Positions 1-64,000 of a stretch of 64,000 nucleotides of DNA are shown one piece after another (the first letter of the stretch is position 1; each line of letters opens with the position of its first letter). The position numbers and the translations under genes are program-made. The stretch covers positions 434,001 through 498,000 of the forward strand of contig NZ_BNAG01000002.1 in NCBI RefSeq assembly GCF_014653175.1, read 5' to 3'. The notes beneath the pieces are model-generated. The model was not told where the DNA came from and did not search any database. It was given only the letters and a program-made list of their open reading frames with translations. The stretch comes from Roseivirga thermotolerans. Its GTDB lineage: Bacteria > Bacteroidota > Bacteroidia > Cytophagales > Cyclobacteriaceae.

Positions 1-2
1 TG

Positions 3-323
3 ACTACCATTTTCTTTAACGGAACAGCCTCAGATCAATATTTAGCCATTGTGGTGCCCGGCAGAATGTATGCCGATATCTACCGGAAGAAGGGATTGGC
101 CCCGGAAAACCTAAGTAGAACGTTGGAAGATTCCGGTACGGTTACCTCAGTGCTCATTCCATGGAATACCTGCGGTGCTTATCATTCAAAAGTGTTGGGG
201 GTAGCCACAGGGGCCTACTTGTGGTTTGCTTTCTTCAATATTATAAGCCCCGTAATGACTATAATTTACGCATACTTTAACATCAAAATCAGAAAAATTA
301 AACCTTCAGAAACACCGGCATAG
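3..323 (+). CDS. nhaC: Na+/H+ antiporter NhaC family, C-terminal part (5' truncated by window)
   Basis: The reading frame is open from the first bases of the window, so only about the last 106 residues are seen and the true start lies upstream. The motif LIPWNTCGAYHS followed by a hydrophobic stretch FAFFNIISPVMTIIYAY is the typical C-terminal signature of NhaC-type antiporters, which expel sodium in exchange for protons at the inner membrane. The tail is short and basic. A Met at position 51 is internal, because conserved family sequence continues upstream of it. The exonuclease gene follows after 12 bases on the same strand. Family assignment is fairly sure; ion specificity cannot be read from this fragment. 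Confidence 0.82.
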   Translation, partial: TTIFFNGTASDQYLAIVVPGRMYADIYRKKGLAPENLSRTLEDSGTVTSVLIPWNTCGAYHSKVLGVATGAYLWFAFFNIISPVMTIIYAYFNIKIRKIKPSETPA

Positions 324-335
324 ATAAGCTTCCAT

Positions 336-920
336 ATGATGTTTCCACTATCCATTAGCAAAGACGAGGTGATGCAGTTTCCCTTACGACACTATGAGGG
401 GAAAATTGTGGTAGCCGCTACAGAAGAACAGATTGAAGAAGCCATGCGGGAAATTAACCAACATGGGGTAGTGGGGTTTGATACAGAGGCCAAACCTACT
501 TTTAAAAAGGGGCAAGTAAGAAATATTGGTCTTATTCAGGTGGCTACAGAGCAAAAGGTATATCTGCTTAGAACTCATCAATTGGGTATAATGGATAGTG
601 TGCACCATTTTCTGGAAAATGATGAAATACTCAAGGTAGGCATAGGACTAAAAGATGATTATAACTTGCTGGATCGTTTGCGGCCTTTTGAGCCAGCCGG
701 TTTTTTAGACCTCAACGATACATTCGAAGAGTTGGGGGCCGAAAATATAGGAGCCAGAAACCTGGCTGCAATGATTTTGGAAATTAGAATATCAAAATCG
801 GCTCAAACCTCTAACTGGGAGGTAGACCAGCTCACTAAAAAGCAACTTCTGTATGCTGCCACCGATGCCTGGATATGCCTTGAAATATATAAGAAGCTCG
901 ATGGTTGGGGCTATCTTTAA
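336..920 (+). CDS. 3'-5' exonuclease of the RNase D/WRN (DEDDy) type
   Basis: A 194-residue single-domain protein. All DEDDy metal-binding motifs are visible: Exo I as FDTE (Asp49, Glu51), Exo II as GLKDDYN (Asp107/Asp108) and Exo III as YAATD (Tyr173, Asp177). The family removes nucleotides from the 3' end of DNA or RNA with two metal ions. No HRDC or helicase domain is attached, so it resembles the stand-alone exonucleases common in Bacteroidota rather than full RNase D. It starts at the first of two adjacent ATG codons, 12 bases after the nhaC stop, so co-transcription is likely. The substrate is not predictable. Confidence 0.85.
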   Translation: MMFPLSISKDEVMQFPLRHYEGKIVVAATEEQIEEAMREINQHGVVGFDTEAKPTFKKGQVRNIGLIQVATEQKVYLLRTHQLGIMDSVHHFLENDEILKVGIGLKDDYNLLDRLRPFEPAGFLDLNDTFEELGAENIGARNLAAMILEIRISKSAQTSNWEVDQLTKKQLLYAATDAWICLEIYKKLDGWGYL

Positions 921-921
921 A

Positions 922-1452
922 CTACCAACGGCCGGCATAGGCTAAAGACTCTCCCGTGATGCTCTGCAAACAAGCTCTTTTCAGTTGAATAATTTGTCTG
1001 AGGTGCATGTAGTCATGTGCCACCCAGTTCGCCAGTATGTTTCGGGCTGTCATTTGACCATACTCAGGATGAACAAGGTGTGCCTCCCAGTCTGTTGGTA
1101 CTAATTTCCTGAGCCACTCTTCCGATTGCTCTCTCTCCTTTGCCCATTCATTTAATTTTTGGGTGAAATGTTGAGTGGCGTAGCTTTTTTCAGTAACCCA
1201 GGCCTCCGGATCGATTGGTAGAAAAGGAAACTGATTAGGGGCTAAAGCTACCTGCATCCTGTACTTAAAATCATGTTTTTCCTCATCGGCCAAATGGCAA
1301 ATAATTTCCAGCAGGTTCCAACGGCCGGGTTCCGGCTTCCAGCTGATTATGTGGGGCGGAGTTTTTTCAAGCAGGCTTAAAAAGACTTCCTTATTATCAG
1401 CGAGCTGGTTGATTAGCCAGTCGGTTTGTATGTTTTTTTCAGCTTCGTGCAT
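922..1452 (-). CDS. DinB-like metal-dependent protein
   Basis: A 176-residue protein with the DinB/YfiT four-helix-bundle pattern. The likely metal-binding histidines are His53 (CHLADEE) and the pair His146/His150 (HDYMH). Members of this superfamily act in thiol-dependent reactions or have unknown roles; DinB itself is induced by DNA damage in Bacillus. No signal peptide or membrane segment is seen. The gene converges with the exonuclease gene, with one base between the stops, and is divergent from the secreted repeat protein gene. The exact reaction is not predictable. Confidence 0.8.
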   Translation of the reverse strand: MHEAEKNIQTDWLINQLADNKEVFLSLLEKTPPHIISWKPEPGRWNLLEIICHLADEEKHDFKYRMQVALAPNQFPFLPIDPEAWVTEKSYATQHFTQKLNEWAKEREQSEEWLRKLVPTDWEAHLVHPEYGQMTARNILANWVAHDYMHLRQIIQLKRACLQSITGESLAYAGRW

Positions 1453-1496
1453 CCTTTTTGTTCAAAGTATGTCATTCCACCAAAACCTACAACAAA

Positions 1497-2462
1497 ATGC
1501 AACAACTCAAATCGATCCTTACCCTTCTTGCCCTGACTTTTACCATTACTTTCACTCAGGCTCAGGAGCGAATAGAAAAGACTTTTACAGGTATTAAATC
1601 CATTCGGCTGACAACAGCTTCCGGTAATGGCACCATTAAAAAAGGCAGCGGAAATCAGGTGAAAGTGACTGTGGAATATACTTATGATAAAGAGGACTAT
1701 GAACCGGAATTTGAACAGAATGGCGACCGCCTGACTATTAAGGAAGAATTTAGGAGAAGCCGTTGGACTCGCGGTTACTCTGAATGGACGCTTGAGATTC
1801 CGGATGGTCTTGAGCTTGATTTTAAGACAGGGTCTGGAAATATTGAAGTAAACGGGCTGACTGTGGAGCTTCGTACAAATACGGGGTCCGGAAATATTCG
1901 ATTGGATGATGTGCGAGGCGATGTTCATGCCAACACCGGTTCGGGAAATATTTCGCTAAGAGCCGTTGATGGTGCTATGGACGTGAATACAGGTTCAGGC
2001 TCCATTAGGATAGATCGTGCCAAGGGGAATACAGACCTGAATACTGGCAGTGGTAACGTGAGAGCCAATGGAATTGAGGGCGGCCTTAGAATTAACACCG
2101 GCAGTGGCAATATTGAAGTAGATGAAGCCAAAATTCGTGGAAACTCTTCGCTCAATACAGGTTCTGGCAATGTAGAAGTAACTCTGGCAGGAGAACTGGA
2201 CTACGACTTGTCTTTAAACACCGGCTCAGGGAATGCCATGCTCAACTTTAATGGCCATGAAATAGCGGGGGAATTTTATATGAGGGCTAATGATGAAGAT
2301 GATATTAGCGCACCTTTCCGTTTCGACAGGTCGTATGAAGACGATCGTGGTTCTAACTGGAGGGGAAGAAACAAGGGGCATATCAAAGAAGCCAAAATTG
2401 GGAATAAGACCATCAGAATTCGTATTAGTACGGGTTCAGGAAGGGCTGTAGTAAGAAAATAG
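1497..2462 (+). CDS. Secreted DUF4097-type beta-strand repeat protein
   Basis: The product is about 321 residues, starting with a clear signal peptide (hydrophobic core LLALTFTITF, ending TQAQ). An in-frame start 13 codons upstream would place an unlikely segment before the signal, so ATG 1497 is chosen. The body holds nine copies of a TGSGN-like motif, spaced about 16-22 residues, each followed by a short beta strand. This matches the DUF4097 family, which is expected to fold as a right-handed beta-helix-like stack. A charged region (around residues 270-300) separates the last motif from the others. Function is unknown; an extracytoplasmic scaffold or adhesin-like role is inferred. It precedes a permease gene by 62 bases. 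Confidence 0.8.
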   Translation: MQQLKSILTLLALTFTITFTQAQERIEKTFTGIKSIRLTTASGNGTIKKGSGNQVKVTVEYTYDKEDYEPEFEQNGDRLTIKEEFRRSRWTRGYSEWTLEIPDGLELDFKTGSGNIEVNGLTVELRTNTGSGNIRLDDVRGDVHANTGSGNISLRAVDGAMDVNTGSGSIRIDRAKGNTDLNTGSGNVRANGIEGGLRINTGSGNIEVDEAKIRGNSSLNTGSGNVEVTLAGELDYDLSLNTGSGNAMLNFNGHEIAGEFYMRANDEDDISAPFRFDRSYEDDRGSNWRGRNKGHIKEAKIGNKTIRIRISTGSGRAVVRK

Positions 2463-2524
2463 CAGGTCATTGTAACGAATAGCTATTTATTCAGTCTCTA
2501 AAACAACCATAACGCTCAGGTCAA

Positions 2525-4894
2525 ATGCTCAAAAACTTTATAGTGGTTGCGCTGCGCAACCTTAAGAAAAACTCGCTCTATTCGGTAATCAATATCTCCG
2601 GGCTTTCTGTAGGTATTGCTTGCAGTATGCTTATTCTGTTGTGGGTAAAAGAAGAAACTTCGTTCGATAAGTTCATTCCAAAAGTAGACAGGCTTCACCA
2701 GGTGTGGGTCAATGCCTCAATTGCCGGAGGAGTTTCTTCCTGGAATTCAGTGCCTCTGCCCACATACATGGAAATGAAATCGGCCCATGCCAAAATAGTC
2801 AACTCGGCAGTAGCCGGATGGGGAGGTAACCGATTGATAACCAATGGGGATAAGCGCATTAATATTCGTGGCTACTTTGTGAGCAACGAGTTTCTCGATA
2901 TGTTCGAGTTTCCAATGGTAGAAGGAGATAGAAGCCTGGTACTGGACGATCCTTCTTCCATTGTGATTTCAGAAACATTGGCATCAACTCTTTTTCAGGA
3001 AGGAGAAAATCCGATTGGTCAGTTTGTGAAGGTCGATGATTCTAGCACTCTTCAGGTAACGGGTATTATTAAAGACGTACCCCAAAACTCATCTTTTCAG
3101 TTTCATTACCTTATTCCCTGGAAACACCGCGAGTCTATACAACAATGGGTGAGGGACAATACGGACAACTGGGGCAACTATTCTTTTCAGGTGTATGTAG
3201 AACTTGCCGGAGAAGGTGACGAGAAAGAAGTGGAGGAGGCTATAAGTGGTATTCTTACTGAAAAAGGGCAGGACGATGTGCCGCGGGAGTTCTTCCTGCA
3301 CCCGATGAGCCGCTGGAGGCTGCATAGTAATTTTGAAAATGGAGTGGAAGCCGGTGGGCAACAAGAGTATGTTACTCTGTTTTCTGTAATCGCCATGTTC
3401 ATATTGCTAATTGCCTGTATCAACTTTATGAACCTGGCTACAGCCCGTTCTGAAAGAAGAGCACGAGAGGTAGGCATCAGAAAGAGTCTGGGCAGCAAGA
3501 GGGGGCAACTCATTATGCAGTTTTATGGTGAGTCGTTGATCATATCGGTTATATCTTACCTGTTCGCCATTTTGCTGGTGTTGGCCTCTTTACCGGCCTA
3601 TAACAATCTGGTTGATAAACGGCTTTCTATAGACTTTCAGTCGTCAGAATTCTGGCTGTTCTCGCTCACCATCATTTTGCTCACTGGTATTATTTCCGGA
3701 AGTTATCCTTCACTATATCTTTCTTCATTTAACCCCATTAAAACACTTAAAGGCAAAGTAGCGGTGGGTAAGAATGCCAATTTGCCACGCAAAATACTGG
3801 TCATGCTTCAGTTTGGTGTTGCCATCATACTAATAGTAGGCACTATTGTTATTCTAAAACAGATAGACCTGGCCAAAAGCCGCGACATTGGCTATAGTCA
3901 GGAAGGCCTTATTACCGTATCGCTGACCGATGACATTACCAAAAACTATGAGGTAATAAAGAATGAACTGATACGAAAAAACCTCATTGTGAATATGACA
4001 AGGTCTAACAGTCGCATTACGGATATCAACTCCAACAACTTTTTGGGGTGGCCGGGAAAACCGGAGTCGGAAAAAGTAATGTTTGTAACTGTGGTGAGGG
4101 GATATGATTATGCGGAAACAATGGGAGCCAAAATGCTCTATGGCAGAGACTTCAGCAAAGAGTTTTCCAGCGATTCTTCGGCCATTATCATCAATAAAGC
4201 AGCCCTGGACTTGATGGGCCTGGAAGGAGACCCCATTGGTACTTCACTAGATCTTTGGGGCGATAAGCGTAATCTGGTAGGTGTGATCGATAATATACTT
4301 ATGGGCTCTCCTTATGAAGAAGTTCGGCCTATGTTTATGATTATTGACAATTGGGGTGGATCGGTAACCCTAAGGTTGAGGCCAACAGATAATATGCAGT
4401 CTACTTTGGCGGGTGTGCAGGAGGTTTTTGAGCAATATAACCCTGCTTATCCGTTCGAATATCAGTTTGTAGATGAGGCTTTTCAACGCAAGTACACTAC
4501 AATTAATCTAACCAGAAAGCTATCTACCATCTTTGCTGTACTCACCATTTTTATAACCGGCCTGGGCTTGTTTGGCTTAGCCAGTTACATGGCCGAACAG
4601 CGCATAAAAGAAATTGGTATTCGCAAGGTTCTTGGAGCCTCGGTCACTAGCCTGGTGGGGCTCATGTCTAAAGATTTTGCCAAGCTCGTGCTCCTCTCTT
4701 TTGTGATTTCAGCTCCTTTTGCCTACTGGTTGCTACATAATTATTTGCAGCGTTACACCATTAGAACAACTCTTGACTGGTGGATTTTTGTGCTTACAGG
4801 AGCTCTGGCGTTATTCTTCGCCATAGTGGTGGTGGTTAATCAGGCCAGAAGAGCTGCGTTGGCCAATCCGGCCAGTTCGCTACGAAATGAATGA
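2525..4894 (+). CDS. MacB/FtsX-type ABC transporter permease
   Basis: A 789-residue membrane protein with the duplicated FtsX architecture: an N-terminal membrane helix (residues about 15-40), a large extracytoplasmic MacB_PCD domain, a three-helix FtsX block (about 285-420), a second periplasmic domain and a final FtsX block (about 675-775). The motifs AREVGIRKSLGS and IKEIGIRKVLGAS in front of the two helix blocks are diagnostic. Such proteins use ATP hydrolysis by a partner to move periplasmic cargo by mechanotransmission. No ATPase gene lies nearby, so the partner must be encoded elsewhere. Substrate unknown. Confidence 0.9.
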   Translation: MLKNFIVVALRNLKKNSLYSVINISGLSVGIACSMLILLWVKEETSFDKFIPKVDRLHQVWVNASIAGGVSSWNSVPLPTYMEMKSAHAKIVNSAVAGWGGNRLITNGDKRINIRGYFVSNEFLDMFEFPMVEGDRSLVLDDPSSIVISETLASTLFQEGENPIGQFVKVDDSSTLQVTGIIKDVPQNSSFQFHYLIPWKHRESIQQWVRDNTDNWGNYSFQVYVELAGEGDEKEVEEAISGILTEKGQDDVPREFFLHPMSRWRLHSNFENGVEAGGQQEYVTLFSVIAMFILLIACINFMNLATARSERRAREVGIRKSLGSKRGQLIMQFYGESLIISVISYLFAILLVLASLPAYNNLVDKRLSIDFQSSEFWLFSLTIILLTGIISGSYPSLYLSSFNPIKTLKGKVAVGKNANLPRKILVMLQFGVAIILIVGTIVILKQIDLAKSRDIGYSQEGLITVSLTDDITKNYEVIKNELIRKNLIVNMTRSNSRITDINSNNFLGWPGKPESEKVMFVTVVRGYDYAETMGAKMLYGRDFSKEFSSDSSAIIINKAALDLMGLEGDPIGTSLDLWGDKRNLVGVIDNILMGSPYEEVRPMFMIIDNWGGSVTLRLRPTDNMQSTLAGVQEVFEQYNPAYPFEYQFVDEAFQRKYTTINLTRKLSTIFAVLTIFITGLGLFGLASYMAEQRIKEIGIRKVLGASVTSLVGLMSKDFAKLVLLSFVISAPFAYWLLHNYLQRYTIRTTLDWWIFVLTGALALFFAIVVVVNQARRAALANPASSLRNE

Positions 4895-4898
4895 GTAG

Positions 4899-5429
4899 CT
4901 ATACTTCACATTGATATAGATAGCAGGGTGAGCTAAGGAACTCGAATTGAGGGCCTCGGCTCATTCCATTTTTTTGAGCTACCTGTTGAGAGCCCACATT
5001 GTCTATGTGAATAATGGAGACAACGCGATTGGAAATTTGCTGGTGGATAAAATATTGCTTGAGCGCAATGGCCATTTCAGAGGCCAGCCCTTGCCCCCAA
5101 AGTTCCGGAATCACCGAGTAGCCAATTTCAAACTCAGGCTTCCCTAAAATATCATCGCGCCAAATGATGCCGGCATTGCCTACCAAACGATGAGATTGCT
5201 TGTCGCAGGCAGCCAAAATACCTATGCCGGTTTCATCATAGCGTTTCATTTGCCGGTCAATCCATATTTCCGACTGCAGCTCAGGAGCCTTTTGGTCGGT
5301 AACTCCTACAAAGTGAAGGTTAGGGTTGTTTATAAAAAAGGTGGTCCATGCGGGAACATCTTCATGAGAAAGTGGCCGAAAATAAAGACGTTTAGTTTCT
5401 ATTGGAAAGCTATAGGAATGCAGTTTCAT
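4899..5429 (-). CDS. GNAT family N-acetyltransferase (RimJ/RimL-like)
   Basis: A 176-residue protein with GNAT hallmarks: the N-terminal TKRLYFRPLSHED entry typical of RimJ/RimL-like members, the GNAGIIW strand, and the acetyl-CoA binding loop GQGLASEM after IGYSVIPELWG. It transfers an acetyl group from acetyl-CoA to an amine; the acceptor (ribosomal protein, small molecule or antibiotic) cannot be told from sequence. Its start overlaps the end of the yigZ-like gene by 4 bases, so it is probably the last gene of a three-gene minus-strand operon (DMT transporter, YigZ, GNAT). Confidence 0.88.
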   Translation of the reverse strand: MKLHSYSFPIETKRLYFRPLSHEDVPAWTTFFINNPNLHFVGVTDQKAPELQSEIWIDRQMKRYDETGIGILAACDKQSHRLVGNAGIIWRDDILGKPEFEIGYSVIPELWGQGLASEMAIALKQYFIHQQISNRVVSIIHIDNVGSQQVAQKNGMSRGPQFEFLSSPCYLYQCEV

Positions 5430-6037
5430 GGTATCTTGTACTGAATGGCGTGGCTAAGATTTTGTAAAAGTATAACCTTGTTTTCAAACTCTTCTACTTT
5501 ACTCACAATGAGTTCGGCCTCAAGACTGCATTCCATTTCAAACTCCTGTCGGGTAATCTGCATTTCAAAGTCATTAACCAGTTTCATGGCCTCGTTCATT
5601 TCTTCATATGGAAACTGAAGCTTTATGGTTTGGGTAATGAGTTTTTCTTCAATGCTGGTGTTATCAAGAGCCAGAGCGGCAGCTGTTTTATAGGCATTGA
5701 TAAGTCCGCTCACCCCCAATTTAGTACCTCCAAAATAGCGAACTACAATAACCAGCGTGTTGGTGAGTTCTTTCGACCGTATTTGTCCAAGTATTGGATC
5801 TCCGGCCGAATGATTGGGCTCTCCATCATCATTTGCCCTAAACTGCGTCCCTTCATGACCCAGAATATAGGCATAGCAATGGTGGCGGGCATCATAATAG
5901 GTTTTGCGAGTTTCTTCCAGTCTTTCTTTTACCTCATCTTCTGTTTTTACCGGAAAAGCCAGGCCTATGAATTTGCTGCCTTTTTCCTTGTATAATCCTT
6001 CGGCTGGTTGGCCTATGGTTAGAAAGCTATCCTGCAT
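5426..6037 (-). CDS. yigZ: YigZ/IMPACT family protein (UPF0029)
   Basis: A 203-residue protein. Residues about 15-125 carry the UPF0029/IMPACT domain with the conserved KGSKFIG start, ARHHCYAY, NDDGEPNHSAGDPIL and YFGGTKLGVSGL motifs; the C-terminal about 70 residues match the extra domain found in bacterial YigZ. Eukaryotic IMPACT binds GCN1 and inhibits GCN2 signalling; the role of the bacterial proteins is unclear, with a translation-related function proposed. It sits between a DMT transporter gene (one base upstream) and a GNAT gene (4-base overlap). Confidence 0.92.
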   Translation of the reverse strand: MQDSFLTIGQPAEGLYKEKGSKFIGLAFPVKTEDEVKERLEETRKTYYDARHHCYAYILGHEGTQFRANDDGEPNHSAGDPILGQIRSKELTNTLVIVVRYFGGTKLGVSGLINAYKTAAALALDNTSIEEKLITQTIKLQFPYEEMNEAMKLVNDFEMQITRQEFEMECSLEAELIVSKVEEFENKVILLQNLSHAIQYKIP

Positions 6038-6038
6038 G

Positions 6039-6929
6039 CTACAAAGCTTTCAAAATCTCCTGATAGCTCAAAAGGAATATGACCACTAATGCCAGTCCTA
6101 CCCCGATATAATTGATTCTGGAAAGTCTCTCTTTGAAGATTACAATGGCCAGGAGTGTAGAAACTATGATTATGCCAATGTTGAGAATAGGATAAACAAT
6201 GGCTCCATTGTTATTAAATGCGCTTAGTCCTTTGAGTTTAAAGAAGATAGAGAAGTAATTGGGAATACCCAGGCAAATGCCACCTACCAATTCTTTCCAT
6301 CCGAATTTTACGCGTTTAACAAGGCAGAACAAACTGCCTGAAACGAAGGCCGACCCGAAAATGAAGATTGGAAATATAGGCTCAACCGCTTCTTCTATGT
6401 AGTTGTGGTTGGCATAATTGATAGAGCTGTCTATAAGTCCGCCCAACACAAAAATACTCATGGGCAACAACAAGTACTTGAGCGTAATGGGCTGCATTGA
6501 ACTATCACGCTTCTTCCGGCTTACCAGTGCAATGGAAACAAAAGTAAGGGCTATGCCCAGGTAGTTCCATGAGTCTAATTCGTTGACAGCATATTTAAAA
6601 ACAAACAAACTGAGTATTACGGGAAAGGCAAGGCTCATTTTGCTGGCCACCGTAGCTACCGATACCCCTCTTTTCTGTGTGGTGTAGGCCATAAGAAAGA
6701 AAGAGGAAATGAAAACAATACCCAATGCCAGGGCAAAAGGAAACCAGGGAGCTGAGGGTTCAACATGCGTCTTTAGACTATTAGCCCCTACGAAGGAAAC
6801 CCCAGTTACTACGCATACCCCATAGTTAACCACAATGGCCGGTAGGGTATTGACATTGAATTTACTGTATGACCTGAAGGCCATAAAAATGGCCACATTG
6901 GCAAGAATAGTGATGAGTAAATACACCAT
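6039..6929 (-). CDS. DMT superfamily (EamA-like) transporter
   Basis: About 296 residues with ten hydrophobic segments in two five-helix halves, as in drug/metabolite transporters of the inner membrane. The start MVYLLITILANVAIF is chosen over an upstream in-frame ATG at 6962 because it matches the usual beginning of Bacteroidota family members and because a near-consensus -7 box (TATTTTCG, read on the minus strand at 6936-6943) lies just upstream. Substrate is unknown. It heads the putative operon with yigZ and the GNAT gene. Confidence 0.85.
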   Translation of the reverse strand: MVYLLITILANVAIFMAFRSYSKFNVNTLPAIVVNYGVCVVTGVSFVGANSLKTHVEPSAPWFPFALALGIVFISSFFLMAYTTQKRGVSVATVASKMSLAFPVILSLFVFKYAVNELDSWNYLGIALTFVSIALVSRKKRDSSMQPITLKYLLLPMSIFVLGGLIDSSINYANHNYIEEAVEPIFPIFIFGSAFVSGSLFCLVKRVKFGWKELVGGICLGIPNYFSIFFKLKGLSAFNNNGAIVYPILNIGIIIVSTLLAIVIFKERLSRINYIGVGLALVVIFLLSYQEILKAL

Positions 6930-7078
6930 AGCCTGCGAAAATACGGAAAAACTTTGTGGCAACAGTGTTTCCCCGTGCCCTCTGGAGAGGAATAACTAAG
7001 GGCTGTATTTTGGAATTACCAGTGGGTTCAATCAAATTGGGCTTGCGGCTACACCAAATAATTTTTGTAAGATTGACC

Positions 7079-7468
7079 ATGCGCAAAAAACCTGAATGCT
7101 ATGAGTTTAGTACCCGAATGGACCAAAGAGGACGGCTCAATTTTCTGGAGGAGCTCAAAGACGTACCTTTTGAGGTAAAAAGAGTGTATTGGCTCACAGG
7201 AGTACCCGAGCAACAGGTGAGGGGAGGGCATGCTCACAAAACAGGAGAACAGGTGATTGTGTGCATTCAGGGGCTGGTAGAAGTGGTGTTGGAAGATACG
7301 GCCGGAGAGCTGTTTACCTGCACGCTCAGCTCGCCCGATCAGGGGCTGTACATTCCTCCCATGTGGTGGGGGAAGATGCTGTTTAAAGAAAAAGCCATAT
7401 TGCTGGGGCTAGCTTCAGACGAGTTTTCAGAAGAAGATTACATTAGGCAAAAAGCTGACTTTAAATGA
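7079..7468 (+). CDS. FdtA/WxcM-like cupin (sugar nucleotide ketoisomerase-like)
   Basis: A 129-residue cupin. The motif RGGHAHKTGEQVIVCIQG, with paired histidines and Gln, plus YIPPMWWG are characteristic of the FdtA/QdtA/WxcM family, which catalyses 3,4-ketoisomerisation of dTDP-4-keto-6-deoxyglucose in deoxyaminosugar pathways. The frame stays open 41 codons upstream, but that extension has no family similarity, so ATG 7079 is used. No FdtB/FdtC aminotransferase or transferase follows, so the exact sugar product is uncertain. It overlaps the next gene by 4 bases and starts a four-gene surface-glycan operon. Confidence 0.8.
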   Translation: MRKKPECYEFSTRMDQRGRLNFLEELKDVPFEVKRVYWLTGVPEQQVRGGHAHKTGEQVIVCIQGLVEVVLEDTAGELFTCTLSSPDQGLYIPPMWWGKMLFKEKAILLGLASDEFSEEDYIRQKADFK

Positions 7469-8388
7469 TTGAACTGAGCCGTGAATTGCCTGATAAGAGC
7501 ATGGCCAATGAGCCGGAACAATTGCTGTATGGCCTGCCGGCTTACGGTAAAGTAAGCTCGGGCCAGGAGCCACTTTGTTTCTATGGGCTAAGCCTGGGGG
7601 GCTTGTGTTGTCGGGTAAGCTTTACAGCCGGAGAACATGAAGCGATTAGTCTCATGAATGCCCCTTTTTCAGGTATAGACATTGCTCCAAGTTGCACTCA
7701 TTCGGAGGTGCTGGCTTGGCTGCAACAAGTAGAAAAGCACTTGAAGTCTGCCGGCTACAAGACCGTCACTTTACACCAACCTCCGGCAGTCTACGGCAAT
7801 CAGTCATTGGTAGAGCGAGTGCTTACAGCCAGCGGCTACCAGCTCATAAGCAGTCGTAATTTTCATGTGATTTCGGTCAACGAAAGACCTCTAACCAGTC
7901 AAATGTCGGGCATGCAACTACGCAGATTCAGGAAGCTCTTGCGGGAGGAACCCGTGTTTGAAAGCTACGACTCGTCTGCTCTGAGCACTGTATTCCGGCA
8001 GATTGAACAATGGCGCAACACGGTAGATCAGCCGGTGAGCTTAGGCAAGGAGCAGGTTTTGGAACAAGCCAAGGCCTGCAAAGGGCATTATCATGCTTTT
8101 GGTCTCAGTCTTAAAAATCGGTTGGCGGCAGCTACTGTAGCTGTACGGGTGAGGGAAGATGCTTTGTATCACTTTTTACCGGCTAGCGACAGGGAATTGC
8201 ATTCTGTGAGCCCTATGGTTGGGCTCGTAAACGGGCTGTACGATTGGTGCAGGCAACAGGGAATTACTATGCTCGATTTGGGGTCGTCCTATGTTCGGGG
8301 TATTGAAAAAGCTTCCCTTGTTCGGTTCAAAGAAAGCCTTGGAGCAAAAGCCTCAGTGGCTTTGAGTTGGCAGAAAACACTATCTTAG
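7465..8388 (+). CDS. FemAB-like GNAT-fold acyltransferase
   Basis: A 307-residue protein resembling the FemAB/GNAT acyltransferases often found in exopolysaccharide clusters. The central part has the helix QLRRFRKLLRE, and the C-terminal half has an acyl-CoA acetyltransferase-like fold ending with MLDLGSSYVRGIEKASLVRFKESLG, where a Phe-Lys-x-x-(Leu/Phe)-Gly motif is the usual FemAB end. Role inferred: acylation or aminoacylation of a glycan intermediate. The start ATG overlaps the cupin stop by 4 bases, and the flippase gene begins 10 bases after the stop. No signal peptide is present, so the protein is expected in the cytoplasm. Confidence 0.7.
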   Translation: MIELSRELPDKSMANEPEQLLYGLPAYGKVSSGQEPLCFYGLSLGGLCCRVSFTAGEHEAISLMNAPFSGIDIAPSCTHSEVLAWLQQVEKHLKSAGYKTVTLHQPPAVYGNQSLVERVLTASGYQLISSRNFHVISVNERPLTSQMSGMQLRRFRKLLREEPVFESYDSSALSTVFRQIEQWRNTVDQPVSLGKEQVLEQAKACKGHYHAFGLSLKNRLAAATVAVRVREDALYHFLPASDRELHSVSPMVGLVNGLYDWCRQQGITMLDLGSSYVRGIEKASLVRFKESLGAKASVALSWQKTLS

Positions 8389-8398
8389 CAGCAAAAGA

Positions 8399-9661
8399 TT
8401 GCGGTTGAAATCTAATTTTCTGAAAAGTTCTTCTTGGTCTTTTACCGCGGTGGTATTCAGAGCCTTGGGAGGCTTTACTATCAATAAGCTTTTCGCGGTA
8501 ATGCTTGGCACCTCAGGCATTACACTACTCTCACATTTTCAAAACCTCACGTCTTTGTTTACTCTTTTGCCCAGCGAAGGGGTGAACCGAAGCATTATGA
8601 AGTACTGGTCTGATGAGACCCTGACCGAAGAGGAGAGGAAAAGGGTTTTTAAGACGGGCTTTTGGGTTACCGCTCTTCTTTTCTCCATTACTTTGGGGTT
8701 GCTTTTCTTCTGGAAGCAGGATTACTTTTTCGATCGGTTTATGCAGGAAATGAGCCCCTCCCGGTTTCTGCTCATCTTTGTTCCGTCAGTGTTTCTCATG
8801 CTTATGTCGGGCTACCTCAATTCGGTTATTCTGGCCTTACGTAAGGTAAAAACGTATGCCATTATCAATATTGTGGGCCTTGTACTACTGGTAGCAGTGG
8901 TTTATGGAGGGGTAAAGTTTGGTACCATAGATATGGCACTGCTTAGTTTTGCCATTGGTTACGGCTTAATGGCTTTTGTGGCACTGGGCTATCTGCTGGC
9001 CAAAAGAAGATCCATTAAGCTGGGTTTTGGGAGCCCTGATAAGCAATCGTTTCAGCGCATATGGAAGTTCGTTCTCATGGCCATTAGTGCCATTGTTTTC
9101 GGCCGATTGTTAGACTTTGCAGTTAGGGATTATGTAATAGATCTCTATGGTTTGGACAGAACAGGTCTGTGGCAGTCTGTAGCCAAAATGTCTACAAGCT
9201 ATCTGCTGGTGTTTACCGGCACCGTGGGAGTGGTTTATTATCCTAAAATGGCCTCTCTAATCCATGAGCCGGGAGCACTGAAGTCGTACGTACTCAAGGT
9301 GATGGGTTTTGTTGCGTTTGTTACGGTGTTGTGTCTGGGGGTATATTACCTCAACAAGGAGTTTTTTCTCAAGTTGTTTTTCAGTCAGGGTTTTGAACGA
9401 GCAGCCTACCTTGTTCGCTACCAGGTAATAGGCGACTTTTTTGCCATACTCTCATATCTACTGGCCTATGTGTTGAGTGCCAGAGTGGAAACAGTAAAGT
9501 ATATAGGAGCTCAGTTTGTTTCGGCCATTATTTACTTGGGTACAGTAGGCTTGCTTATCGATCATTTTGAGCTGGAAGCCCTGACTCTCGGCTATTTATG
9601 GCGCTATTTGGGTTTCTTTATTGTCCTCATCATATTTAACCGCAGACTCTTGTTCCGATGA
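8399..9661 (+). CDS. Wzx-type O-antigen/polysaccharide flippase
   Basis: A 420-residue polytopic protein with about 12 hydrophobic segments and the early motif FRALGGFTINKLFAVMLGTSGI, as in the Wzx/RfbX branch of the MOP exporters. Such proteins flip undecaprenyl-linked repeat units across the inner membrane. The start is a TTG at 8399: no ATG or GTG lies in frame between the preceding stop at 8363 and the first transmembrane segment, and the first in-frame ATG would delete it. The glycosyltransferase start overlaps its stop by 4 bases. A single flippase with a single glycosyltransferase suggests the other glycan genes are elsewhere. Confidence 0.85.
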   Translation: MRLKSNFLKSSSWSFTAVVFRALGGFTINKLFAVMLGTSGITLLSHFQNLTSLFTLLPSEGVNRSIMKYWSDETLTEEERKRVFKTGFWVTALLFSITLGLLFFWKQDYFFDRFMQEMSPSRFLLIFVPSVFLMLMSGYLNSVILALRKVKTYAIINIVGLVLLVAVVYGGVKFGTIDMALLSFAIGYGLMAFVALGYLLAKRRSIKLGFGSPDKQSFQRIWKFVLMAISAIVFGRLLDFAVRDYVIDLYGLDRTGLWQSVAKMSTSYLLVFTGTVGVVYYPKMASLIHEPGALKSYVLKVMGFVAFVTVLCLGVYYLNKEFFLKLFFSQGFERAAYLVRYQVIGDFFAILSYLLAYVLSARVETVKYIGAQFVSAIIYLGTVGLLIDHFELEALTLGYLWRYLGFFIVLIIFNRRLLFR

Positions 9662-10584
9662 AGCCGCTGGTCTCAGTAATTTGTATAGCCTATAACCACG
9701 CACCCTATGTGCAGGAGGCACTTCATTCGCTCTTTGAGCAAACTTATGCTCCTTTGGAGATCATTGTGCTAGACGATGCCAGCAAGGATAACAGTGTAGA
9801 GAATATTGAACGCGCCATAGAAGGCCGTTCGGTTAAGACTGTATTTCATACGAGTAACCGGGGTTATACCAAAACCTTCAACCAAGGACTAGCCATGAGC
9901 ACCGGGCAGTACATAATTGACTTTGCGCTCGATGATCGCATGAAGCCGGACTTTATTGAAGAGAGCATAAAGGCCTTTGAGCAGGGAGAGAGCGATTTGG
10001 GAGTGGTTTTCTCCAATGGAAATTATATTGATGCCCAGGGAAATTTCATAGCCAACCATACCGAGGAGCTCTTGAGGAAACACCTTATGCCCTATATACC
10101 CAGTGGAGAGGTGTTTCATTGGGTACTGCGCAGATATTTTATTTGTACTCCGACTATGGTAGTGAAGAGAGAAGTATTCGATAGACTGGGTGGATACGAT
10201 GAAACGCTGGCATATGAGGATTTTGACTTTTGGGTGCGTTCCAGTCGCTTCTGGCAGTATAGGTATGTCGATAAGGTGTTAATCGAAAAACGCAAACTAG
10301 CCAATAGCATGTCCAGTCAGCGCTATGCTCATCATCTCAACGAACAAATGAACTCTGTTTTCAAAGTGTGCGAAAAAGCCTTTCAGCTTTGTAAAAGTAA
10401 GGAAGACTTTGATGCACTTGCCGTACGCCTTAACTATGAGTACAGGCAATGCCTTCGCTCCGGTCACCTGGTGCTGGCCTCTCAATACAGGCAACTGATG
10501 CGCGAAGCCGGTGTTCAATTTAATCCTGTTTCTTATTTGGCTCGGTGGGTAAATCGGGTAAACCGAAAGAAGATCCGTGTATAG
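9658..10584 (+). CDS. Family 2 glycosyltransferase
   Basis: A 308-residue GT-A protein. The N-terminal VSVICIAYNHAPYVQEALHS motif, the LDDASKDNS nucleotide-binding stretch and ALDDRMKPDF (the DxD-like metal site) are classical GT2 features; YEDFDFWVR in the middle is the usual acceptor or catalytic-base region. It transfers a sugar from a nucleotide donor to a lipid-linked or surface glycan acceptor at the inner face of the cytoplasmic membrane. Last gene of the cupin-FemAB-flippase-GT2 operon; it converges on the HD gene with three bases between the stops. Confidence 0.9.
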   Translation: MKPLVSVICIAYNHAPYVQEALHSLFEQTYAPLEIIVLDDASKDNSVENIERAIEGRSVKTVFHTSNRGYTKTFNQGLAMSTGQYIIDFALDDRMKPDFIEESIKAFEQGESDLGVVFSNGNYIDAQGNFIANHTEELLRKHLMPYIPSGEVFHWVLRRYFICTPTMVVKREVFDRLGGYDETLAYEDFDFWVRSSRFWQYRYVDKVLIEKRKLANSMSSQRYAHHLNEQMNSVFKVCEKAFQLCKSKEDFDALAVRLNYEYRQCLRSGHLVLASQYRQLMREAGVQFNPVSYLARWVNRVNRKKIRV

Positions 10585-10587
10585 CCC

Positions 10588-11169
10588 TTAAGCCTTTTTG
10601 TAGTGCTTATCTACCAATACTTTAGCGTATTGCCAGAGGCTTTCCGAACCTTCTTTTATTCTTTGTTTTTTGGCAATTACTGTTTCGTACGCCACGTTGT
10701 GCTGCGCCCATGTACCTCCTTTGTTCGAAGCATTTTGCATCATTGGAGCCAATCGGTCTATGGCTTTGGCAAATTTGGCCTCGTTGGTTTCTGCCGCTTC
10801 AAACTCCTTCCATACCTCAATTAATTCTTCGGCCTGATCTTTAGGTAAGAGGCCAAATATGCGATGAGCAGCTCTTAACTCCTCTTCCATATTGTCATGG
10901 CTCTTCTGCGTATCGAACAGAAAGGTGTCACCGGCATCAATTTCTACTATGTCATGAATCAGCAACATTTTTAGCACCTTGAGCATATCCAAAGGCTGGT
11001 CTGAATGAGGGGCCAATATCAGGGCCATCATACAAAGGTGCCAGCTGTGTTCTGCATCGTTTTCGTGGCGGTTACTGTTAAAAAGGCAAGTCATTCGTTC
11101 AACGTACTTGAGCTTGTCAATCTCATGAATGAACTGCACTTGCTTACTGAGGGTAGAAGATGAAGACAT
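10588..11169 (-). CDS. HD domain phosphohydrolase (YfbR/HDDC2-like)
   Basis: A 193-residue single HD domain. The metal ligands are visible as His in RHENDAEHSWH, His-Asp in LLIHDIVEID, and a later Asp in KAIDRLAPM. This order and length match the YfbR/HDDC2 group, which dephosphorylates 5'-deoxynucleoside monophosphates. The sequence shows no transmembrane region. The substrate is inferred from the family only. The upstream 237 bases to rplI contain the rplI terminator and no further gene. Confidence 0.85.
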   Translation of the reverse strand: MSSSSTLSKQVQFIHEIDKLKYVERMTCLFNSNRHENDAEHSWHLCMMALILAPHSDQPLDMLKVLKMLLIHDIVEIDAGDTFLFDTQKSHDNMEEELRAAHRIFGLLPKDQAEELIEVWKEFEAAETNEAKFAKAIDRLAPMMQNASNKGGTWAQHNVAYETVIAKKQRIKEGSESLWQYAKVLVDKHYKKA

Positions 11170-11350
11170 AATTTAGAGTAGGGTTTACGAAAAAATAAAA
11201 TGGGTCTACTTGTTCAAATACTGCAGGTGTACTCGACTATTTATACCTGAGGCACTATACATACAGACCCTGCATTGGTTATTGCCGAAGATACAAATGG
11301 GGTCAAAGTATAGAAACCTAATTTTCACCATTTAACAGGTAGCCCGGAAT

Positions 11351-11386
11351 TAAAATAAAAAAACCCGAACATTACTGCCCGGGTTT
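11351..11386 (-). terminator. Rho-independent terminator of the rpsF-rpsR-rplI operon
   Basis: On the minus strand a 7-bp stem AAACCCG/CGGGTTT (11380-11386 paired with 11361-11367, 12-base loop) is followed by a T-rich run ending near 11351. It starts 21 bases after the rplI stop, the expected place for the operon terminator. Confidence 0.85.
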
Positions 11387-11406
11387 CAATGTGATTGAAA
11401 AAAGAC

Positions 11407-11850
11407 TTATTCAGCTACAACAGTGAATTTAACGTCTTTCTTAACTTCTTTATGAAGGTCGATTTCTACTTCGTATTCACCAACCATTTTTACTTCGCTC
11501 TTGAAAGAGATTTTCTTTCTGTCTACTTCAATTCCTTTAGCTTTTAGGGCGTCAGAGATCTGAAGAGTAGTAACCGCTCCGAAAATCTTACCGCTTTCAC
11601 CTACTTTAGCTTTAATCTCTAAAGTGTCATCGCCAATTGCAGCAGCAATAGCTTCAGCGTCAGCTTTAATTTTTTCTGCTTTGTGAGCAGCTTGTTTTAT
11701 GTTCTCTTCAACGAGTTTTTTGTTAGACTCATTAGCGATAATGGCAAAACCCTGAGGAATAAGGTAGTTTCTACCATAACCGGGCTTTACACTTACTGTA
11801 TCGTTCTTGTACCCTAAACCTTTAATATCTGTTTTCAATATTACTTCCAT
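11407..11850 (-). CDS. rplI: 50S ribosomal protein L9
   Basis: A 147-residue protein with the invariant N-terminal domain of L9 (VILKTDIKGLGYKND, KPGYGRNYLIPQGFA), the long connecting helix rich in Lys/Ala/Glu (residues about 45-75), and the C-terminal domain with GKIFGAVT. L9 binds domain V of 23S rRNA near the L1 stalk and helps keep ribosome spacing and frame. Length is typical. It is the third gene of the rpsF-rpsR-rplI operon, 22 bases after rpsR, and is followed by a terminator. Confidence 0.98.
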   Translation of the reverse strand: MEVILKTDIKGLGYKNDTVSVKPGYGRNYLIPQGFAIIANESNKKLVEENIKQAAHKAEKIKADAEAIAAAIGDDTLEIKAKVGESGKIFGAVTTLQISDALKAKGIEVDRKKISFKSEVKMVGEYEVEIDLHKEVKKDVKFTVVAE

Positions 11851-11872
11851 GACGTCTATACAGTTTAGGTGA

Positions 11873-12124
11873 TTATTTCAATCCATCAGTTACATATGGC
11901 AACAAGGCAAGGTGTCTTGCTCTTTTCACGGCCTGAGTAACTTTTTTCTGGTACTTTAAGCTGGTACCTGTAATTCTTCTTGGAAGAATTTTGCCCTGCT
12001 CGTTCACGAAGCTCAACAAGAAATCAGGATTCTTGTAGTCTACGTATTTGATACCGTTTTTCTTAAAGCGGCAGTACTTCTTTTTCTGCTGCTCTCTGTT
12101 TACTGGTTCGTTTACAAGTGTCAT
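11873..12124 (-). CDS. rpsR: 30S ribosomal protein S18
   Basis: An 83-residue protein with the S18 signature: [27 protein letters not shown] followed (in the same run) by the basic segment around residues 55-75 ending [10 protein letters not shown]18 binds S6 as a heterodimer on the central domain of 16S rRNA. The start overlaps the rpsF stop by 4 bases (ATGA arrangement), consistent with translational coupling of S6 and S18. Confidence 0.97.
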
Positions 12125-12483
12125 GCTGCTACCTCCTCTTTCTTGTTTTTCTTAAATGCGCCAGATCTTCTTTTCTCGTTGTATTCAACAGCGTGCTTGT
12201 CTAGGGCAACGGTCAGAAATCTCATTACTCTCTCATCTCTTTTAAATTCGATTTCAAGAGTGGCAATTAAACTTGGGTCGGCTTTGAACTCCATCAGGTT
12301 GTAGAAACCGGTAGACTTGTGTTGAATTGGGTAAGCCAATTTCTTAAGTCCCCACTTTTCTACGTTGATTACTTCAGCTCCACCTTCTTTGAGGAGTTGT
12401 TCGTATTGGCCGACAGCATCCTTCATCTGATCTTCAGACAAAACGGGATTCAAAATGAATACTGTCTCGTAGTTTTTTAACAT
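12121..12483 (-). CDS. rpsF: 30S ribosomal protein S6
   Basis: A 120-residue protein with the S6 fold signature: [15 protein letters not shown] at the start, [22 protein letters not shown] in the middle and the [10 protein letters not shown] strand near residue 85. The last 20 residues form a charged Lys/Arg/Glu tail. S6 pairs with S18 in the 30S platform. First gene of the operon; a -7 promoter box lies 26 bases upstream. The ssb/priB gene that lies inside this operon in many bacteria is absent, as usual for Bacteroidota. Confidence 0.97.
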
Positions 12484-12508
12484 TTGAATTAAATTAAGTT
12501 TTGGGCTG

Positions 12509-12516
12509 CAAAGGTA
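12509..12516 (-). promoter_or_regulatory. Promoter -7 box of the rpsF operon
   Basis: Read on the minus strand the bases are TACCTTTG, a full match to the Bacteroidota -7 consensus TAnnTTTG, followed by CAGCCC. The same TTTGCAGCCC string follows the -7 box of the acyltransferase gene at 37134. No clear TTG is seen at the -33 position, so only the -7 element is claimed. Predicted transcription start is near 12500, giving a leader of about 20 bases. Confidence 0.65.
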
Positions 12517-12616
12517 GGTAATTCAGTCTAAAAAACCTTGCCTTGTAAAAGATTGTCACAAAATTAATCAGTCAGCTCTTGAATGCTTAATTTCAGGAGA
12601 TTAAAATTCTTTCTCA

Positions 12617-14173
12617 TTGACGCGCTCGGCAAAAAAATCTCTTGTGGCCATATTGCTTATACTGGTGTTGCCGGTGGTAGCGTATGGCGTATTTCAGCTC
12701 AACTCGCTTACTGTAGATGAAAGAGAGCTTACCACCATTTACAGAAGGCAGTTAGAGTCGGTTTTGTTTTCAGTAAACCAAACCGCACAAGACAAAAGCG
12801 AAGAGTTTTTTGGAACCTTACAAAAGGGAGAGTGGAAGCAACAGCCCGATCAGGTTTTAGACAGGCTCGGCAACTATAGATTCTTCTTTGCTTTGTATTC
12901 CAAAGAATTGGCCGGTGAGGAGGAGATTCTGCTCGCTCCGCAGCCTGACTGGCTCACTCCTGAATTTAGAAGTAGAGCCGATAGCTTGGTTTGGGCTCAC
13001 CGACCCATTGTAGACCGTCTGGTGCGCTATCTCAACGAAGGAAATTTTCAGAAGGTGCAATCTTTTGAAAGCTTTTTGGTGCACAATAAAAAAGAAGTCG
13101 ATTTTCAGTTCTTTGCCTCCAAAGCAGGAGACAAAGTCTTTATCAATATCTATTTTTTCAGTGCCGTTGGGTTTATAGAACAGGCATTGGTACCAAAGTT
13201 TCAGGAAATGGCTCAGGGCGATTTTATCATTACCTGCAACCGAATATCGGATGGTACCCAGATTTACTCTACCTCCGGTGAGTTGGTGGGCGATATTGAA
13301 AGCGAACCGCTAGATCTTTTGCCACGATTTGAAGTAGGCATTGCCCGCGAAGGTGGCACGGTAGAACAAGCAGTGAACCGTAGGAAAAACCAAAACCTCA
13401 TAGCCCTGGGCTTGCTTATGATGGTTATGATTATTGGCGTTTGGCTGGTGTTTAGGAATGTGCAAAAGGAAATGGAGCTGGCTCAGAAAAAAGCCGATTT
13501 TGTTTCCAATGTTTCGCATGAAATCCGAACCCCGCTCGCTCTCATTAATATGTTTGCCGAAACCCTGCTGCTGGACAGGGTTAAAGAGGAAGCCAAGAAG
13601 AAAGAATACTACGAGATCATAACCAAAGAAGTGAGCCGCCTAACCAATATGCTCAATCGTATTCTGAGCTTCTCTAAAATTGAGGCCAACAAACGGGAGT
13701 ACAAAAAAAGTAGGTTAGATGTCTCAGCAGTGGTTGAAGATGTAATGAGTACTTACTCCTACCACTTAGAAAGCAATGGTTTTGAGCACACCATGCAGCT
13801 ACATCCCAAACCCCTTGAAGTGATGGCCGACAGAGAAGCCATTACCGAGGTATTGGTTAACCTTATAGACAACGGTATGAAGTATAGCCCAGAAAGAAAA
13901 CAACTGGAAGTGCGGACTACCAAAACCGATGACTTTGCCTGTATTATGGTAAAAGACAATGGACTGGGAATTGCCAAAAACCAACTGGATAAGCTGTTCG
14001 AGAAGTTTTACCGGGTTCCTACGGGAGATGTTCACGACACCAAAGGAGCGGGCCTTGGGCTCTCTATCGTAAAACACATCATCGATGATCATGAAGGAAG
14101 AATAAAAATTGATAGCCAGCCGGGAGAGGGAAGTACCTTTAGCATTCTCCTGCCTTTGGCCAAAAAGCATTAA
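12617..14173 (+). CDS. Membrane-bound sensor histidine kinase
   Basis: A 518-residue kinase: one membrane helix at residues 9-27, an extracytoplasmic sensor region of about 230 residues with no recognised family, a second helix at 260-279, then HisKA with phospho-acceptor His301 (SNVSHEIRTPLA), and an HATPase domain with N box (LVNLIDNGMKYS), G1 (KDNGLGIA) and G2 (GAGLGLSIVKHI). No HAMP domain is visible. The start is TTG 12617; an in-frame stop at 12602 rules out a longer form, and later ATG codons would remove the sensor. The response regulator gene follows after 21 bases, so the two form a cognate pair. Confidence 0.92.
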   Translation: MTRSAKKSLVAILLILVLPVVAYGVFQLNSLTVDERELTTIYRRQLESVLFSVNQTAQDKSEEFFGTLQKGEWKQQPDQVLDRLGNYRFFFALYSKELAGEEEILLAPQPDWLTPEFRSRADSLVWAHRPIVDRLVRYLNEGNFQKVQSFESFLVHNKKEVDFQFFASKAGDKVFINIYFFSAVGFIEQALVPKFQEMAQGDFIITCNRISDGTQIYSTSGELVGDIESEPLDLLPRFEVGIAREGGTVEQAVNRRKNQNLIALGLLMMVMIIGVWLVFRNVQKEMELAQKKADFVSNVSHEIRTPLALINMFAETLLLDRVKEEAKKKEYYEIITKEVSRLTNMLNRILSFSKIEANKREYKKSRLDVSAVVEDVMSTYSYHLESNGFEHTMQLHPKPLEVMADREAITEVLVNLIDNGMKYSPERKQLEVRTTKTDDFACIMVKDNGLGIAKNQLDKLFEKFYRVPTGDVHDTKGAGLGLSIVKHIIDDHEGRIKIDSQPGEGSTFSILLPLAKKH

Positions 14174-14194
14174 CAGTTAAACAGAACTAAAGAA

Positions 14195-14884
14195 ATGTCT
14201 AAAATACTCATAGTAGAAGATGAACCGGCCATGAGATTAGGGCTGAAAGACAATCTGGAGTTTGAGTCGTATCAGGTAGAGTTGGCAATTGATGGAGCCG
14301 AAGGCTTAAAGAAGGCCACAGCGAGCCAGTACGACTTGATAATATTAGATGTGATGATGCCCAAAATGTCAGGCTTTGATGTATGTAAAGCCATGCGAAA
14401 GGCCGGTGTACTCACCCCAATAATTTTTCTGACGGCTAAGAGTGAAGAGATTGACAAAGTACTGGGGCTAGAGCTTGGGGCAGATGATTACCTCACAAAG
14501 CCCTTCAGTTTGAGGGAATTAATCGCCAGGGTAAAGGCCATTCTCAGGCGCAGCCAGGGGAGCTCCGATAAAAACTTGAAAGGAGAGGTTAGCATTGGCA
14601 ATCTTACGGTAGATTTTGGGCAGTTTGTAGCCCGGACACACGAAGGAGAAGTGCGTATGTCGCACAAAGAGTTTGAAATACTCCAATATTTAATGGAACA
14701 CACCAACGAAGTAGTGAGCCGGTATGATCTACTCAATAAAGTATGGGGTTATGAAAGTCAGCCAACCACACGAACTGTAGATAACTTCATATTAAGGTTG
14801 AGACAGCGAATTGAAGAAAACCCAAACGAACCAAGGCATATATTAACGGTGCATGGTGTAGGCTATAAGTTGCTTAGGGCTTGA
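14195..14884 (+). CDS. OmpR-family response regulator
   Basis: A 229-residue two-domain regulator. The receiver domain (1-120) has the acidic pocket VEDE, the phospho-acceptor Asp52 in LDVMMPKMSG, the switch region FLTAK and the KPF motif. The C-terminal winged helix (about 130-228) contains the typical LTVHGVGYKLL end. It binds DNA after phosphorylation by the upstream histidine kinase. Target genes are not evident; the next gene on the same strand is 392 bases away. Confidence 0.95.
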   Translation: MSKILIVEDEPAMRLGLKDNLEFESYQVELAIDGAEGLKKATASQYDLIILDVMMPKMSGFDVCKAMRKAGVLTPIIFLTAKSEEIDKVLGLELGADDYLTKPFSLRELIARVKAILRRSQGSSDKNLKGEVSIGNLTVDFGQFVARTHEGEVRMSHKEFEILQYLMEHTNEVVSRYDLLNKVWGYESQPTTRTVDNFILRLRQRIEENPNEPRHILTVHGVGYKLLRA

Positions 14885-15177
14885 GGATGGAAGCGCGAAG
14901 TGGGGAGATGGCTGACAAAGGGATTAACGTAAAAGCCCGAGAATAACCCATTGAAGCACAGTGCTTTTAGAGGTCTACGGTTAGAATGAGTCAAAACCTG
15001 AAAAGAGAAATATGGGTCTGAAATCAAAGAAAAACCAATATCTAAAACCTAGCTTATGACAACTTATGACATTCGTTTACTACCCAATGACACCGGCTTT
15101 GGAATTACAGCGTAAAATTGTACCATAAGCTCAAAGATCAAATAACTCGAACATCACTAAAACTAAAACTACAGAAC
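14885..15177. other. Intergenic region with no recognised gene
   Basis: No convincing gene is visible. An 8-bp inverted repeat AGCTTATG (15051-15058) / CATAAGCT (15124-15131) could close a 65-base loop, and TTATGACA is directly repeated around 15054 and 15064. A 19-codon frame starting at ATG 15056 has no family similarity and is not called. The region ends in the long inverted repeat listed next, so it may be the structured leader of the gene at 15277. Confidence 0.4.
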
Positions 15178-15265
15178 CAATGAAGAAGCTGTTTCAGAAC
15201 TTAACGAAGCCCCAAGCCAACAAGCTCAGGCTTGCTATCGTTGATTTTTGAGACAGCTTTCATTG
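15178..15265. repeat. Long nested imperfect inverted repeat (MITE-like or RNA hairpin)
   Basis: Four pairs of arms nest inside each other: CAATGAA 15178-15184 with TTCATTG 15259-15265; AAGCTGTTTCAGAA 15186-15199 with TTTTGAGACAGCTT 15246-15259 (14 positions, the two mismatches being G-U pairs in RNA; the arms meet the outer pair at one shared base); AACGA 15203-15207 with TCGTT 15238-15242; AAGCC 15214-15218 with GGCTT 15229-15233. The outer arms resemble insertion-sequence ends (TTTTGAGACAGC). A 23-codon frame, 15180-15251, lies inside. It ends 11 bases before the start of the next gene. Confidence 0.65.
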
Positions 15266-15276
15266 AAAGTTAACCG

Positions 15277-16275
15277 ATGAGAAAAACACTGATAATAGTA
15301 TTGATAATAGGGGTTCATAGCCTGGCATTTGGTCAGCATGCCAGACGGTTAATGAACCTTAGAGGCGATTGGAAATTCTCTATTGGAGACAGGGAGGAGT
15401 GGGCCTCTCCGCAATACAACGATTCAGACTGGGAAGAAATATATGTGCCTCAACGCTGGGAGCGAGAGGGGTTTAATGGCTACGATGGTTTTGCCTGGTA
15501 TCGAAAAACATTTGACGGCAAGGGGTTAAAACGCGAAAAGGTACACCTGCTCAGGTTGGGATATATAGATGATGTAGACGAGGTTTATGTAAATGGAGTG
15601 AAAATTGGCTTTTCAGGAAGTTTTTACCCCAACTATTATACGGCATGGAACGCAGAAAGACAATATGTTATTCCTCCTGAGCTCATTAACTATCAGGGCG
15701 AAAACCTCATTGCTGTGAGGGTCTTCGATCAGGGAGGCGAAGGAGGTATTTATAGTGGTGAAGTGGGGATTCTCTATCTCGATGAAGAATTTAAAGACAG
15801 TTATTACCTGGAAGGCCTCTGGAAGCTTAAGGTGGGCGACAGGCAGGAATATGCCAGGCCAGACTTTGACGACTCCCGCTGGCAAGATATTATGGTGCCC
15901 TCCAATTGGAAAACCATAGGAATATTCGATCTCAATGATTTTGCCTGGTATCGTAAAAAATTCACCATTCCTGCCAATGGTAAGCTCGATGAAATGACCC
16001 TTGTATGTGGTAAAATAGACGATTTCGATGAAGTATTCATTAATGGGGTGAAGGTAGGAGAAACCAACGATGGAAGGCCTCTTGGTCGCTCGGGTAGCTA
16101 CGCCAAACTAAGGGTTTACGACATTCCAAAAGGGGTTCTGAAGAAGGGTGAGAATGTGGTTTCTGTACGGGTAGAAGACATAGGAGCCAATGGTGGTATT
16201 TATGAAGGGCCCGTATTGATAATGCCCACAGCCGAGGCCACGCGGATGGCCAGACGCTGGTCTTATTGGCGATAG
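15277..16275 (+). CDS. Secreted protein with two tandem galactose-binding-like domains
   Basis: A 332-residue protein with a signal peptide (IIVLIIGVHSLAFG). The rest is an internal duplication: residues about 27-172 and 178-324 each begin with a GxWKxxxGDRxE motif, continue with D(D/S)xWxxIxVPxxW, then FAWYRKxF, a (V/I)NGVK(I/V)G loop, and end with GGIYxGxV. This is the sugar-binding jelly-roll fold found in glycoside hydrolase family 2 enzymes, but no catalytic barrel is attached. It may bind surface or dietary glycans in the periplasm or outside. Its 3' end overlaps the convergent hydrolase gene by 13 bases. Confidence 0.82.
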   Translation: MRKTLIIVLIIGVHSLAFGQHARRLMNLRGDWKFSIGDREEWASPQYNDSDWEEIYVPQRWEREGFNGYDGFAWYRKTFDGKGLKREKVHLLRLGYIDDVDEVYVNGVKIGFSGSFYPNYYTAWNAERQYVIPPELINYQGENLIAVRVFDQGGEGGIYSGEVGILYLDEEFKDSYYLEGLWKLKVGDRQEYARPDFDDSRWQDIMVPSNWKTIGIFDLNDFAWYRKKFTIPANGKLDEMTLVCGKIDDFDEVFINGVKVGETNDGRPLGRSGSYAKLRVYDIPKGVLKKGENVVSVRVEDIGANGGIYEGPVLIMPTAEATRMARRWSYWR

Positions 16276-16916
16276 GGGCGGGCGGCTATCTGCTGCACCA
16301 CTTCCTCATTAATTTCATGACGACCATCAAAAGTTATTACCTCCGGAGTTACCCGTAGTTGGCGGGCAATTCCATTTTGCTCAGCCATTCTCTCATCCGA
16401 AAGAAATTCATCGGCCAAGCCGTATACCAGTAAACATTCTTTGTTACGGAGTCTGTCAGAACTTTCGATAGGAGGTAAATCAGGAGGGAAAATACCTGCC
16501 CATAGCACCAGCCTATCGAAAGGAAGTGAAGTCATAGTGGCTAGTCGCGATATGGTTGCCGCTCCCTGAGAAAAGCCAAGAAAAGTGATTTTTAGAGGTT
16601 TATTCAATGGCATGATCACCTCCCGGTAAACCGCTGAGAGATAACTGATGTAATTGGTAATGTCGCTTACACGGTCTTCGCGGGTCATCCAGGTAGCACC
16701 TACTCTTCCGCTGTAACCCTGCAGATAGTAACGGAAGAGTCCTTCCGGGGCAACTATCAATCTTTTTTCATTTGCAATGGAGCTAAACTTTCGAATGAAG
16801 TAGCGCGCCAACTGGCCGTGGCCGTGGCAAACCAGCCATACTTCATCTGTCTGTGGCCCCGCTGTGCCTAGCAGTTCATAGCGCGCATTGAACTCAAAGC
16901 CAATTCTCTTTTCCAT
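16263..16916 (-). CDS. Alpha/beta hydrolase (carboxylesterase/phospholipase-like)
   Basis: A 217-residue hydrolase. The nucleophile elbow GFSQGA (Gly-x-Ser-x-Gly), the acid Asp in VYGLADEFL and the His in FDGRHEIN complete a catalytic triad in the right order. This arrangement resembles the phospholipase/carboxylesterase (YpfH/EstB) group acting on short acyl esters. No signal peptide is present. The start overlaps the stop of the upstream cytidine deaminase gene by one base, so the two are co-transcribed; substrate unknown. Confidence 0.85.
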   Translation of the reverse strand: MEKRIGFEFNARYELLGTAGPQTDEVWLVCHGHGQLARYFIRKFSSIANEKRLIVAPEGLFRYYLQGYSGRVGATWMTREDRVSDITNYISYLSAVYREVIMPLNKPLKITFLGFSQGAATISRLATMTSLPFDRLVLWAGIFPPDLPPIESSDRLRNKECLLVYGLADEFLSDERMAEQNGIARQLRVTPEVITFDGRHEINEEVVQQIAARPYRQ

Positions 16917-17407
16917 TATTCCTTTAGATGCTTGTCTGAAAATTTAAAGGGTAGAATATTGTCGATAGACTCAGATTCATACACCTCATTCTTCTCATTG
17001 AGCAAAAATAAACGAATAGGTTTTGTTTGCTGGTTCTCGTATTCACTCATCACTTGTCTGCAACTACCACAGGGAGTGGCTAGCTTAAAGCTTTTGGCAG
17101 TTTTGGGTTTAGCCACTATGGCCACCATTTCTATTTCTTCCTCAGGGTGTAAGCTTTTGGCAGCAAAGAAGGCTACCCTTTCTGCACACAATCCACTGGG
17201 GTAGGCGGCATTTTCCTGATTGTTGCCCTGCACAATTTGGCCATTGCTAAGCCGGAGAGCCGCACCCACCTGAAAATTAGAGTAGGGACAATAGGCCCTT
17301 TGGGCTGCTGTTTGTGCCTCTTCCAGCAATTGAACCAATTGCGGATCGGCATCATTTATGGAGTAGACGGTGAGTTTTGAGTTTTTGGTAATTTCTCTTT
17401 TTATCAT
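16916..17407 (-). CDS. cdd: Cytidine deaminase
   Basis: A 163-residue enzyme with the complete zinc site: Cys74 and catalytic Glu76 in SGLCAERVAFF and Cys113/Cys116 in TPCGSCRQV. The substrate motif AYCPYSNFQVGAA with NNQENAAYPS is the pyrimidine nucleoside pocket typical of homotetrameric Cdd. It converts cytidine or deoxycytidine to uridine or deoxyuridine for pyrimidine salvage. The N-terminal about 20 residues extend beyond the usual 130-residue size. Followed by the hydrolase gene with a one-base overlap. Confidence 0.95.
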   Translation of the reverse strand: MIKREITKNSKLTVYSINDADPQLVQLLEEAQTAAQRAYCPYSNFQVGAALRLSNGQIVQGNNQENAAYPSGLCAERVAFFAAKSLHPEEEIEMVAIVAKPKTAKSFKLATPCGSCRQVMSEYENQQTKPIRLFLLNEKNEVYESESIDNILPFKFSDKHLKE

Positions 17408-17684
17408 ACGCTTTCTTAAAGAGGGCGATGAATATACAAATCTTTTGGAGGATAGTTAACAAACGGCCGCACTCCCGCTGTAGCAATTTAAGATCTTCCT
17501 GTCTGCGAAAGAATCGCTCAATAAAGCCTTTTTTAACTGTTTTTTATAGAATCTACTGAAAAACAGTGTGTTATATGGTTTTCTATTTGGCCTTGCCCGG
17601 TAATCGCCAAACTAAGTGACTGTCAAATTTGATCTTGGCCCTCATTTTTGCCTAATTCGCTGAACACGTATTTGTGAACTACCT

Positions 17685-19028
17685 ATGGAGAAAATTTTGA
17701 TACTGGGAGCGGGTCGCTCTTCCAATTCTTTGATAAGCTACTTACTGGATCATGCCAAAGAACGCAATTGGCAGTTGACCATTGCCGACTATGCACTGCA
17801 ACTGGCCGAAGACAAAGCCAGAGGCCACGAGCGGGCAAAAGCTGTGGCATTAGACATTACCAACGATCAGGAGCGAAAAGGCTTGGTAAAGGAGCATGAC
17901 TTTGTGGTTTCAATGCTTCCTGCCAAATTTCATCCGGTGGTAGCCGAAGATTGTCTGCAATTAGAGAAACACCTGTTTACAGCCTCTTACGTTTCGCCCG
18001 ACATGAAGGCTATGGATGACCAAGCCAGGTCTAAAGGGCTATTGTTTTTAAATGAGTGTGGATTGGATCCTGGTATAGACCATATGTCGGCTATGAAGGT
18101 AATTGACCACATTAGAGAAGAGAAAGGCTTGGAGTTAAGGGCATTTGAATCGTTTACAGGCGGACTTTTGGCACCAGACCCTACCGATGATAACCCCTGG
18201 CAGTACGGGTTTACCTGGAACCCCAGAAATGTGGTGTTGGCAGGTCAGGGAACCGTAAAATTTATTCAGGAAGGACGTTATAAATTCATTCCTTACCACA
18301 AGCTTTTCAGGCGAATAGAAATGATTCACATTCCGGGGTATGGCTATTTTGAAGGCTATGCCAACCGAGATTCCCTCATGTATTTGGACGTGTACAACCT
18401 AAGAGGCATTAAAACGCTTTATCGGGGAACTTTGAGGAGGCCTGGATTTTGCAAGGCTTGGGATGTATTTGTACAGCTTGGGGCTACTGACGACAGCTAC
18501 CTGATGGAAGGGGTAGAGGGTATGACCCACCGCCAGTTCATAAACTCTTTTCTTTCTTTTAACCCTAAAGATTCTGTAGAGCTTAAGTTGGCGCACTACC
18601 TGGGGTTAGACCTGGAAGGGCCCGAAATGCACAAACTTCAGTGGCTGGGCATGTTCGATGAAGAGCCTGTGGGCCTAATGAAGGGTACACCTGCCCAAAT
18701 TTTAGAACACATTCTCAAGAAAAAATGGACCATTGGCCCTGATAAGAAAGATCAAATTGTCATGTGGCATTTGTTCGATTACGAAGAGGAGGGGGTGACC
18801 AAACGTATTCGGTCGGCCATGGTGGCTACTGGAGAGAATGCTCGCGAAACAGCCATGTCTAAGACCGTAGGTTTACCTTTGGCCATCGCCATACGCCTAT
18901 TCTCTGAAGGCAAAATTGAGTCGAGAGGGGTTCAGGTTCCTATTTCCAAAGAGTTCTATGCACCTATACTGGATGAGTTGGATTCTTTAGGGTTTCAGTT
19001 CATTGAGGAAGAAGTAATACTAGACTAA
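17685..19028 (+). CDS. Saccharopine dehydrogenase-like oxidoreductase
   Basis: A 447-residue protein with the Rossmann motif LILGAGRSSNSL at the N-terminus and the saccharopine dehydrogenase C-terminal domain (NECGLDPGIDHM, ESFTGGL, WNPRNVVLAGQG). The layout matches saccharopine reductase (glutamate-forming, LYS9-like). In this lineage such genes may serve lysine breakdown or a related pathway; the partner LKR enzyme is not in the window. The 277-base upstream gap holds no gene. Family is sure, exact reaction less so. Confidence 0.88.
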   Translation: MEKILILGAGRSSNSLISYLLDHAKERNWQLTIADYALQLAEDKARGHERAKAVALDITNDQERKGLVKEHDFVVSMLPAKFHPVVAEDCLQLEKHLFTASYVSPDMKAMDDQARSKGLLFLNECGLDPGIDHMSAMKVIDHIREEKGLELRAFESFTGGLLAPDPTDDNPWQYGFTWNPRNVVLAGQGTVKFIQEGRYKFIPYHKLFRRIEMIHIPGYGYFEGYANRDSLMYLDVYNLRGIKTLYRGTLRRPGFCKAWDVFVQLGATDDSYLMEGVEGMTHRQFINSFLSFNPKDSVELKLAHYLGLDLEGPEMHKLQWLGMFDEEPVGLMKGTPAQILEHILKKKWTIGPDKKDQIVMWHLFDYEEEGVTKRIRSAMVATGENARETAMSKTVGLPLAIAIRLFSEGKIESRGVQVPISKEFYAPILDELDSLGFQFIEEEVILD

Positions 19029-19071
19029 CTAGAACAAGTGGGCAAACGAGATAACCTCTTATTATGAAAGA

Positions 19072-21411
19072 CTAATTGTCTTTCTTATTCTTCTTTTTAA
19101 AGATGTTGCCAATCTTCTTGAATAGCCCTTCTTTTTTGGGAGTTTCTACAGCCGTGCTGTCAATCTCCAGCCGGGTAGTTTTGGGTTTGTCTGTGTTCAC
19201 AAAAATTCTACGCAGAAAACCCGCTTCTTTCTCCGGAGCACAGTTCATGAGGTTGAGTACGCGGGTAGAGGGCGGAGAAAACCTGGCATAGGCAATGGAC
19301 TGATGATCGGTAGAGCGGTTCATTTTCTGCTGAAAGAGCGCATATATGGGCAGGGCAGAGTTAGCCCCCTGGCCCATGGCCGTGGTTCTAAACCCAATGC
19401 GATGGTCGTCTGAGCCAACCCAGGTAATGGTAATGAGCCTGGGAGTAAGAGCCACAAACCAACCGTCTTTGTTGTCTTGCGTAGTGCCTGTTTTCCCGGC
19501 TATATCATTCGATAGGCCGTATTTCCAGCGTAGTCGCTGAGCGGTGCCCTCAGCTACGGTGCCCTTCATCATTTCTATCATGGCCTGACGATTTTCTTCG
19601 GAAAAGACAGGAGTCTCGGCCACTTCCGGTTTAAACTGTGCCAACTCTTTGCCTTTGTTGTCTTCGATTTTCTGAATGAAATAAGGCTTAGCCGGTTTAC
19701 CAAAATTAATGAAAGAGGTATAGGCTTTGGCAAGCTCCAACATGTTCATTTCTGCTGTGCCCAGGGCAATAGAAGGAACATAGGGTATGTCGGACTCTAT
19801 GCCCATACGATGGGCCAGATCGATGATTTCGGGTATTCCGGCATCTTCCATTACTTTCACGGCCACGGTATTTATTGATTTGCTCAAAGCAGTTTTCATT
19901 GCGTAGTTCAGGTCGTAAGATTCACCTCCTGAGTTGGTGGCCGTCCAGTTATCGTAGTTGGCATATGTAACCTGTTGTCCGGAATAATAATCGCAGGGTT
20001 TGGCCCCTTTCTCCAGAGCCGCAGCATACACTATGGGTTTAAAAGTAGAGCCAACTTGCCTCTTGGCCATACTCACATGGTCATATTGAAAGTGTTCAAA
20101 GTTAATGCCTCCCACCCAGGTTCTAACCGCTCCGGTAAAGGGGTCTACAGAAAGAGCTCCGCCTTGCAAAAACTTTAGGTAGTGCTTCACGCTATCGAGA
20201 TGACTCGCCTGAACCACTCTGCTACCGTCCCAGTCCCAAAGTTCCATGGGCCTTTTAAGTTTCAACGAATCCTCAATTTGTTTTTCGGTGAGTTTCTGAG
20301 CTTTCAACTTCTTGTAGTAGTCAGATTTTCGTACTGCGTCCTGAATAATGGTGTTGTTCATTAGCCAGGGGGCACGTCTTCCATAACTATCTTCGAATTC
20401 ATCCTGAAGACTGCTCAGGTGTTCGGCCAAGGCCTCTTCGGCCATCTGTTGCAGGTTATAGTCTAATGTGGTATATATTTTAAGTCCACTGGTAAAAAGA
20501 TTCAGATCGGTATTGTTCTCTTTGTTGTATTCTTTAAGCCATTTTTCCAGTTTTTTCTGCAAGCTGGCTCTAAAGTATGGTGCAAGGCCGTCTTCATGGC
20601 TGAAGGATTTATAGCTTAGTTTGAGTGGTTTTTTACTGGCAATTTGTCTTTGCTCATTCATTAGGTAACCGTAGCGTTCCATTTGAGCCAATACCGTGTT
20701 GCGTCTGCTTACCGAGCGTTCCGGAAAAAGCCTGGGGTTATAGCTATGTGAGGCCTTGAGCATACCTACTATTACTGCCGATTCTTCCAGGGTGAGGTCT
20801 TCTGTTCGTTTGCCGAAAAACTTTTCGGCAGCGCTTTCAACACCATAAGTATTGTCGCCAAAAGGCACGGTATTGAGGTATAGCGTAATGATTTCTTCTT
20901 TGGAGTAGAGCTTTTCTAATCGTGTAGCGCAAATAGCTTCCTTTATTTTACTCACAGGCATGGAGAATATGCCGTGGTCTTTTCTGGGGTATAAATTTTT
21001 AATGAGTTGCTGGGAGAGAGTGCTGCCACCACCGGCCGACTCATCGCCCATAAGTATAGATTTGAAGATAACCCTGAGTAAACTTCTACGATCTACTCCG
21101 TTGTGTTCATAAAAGCGTGCGTCTTCTGTAGCAATAAGAGCCTCAATAAGGTGCTTGGGAATTTCTTCAAAAGTGACGGGTTGGCGATCGAAAATAAAGT
21201 ATTTGCCAATGAGTTCTCCTCCCCGGGCATAAACCTCAGTAGCTTGGCTCTGCTTTATGTCAGCCAGTTGTTCAGAAGAGGGGAGAGGCTCCCAAATTTC
21301 CCAGCGTACGGAGAGGTAAAAAGAAAATAGGGCAAGCAGCCCCAGGACAGCGCTAAAGCCTATCCACTTGATCCAGCGTTTCCAGCTATTTTTCTTTTTT
21401 CGGCTTACCAT
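19072..21411 (-). CDS. Penicillin-binding protein 1A (bifunctional)
   Basis: A 779-residue class A PBP that builds and cross-links peptidoglycan at the outer face of the inner membrane. Basic N-terminus, membrane anchor at 14-35, glycosyltransferase domain (GT51) with catalytic Glu96 in ATEDARFYEH and the GGSTLSQQLIKNL motif, then a transpeptidase domain with Ser455 in STFK, SxN at 512-514 and KTGT at 640-643. The C-terminal about 40 residues are lysine-rich and low complexity. Gene is divergent from the VLRF1-like gene across a 93-base gap. Confidence 0.96.
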   Translation of the reverse strand: MVSRKKKNSWKRWIKWIGFSAVLGLLALFSFYLSVRWEIWEPLPSSEQLADIKQSQATEVYARGGELIGKYFIFDRQPVTFEEIPKHLIEALIATEDARFYEHNGVDRRSLLRVIFKSILMGDESAGGGSTLSQQLIKNLYPRKDHGIFSMPVSKIKEAICATRLEKLYSKEEIITLYLNTVPFGDNTYGVESAAEKFFGKRTEDLTLEESAVIVGMLKASHSYNPRLFPERSVSRRNTVLAQMERYGYLMNEQRQIASKKPLKLSYKSFSHEDGLAPYFRASLQKKLEKWLKEYNKENNTDLNLFTSGLKIYTTLDYNLQQMAEEALAEHLSSLQDEFEDSYGRRAPWLMNNTIIQDAVRKSDYYKKLKAQKLTEKQIEDSLKLKRPMELWDWDGSRVVQASHLDSVKHYLKFLQGGALSVDPFTGAVRTWVGGINFEHFQYDHVSMAKRQVGSTFKPIVYAAALEKGAKPCDYYSGQQVTYANYDNWTATNSGGESYDLNYAMKTALSKSINTVAVKVMEDAGIPEIIDLAHRMGIESDIPYVPSIALGTAEMNMLELAKAYTSFINFGKPAKPYFIQKIEDNKGKELAQFKPEVAETPVFSEENRQAMIEMMKGTVAEGTAQRLRWKYGLSNDIAGKTGTTQDNKDGWFVALTPRLITITWVGSDDHRIGFRTTAMGQGANSALPIYALFQQKMNRSTDHQSIAYARFSPPSTRVLNLMNCAPEKEAGFLRRIFVNTDKPKTTRLEIDSTAVETPKKEGLFKKIGNIFKKKNKKDN

Positions 21412-21504
21412 GGACTTTGGGAAAAACGTATGTTTCTTGTAATTCTTGCAAAATTATAAGAATAGTTTTCCAGAGTGAAGCGTGAACCATAATTTGCTGG
21501 TCAG

Positions 21505-22170
21505 ATGGATGTGCAATCGAAGTTTTTGAAGCGCGATGCGGTGGTAGAAGTAGTGCAGGAACTGTACAAGGCCTCTGTGCCAATGAGCTATGATTTTGAG
21601 AAACACAGGCTGGAATGGGAACAGGAAGGTCTTCCCTTTTCCTTTCGGTTGCCTATTACCCTGTTTTTTGAACCCAACGGGCAAATGCAAGAGCAAAAGG
21701 TGGTTAAATACCTGATGTTGTTGGTGCAGACAGGAAGCGCCTCTGTAGGTGTATTTAATGGAGAAGACTGCCTTTCGCACAAAGTGTTTACGGCTTATAT
21801 GGTTCGGAAAAAGCAGGGGAAAAGCCAGATAAAGCACTTAAAGACCAAGGGGAAGTCCAGAGCAGGAAGCCGAATAAGACTGGCAAGTGGAATTGAATTT
21901 TTCGAGAATATAAACGAGAGGGTTTCAAGGCATTTTCAGGAGCACGAGTTCGACCGTATAGCTTTTAGCTGCTCTAAAATACTTTTGCCTCATTTGTTTG
22001 GGGCCAAAATACAACCGCCTTTCGAGAAGAAGGACGAACGCCTATACAAAATACCCAAGCACCTTCATCAGCCTACTTTTGAAGTAATGTTGGGTATGCA
22101 GCGGTTTATTAACCAGGGGGAGCTTATTCTTCCTGCTGTTGTAGACCCGGACGATTTGTTTTACCTGTAA
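21505..22170 (+). CDS. VLRF1-like (Vms1/eRF1-related) ribosome-rescue candidate
   Basis: A 221-residue cytoplasmic protein. Residues about 92-150 match the core of the Vms1/ANKZF1 eRF1-like domain: His92 in HKVFTAYMV, then RKKQGKSQ (101-108) with the conserved Gln108, then the AGSR stretch (120-123) and an FFENI helix. In Vms1 the KQGxSQ loop glutamine replaces the release-factor GGQ glutamine and cleaves peptidyl-tRNA on stalled large subunits. A bacterial VLRF1 clade in Bacteroidota is known from comparative genomics. No zinc finger, ankyrin or VCP-binding motif is attached. The assignment rests on this motif pattern and deserves a profile search. Confidence 0.7.
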   Translation: MDVQSKFLKRDAVVEVVQELYKASVPMSYDFEKHRLEWEQEGLPFSFRLPITLFFEPNGQMQEQKVVKYLMLLVQTGSASVGVFNGEDCLSHKVFTAYMVRKKQGKSQIKHLKTKGKSRAGSRIRLASGIEFFENINERVSRHFQEHEFDRIAFSCSKILLPHLFGAKIQPPFEKKDERLYKIPKHLHQPTFEVMLGMQRFINQGELILPAVVDPDDLFYL

Positions 22171-22174
22171 GGTA

Positions 22175-22921
22175 TTATTTGTGGTGATCGGCTGCATTTA
22201 CAGCAGCACCGATGATTCCGGCATTGTTGAGTTTTTCTGAAACTACAAATGGAGTATTAATTTCTATTTGATCCCGAAACTTATGGATGTGTTTGCTCAC
22301 TCCACCTCCCAAAATAATATAGTCCGGAGTAAGAATGCGCTCTACATGTTTTAGGAATTTGTTAAGCCGCTTGCCCCACACTTCGAAGCTCAGGTCTTCT
22401 CGCTTTCTGGCCGAATCTGCTGCGTAGTATTCAATAAGTTCTCCGTTTTTGTAGAACATACGGCCCAGCTCAAAATTGGGGATAATCTGACCGTCCCAAA
22501 AAACTCCGCTACCCAAACCAGTGCCAATGGTTACCACTATAACCAGACCGGCATGATGGTGTCTTCCGGCTCCAAACCGCATTTCGGCTATACCGGCCGC
22601 ATCGGCATCGTTAATAACAGTTACTGTTTCTCCGGAATACTCACAAAAGAGATCGTCTATTTGAGTGCCCTTCCAGCTTTTGTGCAGGTTGCTGCTATAC
22701 ATGGCCTTTCCGTTGACCACCACTGTGGGGAAGGCCACGCCTATGTTTTCTTTCCAGTTTAATTGGTCTTTGATTTCCCTCACCACATCGGCAACAGCTC
22801 CCGGAGTAGAGGGTTTTGGGGTAGCAATTCTAATTCGGTCCGATATAATCTTGCCTTTTTCGGTATCTACAATGGCTCCTTTTATACCACTACCGCCAAC
22901 GTCTATTCCCAAAATTTCCAT
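22175..22921 (-). CDS. ppgK: ROK-family kinase, polyphosphate glucokinase-like
   Basis: A 248-residue ROK protein. The ATP or polyphosphate binding loop [15 protein letters not shown] at the N-terminus, the glucose-binding region [12 protein letters not shown] and NDADAAG, and the [14 protein letters not shown] motif match polyphosphate-glucose phosphotransferases, which make glucose 6-phosphate. The typical ROK zinc motif (CxCGxxGC) is absent, as in PpgK. It converges with the VLRF1-like gene, 4 bases between stops. Confidence 0.85.
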
Positions 22922-22982
22922 ACAAACAGTTTAAAGGCGCACAATTTATTGCAAATATTCTAGGGCTGCAATTTAAGAGTGG

Positions 22983-23474
22983 CTAATCGTCTAATTCCTG
23001 AAGCAGGCTTTGGGTGTTGAGAGGCCGGGTATACATGGCTATTTCTCCCTGAGAATTGACAGGCCACTGTTCTTTGGGTTTGTCCCAATATAGCTCTACA
23101 CCGTTGCCATCCGGATCGTTGAGATATAAAGCTTCAGATACTCCATGGTCTGCATAGCCGGTAAAAGGGTAGCCTTCATCTAACAGTCTGCGAAAAATAG
23201 TGGCCAAGTCTTTTCTAGTTGGGTAGAGAATGGCTGTATGAAAAAGCCCCGGATGGTGACTGGGCGCTGGAGGTTGACCCTTACTTTGCCAGGTGTTGAG
23301 GCCAATGTGATGATGATAACCTCCGGCTGAAATAAAGGCTGCCTGTGAACCCATGCGCTGTATAATTTCAAAACCAAGCAGGTGACAATAAAAGTGGATA
23401 GACTGGTCTAAGTCAGATACTTTTAAATGCACATGGCCAATTCTGGTGTTGGCAGGAATAGTATAATGGGTCAT
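22983..23474 (-). CDS. VOC family protein (glyoxalase/dioxygenase-like)
   Basis: A 163-residue vicinal-oxygen-chelate protein. His14 in IGHVHLKVSDLD, the later HTAILYP histidine and the Glu in NGVELYWD are the expected metal ligands. It resembles the N-terminal module of CatE-like catechol 2,3-dioxygenases but is only one module long, so activity is uncertain. The gene overlaps the TrmN6 gene by 4 bases, implying co-transcription. Confidence 0.82.
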   Translation of the reverse strand: MTHYTIPANTRIGHVHLKVSDLDQSIHFYCHLLGFEIIQRMGSQAAFISAGGYHHHIGLNTWQSKGQPPAPSHHPGLFHTAILYPTRKDLATIFRRLLDEGYPFTGYADHGVSEALYLNDPDGNGVELYWDKPKEQWPVNSQGEIAMYTRPLNTQSLLQELDD

Positions 23475-24187
23475 AAATGCAGATAATAGGGTTGTAGCAG
23501 CCCAACAAATTCTTTGGAGTATTCATTCCCCACCTCCCGAATGATAAAGTTTTGCTTTGTTGTATTGATTGGTGTTCGTCCAATACTCACCACTTCTCTA
23601 AAAAGAGCCGAACCGGGCCGGTTATAGATACTCACTTTTTGCTGAGTATATAGGCCCAAATCCTTTGCCAGAGCTTCGAAAACCTGCATTGGTTGTGGAG
23701 GCAGAAGTATGTGAGCATTGCCCTTGGGAGATAACAAGCGATTGATGCAAACAGCTAACTGATGATAACCTAGCGTGTTGGTGTGCAGGGCCTGGTTTTT
23801 GGCAGAATTTCCTCCCTGAAGATGATTTTCAAAAAACGGAGGATTGCTAATGATAAGGTCATAGGTCGTATTGGGCTCAAAATGGTCTATGTCTGTGTGG
23901 AAGAGTGACAATCTGTTTTTCCATGGCGAGACGTAGAAGTTCTCACGCGCTTGTAGAAAAGCCTCATCGTTAATTTCTACAGCATCTATAGCGCACTGCG
24001 TATGCTGAGCTTTCATGAGGGCGAGCAGACCGGTGCCAGTGCCAATGTCTAATATACGATTTGGGTTATGAGGTTGTGAAAGCTGAGCAGAAAGTGCTCC
24101 AAAAATACAGGCTTCGGTGGTTACCTTCATGGCACATTGGGCCTGTTCTACTTTAAATTGCTTGAACCGGAAGAAGGTATTTGCCAT
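23471..24187 (-). CDS. trmN6: tRNA1(Val) A37 N6-methyltransferase TrmN6
   Basis: A 238-residue SAM-dependent methyltransferase. It starts MANTFFRFKQFKVEQ, the usual N-terminus of TrmN6/YfiC; an in-frame ATG 11 codons upstream gives an unlikely extension. The SAM motif DIGTGTGLLALM and the catalytic NPPFFEN (N6-adenine methyltransferase motif IV) are present. The family methylates A37 of tRNA-Val. The VOC gene overlaps its end by 4 bases. Confidence 0.92.
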   Translation of the reverse strand: MANTFFRFKQFKVEQAQCAMKVTTEACIFGALSAQLSQPHNPNRILDIGTGTGLLALMKAQHTQCAIDAVEINDEAFLQARENFYVSPWKNRLSLFHTDIDHFEPNTTYDLIISNPPFFENHLQGGNSAKNQALHTNTLGYHQLAVCINRLLSPKGNAHILLPPQPMQVFEALAKDLGLYTQQKVSIYNRPGSALFREVVSIGRTPINTTKQNFIIREVGNEYSKEFVGLLQPYYLHL

Positions 24188-24342
24188 GGCCGGGTTTACG
24201 TTTGAATGATTTAAGTTCAAAGCTCATTGAAACCAGAACCAACTTCCCCAAAATCTCCCAAAGGGAACTTGGATACACTGCTTGTCTTTGCCCACATTAG
24301 ATTAAACTCCTATTTTGAACATTGAACCATCGACTTTGAGCT

Positions 24343-24801
24343 CTAAGAATAAAGCCCTGATTCAAAGCCTTCATCAATCAGCAGGTTGGAACCTTCTGCG
24401 GCTTGTACAGCCAGTTGGTCGCATCGTTCATTTTCAGGAATTCCTGCATGGCCTTTAACCCACTGAAAGCTCACCCTGTGCTTGTTGTATATTTCAACAA
24501 AGCGTAGCCACAAATCTTTGTTTTTCTTGCCTTTAAAGTCTTTTTTAATCCAGCCCCAGAGCCAGCCTTTAGTTACAGAGTCTATGACATACTTAGAGTC
24601 TGAATAGATTTTGACGGGGGCATTGGGTACTTTTATAGCCTCCAGGCCAACAATAATGGCCAGTAGCTCCATACGATTGTTCGTGGTTTTTCGGTAACCC
24701 TGAGATATTTCCTTTCTGTGTTCTCTGAACTTCATGACAACCCCATAGCCTCCCGGTCCGGGATTGCCTCTGGAGGAGCCATCGGTGTAGATGGTGATCA
24801 T
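24343..24801 (-). CDS. rnhA: Ribonuclease HI
   Basis: A 152-residue RNase H with the catalytic residues Asp7 (YTDGSSRGNPG), Glu45 (NNRMELLA), Asp68 (YSDSKYV) and Asp128 (ERCDQLA). The basic protrusion around residues 80-98 (KGWLWGWIKKDFKGKKNKDLW) is the substrate-handle typical of E. coli-type enzymes. It removes RNA from RNA-DNA hybrids. The start overlaps the marC stop by 4 bases. Confidence 0.97.
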   Translation of the reverse strand: MITIYTDGSSRGNPGPGGYGVVMKFREHRKEISQGYRKTTNNRMELLAIIVGLEAIKVPNAPVKIYSDSKYVIDSVTKGWLWGWIKKDFKGKKNKDLWLRFVEIYNKHRVSFQWVKGHAGIPENERCDQLAVQAAEGSNLLIDEGFESGLYS

Positions 24802-25370
24802 AGGTTCGCAATATTGTCTTTGAAGAGCTTAATGGCAATGGAAAGCAGAATTATTCCGAATATCTTCTGCAAAATACCTATGCCGCCTTCGCCAATTTTG
24901 CGCTCCAGCCAGTTGGTAGATTTTAAAACCAGATAAACAAACCCCAGATTAATAATTATACCGACAAGAATGTTGAGTTCATCGTATTCTGCCTTAATGG
25001 ATATAAGGGTGGTTAGGGTTCCGGCCCCTGCAATTAAGGGGAAGGCTATGGGAACTACAGAGGTGTTGTTGGAGGCCGTGGGTTCATTCTTAAAAAAAGC
25101 CCTACCCAAAATCATTTCCATACCAATAATGAACATAATGATGGAACCGGCAATGGCAAATGAACCTACATCGATACCAAAAAGAGCAAGCAGGTTGTCT
25201 CCGGCAAACAGGAAGAGTATCATGAGGATGCCGGCTACTATAGTGGCTTTTTCGGATTGTACATGACCTACTTTTTTTCTTAGGTCAATAATAATGGGTA
25301 TAGAGCCAAGAATGTCTATTACTGAAAAAAGAATCAGGGTTACGGATAGTATCTGCGTAAAGTCCAGCAT
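24798..25370 (-). CDS. MarC family integral membrane protein
   Basis: About 190 residues and six transmembrane segments, with the family motifs SVIDILGSIPIII near the N-terminus and AFPLIAGAGTLTTLIS in the fourth segment. The start MLDFTQILS at 25370 is used; an in-frame ATG 12 codons upstream lengthens the N-terminus with a charged stretch that family members lack. MarC proteins sit in the inner membrane; their once-proposed role in multidrug resistance has been disputed and the substrate is unknown. Followed directly by rnhA. Confidence 0.9.
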   Translation of the reverse strand: MLDFTQILSVTLILFSVIDILGSIPIIIDLRKKVGHVQSEKATIVAGILMILFLFAGDNLLALFGIDVGSFAIAGSIIMFIIGMEMILGRAFFKNEPTASNNTSVVPIAFPLIAGAGTLTTLISIKAEYDELNILVGIIINLGFVYLVLKSTNWLERKIGEGGIGILQKIFGIILLSIAIKLFKDNIANL

Positions 25371-25456
25371 GGCAAAATGTTTTTGCAAAGCTAGGGAATC
25401 GGGCAAAGAATTAGGTTAAGTCTTTCTGTCGAAATCGTTACCTAAATGAACAAATC

Positions 25457-25876
25457 TTAACAATCCTTGAGATAGTAAAGAGCCATCTCATAACCCTTCA
25501 ATCCAAAACCGGTAATCATACCGGCACAATTGGCGGTGATCAGGCTTAGGTGACGGTACTCTTCACGGGCATGGATATTGGAAATGTGTACCTCAACCAC
25601 CGGGGTTTTAATGGCAGCCACCGCATCGGAAATGGCTACAGAAGTATGGGTATAGGCTCCTGCATTCAGGATTATACCATCGTATGAAAAACCAACTTCG
25701 TGTAGTTTGTTGATCAGTTCACCCTCCACATTACTTTGGTAATACTCCAAATCCAGATCGCTGTGTTTTAGCTTCAATTCCTTAAGGTAATCTTCAAAAC
25801 TTTTGTTTCCGTAGACACTTTTCTCTCTTACCCCAAGCAAATTCAGATTCGGACCGTTGATGATGATGATCTTCAT
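25457..25876 (-). CDS. aroQ: 3-dehydroquinate dehydratase, type II
   Basis: A 139-residue enzyme, typical for the dodecameric type II family. Conserved motifs: INGPNLNLLGVRE at the N-terminus, QSNVEGELI, LNAGAYTHTSVAI and VEVHISNIHAREEYRH, which includes the catalytic His. It turns 3-dehydroquinate into 3-dehydroshikimate, step three of the shikimate pathway to aromatic amino acids. Divergent from xerD; marC lies 86 bases downstream. Confidence 0.97.
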   Translation of the reverse strand: MKIIIINGPNLNLLGVREKSVYGNKSFEDYLKELKLKHSDLDLEYYQSNVEGELINKLHEVGFSYDGIILNAGAYTHTSVAISDAVAAIKTPVVEVHISNIHAREEYRHLSLITANCAGMITGFGLKGYEMALYYLKDC

Positions 25877-25943
25877 AGGGCTAAAACTAAGACATTTTCC
25901 TCATTTTGGAATTGAAGAGATTCCGGACATTTTCCTTTCTCTA

Positions 25944-25951
25944 TAATTTTG
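25944..25951 (+). promoter_or_regulatory. Putative -7 promoter box for xerD
   Basis: TAATTTTG fits TAnnTTTG, 54 bases before the chosen xerD start. No clear TTG lies 19-20 bases upstream, so this is a weak call. Confidence 0.4.
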
Positions 25952-26005
25952 GAAGAAAATTTACGGAATGACGCTTCTGATGGAGCTAATTCATTAAACT
26001 TGAAA

Positions 26006-26905
26006 ATGGCCTGGGATATATACATTCAGGAATATGAAAACTACCTTAAGCTCGAACGTTCGTTGAGCCCCAACTCTGTGGAAGCTTATGTGCGCGATGT
26101 AACGAAGTTTAAGCAGTTTCTGGAGTTGAATAACTCTGAAAAAACGGCTCAACAGGTTACCATGGTTGAGCTACAGAACTTTGTAGAATTCATTAATGAG
26201 TTGGGAATGAGTGCCTATTCTCAGGCACGGATTATCTCTGGCCTAAAGTCGTTTTACAAGTTTTTGGTTTATGAAGGTGGTTTAGAAACAGACCCTACCG
26301 AACTTTTAGAGTCTCCTAAGCTGGGAAGAAAGCTACCCGATACGCTTTCCGTTGAAGAAATAGATCAGATACTCGCGGCAATCGATCACTCTACTCCCGA
26401 AGGAATGCGTAATAGAGCCATGCTGGAGACGCTTTATAGTTCAGGACTCAGGGTTTCGGAGCTTACAGGCCTTAGACTGTCTAATGTGCATTTCGATGTG
26501 GGCTTTTTACGCATTTTAGGTAAGGGTAGTAAGGAGCGACTTGTACCGGTAGGCCGCGAAGCCTTAAAGTATATTCGTCTGTACATGGAAGAAGTACGCG
26601 TACACCTGGATATTAAGCATGGGCACGAGACGTTTATGTTTCTCAATAGAAATGGTAAGCAGCTTAGCCGTCAAATGGTCTTTATTATGATTAAAAATCT
26701 GGTGCAAAAGGCCGGCATCAAAAAGGCTATTAGCCCACATACCTTCAGGCACTCTTTTGCTACCCACCTGATAGAAGGAGGAGCCGATCTTCGGGCCGTA
26801 CAGGAGATGCTTGGTCACGAGTCTATTACCACCACTGAAATTTATACCCACCTTGACAGGGACTACCTCAGGCAGGTGATTCAGGAATTTCATCCACGGA
26901 GTTAG
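26006..26905 (+). CDS. xerD: Tyrosine recombinase XerD
   Basis: About 299 residues, the usual XerC/XerD length when started at ATG 26006 (MAWDIYIQEYENYL); a TTG 19 codons upstream is possible but adds atypical sequence. N-terminal SAM-like DNA-binding domain (1-90), then the catalytic domain with Arg in SSGLRVSELTGL, Lys in GKGSKERLVP, HTFRHSFATHL (His-x-x-Arg), LGHESITTTEIYTH with the last His and the nucleophile Tyr. With its partner it resolves chromosome dimers at dif before division. No phage genes or attachment sites are nearby, so this is the housekeeping enzyme. Confidence 0.93.
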   Translation: MAWDIYIQEYENYLKLERSLSPNSVEAYVRDVTKFKQFLELNNSEKTAQQVTMVELQNFVEFINELGMSAYSQARIISGLKSFYKFLVYEGGLETDPTELLESPKLGRKLPDTLSVEEIDQILAAIDHSTPEGMRNRAMLETLYSSGLRVSELTGLRLSNVHFDVGFLRILGKGSKERLVPVGREALKYIRLYMEEVRVHLDIKHGHETFMFLNRNGKQLSRQMVFIMIKNLVQKAGIKKAISPHTFRHSFATHLIEGGADLRAVQEMLGHESITTTEIYTHLDRDYLRQVIQEFHPRS

Positions 26906-27101
26906 TTCAGGGTTCAAAGTGGGGTAAAATGAGCTTGGGCAAGTGATGAAGCCAAGGGCTCATTAGAAAAATTGGTTTATGGTTTATAATCCAAAGTGAT
27001 GGAAGGCATTATAAAGCCCACCTTTAAGCGAGAGTGGTAAGGAGGGGTAATTCCTCATTTAGTGGTCGACCCGGAATATTACGTTTGGAGCCTTGAACAG
27101 G

Positions 27102-27608
27102 TTATAATTTCTCTTCATAGGGATGTTTATCTTCTATAGTCACTCCCCGAACCCGGGCAATTGATCTGGCAGTTTGAATTATCTCGGAGTTGAAATTGGC
27201 ATCTGATCGATCTATTTGAACCTTCTCGCCATTAAACAATACCAGATGTAGCGTGCACTCATCGATAACGTACTTGTTAGGATAATCGACAAGTACTTTT
27301 TTTACGTCATCAAATTTGATCCGCTTTTTGCCGTAGATGTCCGCTGTTCGCGTGTTTTTGGAAAAGGTAATTTTGCTGGAAGAGAATCCAGAAGTTAAAT
27401 ATTTAAACGCTTGGGGTATAAGCAGAAGCGGGACGAGATAAAAAATAAACCCCCAACTATCTGTAGTGCTTTTGTGACCTCTAATTAGAGCAACATACCA
27501 TATGATGGTAAAAAGAAGAATAAGGTAGAAATTAACTTTAGCCCTTGCCGGATTCTTAATGATTATAAGTTCAGTGTCTGTATTTGAAATAAGATACCGT
27601 TTTAACAT
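27102..27608 (-). CDS. Membrane protein with a PH-like C-terminal region, unknown function
   Basis: A 168-residue protein I do not recognise by name. A basic N-terminal segment (1-25) is followed by two hydrophobic helices (about 27-45 and 52-70). The remaining about 95 residues alternate strands (KITFSKNTRTADIYG, KRIKFDDVKKVLVDYP, LHLVLFNGEKVQIDRSD) in a pattern like bacterial PH domains, ending with a helix. It stands alone between xerD and corA with its own 5' gap of about 100 bases on the upstream side. Confidence 0.65.
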   Translation of the reverse strand: MLKRYLISNTDTELIIIKNPARAKVNFYLILLFTIIWYVALIRGHKSTTDSWGFIFYLVPLLLIPQAFKYLTSGFSSSKITFSKNTRTADIYGKKRIKFDDVKKVLVDYPNKYVIDECTLHLVLFNGEKVQIDRSDANFNSEIIQTARSIARVRGVTIEDKHPYEEKL

Positions 27609-27706
27609 TCGAATAATTTAAAATCACCAAATCCGAGCATTAATAAAAAAATACAGACAGCCACTTTGTACCATAAACTAAAAACCATGAACCAACAAGC
27701 CCCAAA

Positions 27707-28822
27707 CTATAACCACCGTTTGCGCTTGAAGTAGTAGATCATGCCTGCCGCAACAATAACAATAGCTCCCCAGAAAATGGGGTAAGAGTATTTATAACTT
27801 AGTTCCGGCATGTGCTCGAAGTTCATTCCATATATACCCGCCATAAAGGTGAGTGGAATAAACACCACAGAAAAAATGGTGAGCACTTTAAGCACATCAT
27901 TTAATTTATTGGTCATGTGCGTGTGGTAGGTGTTGAGGTTGTCGTTTATGGTTTCCCTATATACCTCAATGGTTTCAGTAACATTGGTTATATGGTCGTG
28001 TAAGTCTTTTAAGAAAGGGCGTGTTTTTTTGTCAATGACCGGAAGATCCGATTTGTTGAAGCTAATCACCGTATCGCGCAGTGGCCGGGCAAAGCGCCTC
28101 AGATAGTTAACTTCTTTTTTACTCAGGTTCAGGTCGTTGAGAATGCCCTTATTGTAGTTGCCCAGTAGCCGGGCCTCTTGCTCATTAATTTCATCGCCAT
28201 ACTCTTCAATAATCGCCAGGTAGTGGTCCACAATTACATCGAGTAAGGCAAAGGCCAAATAGTCCGATCGTCTGGTTCGAATACGCCCTTTAGCATTACG
28301 AAGCCTGTTTCTTACACCATCGAAAATATCGCCCGACTTTTCCTGAAAGGTAATGATGTAGCCTTCACCCACAATCATACTCACTTGCTCAGAGATAATG
28401 GCTTCCTGAGCGGTTCGGAACATCTTAGTAGCAATAAAGAAATGGTCGTCATATTCATCGAAAGTAGGCCGCTGGTGTACATTCAGAATGTCTTCCATAG
28501 CCAGGTTATGAATATTAAAAGCTTCGCCAATGGTCTTAATATACTCCGTGTCGTGTAGGCCTACCACATTGAGCCAGGCTACATGCCCGTTGCCTTTCAC
28601 GGTAGATACTTCATTAAGATTAAGGCTACGCTCTTCCAGGTGGTCGGCATTAAACATTATTAGGTCCAGACTTACCTTGTCTACATGCTGCTCGCCCGTA
28701 TAAATTAGCGAGCCGGGCATTTGGTTGAGCTTTTTAGAAACTACACTGGTTTCAGCTTTCTTTTTTCTTCGCCTCCTTATAGACAATAGTTCGGTAGGGG
28801 AAAGGTATTTCAATTCCTTCAC
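27707..28822 (-). CDS. corA: CorA family magnesium/cobalt transporter
   Basis: Up to 371 residues. The cytoplasmic funnel domain (PGSLIYTGE, NVVGLHD, LAMEDILNVHQRPTFDEYDD) is followed by the long helix and two C-terminal membrane helices with the selectivity motif YGMNFEHMPEL and a basic KRKRWL end. CorA is a pentameric Mg2+ channel. The start is uncertain: GTG 28822 overlaps mscS by 71 bases, while ATG 28720 gives a shorter form without overlap beginning just before PGSLIY; TTG 28786 lies between. Third gene of the usp-mscS-corA operon. Confidence 0.9.
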   Translation of the reverse strand: MKELKYLSPTELLSIRRRRKKKAETSVVSKKLNQMPGSLIYTGEQHVDKVSLDLIMFNADHLEERSLNLNEVSTVKGNGHVAWLNVVGLHDTEYIKTIGEAFNIHNLAMEDILNVHQRPTFDEYDDHFFIATKMFRTAQEAIISEQVSMIVGEGYIITFQEKSGDIFDGVRNRLRNAKGRIRTRRSDYLAFALLDVIVDHYLAIIEEYGDEINEQEARLLGNYNKGILNDLNLSKKEVNYLRRFARPLRDTVISFNKSDLPVIDKKTRPFLKDLHDHITNVTETIEVYRETINDNLNTYHTHMTNKLNDVLKVLTIFSVVFIPLTFMAGIYGMNFEHMPELSYKYSYPIFWGAIVIVAAGMIYYFKRKRWL

Positions 28823-29633
28823 GATCGAATCTTTCTTTGATTGACTTATTAATATCGCACTTTAATTCAAAACCCTTCATAGGGTCTTCTGTCCATACAC
28901 TAGCCCTAAGGTTTATGCTCGACTCTCCAAAATCGATAAGGCGCACCACTACAGGCGGCACTTTACGGGCCTTGTCTTCATCGCTGCGCTGGTCAATAAA
29001 ATGGCGATGCTTCATGGCCTCTTGTTGAATGATCTTTATGGCCAGGTCTATGTCAGAGTCATAACTGATACCATAGAATATATGGTTGCAGACCTTTTCA
29101 TCTACAATATTAAAATTATGAATGGTTTCGGCACTTATTACAGAATTGGGAATAACCAGTCTTTTGTTTTCAAAATCGCGGATTACGGTGTGCCTTAGGG
29201 TAATATCTTCTACCACCCCGGAGTAGCTGGAGCTTATTTTAACGATATCGCCTACTCTGAAGGGTTGAAAAATAACAATGAAGATACCGCTCACTATATT
29301 GGAGAAGGCGGCCTGGGAGGCAAAACCAATAATGGCGGCTATAATACCCGCACCAGCAAAAAGAGTTACACCTAGTGTTTTGAGCTCATCGATGGTAAGA
29401 AAAATAACAATGAGGGCTATGGTGTAAATAATAAACCCCAGGGCATTGCTCAAAAATGTGTATTTGGTGGGGTCTACCCTCATTTCATCGCTCGACTTAT
29501 TGATGAATTTTTTGAGAATAGCCCTGAGCATTCGCAACAAAATGTAGGCAATAAAGAATATGCCTATGACGTAGCTGGCTAGGTTTACCCAACCGTATGA
29601 TGTATAGTTTAAAAATTCAAAAGGTAATTCCAT
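28752..29633 (-). CDS. MscS family mechanosensitive ion channel
   Basis: A 293-residue small-conductance channel. Three N-terminal helices (about 15-35, 60-80, 85-115) end in the pore-lining Gly/Ala-rich segment LFAGAGIIAAIIGFASQAAFSN (in one run), followed by the MscS beta domain (FRVGDIVKI, GVVEDITLRHTVIRDFENKRLVIPNS) and the C-terminal alpha/beta cage. It opens under membrane tension to release solutes. Its start shares bases with the usp stop and its end overlaps the longest corA frame. Confidence 0.93.
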   Translation of the reverse strand: MELPFEFLNYTSYGWVNLASYVIGIFFIAYILLRMLRAILKKFINKSSDEMRVDPTKYTFLSNALGFIIYTIALIVIFLTIDELKTLGVTLFAGAGIIAAIIGFASQAAFSNIVSGIFIVIFQPFRVGDIVKISSSYSGVVEDITLRHTVIRDFENKRLVIPNSVISAETIHNFNIVDEKVCNHIFYGISYDSDIDLAIKIIQQEAMKHRHFIDQRSDEDKARKVPPVVVRLIDFGESSINLRASVWTEDPMKGFELKCDINKSIKERFDREGIEIPFPYRTIVYKEAKKKES

Positions 29634-30487
29634 CAGGCTTGATTAAGGTTAAATGTCATTACCGGAATATCTGACCTGGTAATGAGGTACTCCGTAATGT
29701 TTCCCTTAATAAGATCGCGCAGCGACTCGGAGTGTTTCGAAAACAGAGCGATCATGTCCGATTCGTAGAAGTCTGCTGCGTTGAGCAATCCTTTCTGAAG
29801 CTGCTTGGTATTATATACATGCAGCTGATGTCCGCTGAGCCCGTGTTTTTCGAACCAGATTCGGCTGCGTTTTCTAATTTGTGGCGTGGTATGAAAATTG
29901 GCGGGAGTGTTTACAAATACAAACTGTAGTTCGCTCTCAAACTTTTGTGCAAAGGCCAGCAGGTCATTCATTTTTTGAGTGCAGTCATCCTCTAAATTCG
30001 TAGGCACCAATATTCGGTTAGGGCTAAAGGTCTCATCAGTGTGGTTTACCGTGATTACCGGGTTTTGAGCCAGTTTGGCGATACGCTCCGGGTGGGTTTT
30101 CTTAAGGAACTCATCGAACCTCTGGTGTTCGTAGTTGCCCACTATGGTCAGGTCATAGCCTTCCTCGGCCACCAGCTCGGCAATCTTATCGGGCGAACTG
30201 TCAATCTTTAATTTATATGAGATTTTCAACCCTTCTGATTCGAGCTTCTCCATGTACTTTTCCATCTTGCGCTCGTTCTGCTCTATAATCTCTTCCAGAA
30301 ACTTTTGCCCTGTTTTAGACTTACTCTTGTATATACCCAGTTCGTCCATATATACCGCCAGGGCAGCCTTTACTACATGAATAAGCGCAATTTCTGCATT
30401 GGTTTTTTTGGCAATGCACTTGGCTACATCCAGAGCTTTTATGGTTTTGTCCGTAAAATCTACCGGCACAAGTATCTTCTCGTACAT
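29633..30487 (-). CDS. Universal stress protein with two Usp domains
   Basis: A 284-residue cytoplasmic protein with two tandem Usp domains (about 1-145 and 155-284). The first begins KILVPVDFTDKTIKALDVA and ends with the nucleotide-loop region TIVGNYEHQRF; the second begins RILVPTNLEDD but lacks a clear GxxG-S loop, so only the first may bind nucleotide. First gene of an operon with mscS and corA, which hints at a link between stress signalling and ion or turgor control. Confidence 0.88.
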   Translation of the reverse strand: MYEKILVPVDFTDKTIKALDVAKCIAKKTNAEIALIHVVKAALAVYMDELGIYKSKSKTGQKFLEEIIEQNERKMEKYMEKLESEGLKISYKLKIDSSPDKIAELVAEEGYDLTIVGNYEHQRFDEFLKKTHPERIAKLAQNPVITVNHTDETFSPNRILVPTNLEDDCTQKMNDLLAFAQKFESELQFVFVNTPANFHTTPQIRKRSRIWFEKHGLSGHQLHVYNTKQLQKGLLNAADFYESDMIALFSKHSESLRDLIKGNITEYLITRSDIPVMTFNLNQA

Positions 30488-30595
30488 CTATCTTAAGATT
30501 TTTATCAAATTCAGACATATTCGAGTAATCGCCAAAACAATTTTTGGAAATAGTTGAAAGGGTAGCTTAAAATTTCAATTCTGCTTCAACTCACT

Positions 30596-30603
30596 TATTT
30601 TTG
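30596..30603 (+). promoter_or_regulatory. Putative -7 promoter box for pyrD
   Basis: TATTTTTG matches TAnnTTTG. Predicted transcription start near 30610 leaves only about 10 bases before the TTG start codon of pyrD at 30620, which supports that start. The -33 position reads TTTC, only a partial match. Confidence 0.5.
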
Positions 30604-30619
30604 CCCGAAATCTTCAGCC

Positions 30620-31672
30620 TTGTATAAGTTTCTCATTCGTCCGTTTTTATTTCTCAAGAATCCAGAGCCGGCTCACTATTCTACATTCAACCTGATAAAG
30701 AAAACATTTAGCTGGCCGGGTGTTCAGGCTATGTGTCGTGCTTTATTTCGATACGAGCATCCTGACCTACAGGTAGAGTGCATGGGGCTCAAGTTTCCAA
30801 ACCCTGTGGGGTTGGCAGCCGGTTTCGATAAAGATGCGCGCCTTTTCAACGAGTTAGAGGCATTTGGATTTGGGTTTATTGAAATAGGAACTCTTACCCC
30901 CAGACCTCAGGAAGGTAACCCCAAACCCAGGTTGTTTAGGCTGCCCGATGATAAAAGCCTTATCAATCGTATGGGATTTAATAATGAAGGGGTGGAGGCT
31001 GCTATCGAACGACTCAGAAAGAAGAAAACCCGCGTTCTAATTGGAGGAAACATTGGCAAAAACAAAGTAACCCCCAACCACGAGGCGGTAGAAGATTACG
31101 TGTATTGCTACAACGCCCTACTGCCTTATGTAGATTACTTTGTGGTAAATGTGAGTTCGCCCAATACTCCCAACCTGAGAGAACTACAAGATAAGGAGCC
31201 TCTTACTGCGCTGCTCAATACCTTGCAAGATCGCAAGCGGCAAGCCGGGGCCAGTCAACCTATTTTGCTTAAGATTGCTCCCGATTTAACTACCTCACAA
31301 TTAGACGATATTATTGATATTGTAAAGGAAACGGGCATTGATGGTGTTATAGCCACAAACACTACTATAGACCGCGCGGGGCTAAGCACTCCGGCAGAAA
31401 CGGTTGAGCAAATAGGAGCCGGAGGTTTAAGTGGTGCTTCCGTAAGGTCAAAGTCTACCGAAGTTATTCGTTACTTGCACACCAAATCGGCCGGAGCTTT
31501 TCCAATCATCGGGGTAGGGGGTATATCTACTGCCCGCGATGCCATTGAGAAGTTGGAGGCAGGCGCAACGCTCGTTCAGGTATACACAGGGTTTATTTAC
31601 GAAGGCCCGGCAATGGTGAAGAAAATTAACAAAGGAATTCTTCGTTGGAAAAAAGCGCACGATAGAGGCTAG
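30620..31672 (+). CDS. pyrD: Dihydroorotate dehydrogenase (quinone), class 2
   Basis: A 350-residue enzyme that oxidises dihydroorotate to orotate with FMN and passes electrons to the quinone pool. The N-terminal amphipathic segment ([16 protein letters not shown]) that anchors class 2 enzymes to the membrane is present. FMN and catalytic motifs: [36 protein letters not shown] with the class 2 catalytic Ser, and GVGGI near the C-terminus. The start is TTG 30620: no in-frame ATG exists upstream and the alignment to family members begins exactly here. Pyrimidine gene pyrF lies 3.3 kb downstream. Confidence 0.95.
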
Positions 31673-31733
31673 TGCCAATGTGCGGTTTCCAAAATTCATT
31701 TTAACTTCGTACAAACTGGTTTAAAATTTTTCA

Positions 31734-34268
31734 ATGGCCCAAAATACCTACAAGTCCAATACATTTAAGAGTAACCAGGGAAAACAGGCTAAGGCTAAAA
31801 AGAAGCTATCGCTAAATCTTAAAATCCCCTTTTTAAAGGATAGAAGGTTTCAGCTCTCTCTCGGATTCTTTCTGTTGTTGGCTTCGGTATTCATTTTCCT
31901 CTCTTGTTTCAGCTATTTGTTTACGGGTAAGGCCGATCAGAGTGTTGTAGAAGCCTTTTTCGATAAAGGAGAATCTGTAAAATCTTTGGGGCAAGAGGTA
32001 GCCAACTGGATGAAGCTTCTGGGGGCACTCACAGCCCATAAACTCATCTTCTCGTGGTTCGGAATTGGGGCGTTCCTTATTCCTCCCTTCCTGTTCATTC
32101 TGGGGTATAAGATTGTATGGGGCAAAGAACTCATGAAAATTTCACGGGCTTTGGTTACAACCCTGTTCTTCTTAGTATGGATAAGCCTGCTTATGGGGTC
32201 AATGATCCGGTCAGACGATTCTGTTTCGGAGTGGAGTTTCTACTCCGGGGGTATGGGATACGAGCTTTCGTTATTCTTCGATGGTCTTTTAGGCTATGGT
32301 ACCATTCTCTTTCTTGCCTTTACTCTATTGGTGTATGTTATCTTCTTCTTTAACATTACCGAGGTGTTGAGCCTGAAAAAAGCTGCAGTAGGGCCTGTTG
32401 AGAAAGATAACTCAATGCCAGAAACCAAGAGCACAGCAACAGAACCGGAAAGTGAGGAAGAAGCCGAAGAAGATATGGAAGAAGAGTCTGAAGAGGCACT
32501 CGAAAACTGGGTGGTAACTGTAAAAGACGAAGAAGAAGCAGACTCGGAACCGGAAAAGGAAGAATCGGCTCCAACCATAAACCTTTCTACTACTCCGGCC
32601 CAAAATACACCAAAGCCTCAAGTGGAAGAGAAGACCGATGAGCTAGAATTGGAAATTGCTCCGGTAAACACCCCACAGCCCAAGAGTCAGGACAAAGAGC
32701 CCGCTTTTGAGGTAGAAATAAAAGAAGCCTCAGAAAAGTTGGTGGAAAAGGCAGGACACTACGACCCAACACTGGACTTACCTAAATTCCAGTTTCCGAA
32801 TGTAGACCTACTAAATGAATATTCAACGGGTAAAATACAGGTAACCAAAGACGAGCTTCAACAGAATAAAGACAAAATTGTAGAAACGCTTACCAACTTT
32901 AAAATTGGCATAGCCAGTATTAAAGCAACCATTGGCCCCACCGTGACCCTCTATGAAATAGTGCCGGAAGCAGGGGTTAAAATTTCGAAGATCAAAAACC
33001 TGGAAGACGATATTGCCTTGAGCCTAAGCGCATTGGGTATTCGTATTATTGCCCCAATTCCGGGAAAAGGCACCATTGGTATAGAAGTGCCCAATAAAAA
33101 CAAAGAAATGGTCTCCATGCGCTCGGTTATTTCAACCGATAAATTCATGAATTCCGATATGGCGTTGCCTATTGCGCTGGGCAAAACCATTACCAACGAA
33201 ATATTTGTAACCGACTTGGCCAAAATGCCCCACCTGCTAATGGCCGGAGCTACAGGTCAGGGAAAGTCCGTGGGGCTAAACGTTATACTTACTTCCCTGC
33301 TGTACAAAAAGCATCCGTCTCAGCTCAAATTTGTGTTGGTAGACCCCAAAAAGGTGGAACTTACCCTCTTCAATAAGATTGAGCGGCACTATCTGGCCAA
33401 GTTGCCCGACAATGAAGAACCCATTATTACCGACACCAAAAAAGTAATCTACACACTAAACTCCCTGTGTATAGAGATGGATCAGCGCTATGATCTGCTA
33501 AAAGATGCGGCTTGCCGAAACATTAAGGAGTACAACAAGAAGTTTGTAGACCGAAAGCTCAACCCCGAAAAAGGACATCGCTTCCTGCCTTATATTGTGT
33601 TGGTTATCGATGAGTTGGCCGACTTGATGATGACAGCCGGTAAAGAGGTGGAAACCCCCATAGCTAGGCTGGCACAGTTGGCAAGAGCCATTGGTATACA
33701 CCTGGTAGTGGCCACACAGCGACCGTCTGTCAATGTAATTACCGGTATTATCAAGGCCAACTTCCCCGCACGCCTCTCGTTCAGAGTAACCTCTAAAGTG
33801 GATTCACGAACTATTTTGGACGCTGGAGGGGCCGATCAGCTCATTGGGCAGGGAGATATGCTACTGTCTATGGGTTCCGATATTATAAGATTGCAGTGTG
33901 CATTTGTAGATACGCCCGAAGTAGACGAAATTTGTGAATTCATTGGTTCTCAAAGAGGTTATGACTCAGCCTATCTGCTGCCCGAGTTTGTGGGCGAAGA
34001 TGAAGGTGGAGGAAGAGCCGATGTAGACCTGTCGGAAAGAGATGCTCTGTTCGATGAAGCTGCCCGCCTTATTGTCGCACACCAGCAAGGAAGTACCAGC
34101 TTGATACAGCGTAAGCTCAAATTGGGATACAACAGGGCTGGCCGACTGATTGATCAGTTGGAGGCAGCCGGAATTGTTGGCCCGTTTGAAGGAAGTAAAG
34201 CCAGAGAGGTTTTAATTCCCGATGAATACAGTTTGGAACAGTTATTGAACAACCTGGGCAATAACTGA
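31734..34268 (+). CDS. ftsK: DNA translocase FtsK
   Basis: An 844-residue divisome protein that pumps chromosome ends across the septum. The N-terminal domain has four membrane helices (about 38-60, 95-118, 127-150, 180-205). A linker of about 150 residues rich in Glu, Ser and Pro follows (220-370). The motor has Walker A GATGQGKSVGLN, Walker B IVLVIDELADLMM and the ATQRPS motif; the C-terminal about 65 residues form the gamma winged helix that reads KOPS-like sites (QRKLKLGYNRAGRLID). LolA-like and pyrF genes follow on the same strand. Confidence 0.97.
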   Translation: MAQNTYKSNTFKSNQGKQAKAKKKLSLNLKIPFLKDRRFQLSLGFFLLLASVFIFLSCFSYLFTGKADQSVVEAFFDKGESVKSLGQEVANWMKLLGALTAHKLIFSWFGIGAFLIPPFLFILGYKIVWGKELMKISRALVTTLFFLVWISLLMGSMIRSDDSVSEWSFYSGGMGYELSLFFDGLLGYGTILFLAFTLLVYVIFFFNITEVLSLKKAAVGPVEKDNSMPETKSTATEPESEEEAEEDMEEESEEALENWVVTVKDEEEADSEPEKEESAPTINLSTTPAQNTPKPQVEEKTDELELEIAPVNTPQPKSQDKEPAFEVEIKEASEKLVEKAGHYDPTLDLPKFQFPNVDLLNEYSTGKIQVTKDELQQNKDKIVETLTNFKIGIASIKATIGPTVTLYEIVPEAGVKISKIKNLEDDIALSLSALGIRIIAPIPGKGTIGIEVPNKNKEMVSMRSVISTDKFMNSDMALPIALGKTITNEIFVTDLAKMPHLLMAGATGQGKSVGLNVILTSLLYKKHPSQLKFVLVDPKKVELTLFNKIERHYLAKLPDNEEPIITDTKKVIYTLNSLCIEMDQRYDLLKDAACRNIKEYNKKFVDRKLNPEKGHRFLPYIVLVIDELADLMMTAGKEVETPIARLAQLARAIGIHLVVATQRPSVNVITGIIKANFPARLSFRVTSKVDSRTILDAGGADQLIGQGDMLLSMGSDIIRLQCAFVDTPEVDEICEFIGSQRGYDSAYLLPEFVGEDEGGGRADVDLSERDALFDEAARLIVAHQQGSTSLIQRKLKLGYNRAGRLIDQLEAAGIVGPFEGSKAREVLIPDEYSLEQLLNNLGNN

Positions 34269-34289
34269 TTTCGAGAAATTGATAAAAGA

Positions 34290-34928
34290 ATGAAAAGAGT
34301 ATTAATTGTGATGATTTGGATGGTTGCCTCCTTGGCAGCTGTGGGGCAAAATCAGGATCCGAAAGCCATTTTAGACAAAATGAGTTCGGTCTATAAAGCC
34401 ATGCCAGGCTTTGAAATAGGGTTCGTGCAAAAAATTCTTAACGAATCGGAAGTTGTGGCCCGGTTAACCGGTGAGGCTTCGGTATCGAAAGAGAAGTTTC
34501 GTATAAAGTTTCAAGATCAGCATATCTATTGCAATGGCACTGTGCTATGGACCTATCTTGTAGAGTCTCAGGAATTGACCATTAGTAATTTTGAGCCGGA
34601 GGAAGCCGTCATTAACCCCTCCAATGTGTACGACATTTATAAGCAGGGCTTTAGCTTCAAATATAAAAGGCAAGACTCTATAAATGGTGAGCTTGTTCAT
34701 GTTATAGAGCTAATTTCTACCGATAAGGAATCTGACTTTACCAATGTGATCATGTATATCGGTCAGAAAGACTCTTACCTAAAGGCGTGGGATCTCATTG
34801 ATTATGACGGAGCCAAGACTGCTTTTGAAGTCTCAAAGTTTACGCCCAACAAAACCTTTCCACAGGGATTTTTCGAGTTTGACGAAGAAAAGAACCCGGT
34901 TCAATACAAAGAAGACCTTCGTAATTAA
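34290..34928 (+). CDS. lolA: LolA-like outer membrane lipoprotein carrier protein
   Basis: A 212-residue periplasmic protein with a signal peptide ([17 protein letters not shown]). The pattern of the LolA half-barrel is visible: [15 protein letters not shown], the [14 protein letters not shown] strands, the [15 protein letters not shown] hairpin and the C-terminal INYx-like helix region. LolA shuttles lipoproteins from LolCDE to the outer membrane. It lies between ftsK (21-base gap) and pyrF (1-base overlap), an arrangement with ftsK seen in other Bacteroidota. Confidence 0.88.
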
Positions 34929-35743
34929 TGAACAAAAAACAACTGTTTGATCAAATCAGAGCCAAGGCATCTTATTTGTGCGTGGGTCTTGATAGCGACA
35001 TTCATAAAATTCCGGAACACCTACGAAAAGCGGACGATCCGCTTTTTGAGTTTAATAAGCAGATTATAGATGCAACTATAGACTATGCTGTGGCATATAA
35101 GCCCAATATAGCCTTTTATGAAGCACATGGACTAAAAGGTTGGGAAAGCCTTATGAAAACCATAGCCTATTTGCCCGATGATGTGTTTATAATTGCCGAT
35201 GCCAAGCGTGGAGATATTGGTAACACTTCCAAAATGTATGCCCGTGCATTTTTTGAGCAAATGAATTGTGACGCCATTACTGTTGCTCCATACATGGGAG
35301 AAGACTCAGTAAAACCTTTTCTGGACTTTCCTGAAAAATGGGTCATTCTATTGGCTCTCACTTCTAATGCAGGGGGTAAAGACTTCCAAAATCTTGCCCT
35401 TACAGAAGGTGATCAACTCTATGAGCGAGTGTTAAAGAAAAGCCAGGATTGGGGCTCAGACGAAGAACTCATGTATGTAGTTGGGGCTACCAAAGCGGAA
35501 GCCCTTACCAATATTCGCCAGATTGTTCCTAATCATTTTTTGCTCGTGCCCGGGGTAGGAGAGCAGGGGGGGAGCTTGTCTGAGGTTTCAAGGCACGGGC
35601 TCAATAGTGAGTGTGGGCTTCTTGTCAACTCTTCTCGGGGCATTATTTATGCCGATGGGAGCAAGTCGTTTGCATCTGTAGCAGGTAGCAAAGCCCGTGA
35701 GCTTCAGCAAGAAATGGCTAACTATTTGGAAAAATATTGCTAG
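34928..35743 (+). CDS. pyrF: Orotidine 5'-phosphate decarboxylase (type 2)
   Basis: A 271-residue enzyme of the longer PyrF2 type. The catalytic [15 protein letters not shown] tetrad region (Asp-x-Lys-x-x-Asp) and the phosphate-gripper loop [11 protein letters not shown] are present; LCVGLDSD starts the barrel. It converts OMP to UMP, the last step of de novo UMP synthesis; pyrD is encoded upstream in the same window. The start overlaps the lolA stop by one base. Confidence 0.95.
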
Positions 35744-35746
35744 ATT

Positions 35747-35770
35747 CATCGGTGTAAGCACACACCGATG
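35747..35770 (+). promoter_or_regulatory. Perfect hairpin that contains the DUF2851 start codon
   Basis: CATCGGTGT (35747-35755) pairs perfectly with ACACCGATG (35762-35770), leaving a six-base loop. The last three bases of the 3' arm are the ATG start codon of the next gene. In the pyrF read-through mRNA this would bury the start codon. No T-run follows, so it is not a rho-independent terminator. Confidence 0.6.
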
Positions 35771-37042
35771 ATCAAAGAAGACTTTCTACACTTCGTTTGG
35801 CAACATCAGTATTTTAACTCCAAAGCACTTAGGACAACTGCCGGTGAATCGGTTGCTGTTATAAAACCCGGAGTAGTAAATCAATTAGCTGGTCCTGACT
35901 TTAAGGAGGCATTGGTCGATGTGAACGGAATTCAATGGGCTGGCTCAGTCGAAATTCACATCAAATCCTCCGACTGGAAAGCTCATAAGCATCAAGGCGA
36001 CCCGAACTACAGCAATGTGGTACTGCATCTGGTTTACTTCAACGACTATCAGGTTTGTGACAACGAAGGTAAACCCATTCCTACGGTAGAACTTAAGGGC
36101 CTTATAAAGCCCGGCTTACTCAACCGATATCAGCAAATTATTAAAAGCAATAACCCAATTGCCTGTGCCGAACTTTTTCCAAAGGTGCGCTCGGTTACCA
36201 AGCTAGCCATGCTGGAAGCTGCCCTGATTCAACGGCTGCAACGCAAAGGAGCACTTTTTAAGGAGTTACTTGTTAGGAATAAGCAAGACTGGGAGCAATC
36301 AGTCTATGAGTGGCTAGCACAGGGCTTTGGTTTCAAAACCAATGCTCAAAGTATGCTGGCTCTGGCACAGGCTGTTCCTTTGCGTGTATTGCGCAAGCAC
36401 AGCGACTTGAAGCAGTGGGAAGCATTGCTTTTTGGGGCCAGCGGGTTACTCAATACCCGTCACACCTCATCCTATGCCTATGAGCTAAAGCGAGAGTATA
36501 CCTTTTTGGAGAGAAAATACGCTATCAATTCGCAGTTAAGTTTCAACCAATGGCATTTCTCGGGGGTTCGGCCAACCAACTTTCCAACCGTACGAATAGC
36601 CCAATGGGCGGCACTTGTACATAAAAACCATAGTCTCTTTTCCCTATTCACAGACTTTTCCAATACCCGAGAGCTACAAAAACGCTTGCAGGTACAGCAA
36701 AGTACATATTGGCAGCAGCACTTCAACTTTGGGGTTGAAAACAAGCAAGGCAACGATCTTCTCTCCAAGTCTGCCATCTCCAATCTCATGATTAATACAG
36801 TAGCTCCGTTGTTGGTAGCCTATTCCGAATACAAAGACGAAACCGATATGTTGGAGCAAGCCATGAATGTGCTCATGAGTTTGCCGGTAGAAAACAACCA
36901 TATTATTCGTAGTTGGTATGAATTGGGGTGGAATGTCAACTCGGGCTTCGATACTCAGGGTTTAATTGAGTTGTACAACGAGTATTGTAAGCACAACAAT
37001 TGCCTCAAGTGTAAAATTGGAGTAGAACTCATTCGGTCTTAA
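35768..37042 (+). CDS. DUF2851 family protein
   Basis: A 424-residue protein with the strongly conserved N-terminal block of DUF2851: LAGPDFKEALVDVNG with Asp44, GSVEIHIKSSDW with Glu62, HQGDPNYSNVVLHLVY. The Asp...Glu-x-His pattern on adjacent strands is reminiscent of PD-(D/E)XK nuclease cores, but this is inference. The C-terminus has a Cys cluster (EYCKHNNCLKCKIG) that could bind zinc or an iron-sulfur cluster. The family is widespread in Bacteroidota with no known function. It starts inside a hairpin 24 bases after pyrF. Confidence 0.85.
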   Translation: MIKEDFLHFVWQHQYFNSKALRTTAGESVAVIKPGVVNQLAGPDFKEALVDVNGIQWAGSVEIHIKSSDWKAHKHQGDPNYSNVVLHLVYFNDYQVCDNEGKPIPTVELKGLIKPGLLNRYQQIIKSNNPIACAELFPKVRSVTKLAMLEAALIQRLQRKGALFKELLVRNKQDWEQSVYEWLAQGFGFKTNAQSMLALAQAVPLRVLRKHSDLKQWEALLFGASGLLNTRHTSSYAYELKREYTFLERKYAINSQLSFNQWHFSGVRPTNFPTVRIAQWAALVHKNHSLFSLFTDFSNTRELQKRLQVQQSTYWQQHFNFGVENKQGNDLLSKSAISNLMINTVAPLLVAYSEYKDETDMLEQAMNVLMSLPVENNHIIRSWYELGWNVNSGFDTQGLIELYNEYCKHNNCLKCKIGVELIRS

Positions 37043-37106
37043 AGGTGCTGAGCCTCAGTAGCTCAAGAAGCTTTTGCCATAACTTACTTTTTGCCATGAA
37101 AAGCCC

Positions 37107-37114
37107 TAACTTTG
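37107..37114 (+). promoter_or_regulatory. -7 promoter box for the NeuD-type acyltransferase
   Basis: TAACTTTG matches TAnnTTTG and is followed by CAGCCCGC, like the rpsF promoter (TTTGCAGCCC). The predicted transcription start is about 15 bases before the ATG at 37134. The -33 region reads CTTAC, not a clear match. Confidence 0.6.
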
Positions 37115-37133
37115 CAGCCCGCAAATAAAAGCT

Positions 37134-37766
37134 ATGGAAAATCCTGTTATAATTTTTGGTGCCAGCGAACTGGGAAGAGCAGCAGTAGAGATATTCGAGA
37201 GCAATGATATCATCGTTTATGGCTTTCTGGACGACAAGGAGGAGCTGCATGGTCAAACCATTGGAGAGCTGGCCATTTTGGGGCATACCGAAGACGATGG
37301 CTTTTTAAAGTTGATCGGTAAAAAGTGTGAGGCATTTATTGCCGTAGACGATCGGCCTTTGCGAAAAGGGCTGGTAGAGCTCATTAAGACAAGGCGAAAA
37401 ATGATGCCCGTAAACGCCATTCATAGCAATACAGAAATTGCTCCCTCGGCTCATGTAGGCCATGGAGAGTTCATCAATAGTGGAGTGGTAATTGGTGCCA
37501 ATGCCCGTATTGGCGACCATTGCATTATTCATACCAATGCCACTATCGATTATAGCGCCAAATTGGGCGATTTGGTGCAGGTGGGAGCCGGCTCAGTTAT
37601 TGGTAGCGAGGCCGAGATAGGCGAAAACGTATTTATTGGTTCGGGAGCAACCATAGTACCGGGTATTAAAATAGGTAAAAACGCCCGAATAGGGGCCGGT
37701 TCGGTTGTAGTGGCCAATGTGGAAGAAGGCCTAACGGTATTTGGAAATCCGGCCAAAGCAGTTTAG
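37134..37766 (+). CDS. NeuD/PglD-type hexapeptide acyltransferase
   Basis: A 210-residue protein: an N-terminal Rossmann-like domain (IIFGASELGRAAVEIF, residues 1-90) and a left-handed beta helix made of hexapeptide repeats (INSGVVIGANARIGDHC, then VGAGSVIGSEAEIGENVFIG). This arrangement is that of NeuD/PglD, which acetylates sialic acid or UDP-amino sugars with acetyl-CoA. No other sialic-acid genes are nearby, so the acceptor is open. Own promoter box is visible upstream. Confidence 0.85.
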   Translation: MENPVIIFGASELGRAAVEIFESNDIIVYGFLDDKEELHGQTIGELAILGHTEDDGFLKLIGKKCEAFIAVDDRPLRKGLVELIKTRRKMMPVNAIHSNTEIAPSAHVGHGEFINSGVVIGANARIGDHCIIHTNATIDYSAKLGDLVQVGAGSVIGSEAEIGENVFIGSGATIVPGIKIGKNARIGAGSVVVANVEEGLTVFGNPAKAV

Positions 37767-37857
37767 TGTTCAAAGGTTCAAGTTCATAGTCGACTTGAAA
37801 CGTGGAGTATAAAATTTTGAACTAGAAATTCACCCTACAAGCAATAGGGCAGAACAT

Positions 37858-38826
37858 ATGGAAAAGAAGTATTCAATATTATTGTATTACTGCTACGCTC
37901 AAATCGAGGATTATGAAGCGTACAGAGAAGAACATCACCTCTTTTGTATTGAAAACAACCTTAGAGGAAGAATCATTATATCTCCTGAAGGCCTGAACGG
38001 AACGGTATCGGGGTTAAAGGAAGATTGTGAGCGCTACATGGATTATGTAAAGTCAGATCCGCGCTTTGCCGATACAGAATTTAAAGTGGAAGCGCACGAC
38101 CAAATGGCTTTTGCCAAATTGCATGTACGCGTAAAACCTGAAATAGTACACTCCAGTCTTCGGCATATTAACCCCAGAGAAAGAACCGGGGCTTATGTAG
38201 AACCCATTGAGTTTAAAAAAATTCTTGAGGAGCAACCGGAAGATACCGTTATCCTAGACGTACGAAGCAATTACGAACACAATGTAGGTCGATTTAAAAA
38301 TGCTCTTACACTCGATATTGAGAACTTTCGCGACTTTCCTCAAAAAGTGAAAGAGCTGGAACACTTAAAGGGTAAAAAGATTGTAACCTACTGTACGGGA
38401 GGTATTAAATGCGAAAAGGCAAGTGCATACCTTTTAGAACAAGGGTTTGAAAACGTGTATCAACTGCATGGAGGTATAATAAAATATGGGCTGGAAGCCG
38501 AGGGTAAAGACTTTGAAGGCAAGTGCTATGTATTTGATAATCGCATAACGGCCGATGTAAACAAGGTCAACCCGACCATTGTTTCGCGATGCCATATTAC
38601 CGAAAAACCTACCGATCGAATGGTGAACTGTGCCAATCCGGAGTGCAACGCACACATACCCATGTCGGAAGAAGCAGGGTGGTTAATGGACGGGTGTTGC
38701 TCTGAGGAGTGCCGAAAGAACCCGGCCAGAAGACCATACGATGGCACCGGTTATTACCAAAAAAATACCAACCACTATAACCCTTTGAAAGGGGTTAAGA
38801 GAGAGCCCGCAAAAATTGTTCAATGA
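37858..38826 (+). CDS. trhO: tRNA uridine 5-oxyacetic acid pathway hydroxylase TrhO (rhodanese-like)
   Basis: A 322-residue protein of the UPF0176/TrhO family: an acylphosphatase-like N-terminal domain (residues 1-95, LYYCYAQIED, GRIIISPEGLNGT), a rhodanese domain with the active Cys in TYCTGGIKCEKA, and a C-terminal region with several Cys residues (NCANPECNAH, CCSEECRKNP) likely binding metal. TrhO uses oxygen to hydroxylate U34 of some tRNAs. A short CCCTA/TAGGG stem (37833-37849) sits just before the ATG. The next gene overlaps by 4 bases. Confidence 0.93.
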   Translation: MEKKYSILLYYCYAQIEDYEAYREEHHLFCIENNLRGRIIISPEGLNGTVSGLKEDCERYMDYVKSDPRFADTEFKVEAHDQMAFAKLHVRVKPEIVHSSLRHINPRERTGAYVEPIEFKKILEEQPEDTVILDVRSNYEHNVGRFKNALTLDIENFRDFPQKVKELEHLKGKKIVTYCTGGIKCEKASAYLLEQGFENVYQLHGGIIKYGLEAEGKDFEGKCYVFDNRITADVNKVNPTIVSRCHITEKPTDRMVNCANPECNAHIPMSEEAGWLMDGCCSEECRKNPARRPYDGTGYYQKNTNHYNPLKGVKREPAKIVQ

Positions 38827-39695
38827 CATCACGTAGAATTCCAGAGTCTGAGCTCATTCTCAACCCAAATGGTAGGATATATCATTTGAACCTGGAACCT
38901 GATATGGTGGCAGATACCATAGTGGTTGTGGGCGATCCGGAACGAGTGCCTAAAGTGAGTCGCTATTTTGATAAAATAGACTTACAGATCAACAACCGTG
39001 AACTGGTTACTCATACAGGGTTTCTGGGTGGAAAGCGAGTGTCGGTGATAAGTTCCGGCATGGGCACAGACAACGTTGAGCTGCTCATGACGGAGTTGGA
39101 TGCTCTGGTGAATGTAGACTTTCAAACTCGAACGGTCAGAAAAGAACTGCGTCAGTTAAAAATTGTGAGGGTTGGAACATCAGGCTGTATGCAGCCTGAT
39201 ATTCCATTAGATACCCTTTTGGTTTCCAGAGCGGCACTGGGATTGGATAGCCTCATGAGTTTCTATGAGCGAATCACAAGTGAAGAGCAACAAATCACGG
39301 AAAATAAGATTCAGAGAGTGCTGGAACTTCCTTTTAAACCTTACATAGCTGAAGGTTCGGAGGTGCTTTTCGATTTGTTTAAAAGTACAATGTATACGGG
39401 CGTTACAGTAACTGCACCCGGTTTTTATGCACCTCAGGGGCGCGAAATAAGATTGCGACCTAAGCTTCCCGGCTTTTTAGAAACTCTGGCTAAAACCGAT
39501 ACCCCTTGGGGAAGGTTTACCAATTTTGAAATGGAAACAGCAGGCTACTATGCCATGGCACAATTGCTGGGTCATGAAATGATTAGTCTGAATGCCCTTA
39601 TAGCCAATAGAGCCCAGGGCACCTTTTCTGCTCAGGCAGAAAAAACTACTCAGAAGCTTATTGAGCTTACGCTGGATAAGCTCAGTTCTTTTTAG
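38823..39695 (+). CDS. Nucleoside phosphorylase (uridine phosphorylase-like)
   Basis: A 290-residue PNP/UDP family enzyme. Phosphate-binding Gly and Arg in VVVGDPERVPKV, the VSVISSGMGTDNVE strand, IVRVGTSGCMQPDI and FEMETAGYYAMAQ (with the ribose-binding Met-Glu pair) are all typical of uridine phosphorylases. It splits a nucleoside with phosphate into base and ribose 1-phosphate. Base preference (uridine versus purine) is uncertain. The start overlaps trhO by 4 bases and the end overlaps the convergent TPR gene by 14 bases. Confidence 0.9.
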   Translation: MTSRRIPESELILNPNGRIYHLNLEPDMVADTIVVVGDPERVPKVSRYFDKIDLQINNRELVTHTGFLGGKRVSVISSGMGTDNVELLMTELDALVNVDFQTRTVRKELRQLKIVRVGTSGCMQPDIPLDTLLVSRAALGLDSLMSFYERITSEEQQITENKIQRVLELPFKPYIAEGSEVLFDLFKSTMYTGVTVTAPGFYAPQGREIRLRPKLPGFLETLAKTDTPWGRFTNFEMETAGYYAMAQLLGHEMISLNALIANRAQGTFSAQAEKTTQKLIELTLDKLSSF

Positions 39696-40266
39696 GTTTT
39701 AAATTACCCTGAATGAGTAGATTGAATTCTACACAGGTGAGTACACCATTGGTAGAATAGGGGCAGGTTTTGTAGAGTATTTCACCGAATTGGTCTCTTC
39801 GGGTTATTACATCATCTCCCTTACAAACCGGGCAGACAATGTGATCTTTCTCGTCACAATTAATAGTGTTCAGATAGAAAAACTTGGCGTTAACATCGGC
39901 CACACTCCCCGTGCTTCGGTTGTTTCTAAAAGCCTCTTCGGCCTTTTCCAGCAAATCGAGTGTTTCGCGAGAGTACTGGCCTCGGCTTCCTTTCAACTCT
40001 AAATACTTATTGAGCCAATCAATGCTTTGGGCATATTTATTCAGGTAGAAAGAGTTTTTACCAAAGAAAAAACAGAAATCGGCTGAGAGCACATCAATTT
40101 TTTCCAAAGCCGTCATAAAGAGATCATCCGCTTTACTATACTGGCCAAGGTCCATAAAATAGACGGCCGAATCGATATGTCTTCGGGGGTCAGCGGTTTG
40201 CTGTGCATTTCCTTGTGAAAGCCCAAACACACAGAGATAAAAGGAGATGAATAGAAGCTTTTTCAT
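39682..40266 (-). CDS. Secreted TPR protein with a C-terminal zinc-ribbon-like motif
   Basis: About 194 residues from ATG 40266 (MKKLLFISFYLCVFGLSQGNAQ signal region); a TTG three codons upstream is also in frame. The middle (residues about 30-110) has two or three TPR-like helix pairs (AVYFMDLGQYSKADDLFMTA, NKYAQSIDWLNKYLEL). The C-terminal third has CPVCKGDDVITRR and a later CPYS, suggesting a Cys-based metal knot. A Cys-x-x-Cys motif in an exported protein is unusual but seen in DnaJ-like zinc knots. Function unknown. Confidence 0.7.
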   Translation of the reverse strand: MKKLLFISFYLCVFGLSQGNAQQTADPRRHIDSAVYFMDLGQYSKADDLFMTALEKIDVLSADFCFFFGKNSFYLNKYAQSIDWLNKYLELKGSRGQYSRETLDLLEKAEEAFRNNRSTGSVADVNAKFFYLNTINCDEKDHIVCPVCKGDDVITRRDQFGEILYKTCPYSTNGVLTCVEFNLLIQGNLKPKKN

Positions 40267-40305
40267 GAGAAACAATGTTCCGCAAAAATACCAAACTCTA
40301 CAAAC

Positions 40306-40330
40306 TAAAAAGCCTCGGAAAACCCGAGGC
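40306..40330 (-). terminator. Rho-independent terminator of the 37-residue membrane protein gene
   Basis: On the minus strand GCCTCGG (40324-40330) pairs with CCGAGGC (40312-40318) over a five-base loop, followed by a run of five T. It lies 40 bases after the stop of the small gene at 40370. Confidence 0.8.
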
Positions 40331-40369
40331 CTAACTACTTAACAGTATTTAACTCTTTTGGTGTAAGAT

Positions 40370-40483
40370 TTATTTACTAGTGCCCTTTTTCTTTGGCAAC
40401 GCAATTTTCTTGCCCGCAAGACTATAAATACCAAGACCGGTGGCAATTACAGCAGCTGTGAGTAAAATAGTTTTTGTTTTCAT
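40370..40483 (-). CDS. Small single-span membrane protein (37 residues), unknown
   Basis: A 37-codon gene: basic start MKTK, a hydrophobic helix of about 17 residues (TILLTAAVIATGLGIYSL) and a strongly basic tail (GKKIALPKKKGTSK). A Shine-Dalgarno-like AGGGAGA lies about 11 bases before the ATG, unusual for this genome, and a good terminator follows 40 bases after the stop. Together these support a real small gene. The predicted product is a small inner-membrane protein with a positively charged end; no function is known. Confidence 0.6.
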   Translation of the reverse strand: MKTKTILLTAAVIATGLGIYSLAGKKIALPKKKGTSK

Positions 40484-40702
40484 TTTATTTGTGATCTCCC
40501 TGTTTTAAGACAATGATTGTACCAAATTTGTTACAGTCGTCAGAAATTATTCTTTTGTCTTAGAAAAGTCTCATCTCTAACACACTCATACAACGCAAAA
40601 CCCCTACCGGTTGGATTCATTTTTTAAAGAAATTTTTCCATTGGTCATTTATCCGTTTTTGGCGGTTGAATTCTTTCTTATTTTGACCTTCCTGAGAATC
40701 AA

Positions 40703-42079
40703 ATGGATATGAAAAAACTACTAACCTTTGTATGTGCACTGGGTATGGCCTTGCTAATGACTCCGCTAAAGGCACAACAGGCCCCTCCGGCTATTGATAC
40801 CCGAATTTATGACATAATCTCATCTGTGTCAGCCGACCGAATTGAAGCAGATATTCGAAAACTGGCCGGTTTTGGTACACGGAATACCTTTTCCGATACG
40901 GTTTCCGATACCCGTGGTATTGGAGCGGCCAGGCGATGGATAAAAGCCGAATTCGAAAAAATATCACAAGCCTGTGGAGGATGTTTAGAAGTGTTTTATC
41001 AAAAAGACCTGGTGACTACCGAAATGGGAAACAGAGTACCGAAAGATGCCTACATAGTAAATGTGGTAGCGGTTTTACGAGGAACAGACAATCCAAACAA
41101 CTACGTAATGATGTCGGGCGATATCGACTCAAGAGCGTCTAATACTATGGATTATGAAGTAGATGCTCCCGGAGCGAACGATAATGCCTCAGGCATGGCC
41201 GGCACCCTTGAGGCTGCGCGGGTGCTCTCTAAGTACAAGTTTAAAAACAGTATTGCCTTTGTGGGGCTTTCCGGTGAAGAACAAGGATTGTTTGGAGGGG
41301 CAGGGTTGGCTCGCTATGCCCAGGAAAAAGGCTGGAATATAATCGGTGTGCTTAATAACGATATGATTGGCAACATTGAAGGAGTGGATGGGGTAATTGA
41401 TAACCGAAGTTTCAGAATATTTTCTGAGCCAACACCCGCCAACGAAACAGACCGTGAACGTGCCTCTCGCAGATTTACAGGGGGAGAAGTGGATGGTAAC
41501 TCCAGGCAATTGGCAAGGTACATACACAAGCAGGTATTGACCTATATGCCAGAGATGAATCCAATGATGATATATCGGTTGGACAGGTTCGGACGAGGAG
41601 GTCATCATAGACCATTCAATGATTTGGGCTATGCCGGTGTAAGAATTATGGAGGCACACGAAAACTACAACCGACAACACCAGAACATTCGTGAAGAAAA
41701 CGGAATTAAATACGGAGATGTAATCGAAGGAGTGAATTTTGACTATGCGGCCAAGCTCACAGCGGTAAATGCCATCTCTCTAGCAGGTCTGGCCTGGGCG
41801 CCTCCCGCCCCTGAAGAAGTAAGAATTGGAGGTGCAGTGCAGCCTTCTACCACTTTACAATGGAAGGCATCGGACGATTCGGATGTAGCCGGATATAAGA
41901 TTTACTGGAGACTGACCACTTCCCCAACATGGGATAATTTTGTGTATGTAACAGGTGTCAATGAACATACGCTGGAAGGTATTGTTATAGACAACTATTA
42001 CTTTGGAGTGGCTGCCGTAGGTAAAGATGGCAATGAGTCTACGGTTGTATTCCCTTATCAGCAGATTAGAAGAAGGTAA
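40703..42079 (+). CDS. Secreted M28 family metallopeptidase with C-terminal fibronectin III-like domain
   Basis: A 458-residue exported protein (signal peptide LLTFVCALGMALLMTPLKA). The M28 fold is clear: bridging Asp160 in GANDNASG, catalytic Glu192-Glu193 in SGEEQG, Asp220 in NNDMIGN and a late His in EAHENYNRQH. The position of the first zinc His (GHxDS in Vibrio aminopeptidase) is Asp140 here (SGDIDSR). The last about 90 residues form a fibronectin type III-like domain (VRIGGAVQPSTTLQWKASDD). It likely acts as an aminopeptidase outside the cytoplasm; the altered ligand leaves activity uncertain. Confidence 0.85.
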   Translation: MDMKKLLTFVCALGMALLMTPLKAQQAPPAIDTRIYDIISSVSADRIEADIRKLAGFGTRNTFSDTVSDTRGIGAARRWIKAEFEKISQACGGCLEVFYQKDLVTTEMGNRVPKDAYIVNVVAVLRGTDNPNNYVMMSGDIDSRASNTMDYEVDAPGANDNASGMAGTLEAARVLSKYKFKNSIAFVGLSGEEQGLFGGAGLARYAQEKGWNIIGVLNNDMIGNIEGVDGVIDNRSFRIFSEPTPANETDRERASRRFTGGEVDGNSRQLARYIHKQVLTYMPEMNPMMIYRLDRFGRGGHHRPFNDLGYAGVRIMEAHENYNRQHQNIREENGIKYGDVIEGVNFDYAAKLTAVNAISLAGLAWAPPAPEEVRIGGAVQPSTTLQWKASDDSDVAGYKIYWRLTTSPTWDNFVYVTGVNEHTLEGIVIDNYYFGVAAVGKDGNESTVVFPYQQIRRR

Positions 42080-42097
42080 TAACCTGCCCTGGTTCGT

Positions 42098-42138
42098 AAA
42101 ATCTCCACGGGTTAGCTAATCGGTGGAGATTTTTTTTA
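42098..42138 (+). terminator. Rho-independent terminator after the M28 peptidase gene
   Basis: AAAATCTCCAC (42098-42108) pairs with GTGGAGATTTT (42123-42133), 14-base loop, followed by more T residues to 42138. It lies 19 bases after the peptidase stop and just ahead of the convergent TonB-plug gene. Confidence 0.88.
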
Positions 42139-42154
42139 TTCAGGAGTGGAACCT

Positions 42155-42859
42155 TTAATCGTTATCCCTTTCAGGAAATTTAACCTTACCGTATTCATCT
42201 ACTGTGGTAATGAGTACTACTCCATTGGCGCCTCTAAAGCCCATAGGAGCTCCATCTTTCATCACATTTATGGCCTTAATTTCTTCGGGTCGTAGCACCG
42301 AAATGTCTTGCCATATTTGCCCGTCTACCAGATATAGGGCGGTGTTGTTGCCATCGTTGCTGAAGTACTGAATGTCTCTGATGATTATGCGTTTCTCACC
42401 CAATACGTTTTCAATACGTACGCCCGGGAATTTACCAGCGATCAGCGTGAAAATGTCGGGATAAGTGTGGTAGTCATTGTTGTATTCCAAAAAATTACTG
42501 GTGGCGTAAGTCAGTGACTCTCGGGTAAGATGTCCCGAACCAATAGCCACTTCGGCATTCCGTTCACCTTCCAGAAAGAGCATTTTTATATTAAGCTGTT
42601 CTCCGGCAGTAACCCGCTTCACCAGTTTTTTAAATCCTGAGCCTTCAAAAACCAGCTTATCGTCTGCTTTGCATTCTAAACTGAATTCACCTCTCATATT
42701 TGTGGTGGTAGTTTTTTTAGACTTCTTGGCGGTGACTTTAATGTTGGCAACAGGGGTGTCCTTAAAAGCGAAGACCTTACCGCTTACCTGACCTTCTTGA
42801 GCCAGGCTGAGCATAACCGTCAATACCAACAGACAAATGGATAGAGCTATCTTCTGCAT
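42155..42859 (-). CDS. Stand-alone TonB plug-domain protein with carboxypeptidase-like domain
   Basis: A 234-residue exported protein (signal ALSICLLVLTVMLSLAQ). Residues about 22-95 form the carboxypeptidase-D regulatory-like beta sandwich (GQVSGKVFAFKDTPVANIKV, TNMRGEFSLE), and residues about 120-225 a TonB receptor plug (NFLEYNNDYHTYPDIFTLIAGKFPGVRI, ALYLVDGQIW, IKAINVMKDG). There is no beta-barrel, and the frame stops cleanly. Such barrel-less plugs occur in Bacteroidota; a role as a scaffold or as a receptor remnant is inferred. Confidence 0.8.
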   Translation of the reverse strand: MQKIALSICLLVLTVMLSLAQEGQVSGKVFAFKDTPVANIKVTAKKSKKTTTTNMRGEFSLECKADDKLVFEGSGFKKLVKRVTAGEQLNIKMLFLEGERNAEVAIGSGHLTRESLTYATSNFLEYNNDYHTYPDIFTLIAGKFPGVRIENVLGEKRIIIRDIQYFSNDGNNTALYLVDGQIWQDISVLRPEEIKAINVMKDGAPMGFRGANGVVLITTVDEYGKVKFPERDND

Positions 42860-43083
42860 GTTTTAATTTATAGAGTTAGGGTTACTTACATAAGTCCGCA
42901 TGACGTATGTTTTGACACTTTGCCACTAATTGTGTCTTCACAAATGGCTTTTACAAAGTGCTGTGAAGGCACAGCTTGTAGCTTAAGTGAGCTATTTAGT
43001 TTATGTGATCTAAATAAGTAACCCTCTTAATTTATTAAAATATGAGTAACGAGTCAAAAGATATTGATAGTCAGTGCGTTGAT

Positions 43084-44133
43084 TTATACGTGATCGGCCC
43101 ACCAGGCATCATCATGGGTGTCTGTTACACCGAAAATTTGCCCCGGAGGTGGTGCGGTTACCATTAGGTTGTCTTTGCGGCCTACGGCCACAAACTGCTC
43201 GGCAGGTTCGGTCCAGCTGTGTTGTGCCAAGGCAAAAGCACCCCAGTGTACGGGCATGGCTTTAGAAACCTTTGCCTCCTTTGCAGCTAGCACCGCTTCT
43301 TGTGGAAACATGTGTATTTGATGCCAGTTTTCGTTGTATTGGCCGCATTCCATAAACCCAAAATCGAAGGGGCCAAGACGATCTCCTACCTGTTTGAAAT
43401 GCTTTCCATAACCGCCATCACCACTAAAGTAAATGTTTTCATGAGGCGTTTTAATAGCCCAACCACCCCAGAGCGACTGGGAACGATCGGTAAGGCCTCG
43501 GCCGGAAAAATGCCGCGAAGGAGTAAAGGTTATTTCAATACCCTCAAAAACCGAATGTTGCCACCAATCGAATTCTTTGATGTTCGACTCAGAAATGCCC
43601 CAGTGTTTCAGATGTCTTGCACAGCCCAGAGCTACATAATATTGCCTGATTTTAGGTTTAAGCTTTTGCAGGGTTGCCAGATCCAAGTGGTCATAGTGAT
43701 CATGGCTAAGTAGCATCAGGTCTATGGTCGGAAAATCATCGACCAGTTTGAGGGTGTCTGGTGAAAAGCGTTTGGTTTTGAATGGCGCAATGGGCGAAGC
43801 ATCAGCCCCCAGCATTGGGTCAATCAGGATAGTCTTACCCATAATGCGCATCAGAATAGCCGAATGACCATACCACACCATTTGTGCTTTTGAAGGTTCG
43901 GCAAAAAACATCTCTCTATTGAAAGGCGGTATAGGGAGAGGCTGTTTCGGTACTCTGCCTTTGGTTTTAAAAAATTGTTTGTAAAGGATTACCGGCAACG
44001 TACGCCAGTCAATATTCATACTGGTTTCTTCAAGGTTTTGAAATCGGCCATTGAGCCAATGGTTCGATTGGGCGTACTGATTTTTCAGTTCGGTGGTCAA
44101 CCGGCCTCCAAATTGTTTCAACATATATGGCAA
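43084..44133 (-). CDS. MBL-fold metallohydrolase (NAPE-PLD/UlaG-like)
   Basis: A 349-residue protein. The N-terminal WYGHSAILMRIMGKTILIDP strand and the metal motif LSHDHYDHLD, then His in RHFSGRG, Asp in YFSGDGGYG and His in PVHWGAF complete the dinuclear site. The long N-terminal extension and overall order resemble NAPE-PLD-like phospholipases. It follows the aldehyde dehydrogenase gene on the minus strand with a one-base gap, so fatty-acyl or aldehyde metabolism may be linked. Substrate unproven. ATG 44124 is an alternative start. Confidence 0.87.
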   Translation of the reverse strand: MPYMLKQFGGRLTTELKNQYAQSNHWLNGRFQNLEETSMNIDWRTLPVILYKQFFKTKGRVPKQPLPIPPFNREMFFAEPSKAQMVWYGHSAILMRIMGKTILIDPMLGADASPIAPFKTKRFSPDTLKLVDDFPTIDLMLLSHDHYDHLDLATLQKLKPKIRQYYVALGCARHLKHWGISESNIKEFDWWQHSVFEGIEITFTPSRHFSGRGLTDRSQSLWGGWAIKTPHENIYFSGDGGYGKHFKQVGDRLGPFDFGFMECGQYNENWHQIHMFPQEAVLAAKEAKVSKAMPVHWGAFALAQHSWTEPAEQFVAVGRKDNLMVTAPPPGQIFGVTDTHDDAWWADHV

Positions 44134-44134
44134 C

Positions 44135-45511
44135 TTAAGTCAAGAGTTTCCTCACCCATCGAAAATAGCGAAACGGAGGGTATCGGAAAGGTAAATCTAT
44201 CCAAGTAGGTGACTTCATAAAGGAGCGTACATGGGAAAAAGTTTCATAACTGTGTTTTCCGTGGTAGTGCCCCATTCCGCTTATTCCAACACCTCCAAAA
44301 GGTAGAGAGTGGTTAGATATATGAATGAGTGTGTCGTTTAGGCAGGCACCGCCTGAAGTGGTCTCGCGAAGTAATTGCTTGTTGGTTGCCGAATCGCCAA
44401 AGTAGTAAGCGGCCAAAGGTTTGTCTCGCGAGTTAATAAAGTCAATCGCTTCCTGAATCTGACTATAAGTAATTACAGGAAGTATTGGGCCAAAAATTTC
44501 TTCCTGCATTACGGGAGCATCAGCCTCTGCAACCTCTAAAAGTGTAGGGCTGATGAATTTGCTTTCCCTATTTACATTTCCTCCATACAGAACTTTCCCC
44601 TGATTGAGGTAATTGGCTACACGATCGAAGGCTTCGGGGGTAATCATACGGGCCAGGTAGTTGCTTTCTTCCGGTTGTTCACCAAAAAAGCTTTTCCAGT
44701 AATACCTGATACCTTCAACCAACTCGTCTTTAATGCTCTCATGCACGAGCAGGTAGTCAGGAGCAATACAAGTCTGACCCAGATTGACTGTTTTGCCCCA
44801 GGCAATACGTTTTGCCGCAAGATTTACTTTGGCCGAATGGTCTACTACGCAGGGACTTTTCCCGCCCAACTCAAGCACTACAGGGGTTAGAGTATTGGCT
44901 GCAGCCTGCATTACGATTTTTCCGAGCCTTGAGCTTCCTGTAAAAAATATTTTGTCGAATTTCTGGGCCAACAAAGCCTGATTAGTCTCTTTGCCACCGT
45001 GTACCATTGCTACATGGTCTTTTGCGAATACCTCGTCTGTAATAGTATTCATAACCTTGTTGGTGTGCACACAGAATTCAGAAGGTTTAAGCACCACACA
45101 GTTGCCGGCAGAAACGGCACCAACAAGTGGGGTCATTAAGAGCTGAAAAGGATAATTCCAGGGAGCGATGATTAAAACAACCCCCATGGGTTCGTAGCGG
45201 GTGTAGCTGGAAGAGGGGAGTAGATAGATAGGGGTGCTTACACGCCTGGCCTTGCTCCATTTGCGCAGGTGTTTGATATGATAGTCTATTTCCTTAATAA
45301 CCAGTCCAATTTCTGTAATAAGGCCTTCTTGCGAGGATTTGCTAAGGTCTTTGTGCAGCGCTGCGAGAATATCGGGTTCGTGTTTTAGAATGGTGGTTTT
45401 GAGTAATCGGAGTTTTGCAAGTCTCGATTCTACGCTGCGCGTGTGGCCGCTGGCGAAATAAACTCTTTGCTGTTCTACTATTCTGCTTATGGTATTTGCT
45501 CCTGTATTCAT
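44135..45511 (-). CDS. Aldehyde dehydrogenase
   Basis: A 458-residue NAD(P)-dependent enzyme of the class 3 type. The NAD region IIAPWNYPFQLLMTPLVGA, TGSSRLGK, catalytic Glu214 (VLELGGKSP) and Cys248 (NLGQTCIAPD) are in place. A C-terminal basic hydrophobic tail (FRYPPFRYFRWVRKLL) suggests membrane attachment as in long-chain fatty aldehyde dehydrogenases. It oxidises aldehydes to carboxylic acids. It is co-transcribed with the MBL-fold gene and divergent from the PadR operon. Confidence 0.93.
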   Translation of the reverse strand: MNTGANTISRIVEQQRVYFASGHTRSVESRLAKLRLLKTTILKHEPDILAALHKDLSKSSQEGLITEIGLVIKEIDYHIKHLRKWSKARRVSTPIYLLPSSSYTRYEPMGVVLIIAPWNYPFQLLMTPLVGAVSAGNCVVLKPSEFCVHTNKVMNTITDEVFAKDHVAMVHGGKETNQALLAQKFDKIFFTGSSRLGKIVMQAAANTLTPVVLELGGKSPCVVDHSAKVNLAAKRIAWGKTVNLGQTCIAPDYLLVHESIKDELVEGIRYYWKSFFGEQPEESNYLARMITPEAFDRVANYLNQGKVLYGGNVNRESKFISPTLLEVAEADAPVMQEEIFGPILPVITYSQIQEAIDFINSRDKPLAAYYFGDSATNKQLLRETTSGGACLNDTLIHISNHSLPFGGVGISGMGHYHGKHSYETFSHVRSFMKSPTWIDLPFRYPPFRYFRWVRKLLT

Positions 45512-45610
45512 TGGCCGGTAGTGGTTGCCCTGAAATTTAGCAAAATATAGGTAGGCATGGTTCTGTGCCTTGGGATTCGGTCAAAATCTCGGGCTATTAT
45601 ATTCGCACGA

Positions 45611-45656
45611 ATATTTGTTCTACAAGTATAGAGATAATATATTTGTTCTATGTTTG
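45611..45656 (+). promoter_or_regulatory. PadR promoter with a 12-bp direct repeat (likely operator)
   Basis: TTTG at 45614-45617, a 20-base spacer and TATATTTG at 45638-45645 match the Bacteroidota promoter; a second -7-like box TATGTTTG lies at 45649-45656. The 12-mer ATATTTGTTCTA occurs at 45611-45622 and again at 45639-45650, so one copy covers the -33 element and the other the -7 element, as expected for autoregulation by the PadR repressor encoded just downstream. Confidence 0.6.
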
Positions 45657-45669
45657 TAGATGTTTTATA

Positions 45670-46014
45670 ATGAAAGGAAAAGGAAATTACATCGGAGAAC
45701 TGGAAGAGCTTATACTGCTTTTGGTGGGTATTTTGCGCGATGAAGCCTACGCTGTTTCGGTTTTGAAAGAAATGAAGGAACAGACGGGTAGAGAGCTGAA
45801 TATTAGTGCTATACATGCCGTGCTTAACAGGCTGGAAGATAAAGGTTGGCTTTATTCAGATATGGGGGGAGCCACCGAAGAACGCGGTGGGAGGCGAAAA
45901 CGCTATTACCACCTTACTGCGGCAGGTAAAGCAATGCTCGATGAAGTAAAACATCAGAGAGACCAGCTCTATAAACAACTGCCTACCGATTTTGCCTATT
46001 CATTTTTTGCATGA
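45670..46014 (+). CDS. PadR family transcriptional regulator
   Basis: A 114-residue winged-helix repressor. The start MKGKGNYIGELEELIL at 45670 is chosen; the longer in-frame extension lies over the promoter and has no similarity. The recognition region (SVLKEMKEQTGRELNISAIHAVLNRLEDKGWL) is typical of PadR, followed by RGGRRKRYYHLTAAG, the wing. Its gene overlaps the permease gene by 4 bases, the standard PadR-permease pair in Cytophagales. Confidence 0.93.
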   Translation: MKGKGNYIGELEELILLLVGILRDEAYAVSVLKEMKEQTGRELNISAIHAVLNRLEDKGWLYSDMGGATEERGGRRKRYYHLTAAGKAMLDEVKHQRDQLYKQLPTDFAYSFFA

Positions 46015-48611
46015 GTAAACGGTTCAAGCACAGTCCGCCACGTTGGGCCGATTGGTTTCTCGGCCTCTTTTGTAATCCCGATTTACTCGAGCAGTTGCAA
46101 GGCGATGTACACGAACTCTTCTATTGGCGGGTGGAAGAAAAGGGCTATTCTCATGCAAAATGGTCATTTATCTGGGATGTAATCCGACTATTCCGCTGGT
46201 CTAACATCAGACGAACAAGAAAACAAGGTCAAAAACTAAATCAAATCGGAATGTTTAAGAACTATTTTAAAATAGGTGTCCGGAACCTGTGGAAGCAGCG
46301 AATGCCTAGTGCTATTAATATTATCGGTCTTTCCATTGCTGTGGGCTGTTCCATTGTGGCTTTTAAGTTTGTGGAATTCAGCTATGTAAAGGATAATTTT
46401 CATAAGAATAAGGAAGACCTCTTTCTGGTTACACACTGGGAGGAACTAGAATCTAATAAGGGTAGAAACGGAGCTACCAACAATGAATTGACAAGAGAAA
46501 TTCTTGAATCGGTTCCTGGCATAAAGGCTTCTACCCGCTACAACCGTCTGCAGTTAGAAGCACGGGTGAATAAACACATCACTTATAATCTTACCCACTT
46601 CGTAGATCCGGCCTATTTAGAGATGTTTACTTTTGAGCTTCAGGCCGGAAATCCCAAAACGCTCAATTCGGCCGATCAAGTAGTGATTGATGAGAGTACG
46701 GCCATCCGGCTTTTTGGGGAGCAGTCGGCTCTGGATCAGTCCATAGAGCTGAAAATTGGAGAAGAGTGGAAGGTGTTTTCGGTGGGGGCTGTATACAAAG
46801 ATAAACCCCACAACGGAAGCCTTCAGTTGGGTATTCTGGTCAACTACCAGCACTTTGAGCAACACTTGTCTAAACTAGGGCAGGATGACTGGAGTACTAA
46901 TTTCTTTATTCAGCGGCAGGCGGGTATCCAACCAGAGTTATTGTTGGAGTCTATGGACAAGCTTTTGCCTATTTACAACAAAGACAATGAAGATGGGGCA
47001 TATAGTAATTTTGAGTTAGAGCCAATAACTACTATGGCCAACAATGCCTACGAAATGAGTAATAGTATTGGTTCCGCACCCAACAAAGCTCCTATTCTTA
47101 CTCTTTCTGCCATTGCTGTATTTATGTTGCTGCTCTCTACGCTCAACTACGTCAATATTTCACTGGCCATGATAATGAAGAGGCTAAAAGAGATTGGGGT
47201 AAGAAAGGTTGTGGGTAGCCCCAGAAGACAACTTATCATTCAGTTTCTTTGCGAAAACCTGTTGCTGTGCTTGCTCTCCATGTTCGTGGGACTTTTGCTG
47301 GCCCAAGGGTTGTTTTTACCTGGTTTCAATGAAATAGCAGGTGTTAGTTTTCAGCTCAATTTGCTGTCGCACCAGAACTTTTTAATGTTCCTTGCTGCCC
47401 TGTTGTTGTTCATAAGCCTGGCTTCAGGTCTTTATCCTGCCGTTGTGGCTTCGTCATATAAGCCCATTTCTATTTTGAGGAAGGCTACTCAAAGAGGAGG
47501 AAGGCGCATTCTCAGTAGTGTTTTTCTTACTTTCCAGATGATTTTGGCAATGGTTACCATTGTTGCGGCCGTTATGTTTGTGTATGCCAACCAAGTCAAT
47601 GAGTCCATAGAATGGGGTTACGACCAGCACAACAAGTTGGTAATTGGTATTCCGGAAAGTGATTACAGAGATGCTTTCCGAGATGTGTTATTGGCCGACC
47701 CAAGCGTGGAAGTAATAGCAGGTACACGATCTAATATTGGGCAGTCTCTGAATGGTGTTCAGTTTAAAAACGGTGAGGTAAAAACCTATGCCGAACTGTT
47801 TGAAGTAGGTCGTAATTATCCGGAAGTACTAGGGCTTAAGTTGGTTGAAGGCAGACTGTTCGATGAGAACCTGGAGAGCGATTTTCGGAAGATGCTCATT
47901 GTTAATCAATCGTTTTTAGAAGACCTGCAGCTCACTTTCGATCCGGATGGTACAACAGTAGTTCAGGATTCGGTTGAATATTCCATAATTGGTGTTGTGG
48001 AAGACTACCATTATTGGAATCCCGGAATGGAGATTAGGGGCGCTGCAATGCGCGCAATTCCGGCTAATCTATACACTTCCTACCTTGTTGAAATGAGAGA
48101 GGGCAACATCTTTGAACACCGAGGTCGATTGGAAGAAAAACTACAGGCTATGGTAGAAGAGAAGTCTGTGTATGTAGGCATTCAGGAATTGATGTTTGAA
48201 GGGTTCTATGACGAAACCCGAGGAATAGGAAACATTATGATCTTTACGGCCAGTATAGCCATTTTGCTGGCTGCCATGGGGCTCTATGGCTTGGTGAGCA
48301 TCAACATATCCAGTCAGATTAAGGACTATGGTATTCGAAAGGTGCTGGGCGCTTCTTCATTCAACTTGGCTAAAGCCATTGTTTTAAAATTCCGTTTTGT
48401 GCTACTGCTTGCGATATTGGTTGGTTGTCCTTTGGCGGTATTGCTGGTGGGTGCGTTGGTAGATAATGTATATGCCTATGCTCCCGGCATAGGAGTGGGA
48501 CCTCTGGCAGTAGCGGTTTTTATTCTGCTTTCAGTCACCCTTTTTACTTTCAATCTTCAGATAAGAAGAGTGAGAAATATGAATCCGGCAGAAACTTTGA
48601 GAACCGAGTAG
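46011..48611 (+). CDS. ABC permease with permease prefix domain 2
   Basis: An 866-residue protein. The first about 75 residues form the permease prefix domain 2 (PPRWADWFLGLFCNPDLLEQLQGDVHELF region), a feature of FtsX/MacB permeases encoded next to PadR. From residue 83 it follows the MacB order: helix (SAINIIGLSIAVGCSIVAF), MacB_PCD, three helices starting LKEIGVRKVVGSPRRQL, second periplasmic domain, and a last block starting IKDYGIRKVLGASS. No ATPase is nearby. Likely controlled by the overlapping PadR gene. Transported substrate unknown. Confidence 0.92.
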   Translation: MSKRFKHSPPRWADWFLGLFCNPDLLEQLQGDVHELFYWRVEEKGYSHAKWSFIWDVIRLFRWSNIRRTRKQGQKLNQIGMFKNYFKIGVRNLWKQRMPSAINIIGLSIAVGCSIVAFKFVEFSYVKDNFHKNKEDLFLVTHWEELESNKGRNGATNNELTREILESVPGIKASTRYNRLQLEARVNKHITYNLTHFVDPAYLEMFTFELQAGNPKTLNSADQVVIDESTAIRLFGEQSALDQSIELKIGEEWKVFSVGAVYKDKPHNGSLQLGILVNYQHFEQHLSKLGQDDWSTNFFIQRQAGIQPELLLESMDKLLPIYNKDNEDGAYSNFELEPITTMANNAYEMSNSIGSAPNKAPILTLSAIAVFMLLLSTLNYVNISLAMIMKRLKEIGVRKVVGSPRRQLIIQFLCENLLLCLLSMFVGLLLAQGLFLPGFNEIAGVSFQLNLLSHQNFLMFLAALLLFISLASGLYPAVVASSYKPISILRKATQRGGRRILSSVFLTFQMILAMVTIVAAVMFVYANQVNESIEWGYDQHNKLVIGIPESDYRDAFRDVLLADPSVEVIAGTRSNIGQSLNGVQFKNGEVKTYAELFEVGRNYPEVLGLKLVEGRLFDENLESDFRKMLIVNQSFLEDLQLTFDPDGTTVVQDSVEYSIIGVVEDYHYWNPGMEIRGAAMRAIPANLYTSYLVEMREGNIFEHRGRLEEKLQAMVEEKSVYVGIQELMFEGFYDETRGIGNIMIFTASIAILLAAMGLYGLVSINISSQIKDYGIRKVLGASSFNLAKAIVLKFRFVLLLAILVGCPLAVLLVGALVDNVYAYAPGIGVGPLAVAVFILLSVTLFTFNLQIRRVRNMNPAETLRTE

Positions 48612-48633
48612 CCTATAAACTTTTGTTCTGGCA

Positions 48634-49527
48634 TTAGGATGAAAGACTGTTCCACAGGTAAAAAACCGTATACGCCTCCCAACCGGGCATGGTTTTAAAA
48701 AAGGCTCTAATAGCGTCTTCGTTTTTCCGGTCATCGATAAGCCCCAGGTTAAAGAGCGCCTGTGTAAGGCCAGTGTCACCAAAAGGAATGGCTTTAGGGG
48801 CACCAAACGACTTCATTAAGGCATAGTTGGCCGACCAAACGCCAATACCCTTTACTGAAGTAAGCAGCGCTTGTTTGCTCTCAAAATCGGGTAAAGTCAG
48901 CAAACGTTGATGGCTAATGTTGCCCGAAACAAAAGCTTGAGCCACGTTTTTTAGGTACTTCAGTTTGCTTCGCGAAAATTGCTGATGGTTGTGGAGGTAT
49001 TCCTCATCTATGGTCAACATTTTTTCGGGGCTAGGGAAGTGGTAAAGATCCATTTCCTTCCATGTTAACTTTTCGCCATAAAGCTCAACCAATCTTCGTT
49101 TGAGTTTATGTGCAAAAGAGAGGTTGATTTGTTGCCCTATAATACTCCAGCATAAGGCTTCGAACAAATCGGGTATGCCCATTATGCGCAAACCATGCAG
49201 TTGACTGCTCAGATGGGCTAGTTTTGGGTGGCTTTCCACTAGTGCGTAAAAAGGTTTCAGGTCTCGGTCTGCATCGAACCATCGGCCTACGTACTGCTTT
49301 AGTTGTTCTGTTTGATGGGGAGTGAGGCTTTGAGGAGTTTCGATGATGATTTCATTGCCCCTGCCAGTCAGAGCTACAGGTATGTACTCATTTTCCAGTT
49401 TAATTAGCCGAAACACCGAACCATCAATAACCTGATAAAGTATTTCATCTGTGCTTCTGTACAAGGCGTTTAAGCACTTATTAAAATCGAATGGAGGGGA
49501 GCAAGCAAGGTTCAGTTGAGTTTTCAC
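48634..49527 (-). CDS. DNA-3-methyladenine glycosylase II family (AlkA-like)
   Basis: A 297-residue HhH-GPD protein. The helix-hairpin-helix (TSVKGIGVWSANYALM) is followed by the catalytic Asp in PFGDTGL. The N-terminal about 110 residues have the AlkA N-domain pattern. It would cut the N-glycosidic bond of alkylated purines in base-excision repair. The start is GTG 49527. It ends 22 bases from the convergent permease gene. Confidence 0.88.
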   Translation of the reverse strand: MKTQLNLACSPPFDFNKCLNALYRSTDEILYQVIDGSVFRLIKLENEYIPVALTGRGNEIIIETPQSLTPHQTEQLKQYVGRWFDADRDLKPFYALVESHPKLAHLSSQLHGLRIMGIPDLFEALCWSIIGQQINLSFAHKLKRRLVELYGEKLTWKEMDLYHFPSPEKMLTIDEEYLHNHQQFSRSKLKYLKNVAQAFVSGNISHQRLLTLPDFESKQALLTSVKGIGVWSANYALMKSFGAPKAIPFGDTGLTQALFNLGLIDDRKNEDAIRAFFKTMPGWEAYTVFYLWNSLSS

Positions 49528-49585
49528 AATTCAACTTAGAAAAATATGGTCACCATATGTGAAGACAAATGAAAGAGTTTGAAAA

Positions 49586-50161
49586 TTAATCGATGACTTC
49601 TCGGGTTAGTCGAATGGTAATGTCGTGTGGGGCTGGCTGATTTCCTCCAAAATAAGGCCATAGCCAGTAGTTCTCACCACTTTCACAGTTGTCGGTGCGC
49701 GGCATGCGAATGGTATTCATTCCATCTCCAGAATACTCATAATGGTCGGTAGCAATCTTTATTCGGAGGCTTAGGGACTCATTAATTTTTGCCGTACCCA
49801 TCATTTCAAAGCTAAGTTGCCCTTCCCGGTAAGTATAGGCGAGTATTTGCAGCTCGTCATTAAACCAGCGCCAACCAATGCGGGCGCTTTCGCTCTGATG
49901 ATCCTGACCACAATCCGAAAACCCTACCAGTTTATTAATGTCGGCCTGATCGGAAGCAACTTCTAAAGTGTATCGGGCGCTTTCATCGAAAAGAGCTGTT
50001 ACCGATATGCCATTGCCTGAAAAAGGTTCGTTTCGGAAAATAGAACTGTGAGACCCTTCAGGAATGGTAAACACTTCAAAGCCTGTGTCCGGGTCAATGT
50101 CTATGCTTTGGTTGCATCCTAATATGCTGATTACTAGCAGTATAAAGGCGTAATTTTTCAT
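49586..50161 (-). CDS. Putative lipoprotein of unknown function
   Basis: A 191-residue protein with a lipobox (FILLVISILGC), so it should be lipid-anchored at Cys16 or nearby. The remainder lacks a recognised domain; it looks mostly beta-stranded (ISVTALFDESARYTLEV, SLRIKIATDHYEYSG) with two Cys residues in the middle and C-terminal parts. It lies alone on the minus strand between alkA and the divergent leader region. Confidence 0.7.
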   Translation of the reverse strand: MKNYAFILLVISILGCNQSIDIDPDTGFEVFTIPEGSHSSIFRNEPFSGNGISVTALFDESARYTLEVASDQADINKLVGFSDCGQDHQSESARIGWRWFNDELQILAYTYREGQLSFEMMGTAKINESLSLRIKIATDHYEYSGDGMNTIRMPRTDNCESGENYWLWPYFGGNQPAPHDITIRLTREVID

Positions 50162-50265
50162 GAGTAGTTTGTAGTTACTAAGATAGCGAACTTTTTTATA
50201 GCGGGTTCAAAAGTCAACCGGCTGTCCTATTTATGTATGTTTTGATGTAAAAAGTGAGAAATAAC

Positions 50266-50295
50266 TTGCGCCTAAAAATGGATAAGCTACTTTTG
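50266..50295 (+). promoter_or_regulatory. Promoter of the leader-phhA-hisHAF-IE operon
   Basis: TTG at 50266-50268, a 19-base spacer and TACTTTTG at 50288-50295 are an exact match to the Bacteroidota consensus TTG-N19-TAnnTTTG. Transcription is predicted to start about 50300-50303, at or within a few bases of the leader peptide ATG at 50301, so the leader may be translated from a leaderless message. Confidence 0.75.
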
Positions 50296-50300
50296 TAGCC

Positions 50301-50375
50301 ATGTTATTCGCAAACGCATATTACTACCACTATTACCATGCTACGCCAGCGCGGAACGGTAGTTTTATGTTTTGA
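50301..50375 (+). CDS. Leader peptide rich in Tyr and His codons
   Basis: A 24-codon frame beginning MLFANA, then seven codons in a row for Tyr, Tyr, Tyr, His, Tyr, Tyr, His (50319-50339), then ATPARNGSFMF and TGA. It starts immediately after a consensus promoter and ends 26 bases before a terminator hairpin with a T-run, in front of genes for tyrosine formation (phenylalanine hydroxylase) and histidine synthesis. The codon run is the classic sensor of an amino-acid attenuator. It has no other recognisable role. Confidence 0.8.
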   Translation: MLFANAYYYHYYHATPARNGSFMF

Positions 50376-50433
50376 TTGATTTAAACTCATTGAAAATAGA
50401 TAAACCCGGTTCCGCAAGAGCCGGGTTTTTTTT
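50323..50433 (+). terminator. Transcription attenuator (segments 1-4 and terminator)
   Basis: Four pairing segments: 1 ACTACC (50323-50328) with 2 GGTAGT (50358-50363); antiterminator GCGGAAC (50351-50357) with GTTCCGC (50409-50415); terminator AAACCCGG (50402-50409) with CCGGGTTT (50421-50428) and a T-run to 50433. The antiterminator uses bases of the terminator 5' arm and loop, so the two are mutually exclusive. A ribosome stalled at the Tyr/His codons would free 50351-50357 to form the antiterminator; a ribosome reaching the stop at 50375 would mask it and allow termination. Confidence 0.8.
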
Positions 50434-50456
50434 GTGCTTAAAACTTAGAAAACCAT

Positions 50457-51191
50457 ATGAAACAGATTTACGAAAATTACACAGCAGAAGACCAGAAAGT
50501 ATGGAAGATTCTGTTCGACAGGCAATTTCCTGAGTTGCCCAAAGCGGCCACTAAGGAGTTTCTGTTGGGCCTCGATAAGGTAAACTTTACAGCCGATGCC
50601 ATTCCCAATTTTGATGATACCAACAAAATTTTGCGGCAACTTACCGGTTGGGAAATCTATGCCGTTCCGGGAATAGTGGAAGACGGTTTGTTTTTCGAGC
50701 TAATGTCGAACAAAAAGTTTCCGGCTACAACGTGGGTTAGAAAAATGAGCCAATTGGACTACCTGGAAGAGCCAGATATGTTTCATGACGTGTTTGCTCA
50801 TATTCCTTTGCTCACTAATCAAGCCTTTGTAGATTTTCTTCAGGCCATCAGCCAATTTGGTCATGAGTGGATTGAAGACGAGTGGGCTATTCACTTGCTT
50901 TCTAGAATTTACTGGTTTACGATTGAGTTTGGCCTTATCAGAGAAGCGGAAGGTCTACGTATCTACGGAGCCGGTATTTTGTCTTCATCAGGAGAAACCA
51001 AATATTCCTTGTCTAATGAACCTAACCATTTTGCTTACGATGTAGATCATATTTTAGATACGGGCTACCGAAAAGACCGAATGCAGGAAAACTACTTCAT
51101 TATCGATTCTTATGAGCAGCTTTACGAGTCGATTCCTGAAATAAAAGAGAAGATTGAAAAACGATTGAAGGAAAGACCGGTTGTATCCTAA
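50457..51191 (+). CDS. phhA: Phenylalanine 4-monooxygenase
   Basis: A 244-residue enzyme consisting of the catalytic domain alone, as usual for bacterial forms. Iron ligands His110 and His115 (MFHDVFAHIPLL) and Glu157 (YWFTIEFGL) are present, with the pterin-binding region EPDMFHDVFAH. It hydroxylates phenylalanine to tyrosine using oxygen, iron and tetrahydropterin. It is the first structural gene after the Tyr/His attenuator and lies 20 bases from hisH, so its expression should respond to charged tRNA-Tyr and tRNA-His. Confidence 0.93.
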   Translation: MKQIYENYTAEDQKVWKILFDRQFPELPKAATKEFLLGLDKVNFTADAIPNFDDTNKILRQLTGWEIYAVPGIVEDGLFFELMSNKKFPATTWVRKMSQLDYLEEPDMFHDVFAHIPLLTNQAFVDFLQAISQFGHEWIEDEWAIHLLSRIYWFTIEFGLIREAEGLRIYGAGILSSSGETKYSLSNEPNHFAYDVDHILDTGYRKDRMQENYFIIDSYEQLYESIPEIKEKIEKRLKERPVVS

Positions 51192-51211
51192 GCTTAAAAG
51201 ATTTCAAGAAT

Positions 51212-51793
51212 ATGAGTGTAGCCATTGTGAATTACAATGCCGGTAATGTGCAGTCAGTAACCTATGCCCTGCAACGCTTGGGGGTAGAGCCTGTACTTAC
51301 CGATCAGGCTGAAGTGCTTCAGTCAGCCGAAAAGGTGATTTTTCCGGGGGTGGGAGAAGCCAGCACGGCCATGGAATTTCTGAGAAAGAAAGGGCTCGAT
51401 GTGGTTATAAAGAATCTGAAACAGCCTGTTTTTGGAGTCTGTTTGGGGCTTCAGCTAATGTGCAAGCATTCGGAAGAGAATAATACCGATTGCCTGGGTA
51501 TTTTTGATGTGCAGGTGAAGAAGTTTGCCCCAAAGCTGAAGGTGCCACAAATGGGTTGGAACAATTTGGAGCAAATGAATTCGCCCCTGTTTAAGGGCTT
51601 GCCTGATGAGCCCTTTGTGTACTATGTACATAGCTATTATGCCGAACTGAGTGATCATACGGTGGCAGAAACGAACTATGTAAACCGCTTTTCTGCCGCT
51701 TTGCAAAAAGAAAATTTCTATGCCTTGCAAGCGCACCCCGAAAAAAGTGGAAAAGTTGGAGAGCAGATTCTACGCAACTTTTTGGAGTTGTGA
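51212..51793 (+). CDS. hisH: Imidazole glycerol phosphate synthase, glutaminase subunit HisH
   Basis: A 193-residue class I glutamine amidotransferase. Catalytic triad: Cys77 in VFGVCLGLQLM, His175 and Glu177 in QAHPEKSG. PGVGEA forms the oxyanion region. HisH releases ammonia from glutamine and channels it to HisF, encoded downstream. The last four codons and stop lie in a 20-bp tandem duplication. Second gene of the operon. Confidence 0.96.
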   Translation: MSVAIVNYNAGNVQSVTYALQRLGVEPVLTDQAEVLQSAEKVIFPGVGEASTAMEFLRKKGLDVVIKNLKQPVFGVCLGLQLMCKHSEENNTDCLGIFDVQVKKFAPKLKVPQMGWNNLEQMNSPLFKGLPDEPFVYYVHSYYAELSDHTVAETNYVNRFSAALQKENFYALQAHPEKSGKVGEQILRNFLEL

Positions 51794-51820
51794 GAGATAG
51801 TTTGGAGTTGTGGGAGATAG
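51781..51820 (+). repeat. 20-bp tandem duplication at the hisH 3' end
   Basis: Bases 51781-51800 and 51801-51820 are identical except for one change (A to G at unit position 13). The first unit contains the hisH stop, so the second unit is noncoding. It lies at the start of the 140-base hisH-hisA gap, the largest gap in the operon, in which no other gene is seen. Confidence 0.85.
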
Positions 51821-51933
51821 TAAAAACCGCAAATCGATAGTTATTGAGAGGCAAAAAGAGCTTGTTTCTCAGGAGTCTGCAGTATCAGCCAGGCTAAAAA
51901 ATCATTGACGAATAAACCCTAAAGATTTCAGCA

Positions 51934-52653
51934 TTGAAAATAATACCCGCAATAGATGTTATCTCCGGCAAGGCCGTTCGCCTTACCAAAGGAGATTATA
52001 ATCAGAAAAAAGAATACTCAGATAGCCCCTTAGAGGTAGCCCAAAGATTTGAGCAGGCCGGAATTACTCATTTGCACCTTGTGGATTTGGATGGTGCAAA
52101 AGCCCAAAAACCTCAAAATCTGGAGGTTTTAGAGGTTATTTCTTCCAAAACCCGGTTAAGAGTAGACTTTGGAGGAGGAGTGAAGTCTGGCGAATCGCTT
52201 GAGGCTGTACTCAAAGCCGGTGCACAACAGGTAACAGCCGGAAGCATTGCAGCCAAAGATCCGGAGATGGTTTTCTCGTGGCTGAAGCACTATGGTGCAG
52301 AAAAAGTTATTCTGGGGGCGGATGTAGTCGATGAAAAAATAGCCATAAGTGGTTGGCAGGAAGACTCGGGGCTCGATTTGTTCCCCTTTTTAGAGCAGTA
52401 TTTAGCCAAAGGCGTAACGTATTGTATTTGTACTGATGTGAGCAAAGATGGAATGCTTCAAGGACCTTCAATCGAGTTGTATAAGAAGATAATTAAAGAG
52501 TTTCCCCAGCTAAAACTTATTGCTAGTGGAGGTGTGGCCGAATTGAACGATTTATATGAGCTCCGCGAAGCAGGTCTTTATGGTGCCATAGTTGGCAAAG
52601 CCTATTATGAGGGGAGAATATCTCTGGATGAACTAGCCGCCTTTAATAAGTAG
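51934..52653 (+). CDS. hisA: ProFAR isomerase HisA
   Basis: A 239-residue (beta-alpha)8 enzyme that isomerises ProFAR to PRFAR in histidine synthesis. Catalytic Asp8 ([10 protein letters not shown]) and Asp130 (ILGADVV), phosphate loops VDFGGGV and IASGGV are present. The start is TTG 51934, because the sequence [10 protein letters not shown] begins exactly at the family N-terminus and no ATG precedes it in frame. Confidence 0.96.
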
Positions 52654-52706
52654 AACAGGCAAAACTGCCTTTTATAACTGAAAACCATAGATCGTATATC
52701 TATATC

Positions 52707-53468
52707 ATGCTAACAAAAAGAATTATTCCCTGCCTCGATATCAAAGATGGCAGAACGGTAAAAGGAGTCAACTTTGTGGGCTTGCGCGATGCCGGAGACC
52801 CGGTGGAACTGGCGGCAAGGTATGCCTTAGAAGGTGCCGATGAACTTGTTTTTCTGGATATAACCGCCACGGTAGAAAAGAGAAAAACCCTGGTGGAACT
52901 GGTAAAACGGGTGGCGGCAGAAATCAATATTCCATTTACAGTAGGAGGAGGCATTAGCTCAAAAGAAGATGTGTCGGCTTTGCTTAATGCCGGGGCAGAC
53001 AAAATCAGCATCAATTCATCTGCGGTTAAACAACCGGGGCTGATCAACGAACTGGCTCAGGAGTTTGGTAGCCAATGTGTAGTGGTGGCCATAGATACCC
53101 GTTGGCTTAATGAAGAGCATATTGTTCATGTGAGGGGTGGCAGAACCCCCACAGAACTGAGGACTCTTGCCTGGGCAAAAGAGGTAGAGGAGAGGGGAGC
53201 CGGTGAAATTTTGTTAACCTCCATGGATCATGATGGAACCAAAGCCGGGTTTGCGAATGAGCTGACGGCCCAAATCTCAACCATGGTATCTGTGCCCGTA
53301 ATAGCCTCGGGTGGAGCAGGAACTATGGAACATTTTGTTGAGGCCTTTTCGAAGGGCAAGGCAGACGCTGCTCTGGCCGCTAGTATCTTTCACTTTAAGG
53401 AGATTGGAGTGCCCGAGTTGAAGACATATTTAAAAGAGAAAAACATCCCTGTAAGAATAGAACAATGA
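52707..53468 (+). CDS. hisF: Imidazole glycerol phosphate synthase, cyclase subunit HisF
   Basis: A 253-residue barrel enzyme. Catalytic Asp11 ([15 protein letters not shown]) and Asp130 (VVAIDTRW) are present, with the phosphate sites VGGGISS and [10 protein letters not shown]. It makes imidazole glycerol phosphate and AICAR with ammonia from HisH. Starts 53 bases after hisA and overlaps hisIE by 4 bases. Confidence 0.97.
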
Positions 53469-54082
53469 GGAAGCTAACAGACATAAATCAAGTAGATTTT
53501 GAGAAGGAAAATGGGCTGGTGCCGGCCATTATCCAAGACCTTAAAACGGCCAAAGTACTGATGCTCGGCTATATGAATAAGGAGGCTTTGGAGAAGACTC
53601 TCCATACCGGAAAAGTTACATTTTTTAGCAGGAGCAAACAGCGCCTATGGACTAAAGGTGAGACCTCTGAAAATTACCTTCAACTAAAGTCTGTGGCCGT
53701 AGATTGTGATAGCGACTCTCTATTGGTTTTGGTAGAACCAAAGGGGCCAACCTGCCATACAGGATCCGATACCTGCTGGGACGAAATCAATGTGAACAAC
53801 ATCCAATTCCTTTCCTATCTCACTCAGGTTATAAAGGAGAGAAAGCAGCTGCCGACCGATGAATCTTACGTGGCCAGACTATTCTCAAAGGGAATAAATA
53901 AGGTGGCTCAAAAGGTAGGAGAAGAGGCGGTAGAAGTAGTGATAGAGGCTAAAGATAATGATGAAAAGCTGTTTCTAAACGAGTCGGCTGACTTACTTTT
54001 TCACCTAATGATGCTCCTTGAGGCCAAAGGATATACGCTAAATGAGGTAGTTTCAATACTTAAAGAAAGACATGATAAATAG
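53465..54082 (+). CDS. hisIE: Bifunctional phosphoribosyl-AMP cyclohydrolase / phosphoribosyl-ATP pyrophosphatase HisIE
   Basis: A 205-residue fusion. HisI domain (1-115) with ATPIDxDK-like metal region and the zinc/Mg motif [22 protein letters not shown]; HisE domain (about 120-205) with [22 protein letters not shown] and NESADLLFH. It carries out two early steps of the pathway. Last his gene here; hisG, hisD, hisC and hisB are not in the window, so the pathway is split. Confidence 0.95.
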
Positions 54083-54122
54083 TTTGGTAACTGTTTGATT
54101 TAAAAATAATTAATTAATATAA

Positions 54123-54138
54123 TTTAGATTAGTCTAAA
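54123..54138. promoter_or_regulatory. DtxR-like palindrome upstream of the TonB receptor
   Basis: TTTAGA-TTAG-TCTAAA is a perfect 6-bp inverted repeat with a four-base centre, resembling metal-dependent DtxR/IdeR/MntR operators. A weaker related copy, TTTAGTC-TTAT-GATTAGA, lies at 54167-54184 and overlaps the -33 region. Both are in a very A+T-rich 134-base gap before a TonB-dependent receptor gene. Confidence 0.5.
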
Positions 54139-54190
54139 AATAAAATTAGAATAAAGTAAAGTATTATTTAGTCTTATGATTAGAAGTGTT

Positions 54191-54198
54191 TAACTTTG
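54191..54198 (+). promoter_or_regulatory. -7 promoter box of the TonB receptor operon
   Basis: TAACTTTG matches TAnnTTTG, 18 bases before the ATG at 54217. The -33 area (54167-54171) reads TTTAG, a partial match that also belongs to the weak palindrome copy. Confidence 0.55.
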
Positions 54199-54216
54199 TC
54201 GAAATATTTTACTGCG

Positions 54217-56565
54217 ATGAAGGCTGTTTACGTTGTACTGATACTCTTTTGTGCTTTCCAAATTCAGGCACAATCTGTGATAAAAGGAAAGGTAGTGGAT
54301 GGCGATGGCCCTGTAGCCGGTGCAGTTGTATTTGTTCAACAGAGTAACATATCTGATGTAACTGACGCTCAAGGGCGGTTCCGGATTGAAGTGGCCGAGG
54401 CCTTGCAAGTCACACTGGAAGTTCGATTTGTGGGCTATAAAAGAACACTCAAAAAGCTTAATCTCAAGCAAGGTGAGACCCTGGAGATAGAGCTGGTTTT
54501 AGAGTTGGATGTGCTGGGTTTAGATGATGTGGTGGTAAGTGCCAGTCGCTATGAAATAGACAAAAAATCAGCACCAGTTGCGGTGAGTGTAATCGGTCAA
54601 AAATTGTTCAATGCTACCCAGTCTCAATCGCTGGCCGATGGCCTCAATTTTCAGTCGGGAGTAAGAGTTGAAACCAATTGCCAGAACTGCGGATTTACCC
54701 AGGTTCGGTTGAACGGATTGGAGGGGCCTTACACACAAATTTTGGTCAACAGTCGGCCGGTGTTCAGCGCGCTAATCGGGGTATATGGTTTGGAGATGAT
54801 TCCGGCATATATGATCGAGCGGGTAGAGGTTGTAAAGAGCGGAGGTTCGGCACTATATGGTTCCAATGCCATTGCGGGTACAATCAATATTATTACGAAA
54901 GAGCCGGTTCTCAATACCTGGGAGGCCAGAAGTAGTTTTGCTTCCATTGATGGACGAGCCAGCGACTGGAATCACTCTGTCAACGGCTCCTATGTTTCCA
55001 ATAGTTTGAACTTCGGAATCACAGGCTTTGCCACCAGCCGCAGTCGTGAATCTTTCGATGCCAATAACGATGGCTTTACAGAAATGGTGAATCTGCAAGC
55101 CGAAACGCTAGGGCTAAAGAGCTTCTATAAGGTGGGGCGAAACACAAAGCTCTCGGTAGATTTTAACTACATCAATGAATTTAGAAGAGGAGGAAACCGG
55201 CTGGATTTGAGGCCTGAGTATACTGATATTACCGAGCAACTCGACCATGAAATAGTGATGGGGGCCTTTAATATCGATCAGTTTATTGGTGAAAGAAACA
55301 AGCTTTCGCTATATGCCTCCATGCAGCAAACAGATAGAGGGAGCTATTATGGCGGGTTGGGAGGAGCCAGAACACCTGAAGATAGTCTTTTAGCTGCCAA
55401 TGCTTACGGTATTACCGATGATATGAGCTGGATTTCAGGCTTGCAATGGGTTCATTCCAATGATGGCTCTCATTCATTCACCTCAGGTATTGAATTTCAG
55501 GAGAACACCACAGACGATGGTATTCCCGGCTATAACCGTGTGGTGGACCAGTCGGTGAAGAATATAGGCTGGTACGGACAATGGGAGTGGCAGCTCAACT
55601 CAAAATTAAAGACCCTGGCAGGGGCTCGTTTCGATAGGTCTTTGGTAGAAGGTACCTATCAGGTTGGTGATTTTGATCGAACTATTGACAATGATTTTGG
55701 AGTGATTAGCCCACGATTTACGCTGCTCTATTCTTTCAGTTCCAATTGGCAGTTTAGAGGGGGCTATGCTCGCGGCTTCAGAGCTCCTCAGGCGTTTAAT
55801 GAAGATTTGCACATAGCTTCGGCCGGAGGAGAGCCCGTATTCGTTTTGCTCTCCAACGGGTTGGAAAAAGAAACTTCCGATGCCTACACCGGTTCGTTGA
55901 GCTATACCCGGGCAGAAGGGCAGCGGCAGTTTGAGCTGAACTTGCAAGGATTCTATACCCAACTCAACAATCCCTTTGTTTTGGTAAATACCGGGAGTCA
56001 GTTGCCCAATGGTTCCATCATAGAAGAAGTTAGAAATGGTGAAGGGGCTTTGGTAAAGGGACTAAACCTCGAACTTAACTATACCCCTTCGAGCCGATGG
56101 GTGGCTCAGTCGGGTTTTACCCTCCAAAAAACGCGTTATGAACAAGAGCAAGTACTTTATGAGCCGGAAAACCCGGGAGAAGGGCAGTTGGTGACAACTC
56201 AACGATTTACCCGTATGCCCAATGCATACGGCTTTTGGAACCTGACTTATGAAACAACTACAGACTGGCAGTTTTTTATTTCCAATGTAGTTACGGGCCC
56301 CATGGTGGTGCCAGAAATACTGCAAGAAAGTGGTGTGCTGGTGCTGCGTAATTCCGGTTGGTTTTGGGATACAACCCTTAAGGCATCGCATCATTTTCAC
56401 ATTGGTAAGAACCTGCACATAGAACTGAGTGGGGGTATTCAGAACCTTTTCAATAGCTATCAGGCCGATTTTCAGACCGGGCCCACAAGAGATTCTGACT
56501 ACATCTATGGCCCCGGACGTCCCAGAACCTATTTTGTCAGTCTTAAACTGAGCAACAATGATTAA
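54217..56565 (+). CDS. TonB-dependent outer membrane receptor
   Basis: About 782 residues from ATG 54217, where a signal peptide begins (VYVVLILFCAFQIQAQ). An N-terminal carboxypeptidase-like beta sandwich (residues 20-95) is followed by the plug (VVVSASR, RLNGLEGPYTQILVNSRPV, IERVEVVKSGGSALYGSNAIAGTINIIT) and a 22-strand barrel ending in an aromatic strand. The plug carries Cys-x-x-Cys in NCQNCGFTQ. The family imports siderophores, metals, vitamins or sugars; the upstream palindrome suggests a metal-linked substrate. The thioredoxin-like gene overlaps the end by 8 bases. Confidence 0.9.
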   Translation: MKAVYVVLILFCAFQIQAQSVIKGKVVDGDGPVAGAVVFVQQSNISDVTDAQGRFRIEVAEALQVTLEVRFVGYKRTLKKLNLKQGETLEIELVLELDVLGLDDVVVSASRYEIDKKSAPVAVSVIGQKLFNATQSQSLADGLNFQSGVRVETNCQNCGFTQVRLNGLEGPYTQILVNSRPVFSALIGVYGLEMIPAYMIERVEVVKSGGSALYGSNAIAGTINIITKEPVLNTWEARSSFASIDGRASDWNHSVNGSYVSNSLNFGITGFATSRSRESFDANNDGFTEMVNLQAETLGLKSFYKVGRNTKLSVDFNYINEFRRGGNRLDLRPEYTDITEQLDHEIVMGAFNIDQFIGERNKLSLYASMQQTDRGSYYGGLGGARTPEDSLLAANAYGITDDMSWISGLQWVHSNDGSHSFTSGIEFQENTTDDGIPGYNRVVDQSVKNIGWYGQWEWQLNSKLKTLAGARFDRSLVEGTYQVGDFDRTIDNDFGVISPRFTLLYSFSSNWQFRGGYARGFRAPQAFNEDLHIASAGGEPVFVLLSNGLEKETSDAYTGSLSYTRAEGQRQFELNLQGFYTQLNNPFVLVNTGSQLPNGSIIEEVRNGEGALVKGLNLELNYTPSSRWVAQSGFTLQKTRYEQEQVLYEPENPGEGQLVTTQRFTRMPNAYGFWNLTYETTTDWQFFISNVVTGPMVVPEILQESGVLVLRNSGWFWDTTLKASHHFHIGKNLHIELSGGIQNLFNSYQADFQTGPTRDSDYIYGPGRPRTYFVSLKLSNND

Positions 56566-57010
56566 ATCGGGGCTCATCGGGTGTTTGTTGTACTGTAGCA
56601 CGACCGTTTGGGCTCAGGTCAACTGGATGAATTTTGAACAGTTGGATAGTGCCCTGACCAAAGCCCCAAAACCTACCGTGGTTTTTCTTGAAGCCGAGTG
56701 GTGTGCCTACTGTAAGAAAATGCAGAAAGAGGCTTTTACCGATACAGCGATACAGCAATTACTGAACGACAAATTCTATGCGGTGAAACTGGATATCGAA
56801 AACCCAAACCCGTGTGTTTTTGATGGAAAGGTATTTAACGGTGCTTCTAATAAGGGCTTTCATGAAATGGCCTACCTTTTTGCCGAAGAGGGCGAAGAGC
56901 CTGTTACACCAACCCTAGCTATATTGGATATGGAGTTCAAATTTTTGACAATTAAAAGGAACTACCTCTCCAGAAAAGAGCTACTCAACCTACTACGTAA
57001 GGCCCATTAA
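56558..57010 (+). CDS. Exported thioredoxin-fold protein
   Basis: A 150-residue protein with a short signal peptide (LIGCLLYCSTTVWAQ) and a thioredoxin-like domain carrying AEWCAYCKKM, a redox-active Cys-x-x-Cys. cis-Pro is likely in VTPTLAI. The arrangement resembles periplasmic thioredoxin-related (DUF255/SoxW-like) reductases. It overlaps the receptor gene by 8 bases and precedes the outer-membrane protein gene, so the three may work together, for example in keeping the receptor plug cysteines reduced. Confidence 0.8.
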   Translation: MIKSGLIGCLLYCSTTVWAQVNWMNFEQLDSALTKAPKPTVVFLEAEWCAYCKKMQKEAFTDTAIQQLLNDKFYAVKLDIENPNPCVFDGKVFNGASNKGFHEMAYLFAEEGEEPVTPTLAILDMEFKFLTIKRNYLSRKELLNLLRKAH

Positions 57011-57029
57011 TTTTATACATTTGTGGCTT

Positions 57030-57818
57030 ATGAAACAGGTAAGTCAATTCATTTGTGTGCTGTGTTTTATGGCACTGGTTGTACAGGCCAGAGCACAGAA
57101 TATTTACACAGACAGGCCCACCCAAACCACCTCTTCTGCCATTGTTCCCAAGGGAGCATTTCAGGTTGAAACAGGGTTTTATTTGCTGGAATATTCGGTT
57201 GCCACCATGCAACCGAATGGCAATAGTAAATACCAGTATTTCTCTCTAAACAATACTCTGCTACGCTATGGTGTTTCTGAACGGTTTGAATTGCGCTTTT
57301 CCCAGGAAGTAGGTAAAAGAAGACAGGTAATTGATGGTAATATTCTCTTTGTGAACGATGCCCAAGTGGCTCCTACCATGTTTGGCGCCAAAGTGGGATT
57401 GGTTAAGGATAATTCTTCCCTACCGGATATAGGGCTTATTGTAAGTGCCGGAGGCGGGATTTTTGAAGAAACCCAAAGTGGCCTTCTTACCGATATACGG
57501 CTGGCAGTAGATGCCCCTCTGGCTGAGTCGCTGGCTCTTTCGGCCAACCTGGGAATGACCCACAACAATGGTTTTGAAAACAGAAATACCTTTTACACCC
57601 TCATGTTTGCCTATGGGCTCAATGATAAATTGGGAGTGTTTATTGAATCTTATGGAGGATTTCCAAAGGTCGGACAAAGCGAACATGCCATGGATGCCGG
57701 CCTTACTTATTTGCTCAGCTCCAGTTTGCAGATAGATGTTTATGGAGGTACTGGGCTTTCGGACAGTGCTTCCAACCTGTTGTTGGGCTTTGGTTTGAGT
57801 AAACGATTTTTAAAATAG
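57030..57818 (+). CDS. Outer-membrane beta-barrel transporter-like protein
   Basis: About 262 residues from ATG 57030 with a signal peptide (FICVLCFMALVVQARAQ). The start TDRPTQTTSSAIVPKGAFQVETGF and the alternating strands ending GFGLSKRFLK match the outer-membrane family annotated as transporter or phenol-degradation MetA-pathway protein. A TACATTTG box at 57016-57023 fits the -7 consensus but no -33 is seen. Substrate unknown; likely a metal- or small-molecule-related channel given its neighbours. Confidence 0.75.
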   Translation: MKQVSQFICVLCFMALVVQARAQNIYTDRPTQTTSSAIVPKGAFQVETGFYLLEYSVATMQPNGNSKYQYFSLNNTLLRYGVSERFELRFSQEVGKRRQVIDGNILFVNDAQVAPTMFGAKVGLVKDNSSLPDIGLIVSAGGGIFEETQSGLLTDIRLAVDAPLAESLALSANLGMTHNNGFENRNTFYTLMFAYGLNDKLGVFIESYGGFPKVGQSEHAMDAGLTYLLSSSLQIDVYGGTGLSDSASNLLLGFGLSKRFLK

Positions 57819-57825
57819 AAAATAT

Positions 57826-58734
57826 ATGAAGCAAGCGGCTGCTAAGATAATGATGGTTCGACCGGCACATTTTGGTTACGATCCATCTACCGCAGAAACA
57901 AATTCATTTCAACAAACAGAAGGAGCAGAGCAACAATATGCAATTCAACGTCAGGCCGTAGAAGAATTTAATGGTGCGGTGGCAACCCTAAGAGCTACGG
58001 GTATCGATGTGGTGGTGATTGACGATACCGATGAGCCAAAAAAGCCAAATGCGGTGTTTCCGAACAACTGGGTTTCCTTTCACGATGGTCGTGTAATTCT
58101 ATATCCCATGTTAGCCGAAAACAGGCGATGGGAAAGACGAATGGATTTGCTCGATGAGTTAGCTGAGGCAGGAGTACCTGTGAAGGAGGTAATAGACATT
58201 TCGAAATATGAGGCCGAAGATAAGTTTTTGGAAAGTACGGGAAGCGTGGTCATAGATTATGAAAACGACCTGGCCTATGCTTGCCTTTCTTCGCGAACGC
58301 ATAAAGACGTTCTCAATAAGCTCTGTGAGCTCAACGGTTATGAGCCTGTCCTTTTTGAGTCTTTTAATAAGGAGGGAGTTCCAGTATACCACACCAATGT
58401 GGTTATGTGCATAGCCAGTAAGTATGCCGTTATTTGCGCAGAGTCTATTAGAGAAGACCAGCGTTTTGATGTCTTGCAAACGCTTAAAACAACCGGTCAT
58501 GAGGTGGTTGAAATTACCATGGATCAGATGTACGGATTTGCCGGTAACATGCTGGAGGTTGAAAACCAGCAGGGAGAGTCCGTTTTGGTAATGTCACAAA
58601 CGGCCTATGACAGCCTCACAGAGGCTCAAATACAGTGTCTGTCGGCACATTCTAAAATTCAAACCGTACAGATTCCTACTATAGAAAAGTTTGGTGGTGG
58701 TAGTGTGCGCTGTATGATGTGCCGCGTACTGTAA
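57826..58734 (+). CDS. ctlX: Citrulline hydrolase-like (CtlX) guanidino-group enzyme
   Basis: A 302-residue protein of the arginine deiminase/amidinotransferase superfamily. NAVFPNNWVSFH (substrate Asn/Asp region), FLESTGSVV (Glu), VYHTNVVM (catalytic His) and the C-terminal GGGSVRCMM with Cys296 give the catalytic set. These features match the CtlX group linked to citrulline use in Bacteroidota. Eight bases separate it from the outer-membrane protein gene. The exact substrate is inferred from the family. Confidence 0.85.
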   Translation: MKQAAAKIMMVRPAHFGYDPSTAETNSFQQTEGAEQQYAIQRQAVEEFNGAVATLRATGIDVVVIDDTDEPKKPNAVFPNNWVSFHDGRVILYPMLAENRRWERRMDLLDELAEAGVPVKEVIDISKYEAEDKFLESTGSVVIDYENDLAYACLSSRTHKDVLNKLCELNGYEPVLFESFNKEGVPVYHTNVVMCIASKYAVICAESIREDQRFDVLQTLKTTGHEVVEITMDQMYGFAGNMLEVENQQGESVLVMSQTAYDSLTEAQIQCLSAHSKIQTVQIPTIEKFGGGSVRCMMCRVL

Positions 58735-58931
58735 AGGAGAGCGTACAGTACAAACAAAGAAACCAGGCTGTAATGGTATGAATTGGTCTCGGGGCAGGTC
58801 TATCTTATTTGCCCCCGGGCCCATATGGCCATTGATTAAGAAGGGGGAATACCTTTTTTCCTATAGAATATTTTCCCGGAAAACGTGGTGCATAAAATTA
58901 TTGTTAACTATCTGATATTTAAGAAGTAAGG

Positions 58932-58962
58932 TTTGATTATGATGTCTTTCTTACTAATTTTG
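58932..58962 (+). promoter_or_regulatory. Consensus promoter of the STAS-like gene
   Basis: TTTG at 58932-58935, a 19-base spacer and TAATTTTG at 58955-58962 match TTTG-N19-TAnnTTTG exactly, followed by CACCC. Predicted transcription start about 58968, leaving about 24 bases to the ATG at 58992. The rest of the 257-base gap before it (58735-58931) shows no gene. Confidence 0.75.
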
Positions 58963-58991
58963 CACCCGCTTTTGAGAGAAGGGTCTTTGAG

Positions 58992-59354
58992 ATGATTAAG
59001 GTTGAAGTGGTTGATAGTTTAAAGCTGGTCTCCGGCAAAATTGAAGGAGACCTGACCAAAGAAATCGCCAAGAGGTACTTTGAACAAGTAGGGAAGATTG
59101 CAAATCAGAATGGGTTGAATAGAGTGATAACTGATTTGCGTGAGGCGAGCCTCAAGGCTGATGAAGTCGATATGAGTGAACTTTCTCAAGAGCTTGCTCA
59201 GCTTGGAGTGTCATCTTTTTACAAACGTGCAGTTGTGGTTAGGGAAGATGTAAAAGGATACAAACAGTGGGAGAATCATAATCTAAGTGCAGGCCATAGA
59301 GATATGCGTTTGTTCGTAGATCATGAAACGGCTATGGAGTGGTTAGCTGAGTGA
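58992..59354 (+). CDS. STAS/SpoIIAA-like small protein
   Basis: A 120-residue protein with the SpoIIAA-like/STAS-type alternation of strands and helices: VEVVDSLKLVSGKIEGDLTKE, NGLNRVITDLREASL with an Asp that fits the strand end, SSFYKRAVVV and a C-terminal helix AMEWLAE. Proteins of this kind bind lipids or partners in regulatory switches. It stands alone between its own promoter and terminator. A regulatory role is inferred. Confidence 0.65.
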   Translation: MIKVEVVDSLKLVSGKIEGDLTKEIAKRYFEQVGKIANQNGLNRVITDLREASLKADEVDMSELSQELAQLGVSSFYKRAVVVREDVKGYKQWENHNLSAGHRDMRLFVDHETAMEWLAE

Positions 59355-59360
59355 AAATTT

Positions 59361-59392
59361 GAGGCTGTCGGGTAGGGCAGCCTCTTTTTTTT
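59361..59392 (+). terminator. Rho-independent terminator of the STAS-like gene
   Basis: GAGGCTG (59361-59367) pairs with CAGCCTC (59378-59384), ten-base loop, followed by eight T. It lies seven bases after the stop. Confidence 0.92.
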
Positions 59393-59427
59393 GTCCTTAT
59401 TTTGCCCTTTTTCTTTAGTTTAGGCCT

Positions 59428-61170
59428 TCAGTACTTTTTTAAATAATGCACCGGATTTTCCCGCGCTATTCGGTCGAATTCAAGCTCCGTTAATCCCCCT
59501 CTTAACTGCGCAAGCAAATCTTTTTCAGAAAAGTGATTACGCACCACGTAAAAATCAGTGCCAAATAATACCCGTTGGCTCAACTGCGGATTTATATCAG
59601 GGTTAATGGTCTCCTTAAGAAGAGGAAGTATTCTGGGCTTACTCAGTATATAGCTAATGTCGGCATATACATTGGGGTATTGCACCATAAGGCTGCACAT
59701 AATGGAATACCAGTCTACAAACCGCCATACCTGCGAAAGGATGTTCCAATTGATGCTTGAGTTTTGGTTGAGACGAAAATCAATACCCCTACTTCTGTCC
59801 TTAATTAACTGTTGCGAAAAAGAATACCGGTCCGATTCCAAATACTTTACCCATTCCTCTTCACCTCCAAAGTGAGCCAGGCATACCTTTAGGTGAGAAA
59901 GGTGGTGAGCCAATGGGGTCTGCTCATCTACATATCCAAAAAGCTCTTTAAGGACAGGTTTGGTCGATTTGGCTACCAATGTTCTCAACAGAGGTTCGCT
60001 GAGCAGGCACAGATAGTTGAGCGGATGGGTGAAATTGATACTGAAATCGTAGTTCTTTTTTTCAGGAAGGCTCAGCGGTCTCATATTTCCTTTGCCATCA
60101 GACTCCTGAAAAACCGGATGCTCATTCCATTCTTTTTTCTTTTTACCTCTGTAGAAAATTGTGCCTGCTATAGCGTGGGTCATTATAGGAATCCCACGGT
60201 CGGCTGCATATTTCCATAAGGGCAACAAGTCTTCATCGAAAGGATAGTAACCCAAGGCAGGGTAAATTTTAAATCCGCTGAACCCTTGAGTTTCTATGTA
60301 TTCTTTAATAGCACAATCGTTCAGGTTTACTTTTCCATTGTCTACGGTATAGCTAAAGAATGAGTCGCCTTCCTCTCTTATTCTTCTTGGGTCTATGAAC
60401 ACAAAGGGCTCGAGCCACTGCCCCGAACTGCTTTTCTTCAACTTTACCAGCTCAGCCATTTGTTGTTTAAAAGCGCCTTGAGCGGGCAATTTTCCAGCTT
60501 CCATGTATTTCATATCCATGGGTAGTACTACAAATCGGGTTCCTGAAGGATATTGATTTTTTAGACGTGTAAACACTCCGCTCTGCGTTTTATACAAGGC
60601 AAACCGGCCCAGCAACAAGTATCTTTCCAATAATTCGAAAGTGCGTTTGCCGGGAATAAACCGAAGGAACCTCCAAATGAGCTTAAGCAGTGTAAAAATG
60701 ATCTTGCGCGAATTAGGAATTAAAAAAACAACGATTACTACCAGACTGATTTGCCAGACCACAGAGGGGTGCTTTAATACCACAAACCATTCGGCTAAAC
60801 GCGCCTGAAGCTTTTCGATTTGTGCTAAGAACCCGCTACTTGCCGGGCTTATGGACGAAAGCCAGGAAACCAGAACAAAGAAGGCATTAATGGATAGCCA
60901 AAAGGCCAACACTTTGAGAAGAATACCCGAGAGTATGTGATTGTTGATGGCTTGAATAAAGTCTTTTACGCGGTTGTAAAGCGAGTTGGGGGCATATTTC
61001 TGCCGACCGCTGAAGCGAAGCCATTTCTTAATGCCCGAAGTGATCCATCGTAGATTGATAAGATAATAGAAAGGCCAAAACACAAATGATTTGGCTAAAA
61101 AGGGAGGCACATGGTCGCGGGTGAAAATATGCGTATGACAATTGATGATTTCTTTTTTGGCTGAAGGCAT
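59428..61170 (-). CDS. Amidohydrolase-family protein with membrane segments inserted after the first metal motif
   Basis: A 580-residue protein. The barrel start NCHTHIF (His12, His14) is typical of amidohydrolase-2 enzymes. Residues about 25-185 then hold three or four hydrophobic stretches (FVFWPFYYLINL, VLAFWLSINAFFVLVSWL, VWQISLVVIVVFLI) separated by basic loops. The rest of the barrel resumes with FVVLPMDMKYME, FKIYPALGYYPFD, IPIMTHAIAG, VCLAHFGG and LFGTDFYV, carrying the other metal residues. A cytoplasmic or membrane-attached metal-dependent hydrolase or decarboxylase is inferred; substrate unknown. Confidence 0.75.
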   Translation of the reverse strand: MPSAKKEIINCHTHIFTRDHVPPFLAKSFVFWPFYYLINLRWITSGIKKWLRFSGRQKYAPNSLYNRVKDFIQAINNHILSGILLKVLAFWLSINAFFVLVSWLSSISPASSGFLAQIEKLQARLAEWFVVLKHPSVVWQISLVVIVVFLIPNSRKIIFTLLKLIWRFLRFIPGKRTFELLERYLLLGRFALYKTQSGVFTRLKNQYPSGTRFVVLPMDMKYMEAGKLPAQGAFKQQMAELVKLKKSSSGQWLEPFVFIDPRRIREEGDSFFSYTVDNGKVNLNDCAIKEYIETQGFSGFKIYPALGYYPFDEDLLPLWKYAADRGIPIMTHAIAGTIFYRGKKKKEWNEHPVFQESDGKGNMRPLSLPEKKNYDFSINFTHPLNYLCLLSEPLLRTLVAKSTKPVLKELFGYVDEQTPLAHHLSHLKVCLAHFGGEEEWVKYLESDRYSFSQQLIKDRSRGIDFRLNQNSSINWNILSQVWRFVDWYSIMCSLMVQYPNVYADISYILSKPRILPLLKETINPDINPQLSQRVLFGTDFYVVRNHFSEKDLLAQLRGGLTELEFDRIARENPVHYLKKY

Positions 61171-61482
61171 AAGGTATGTGCGTTAGGAAATGGAAATTAC
61201 AAAAAAACAACTGTCGTTCAATGGGTTAGAATATGGGCTGAGGAAGAGATGTCTGTTTTTTGGCCAAGTATGTCTGAATTTTAAACCTTGTTTTTTATTG
61301 AATAACCTGAAGACTGGGTAAGTTTACACTTGTTCATTGGAGCAAAACACTGCAATACCACAATCAAACCAAACAAGATTATTTCTCTTGATACTTCTGC
61401 CCAATTTTTTGATCAGACAGTCTGTTCATTGAAGCGAATCTGTTTAATACTCTAAATAAATATTCACAACAAACCAATTACT
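61171..61482. other. Intergenic gap without a recognised gene
   Basis: This 312-base stretch between two divergent genes holds no convincing gene or RNA. It is A+T-rich near the downstream start. No clear TAnnTTTG box with a -33 partner is seen in either direction. Confidence 0.5.
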
Positions 61483-62616
61483 ATGTGTACAACATTTTAC
61501 ATGCCGTTCAAGAATCACCGCATTAGCGGAAGAACTATGGATTTTGAGAATATGCGCGATGCAGCATATCTGTATTTTATGCCGAAACACGAGGATTACA
61601 TGCCCTCAGGAATTAGAAAAGTGTTATCGGAAATTGGAATAAACTTATATGAACAGGATGGAGGAAGTCGCTATTCTTTTATAGGGGTTGCGAATGAATG
61701 GGGCTCGAAACAATGGCACACTCAGACAAGGGTTTTTGCCGATGGATTGAATGAATGTGGAATAGCCGTTTCTATGCAATGGTTGCCCGGCTCTGAGTTT
61801 CCTTACAGTCCGCAAGATAAAGAGAATAATACCCTTTTCTTGAGCTGGTATTTGGCTAGCTTTATTCTGGGTAACATCGGCAATTTGGACGAGTTGAATG
61901 GGCTTTTTGCCCCTAAAGGCCCGTTAAAAGTGTTTGAGCTCGAAATCGGTATTGAAAAGAAGAAACTGCCATTCCATTTCAATGTGCAAGATGTAGATGG
62001 TAACAGTGTGGTTATTGAGTTTATTAACAAAGAGGTCAAAATCTACGATAGTAGAGACAAAGAGCATAACCCTTTTTTACATGCCTCAGGAGCTTTGACT
62101 AATTATCCCCCATATGATGAACAAGTGAAGAACTACCAGTCTTTTCTACTACAGCATGAAGGCATAGGACCAACTAATAGGCAAAAGGGTCAGAATGATC
62201 CGCAAGAAGTGAATGGGAGTGGGCTACTCGGTATGCCGGGAGATGGAACGCCAATTTCCAGATTCATAAGAACTCATTTACTTATGGAAACAGTCTATAA
62301 CGATCCTATTGAAAATATGGACGCAATAGGTGCTACTATACAGATGTTGGGAAATGTGGCCGTGCCTATAGGTACCGTTGCACCGCATGAGCATCCGGAT
62401 GAAGTGGGAGACTCAACTCTATGGAGTGCTGTGCGAGATCACAAGAACCTTAAGTATTACTATTTTGACCAGCACAATAATCAGCTGAGGATGGTTGACT
62501 TGGGAACCTTGATGAAAAGCAATGATGCCAAAATAAAGTCTACACCACTGGAAACAAATGAACTTTGGTATATCGATGAAACTTCCAAGCTGAAAGAAAG
62601 ACAGAAGTCAGTGTAA
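61483..62616 (+). CDS. Choloylglycine hydrolase/penicillin V acylase family enzyme
   Basis: A 377-residue Ntn hydrolase. Cys2 right after the start Met should become the N-terminal nucleophile after Met removal. Other active-site positions are visible: Arg in SGRTMDFE and the Asp two residues on, NEWGSKQW, NYPPYDEQ (Asn) and SRFIRTHLL (Arg). No signal peptide is present, so it seems cytoplasmic, unlike many bile-salt hydrolases. Substrates in the family include bile salts, penicillin V and N-acyl homoserine lactones; which applies here is unknown. Stands alone. Confidence 0.88.
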   Translation: MCTTFYMPFKNHRISGRTMDFENMRDAAYLYFMPKHEDYMPSGIRKVLSEIGINLYEQDGGSRYSFIGVANEWGSKQWHTQTRVFADGLNECGIAVSMQWLPGSEFPYSPQDKENNTLFLSWYLASFILGNIGNLDELNGLFAPKGPLKVFELEIGIEKKKLPFHFNVQDVDGNSVVIEFINKEVKIYDSRDKEHNPFLHASGALTNYPPYDEQVKNYQSFLLQHEGIGPTNRQKGQNDPQEVNGSGLLGMPGDGTPISRFIRTHLLMETVYNDPIENMDAIGATIQMLGNVAVPIGTVAPHEHPDEVGDSTLWSAVRDHKNLKYYYFDQHNNQLRMVDLGTLMKSNDAKIKSTPLETNELWYIDETSKLKERQKSV

Positions 62617-62727
62617 AATTTAGCTTAAAGTGCATTATGCTATTTTGCTTGTGACTTTAGAGGCTATGAAAAAGAGCAATTAATACATTGTAAGTATGAA
62701 GTAGCACGATGTAATTTATAACACTAA

Positions 62728-62833
62728 AAAAGAGGGTATTTCAAAACTTCAAACTGATCATCTGAACTTGTCTACCGAGACAGGTAGGCGCGTTCAGGGT
62801 GATGCTTGCTTAGCTTTTTAAATACCCTCTTTT
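62728..62833. repeat. Nested inverted repeat between convergent genes (bidirectional terminator / REP-like)
   Basis: Outer arms AAAAGAGGGTATTT (62728-62741) and AAATACCCTCTTTT (62820-62833) are perfect over 14 bases and T-rich on both strands, so they can terminate transcription both ways. The 78-base interior holds a second hairpin: CTGAAC (62762-62767) with GTTCAG (62792-62797), and inside it CTACC (62772-62776) with GGTAG (62783-62787). The flanks, 62617-62727 and 62834-62941, hold no gene. Confidence 0.75.
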
Positions 62834-62941
62834 AGGTTCGTTATCTATGAGTCTTTGCGATTGGAGCTAGAAGACTTCAGGCTTTAAGCCCCAAGTTATG
62901 GTTTAGAAAGCCCAAGCTCTACCACCCCCAATCAAGGCTTC

Positions 62942-64000
62942 CTAATACTTGGCCGGAGTACCGGCAGGAGGTATGCTCTTGCGAATAAACTCACGAATAT
63001 CTTCATTGGCTTTCTCCAGATCTTCCGCTCTAAGGTACATCATGTGTCCACTTCGGTAACCCTTAAAGCTAAGGCGGTCTTTCAATTTACCACTTGGGTC
63101 TAAGTGCCACATGTTGTATTTGGCATTGTAATATGTAGTAGCTCCATCGTAATAGCCCGACTGGGTCATTACATGCAGGTAGGGGTTCATGGCCATGGCC
63201 TGCCGCAGGTTCTCACCCGTATTGTCTCCGCTTCTATCCCAAGGGCTTACCGGACCGAACATGTTGTATTTAATATCGGTTTTGTAATTGAGCACATTAG
63301 GGAAATAGTAGTTAATGGCCGGGGTAAAAGAGTGTAACCAACTGGTGAGCTCCGAATTGAAGTCAGGACTTGTCCCTGCGTCCATTCGGTCGATACCCTT
63401 ATATCGGGAATCCAGTCGTCCTACAGTGAATCCTTCGTGCCTGAGCAAATCTTTCCAGAAGAAATTCTCCGGTACATCCAGGTTATGTTGTCTTACCACT
63501 TCTTCATCGAGACCGGAGTATCGGGCGAACATGCGAATGGCTTCGTTCTTTTCGCTATCACTGGCCCAGGCACCTTTGGCAATCACCGGAAGTAATTCGT
63601 TTTGCGTGTATTGCTCCGACATTTCCAGTACTTCCAGCAGGTCTTTGCTCTGCAAGTCAGAAGGTAGCTGTTTGTGATACCAGGCTGCAGCGGTATAGTA
63701 CGGAAGTCTGTTGGCCATTTCTACAGGGCCACTACGGTCGATACCCAATTCGGTAGGCGATACTAATATAACCCCGTTCAGGTACATCCAGTGGCTGCTT
63801 TGCAGGCGATATGCCAGGCCGGACACCCGCGTGGTTCCATAGCTTTCGCCAATCAGGTATTTTGGAGAGTTCCATCGGTTGGTTCTGCTCACAAAGGTAT
63901 TGATCCACTCAGCCAGGTAGCTGATGTCTTGATTTACTCCGAAAAACTGACGTCTGTCGGCTTCCGGGTCCACGATTCGAGAATAGCCCGTATTCACAGG
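62942..64000 (-). CDS. S10 family serine carboxypeptidase, C-terminal part (5' end beyond window)
   Basis: About 353 residues of a larger protein: the frame is open to the window end, and the last visible codons read DPVNTGYSR-like, a conserved internal block, so the true start is outside. The nucleophile Ser is in GESYGTTR, the Asp in SGYYDGATTY and the His in YRSGHMMY. The family removes C-terminal residues from peptides, usually outside the cytoplasm; a signal peptide would be in the missing part. Catalytic set complete in the visible portion. Confidence 0.9.
   Translation of the reverse strand, partial: PVNTGYSRIVDPEADRRQFFGVNQDISYLAEWINTFVSRTNRWNSPKYLIGESYGTTRVSGLAYRLQSSHWMYLNGVILVSPTELGIDRSGPVEMANRLPYYTAAAWYHKQLPSDLQSKDLLEVLEMSEQYTQNELLPVIAKGAWASDSEKNEAIRMFARYSGLDEEVVRQHNLDVPENFFWKDLLRHEGFTVGRLDSRYKGIDRMDAGTSPDFNSELTSWLHSFTPAINYYFPNVLNYKTDIKYNMFGPVSPWDRSGDNTGENLRQAMAMNPYLHVMTQSGYYDGATTYYNAKYNMWHLDPSGKLKDRLSFKGYRSGHMMYLRAEDLEKANEDIREFIRKSIPPAGTPAKY

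Follow-up and report, generated by a model that had tools for sequence, protein, structure and literature searches.

At one locus of the 64-kb window (the whole stretch of DNA analyzed, 64,000 nucleotides), phhA and the genes hisH, hisA, hisF and hisIE follow a short ORF in which seven successive codons specify Tyr or His. This arrangement raises the question of whether a single leader can sense two amino acids that stem from unrelated pathways, and of whether its codons match the genes behind it. We analyzed the leader region at the locus and its counterparts in relatives. The phhA-his leader is very probably a ribosome-mediated transcription attenuator whose regulatory codons stand for two amino acids, Tyr and His, judging from its sequence and from these comparisons.

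Elements of the leader region

All elements are on the forward strand. The promoter consists of the −33 element TTG (50266–50268) and, at a distance of 19 nt, the −7 box TACTTTTG (50288–50295), which follows the pattern TAnnTTTG of the Bacteroidota primary sigma factor. The leader peptide ORF (50301–50375; 24 codons, MLFANAYYYHYYHATPARNGSFMF) has counterparts in relatives. Its codons 7–13 (50319–50339; TAT TAC TAC CAC TAT TAC CAT) give the run Tyr-Tyr-Tyr-His-Tyr-Tyr-His. The promoter, the leader and the run had been claimed in the initial annotation of this DNA, and their coordinates are correct base for base. A run of seven consecutive Tyr/His codons occurs only once in the window, both strands included, and in none of 60 simulated windows with the same dinucleotide frequencies.

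Segment 1 (50317–50328) overlaps the Tyr codons and pairs with 50358–50369 in segment 2 (50351–50369). The other part of segment 2, 50351–50357, pairs with 50409–50415 to form the antiterminator. Segments 3 and 4 (50402–50433) form an intrinsic terminator, an 11-pair stem (50402–50428) followed by a T run. The cores of the helices are exact complements: ACTACC (50323–50328) and GGTAGT (50358–50363), GCGGAAC (50351–50357) and GTTCCGC (50409–50415), and, within the terminator stem, AAACCCGG (50402–50409) and CCGGGTTT (50421–50428). The pause hairpin, the antiterminator and the terminator with its T run had thus all been placed correctly beforehand. Taken as a class, terminator-like sites show no enrichment in 48600–57200 (8 observed against 9.0 expected from shuffles), and the leader terminator has 11 pairs versus 6 in the next best site there. 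The leader RNA (50293–50456) folds with a z score of −2.45 against shuffles, 4 of 200 being equally good. The sequence features expected of an attenuator are present at the locus, namely the Tyr/His codon run, the terminator before phhA and, by computed pairing, the antiterminator and the 1:2 helix.

The position of the stop codon should be noted. It lies at 50373, 3 nt beyond segment 2, so that a terminating ribosome should cover the 3′ part of segment 2, judging from the size of the ribosome footprint. An almost leaderless transcript would begin near 50300 and be translated at once. With both Tyr-tRNA and His-tRNA charged, the ribosome would clear codons 7–13; segments 1 and 2 would then pair, or the ribosome at the stop codon would cover part of segment 2, and the 3:4 terminator would halt transcription near 50433. 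With Tyr or His in short supply, the ribosome would stall over segment 1. Since stalling at codons 7–13 would cover 50323–50328 and free segment 2, pairing of segments 2 and 3 would be allowed, and with this antiterminator formed phhA-hisH-hisA-hisF-hisIE would be transcribed. Either shortage should act, because codons of both kinds are intermixed along one and the same paired segment and immediately behind it. We infer this response to either shortage, as well as the stalling and the regulation itself, from sequence. In this scheme Tyr sensing would pair with phhA, and the His codons would occur where his genes follow phhA.

Predicted near-leaderless start

The −7 box is close to the leader, and the transcription start is therefore predicted at 50300, one base before the ATG. 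From the same spacing, the 5′ UTR is predicted to be about 1 nt at the locus and 1–4 nt across the boxed leaders. Of 77 leaders, 34 are preceded by a box TAnnTTTG that ends 5, 6 or 8 nt ahead of the leader start (22, 7 and 5, respectively). The same spacing was found at none of the 77 phhA starts and, within these upstream regions, at none of 346 further short ORFs that begin with ATG. When any in-frame start is permitted, the box is found for 38 of the 77 leaders versus 2 of 252 control ORFs, and a relaxed box gives 57 of 77 versus 7 of 252. In 39 of the 77 leaders, those of the Algoriphagus type included, the strict box is missing at that place. A box at −12 to −5 is described for Flavobacterium psychrophilum in PMC9723704, where leaderless mRNAs amount to 5.5% of those examined. 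The predicted starts suggest that attenuation in Bacteroidota can operate on transcripts with hardly any 5′ UTR.

Genes of the operon and tyrosine supply

The gene order phhA-hisH-hisA-hisF-hisIE proposed in the initial annotation is borne out by NCBIfam matches over the curated cut-offs: phhA, phenylalanine 4-monooxygenase (50457–51191; NF008877/TIGR01267), hisH (51212–51793; TIGR01855), hisA (51934–52653; TIGR00007), hisF (52707–53468; TIGR00735) and hisIE (53465–54082; NF002747), all on the forward strand. Between phhA and the end of hisIE there is only one further TAnnTTTG box, inside hisH at 51499, and the next is at 54191. The latter, in TAACTTTG (window 54191–54219), precedes a TonB-dependent receptor gene (ORF listed from 54196, ATG 54217), which is therefore probably transcribed from a promoter of its own.

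A search of the own genome (G000, of the Roseivirga group) for the TyrA domain (PF02153) gave no match, so that PhhA is the probable Tyr source there. Of the 18 phhA-bearing genomes of the same genus, four (G002, G003, G010 and G018) have TyrA (PF02153, at least 55 bits). The own genome carries hpd, a Tyr-catabolic gene, as well. In another member of Bacteroidota, Echinicola vietnamensis, genetic data given in PMC7311316 support a biosynthetic phenylalanine hydroxylase. The idea that the leader is restricted to genomes in which Tyr comes from PhhA alone was dropped, because leader presence and TyrA loss show no significant association among 110 phhA loci (p = 0.11). TyrA is absent in 21 of 43 leader loci and in 22 of 67 other loci at the cut-off that we set (55 bits on PF02153). 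The leader marks phhA as a probably regulated gene of Tyr biosynthesis in Bacteroidota.

Leaders of phhA in relatives

We sought phhA in 195 relatives (match in 135), in named genome contigs (the best 80 of 569 used), in 295 genomes of the class (match in 80) and in 390 genomes of the order (match in 265). From the 195 relatives 30 loci and 80 further places were taken, with G072 and G134 (contig ends) and weaker matches left out; from the class 30 loci were taken; and from the order loci were taken among the matches listed, together with 60 places picked for spread over families. The sample of 190 loci (166 distinct) and 87 further distinct ones comprises 253 distinct phhA loci. A leader was called when an upstream ORF of 10–45 codons has at least five Tyr or His codons within ten and is followed by an intrinsic terminator, a criterion that favors neither His nor Tyr. 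L263 falls outside it (two His codons, no terminator and no hisH within 1.5 kb). The row of L285 in one comparison, an artefact of a gene cut at the contig start, was not used.

A leader with a terminator was called at 92 of the 253 loci. Two of these leader loci (L024 and L190) have no downstream sequence and were excluded from the hisH counts. Leaders with hisH no more than 600 nt behind phhA have at least two His codons in 54 of 58 cases, versus 2 of 32 where no hisH lies in at least 1 kb behind phhA (Fisher 3e-17, uncorrected for kinship and overstated, since the loci are related and independent switches are few). At least 2.9 kb of downstream sequence is available for 25 of the 32 loci. 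A looser cut of four Tyr/His codons adds ten leaders: three with hisH have 2–3 His codons, and seven without it have 0–1. Where at least 3.9 kb follows, 42 of 46 leaders with hisH keep the order hisH-hisA-hisF-hisIE; in the other four (L056, L205, L230 and L234) hisH alone lies behind phhA.

The exceptions are few. Among the loci with hisH, L230 and L234 have no His codon, with hisH 121–123 nt after phhA, and L005 and L018 have one each; L215 and L330, both of one genus, have two His codons and no hisH. The leader of the latter pair, MKCKTTTYYHSNKYYHYSFFF..., is followed by no his gene within 3–4 kb behind phhA. A private promoter between phhA and hisH was considered as the cause of the His-free leaders of L230 and L234. 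A box is present there but explains little, since intergenic boxes are found in 11 of 59 leader loci, nine of them other than L230 and L234, and in 10 of 34 leader-less loci.

The position of hisH could be followed in further cases. In G010, phhA behind a dual leader (L190) is cut by contig ends; the other part of the gene is on contig C40 and is followed 44 nt later by hisH, as expected from the His codons. In G020 (L024), phhA reaches the end of its contig and another contig begins inside hisH, which fits adjacency without proving it. Nine leader-bearing genomes without hisH behind phhA have hisH elsewhere, in each of those searched. In L288, L290, L291 and L292 it lies directly behind hisB (Pfam IGPD), in a normal his operon. 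Leaders with 0–1 His codon precede phhA alone, phhA-aminotransferase-tyrA (L019 and L045, the aminotransferase having been checked in the former and tyrA in the latter) or phhA with a gene of pterin carbinolamine dehydratase, PCD (L061).

Conservation among relatives that keep phhA-hisH, which the initial annotation had set as a test, holds in part. Where the leader was found, the codons, the pairings and the terminator are largely kept, but 34 of the 93 phhA-hisH loci of the first set have no called leader by the looser criterion (37 of 93 by the stricter one). In L066 and L108 the leader peptide is visible though no terminator was called. In two loci with phhA-hisH and no called leader, L281 and L282, an intrinsic terminator lies between the two genes, which may therefore not share a transcript there.

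Does the run sense His, or Tyr only?

The His codons might result from drift in an attenuator of phhA that senses Tyr only, since TAY and CAY are one base apart and the 1:2 helix tolerates either. Every called leader has at least one Tyr codon and not all have His; Tyr-rich leaders with 0–1 His codon occur inside the order and beyond; and Tyr and His interchange at the same run positions within the genus, where Tyr or His is encoded by 128 of the 141 run codons of 18 leaders. These observations agree with sensing of Tyr only. Drift, however, predicts no link of His codons to hisH, contrary to the counts of 54/58 and 2/32, to the matching switches in two genera and to the contig-end case G010, which had the expected hisH. 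We consider Tyr-only sensing unlikely. The proposed match of the Tyr/His leader to the Tyr and His gene content is supported, as the His codons track hisH in relatives and the Tyr codons stay without it.

The two genera should be noted. In Marivirga, L050 and L054 have hisH and 2–3 His codons, and L043, L044, L046 and L301 have no hisH and 0–1 His codon. By species, M. sericea combines a Tyr run with the absence of hisH, and the leader of M. atlantica has both Tyr and His codons. In genus g88, L205 and L220 (G121 and G169) differ in the same manner within the genus. In a thinned tree of 76 PhhA proteins, from which all but four leaders of the Algoriphagus type and six near-copies or partial rows were left out, hisH status changes seven times, three changes being forced by well-supported branches. 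Supported branches of this tree give three independent pairs, in which the His trait changes the same way 2.4 times on average and the opposite way 0.0 times. Earlier trees gave two pairs (1.7 the same way and 0.0 opposite) and four pairs (3.2 and 0.2). A sign test on independent switches reaches significance on none of these trees, the switches being too few.

It is likely that attenuators of phhA that sense Tyr are common throughout the class and often near-leaderless, and that their codons are altered when the operon gains or loses genes. Such an attenuator would serve as a Tyr-or-His gate where the distal his half follows phhA and would sense only Tyr where hisH is elsewhere. Relatives provide the natural presence and absence of one of the two inputs, and thereby offer a readable test of the evolution of regulatory codons along with the genes of the operon.

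Pairing and composition of the leaders

The alternative helices were examined in the relatives. In a free register, pairing of segment 2 with the terminator 5′ arm and loop exceeds 95% of the shuffles for 56 of the 77 leaders, and pairing of the codon run with segment 2 (1:2) does so for 48 of 77 (single-base shuffles of one strand only). The pairing words vary by genus, both arms changing in concert: GGAAC/GTTCC in Roseivirga, GGAATAGG/CCTATTCC in Algoriphagus and GCGATTTAGGC/GCCTCAATCGC in Imperialibacter. When segments were swapped among 31 representatives, own pairings were stronger in sum for both helices (p = 5e-5, the floor of the test), though for each helix the own pairing ranks first in only 5 of the 31 representatives. 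A fixed alignment of 30 leaders that we chose shows changes on both sides at 50328:50358, 50324:50362, 50404:50426, 50409:50421 and 50407:50423. Its pair counts support 1:2 and 3:4 and are mixed for 2:3 (16–29 of 30 paired), because the alignment is out of register for several genera; the free-register and swap tests are preferred for this reason.

The conserved peptide of Algoriphagus, MNPTPRT-Y/F-V/I-HHS..., is kept beyond Tyr and His, as would be expected if the nascent peptide arrested the ribosome (an arrest peptide or metabolite sensing) in place of slow decoding at codons short of charged tRNA. Outside Algoriphagus the leaders have only the Tyr/His run in common, its positions and neighbors vary and its composition follows the operon content, and an arrest peptide is accordingly a rather remote explanation, less credible than drift of the His codons. 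The weakest reading is that the run senses a decoding property common to the tRNAs of Tyr and His, for example queuosine, which modifies tRNA-Tyr, -His, -Asn and -Asp and whose precursor is related to the pterin used by PhhA; both amino acids and the pterin link would fit, but Asn and Asp together account for only 51 of the 920 codons in the ten-codon windows, against 384 Tyr and 176 His, and His follows hisH, so that queuosine sensing is not supported and is highly improbable. Slow decoding at scarce Tyr or His codons is the reading that we prefer.

Leaders before hisG and other genes

The hisG genes of the own genome (L149, G000:C2:195300-197400) and of the same genus have their own His-rich leader (...HHFHHLS*). 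No intrinsic terminator was called at this leader in the own genome. Among 48 distinct hisG upstream regions, ten have a His leader and a terminator, only L160 of them in the same genus. The last codons of the hisG leader (CATCTCTC) pair with bases just behind the stop in 14 genomes of the genus, which places the stop codon in a hairpin loop; four other hisG leaders of the genus end in HHLV/HHLG and are unmatched to the hairpin. In L129, of another genus, the arms are changed and still match (ATTCCTC/GAGGAAT), and in L116 the stop follows a similar hairpin. Leaders of different types seem to serve the two halves of the split his operon.

Three further observations concern other loci. The phhA leader of L228 mixes Tyr codons with codons of Phe, the substrate of the enzyme (NTYYFFYF). 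In L280 (G041), hisH and the end of a gene for DAHP synthase (Pfam DAHP_synth_1) overlap by 4 nt, which is another aromatic-histidine junction; the phhA leader of G041 is Tyr-only. In another family of the order (L317, L319, L320 and L321), a different Tyr-rich leader type, YSYYSYYYRYY, precedes phhA.

Comparison with known attenuators

The thr leader senses Thr and Ile, and the ilv leader senses Ile, Val and Leu, in both cases products of one connected pathway. To our knowledge, all known leaders for multiple amino acids serve one connected pathway. In the phhA-his leader, by contrast, Tyr and His stem from unrelated pathways.

No Rfam amino-acid operon leader exceeds its gathering cut-off at the locus. 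The best is the Threonine operon leader (RF00506), whose covariance model resembles 50303–50435 weakly (22 bits, E 0.19); its gathering score of 55 is far above this, the phhA-his leader has no Thr run, and it is not a member. A scan of five sources with Rfam matched only a tRNA, and the T-box riboswitch model had no match at the locus or in the five sources. A literature search, mostly over titles and the beginnings of abstracts with few subscription journals, returned no Tyr or Tyr/His attenuator. As described in a study of Actinobacteria (PMC1262725), histidine, threonine and phenylalanine are attenuator-controlled elsewhere and tyrosine is T-box-controlled. A term search found no "phenylalanine" in a survey of his genes in Bacteroidota (PMC8305728), and neither tyrosine nor Bacteroidetes in a survey of premature terminators (PMC2965389).

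Within the phylum, "strong clues" of leader-peptide attenuation before amino-acid operons are described for F. psychrophilum in PMC9723704; these candidates share the mechanism class with the phhA-his leader, and the main text of that paper has neither the word histidine nor tyrosine. The polycysteine short ORFs of mycobacteria (Canestrari et al. 2020, as described in PMC9031893) are leaderless attenuators that respond to an amino acid through a codon run, much as is predicted for the phhA-his leader. They differ in sensing one amino acid and in belonging to another phylum. The race of ribosome and polymerase, the attenuator scheme and a list of leaders are described in PMC1183508. Like the enterobacterial attenuators given there, the phhA-his leader combines a leader ORF with regulatory codons, mutually exclusive helices, a terminator and a biosynthetic operon; the list contains no Tyr leader. 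One leader would here read two unrelated amino acids, and these two inputs would set the phhA-his leader apart from known attenuators.
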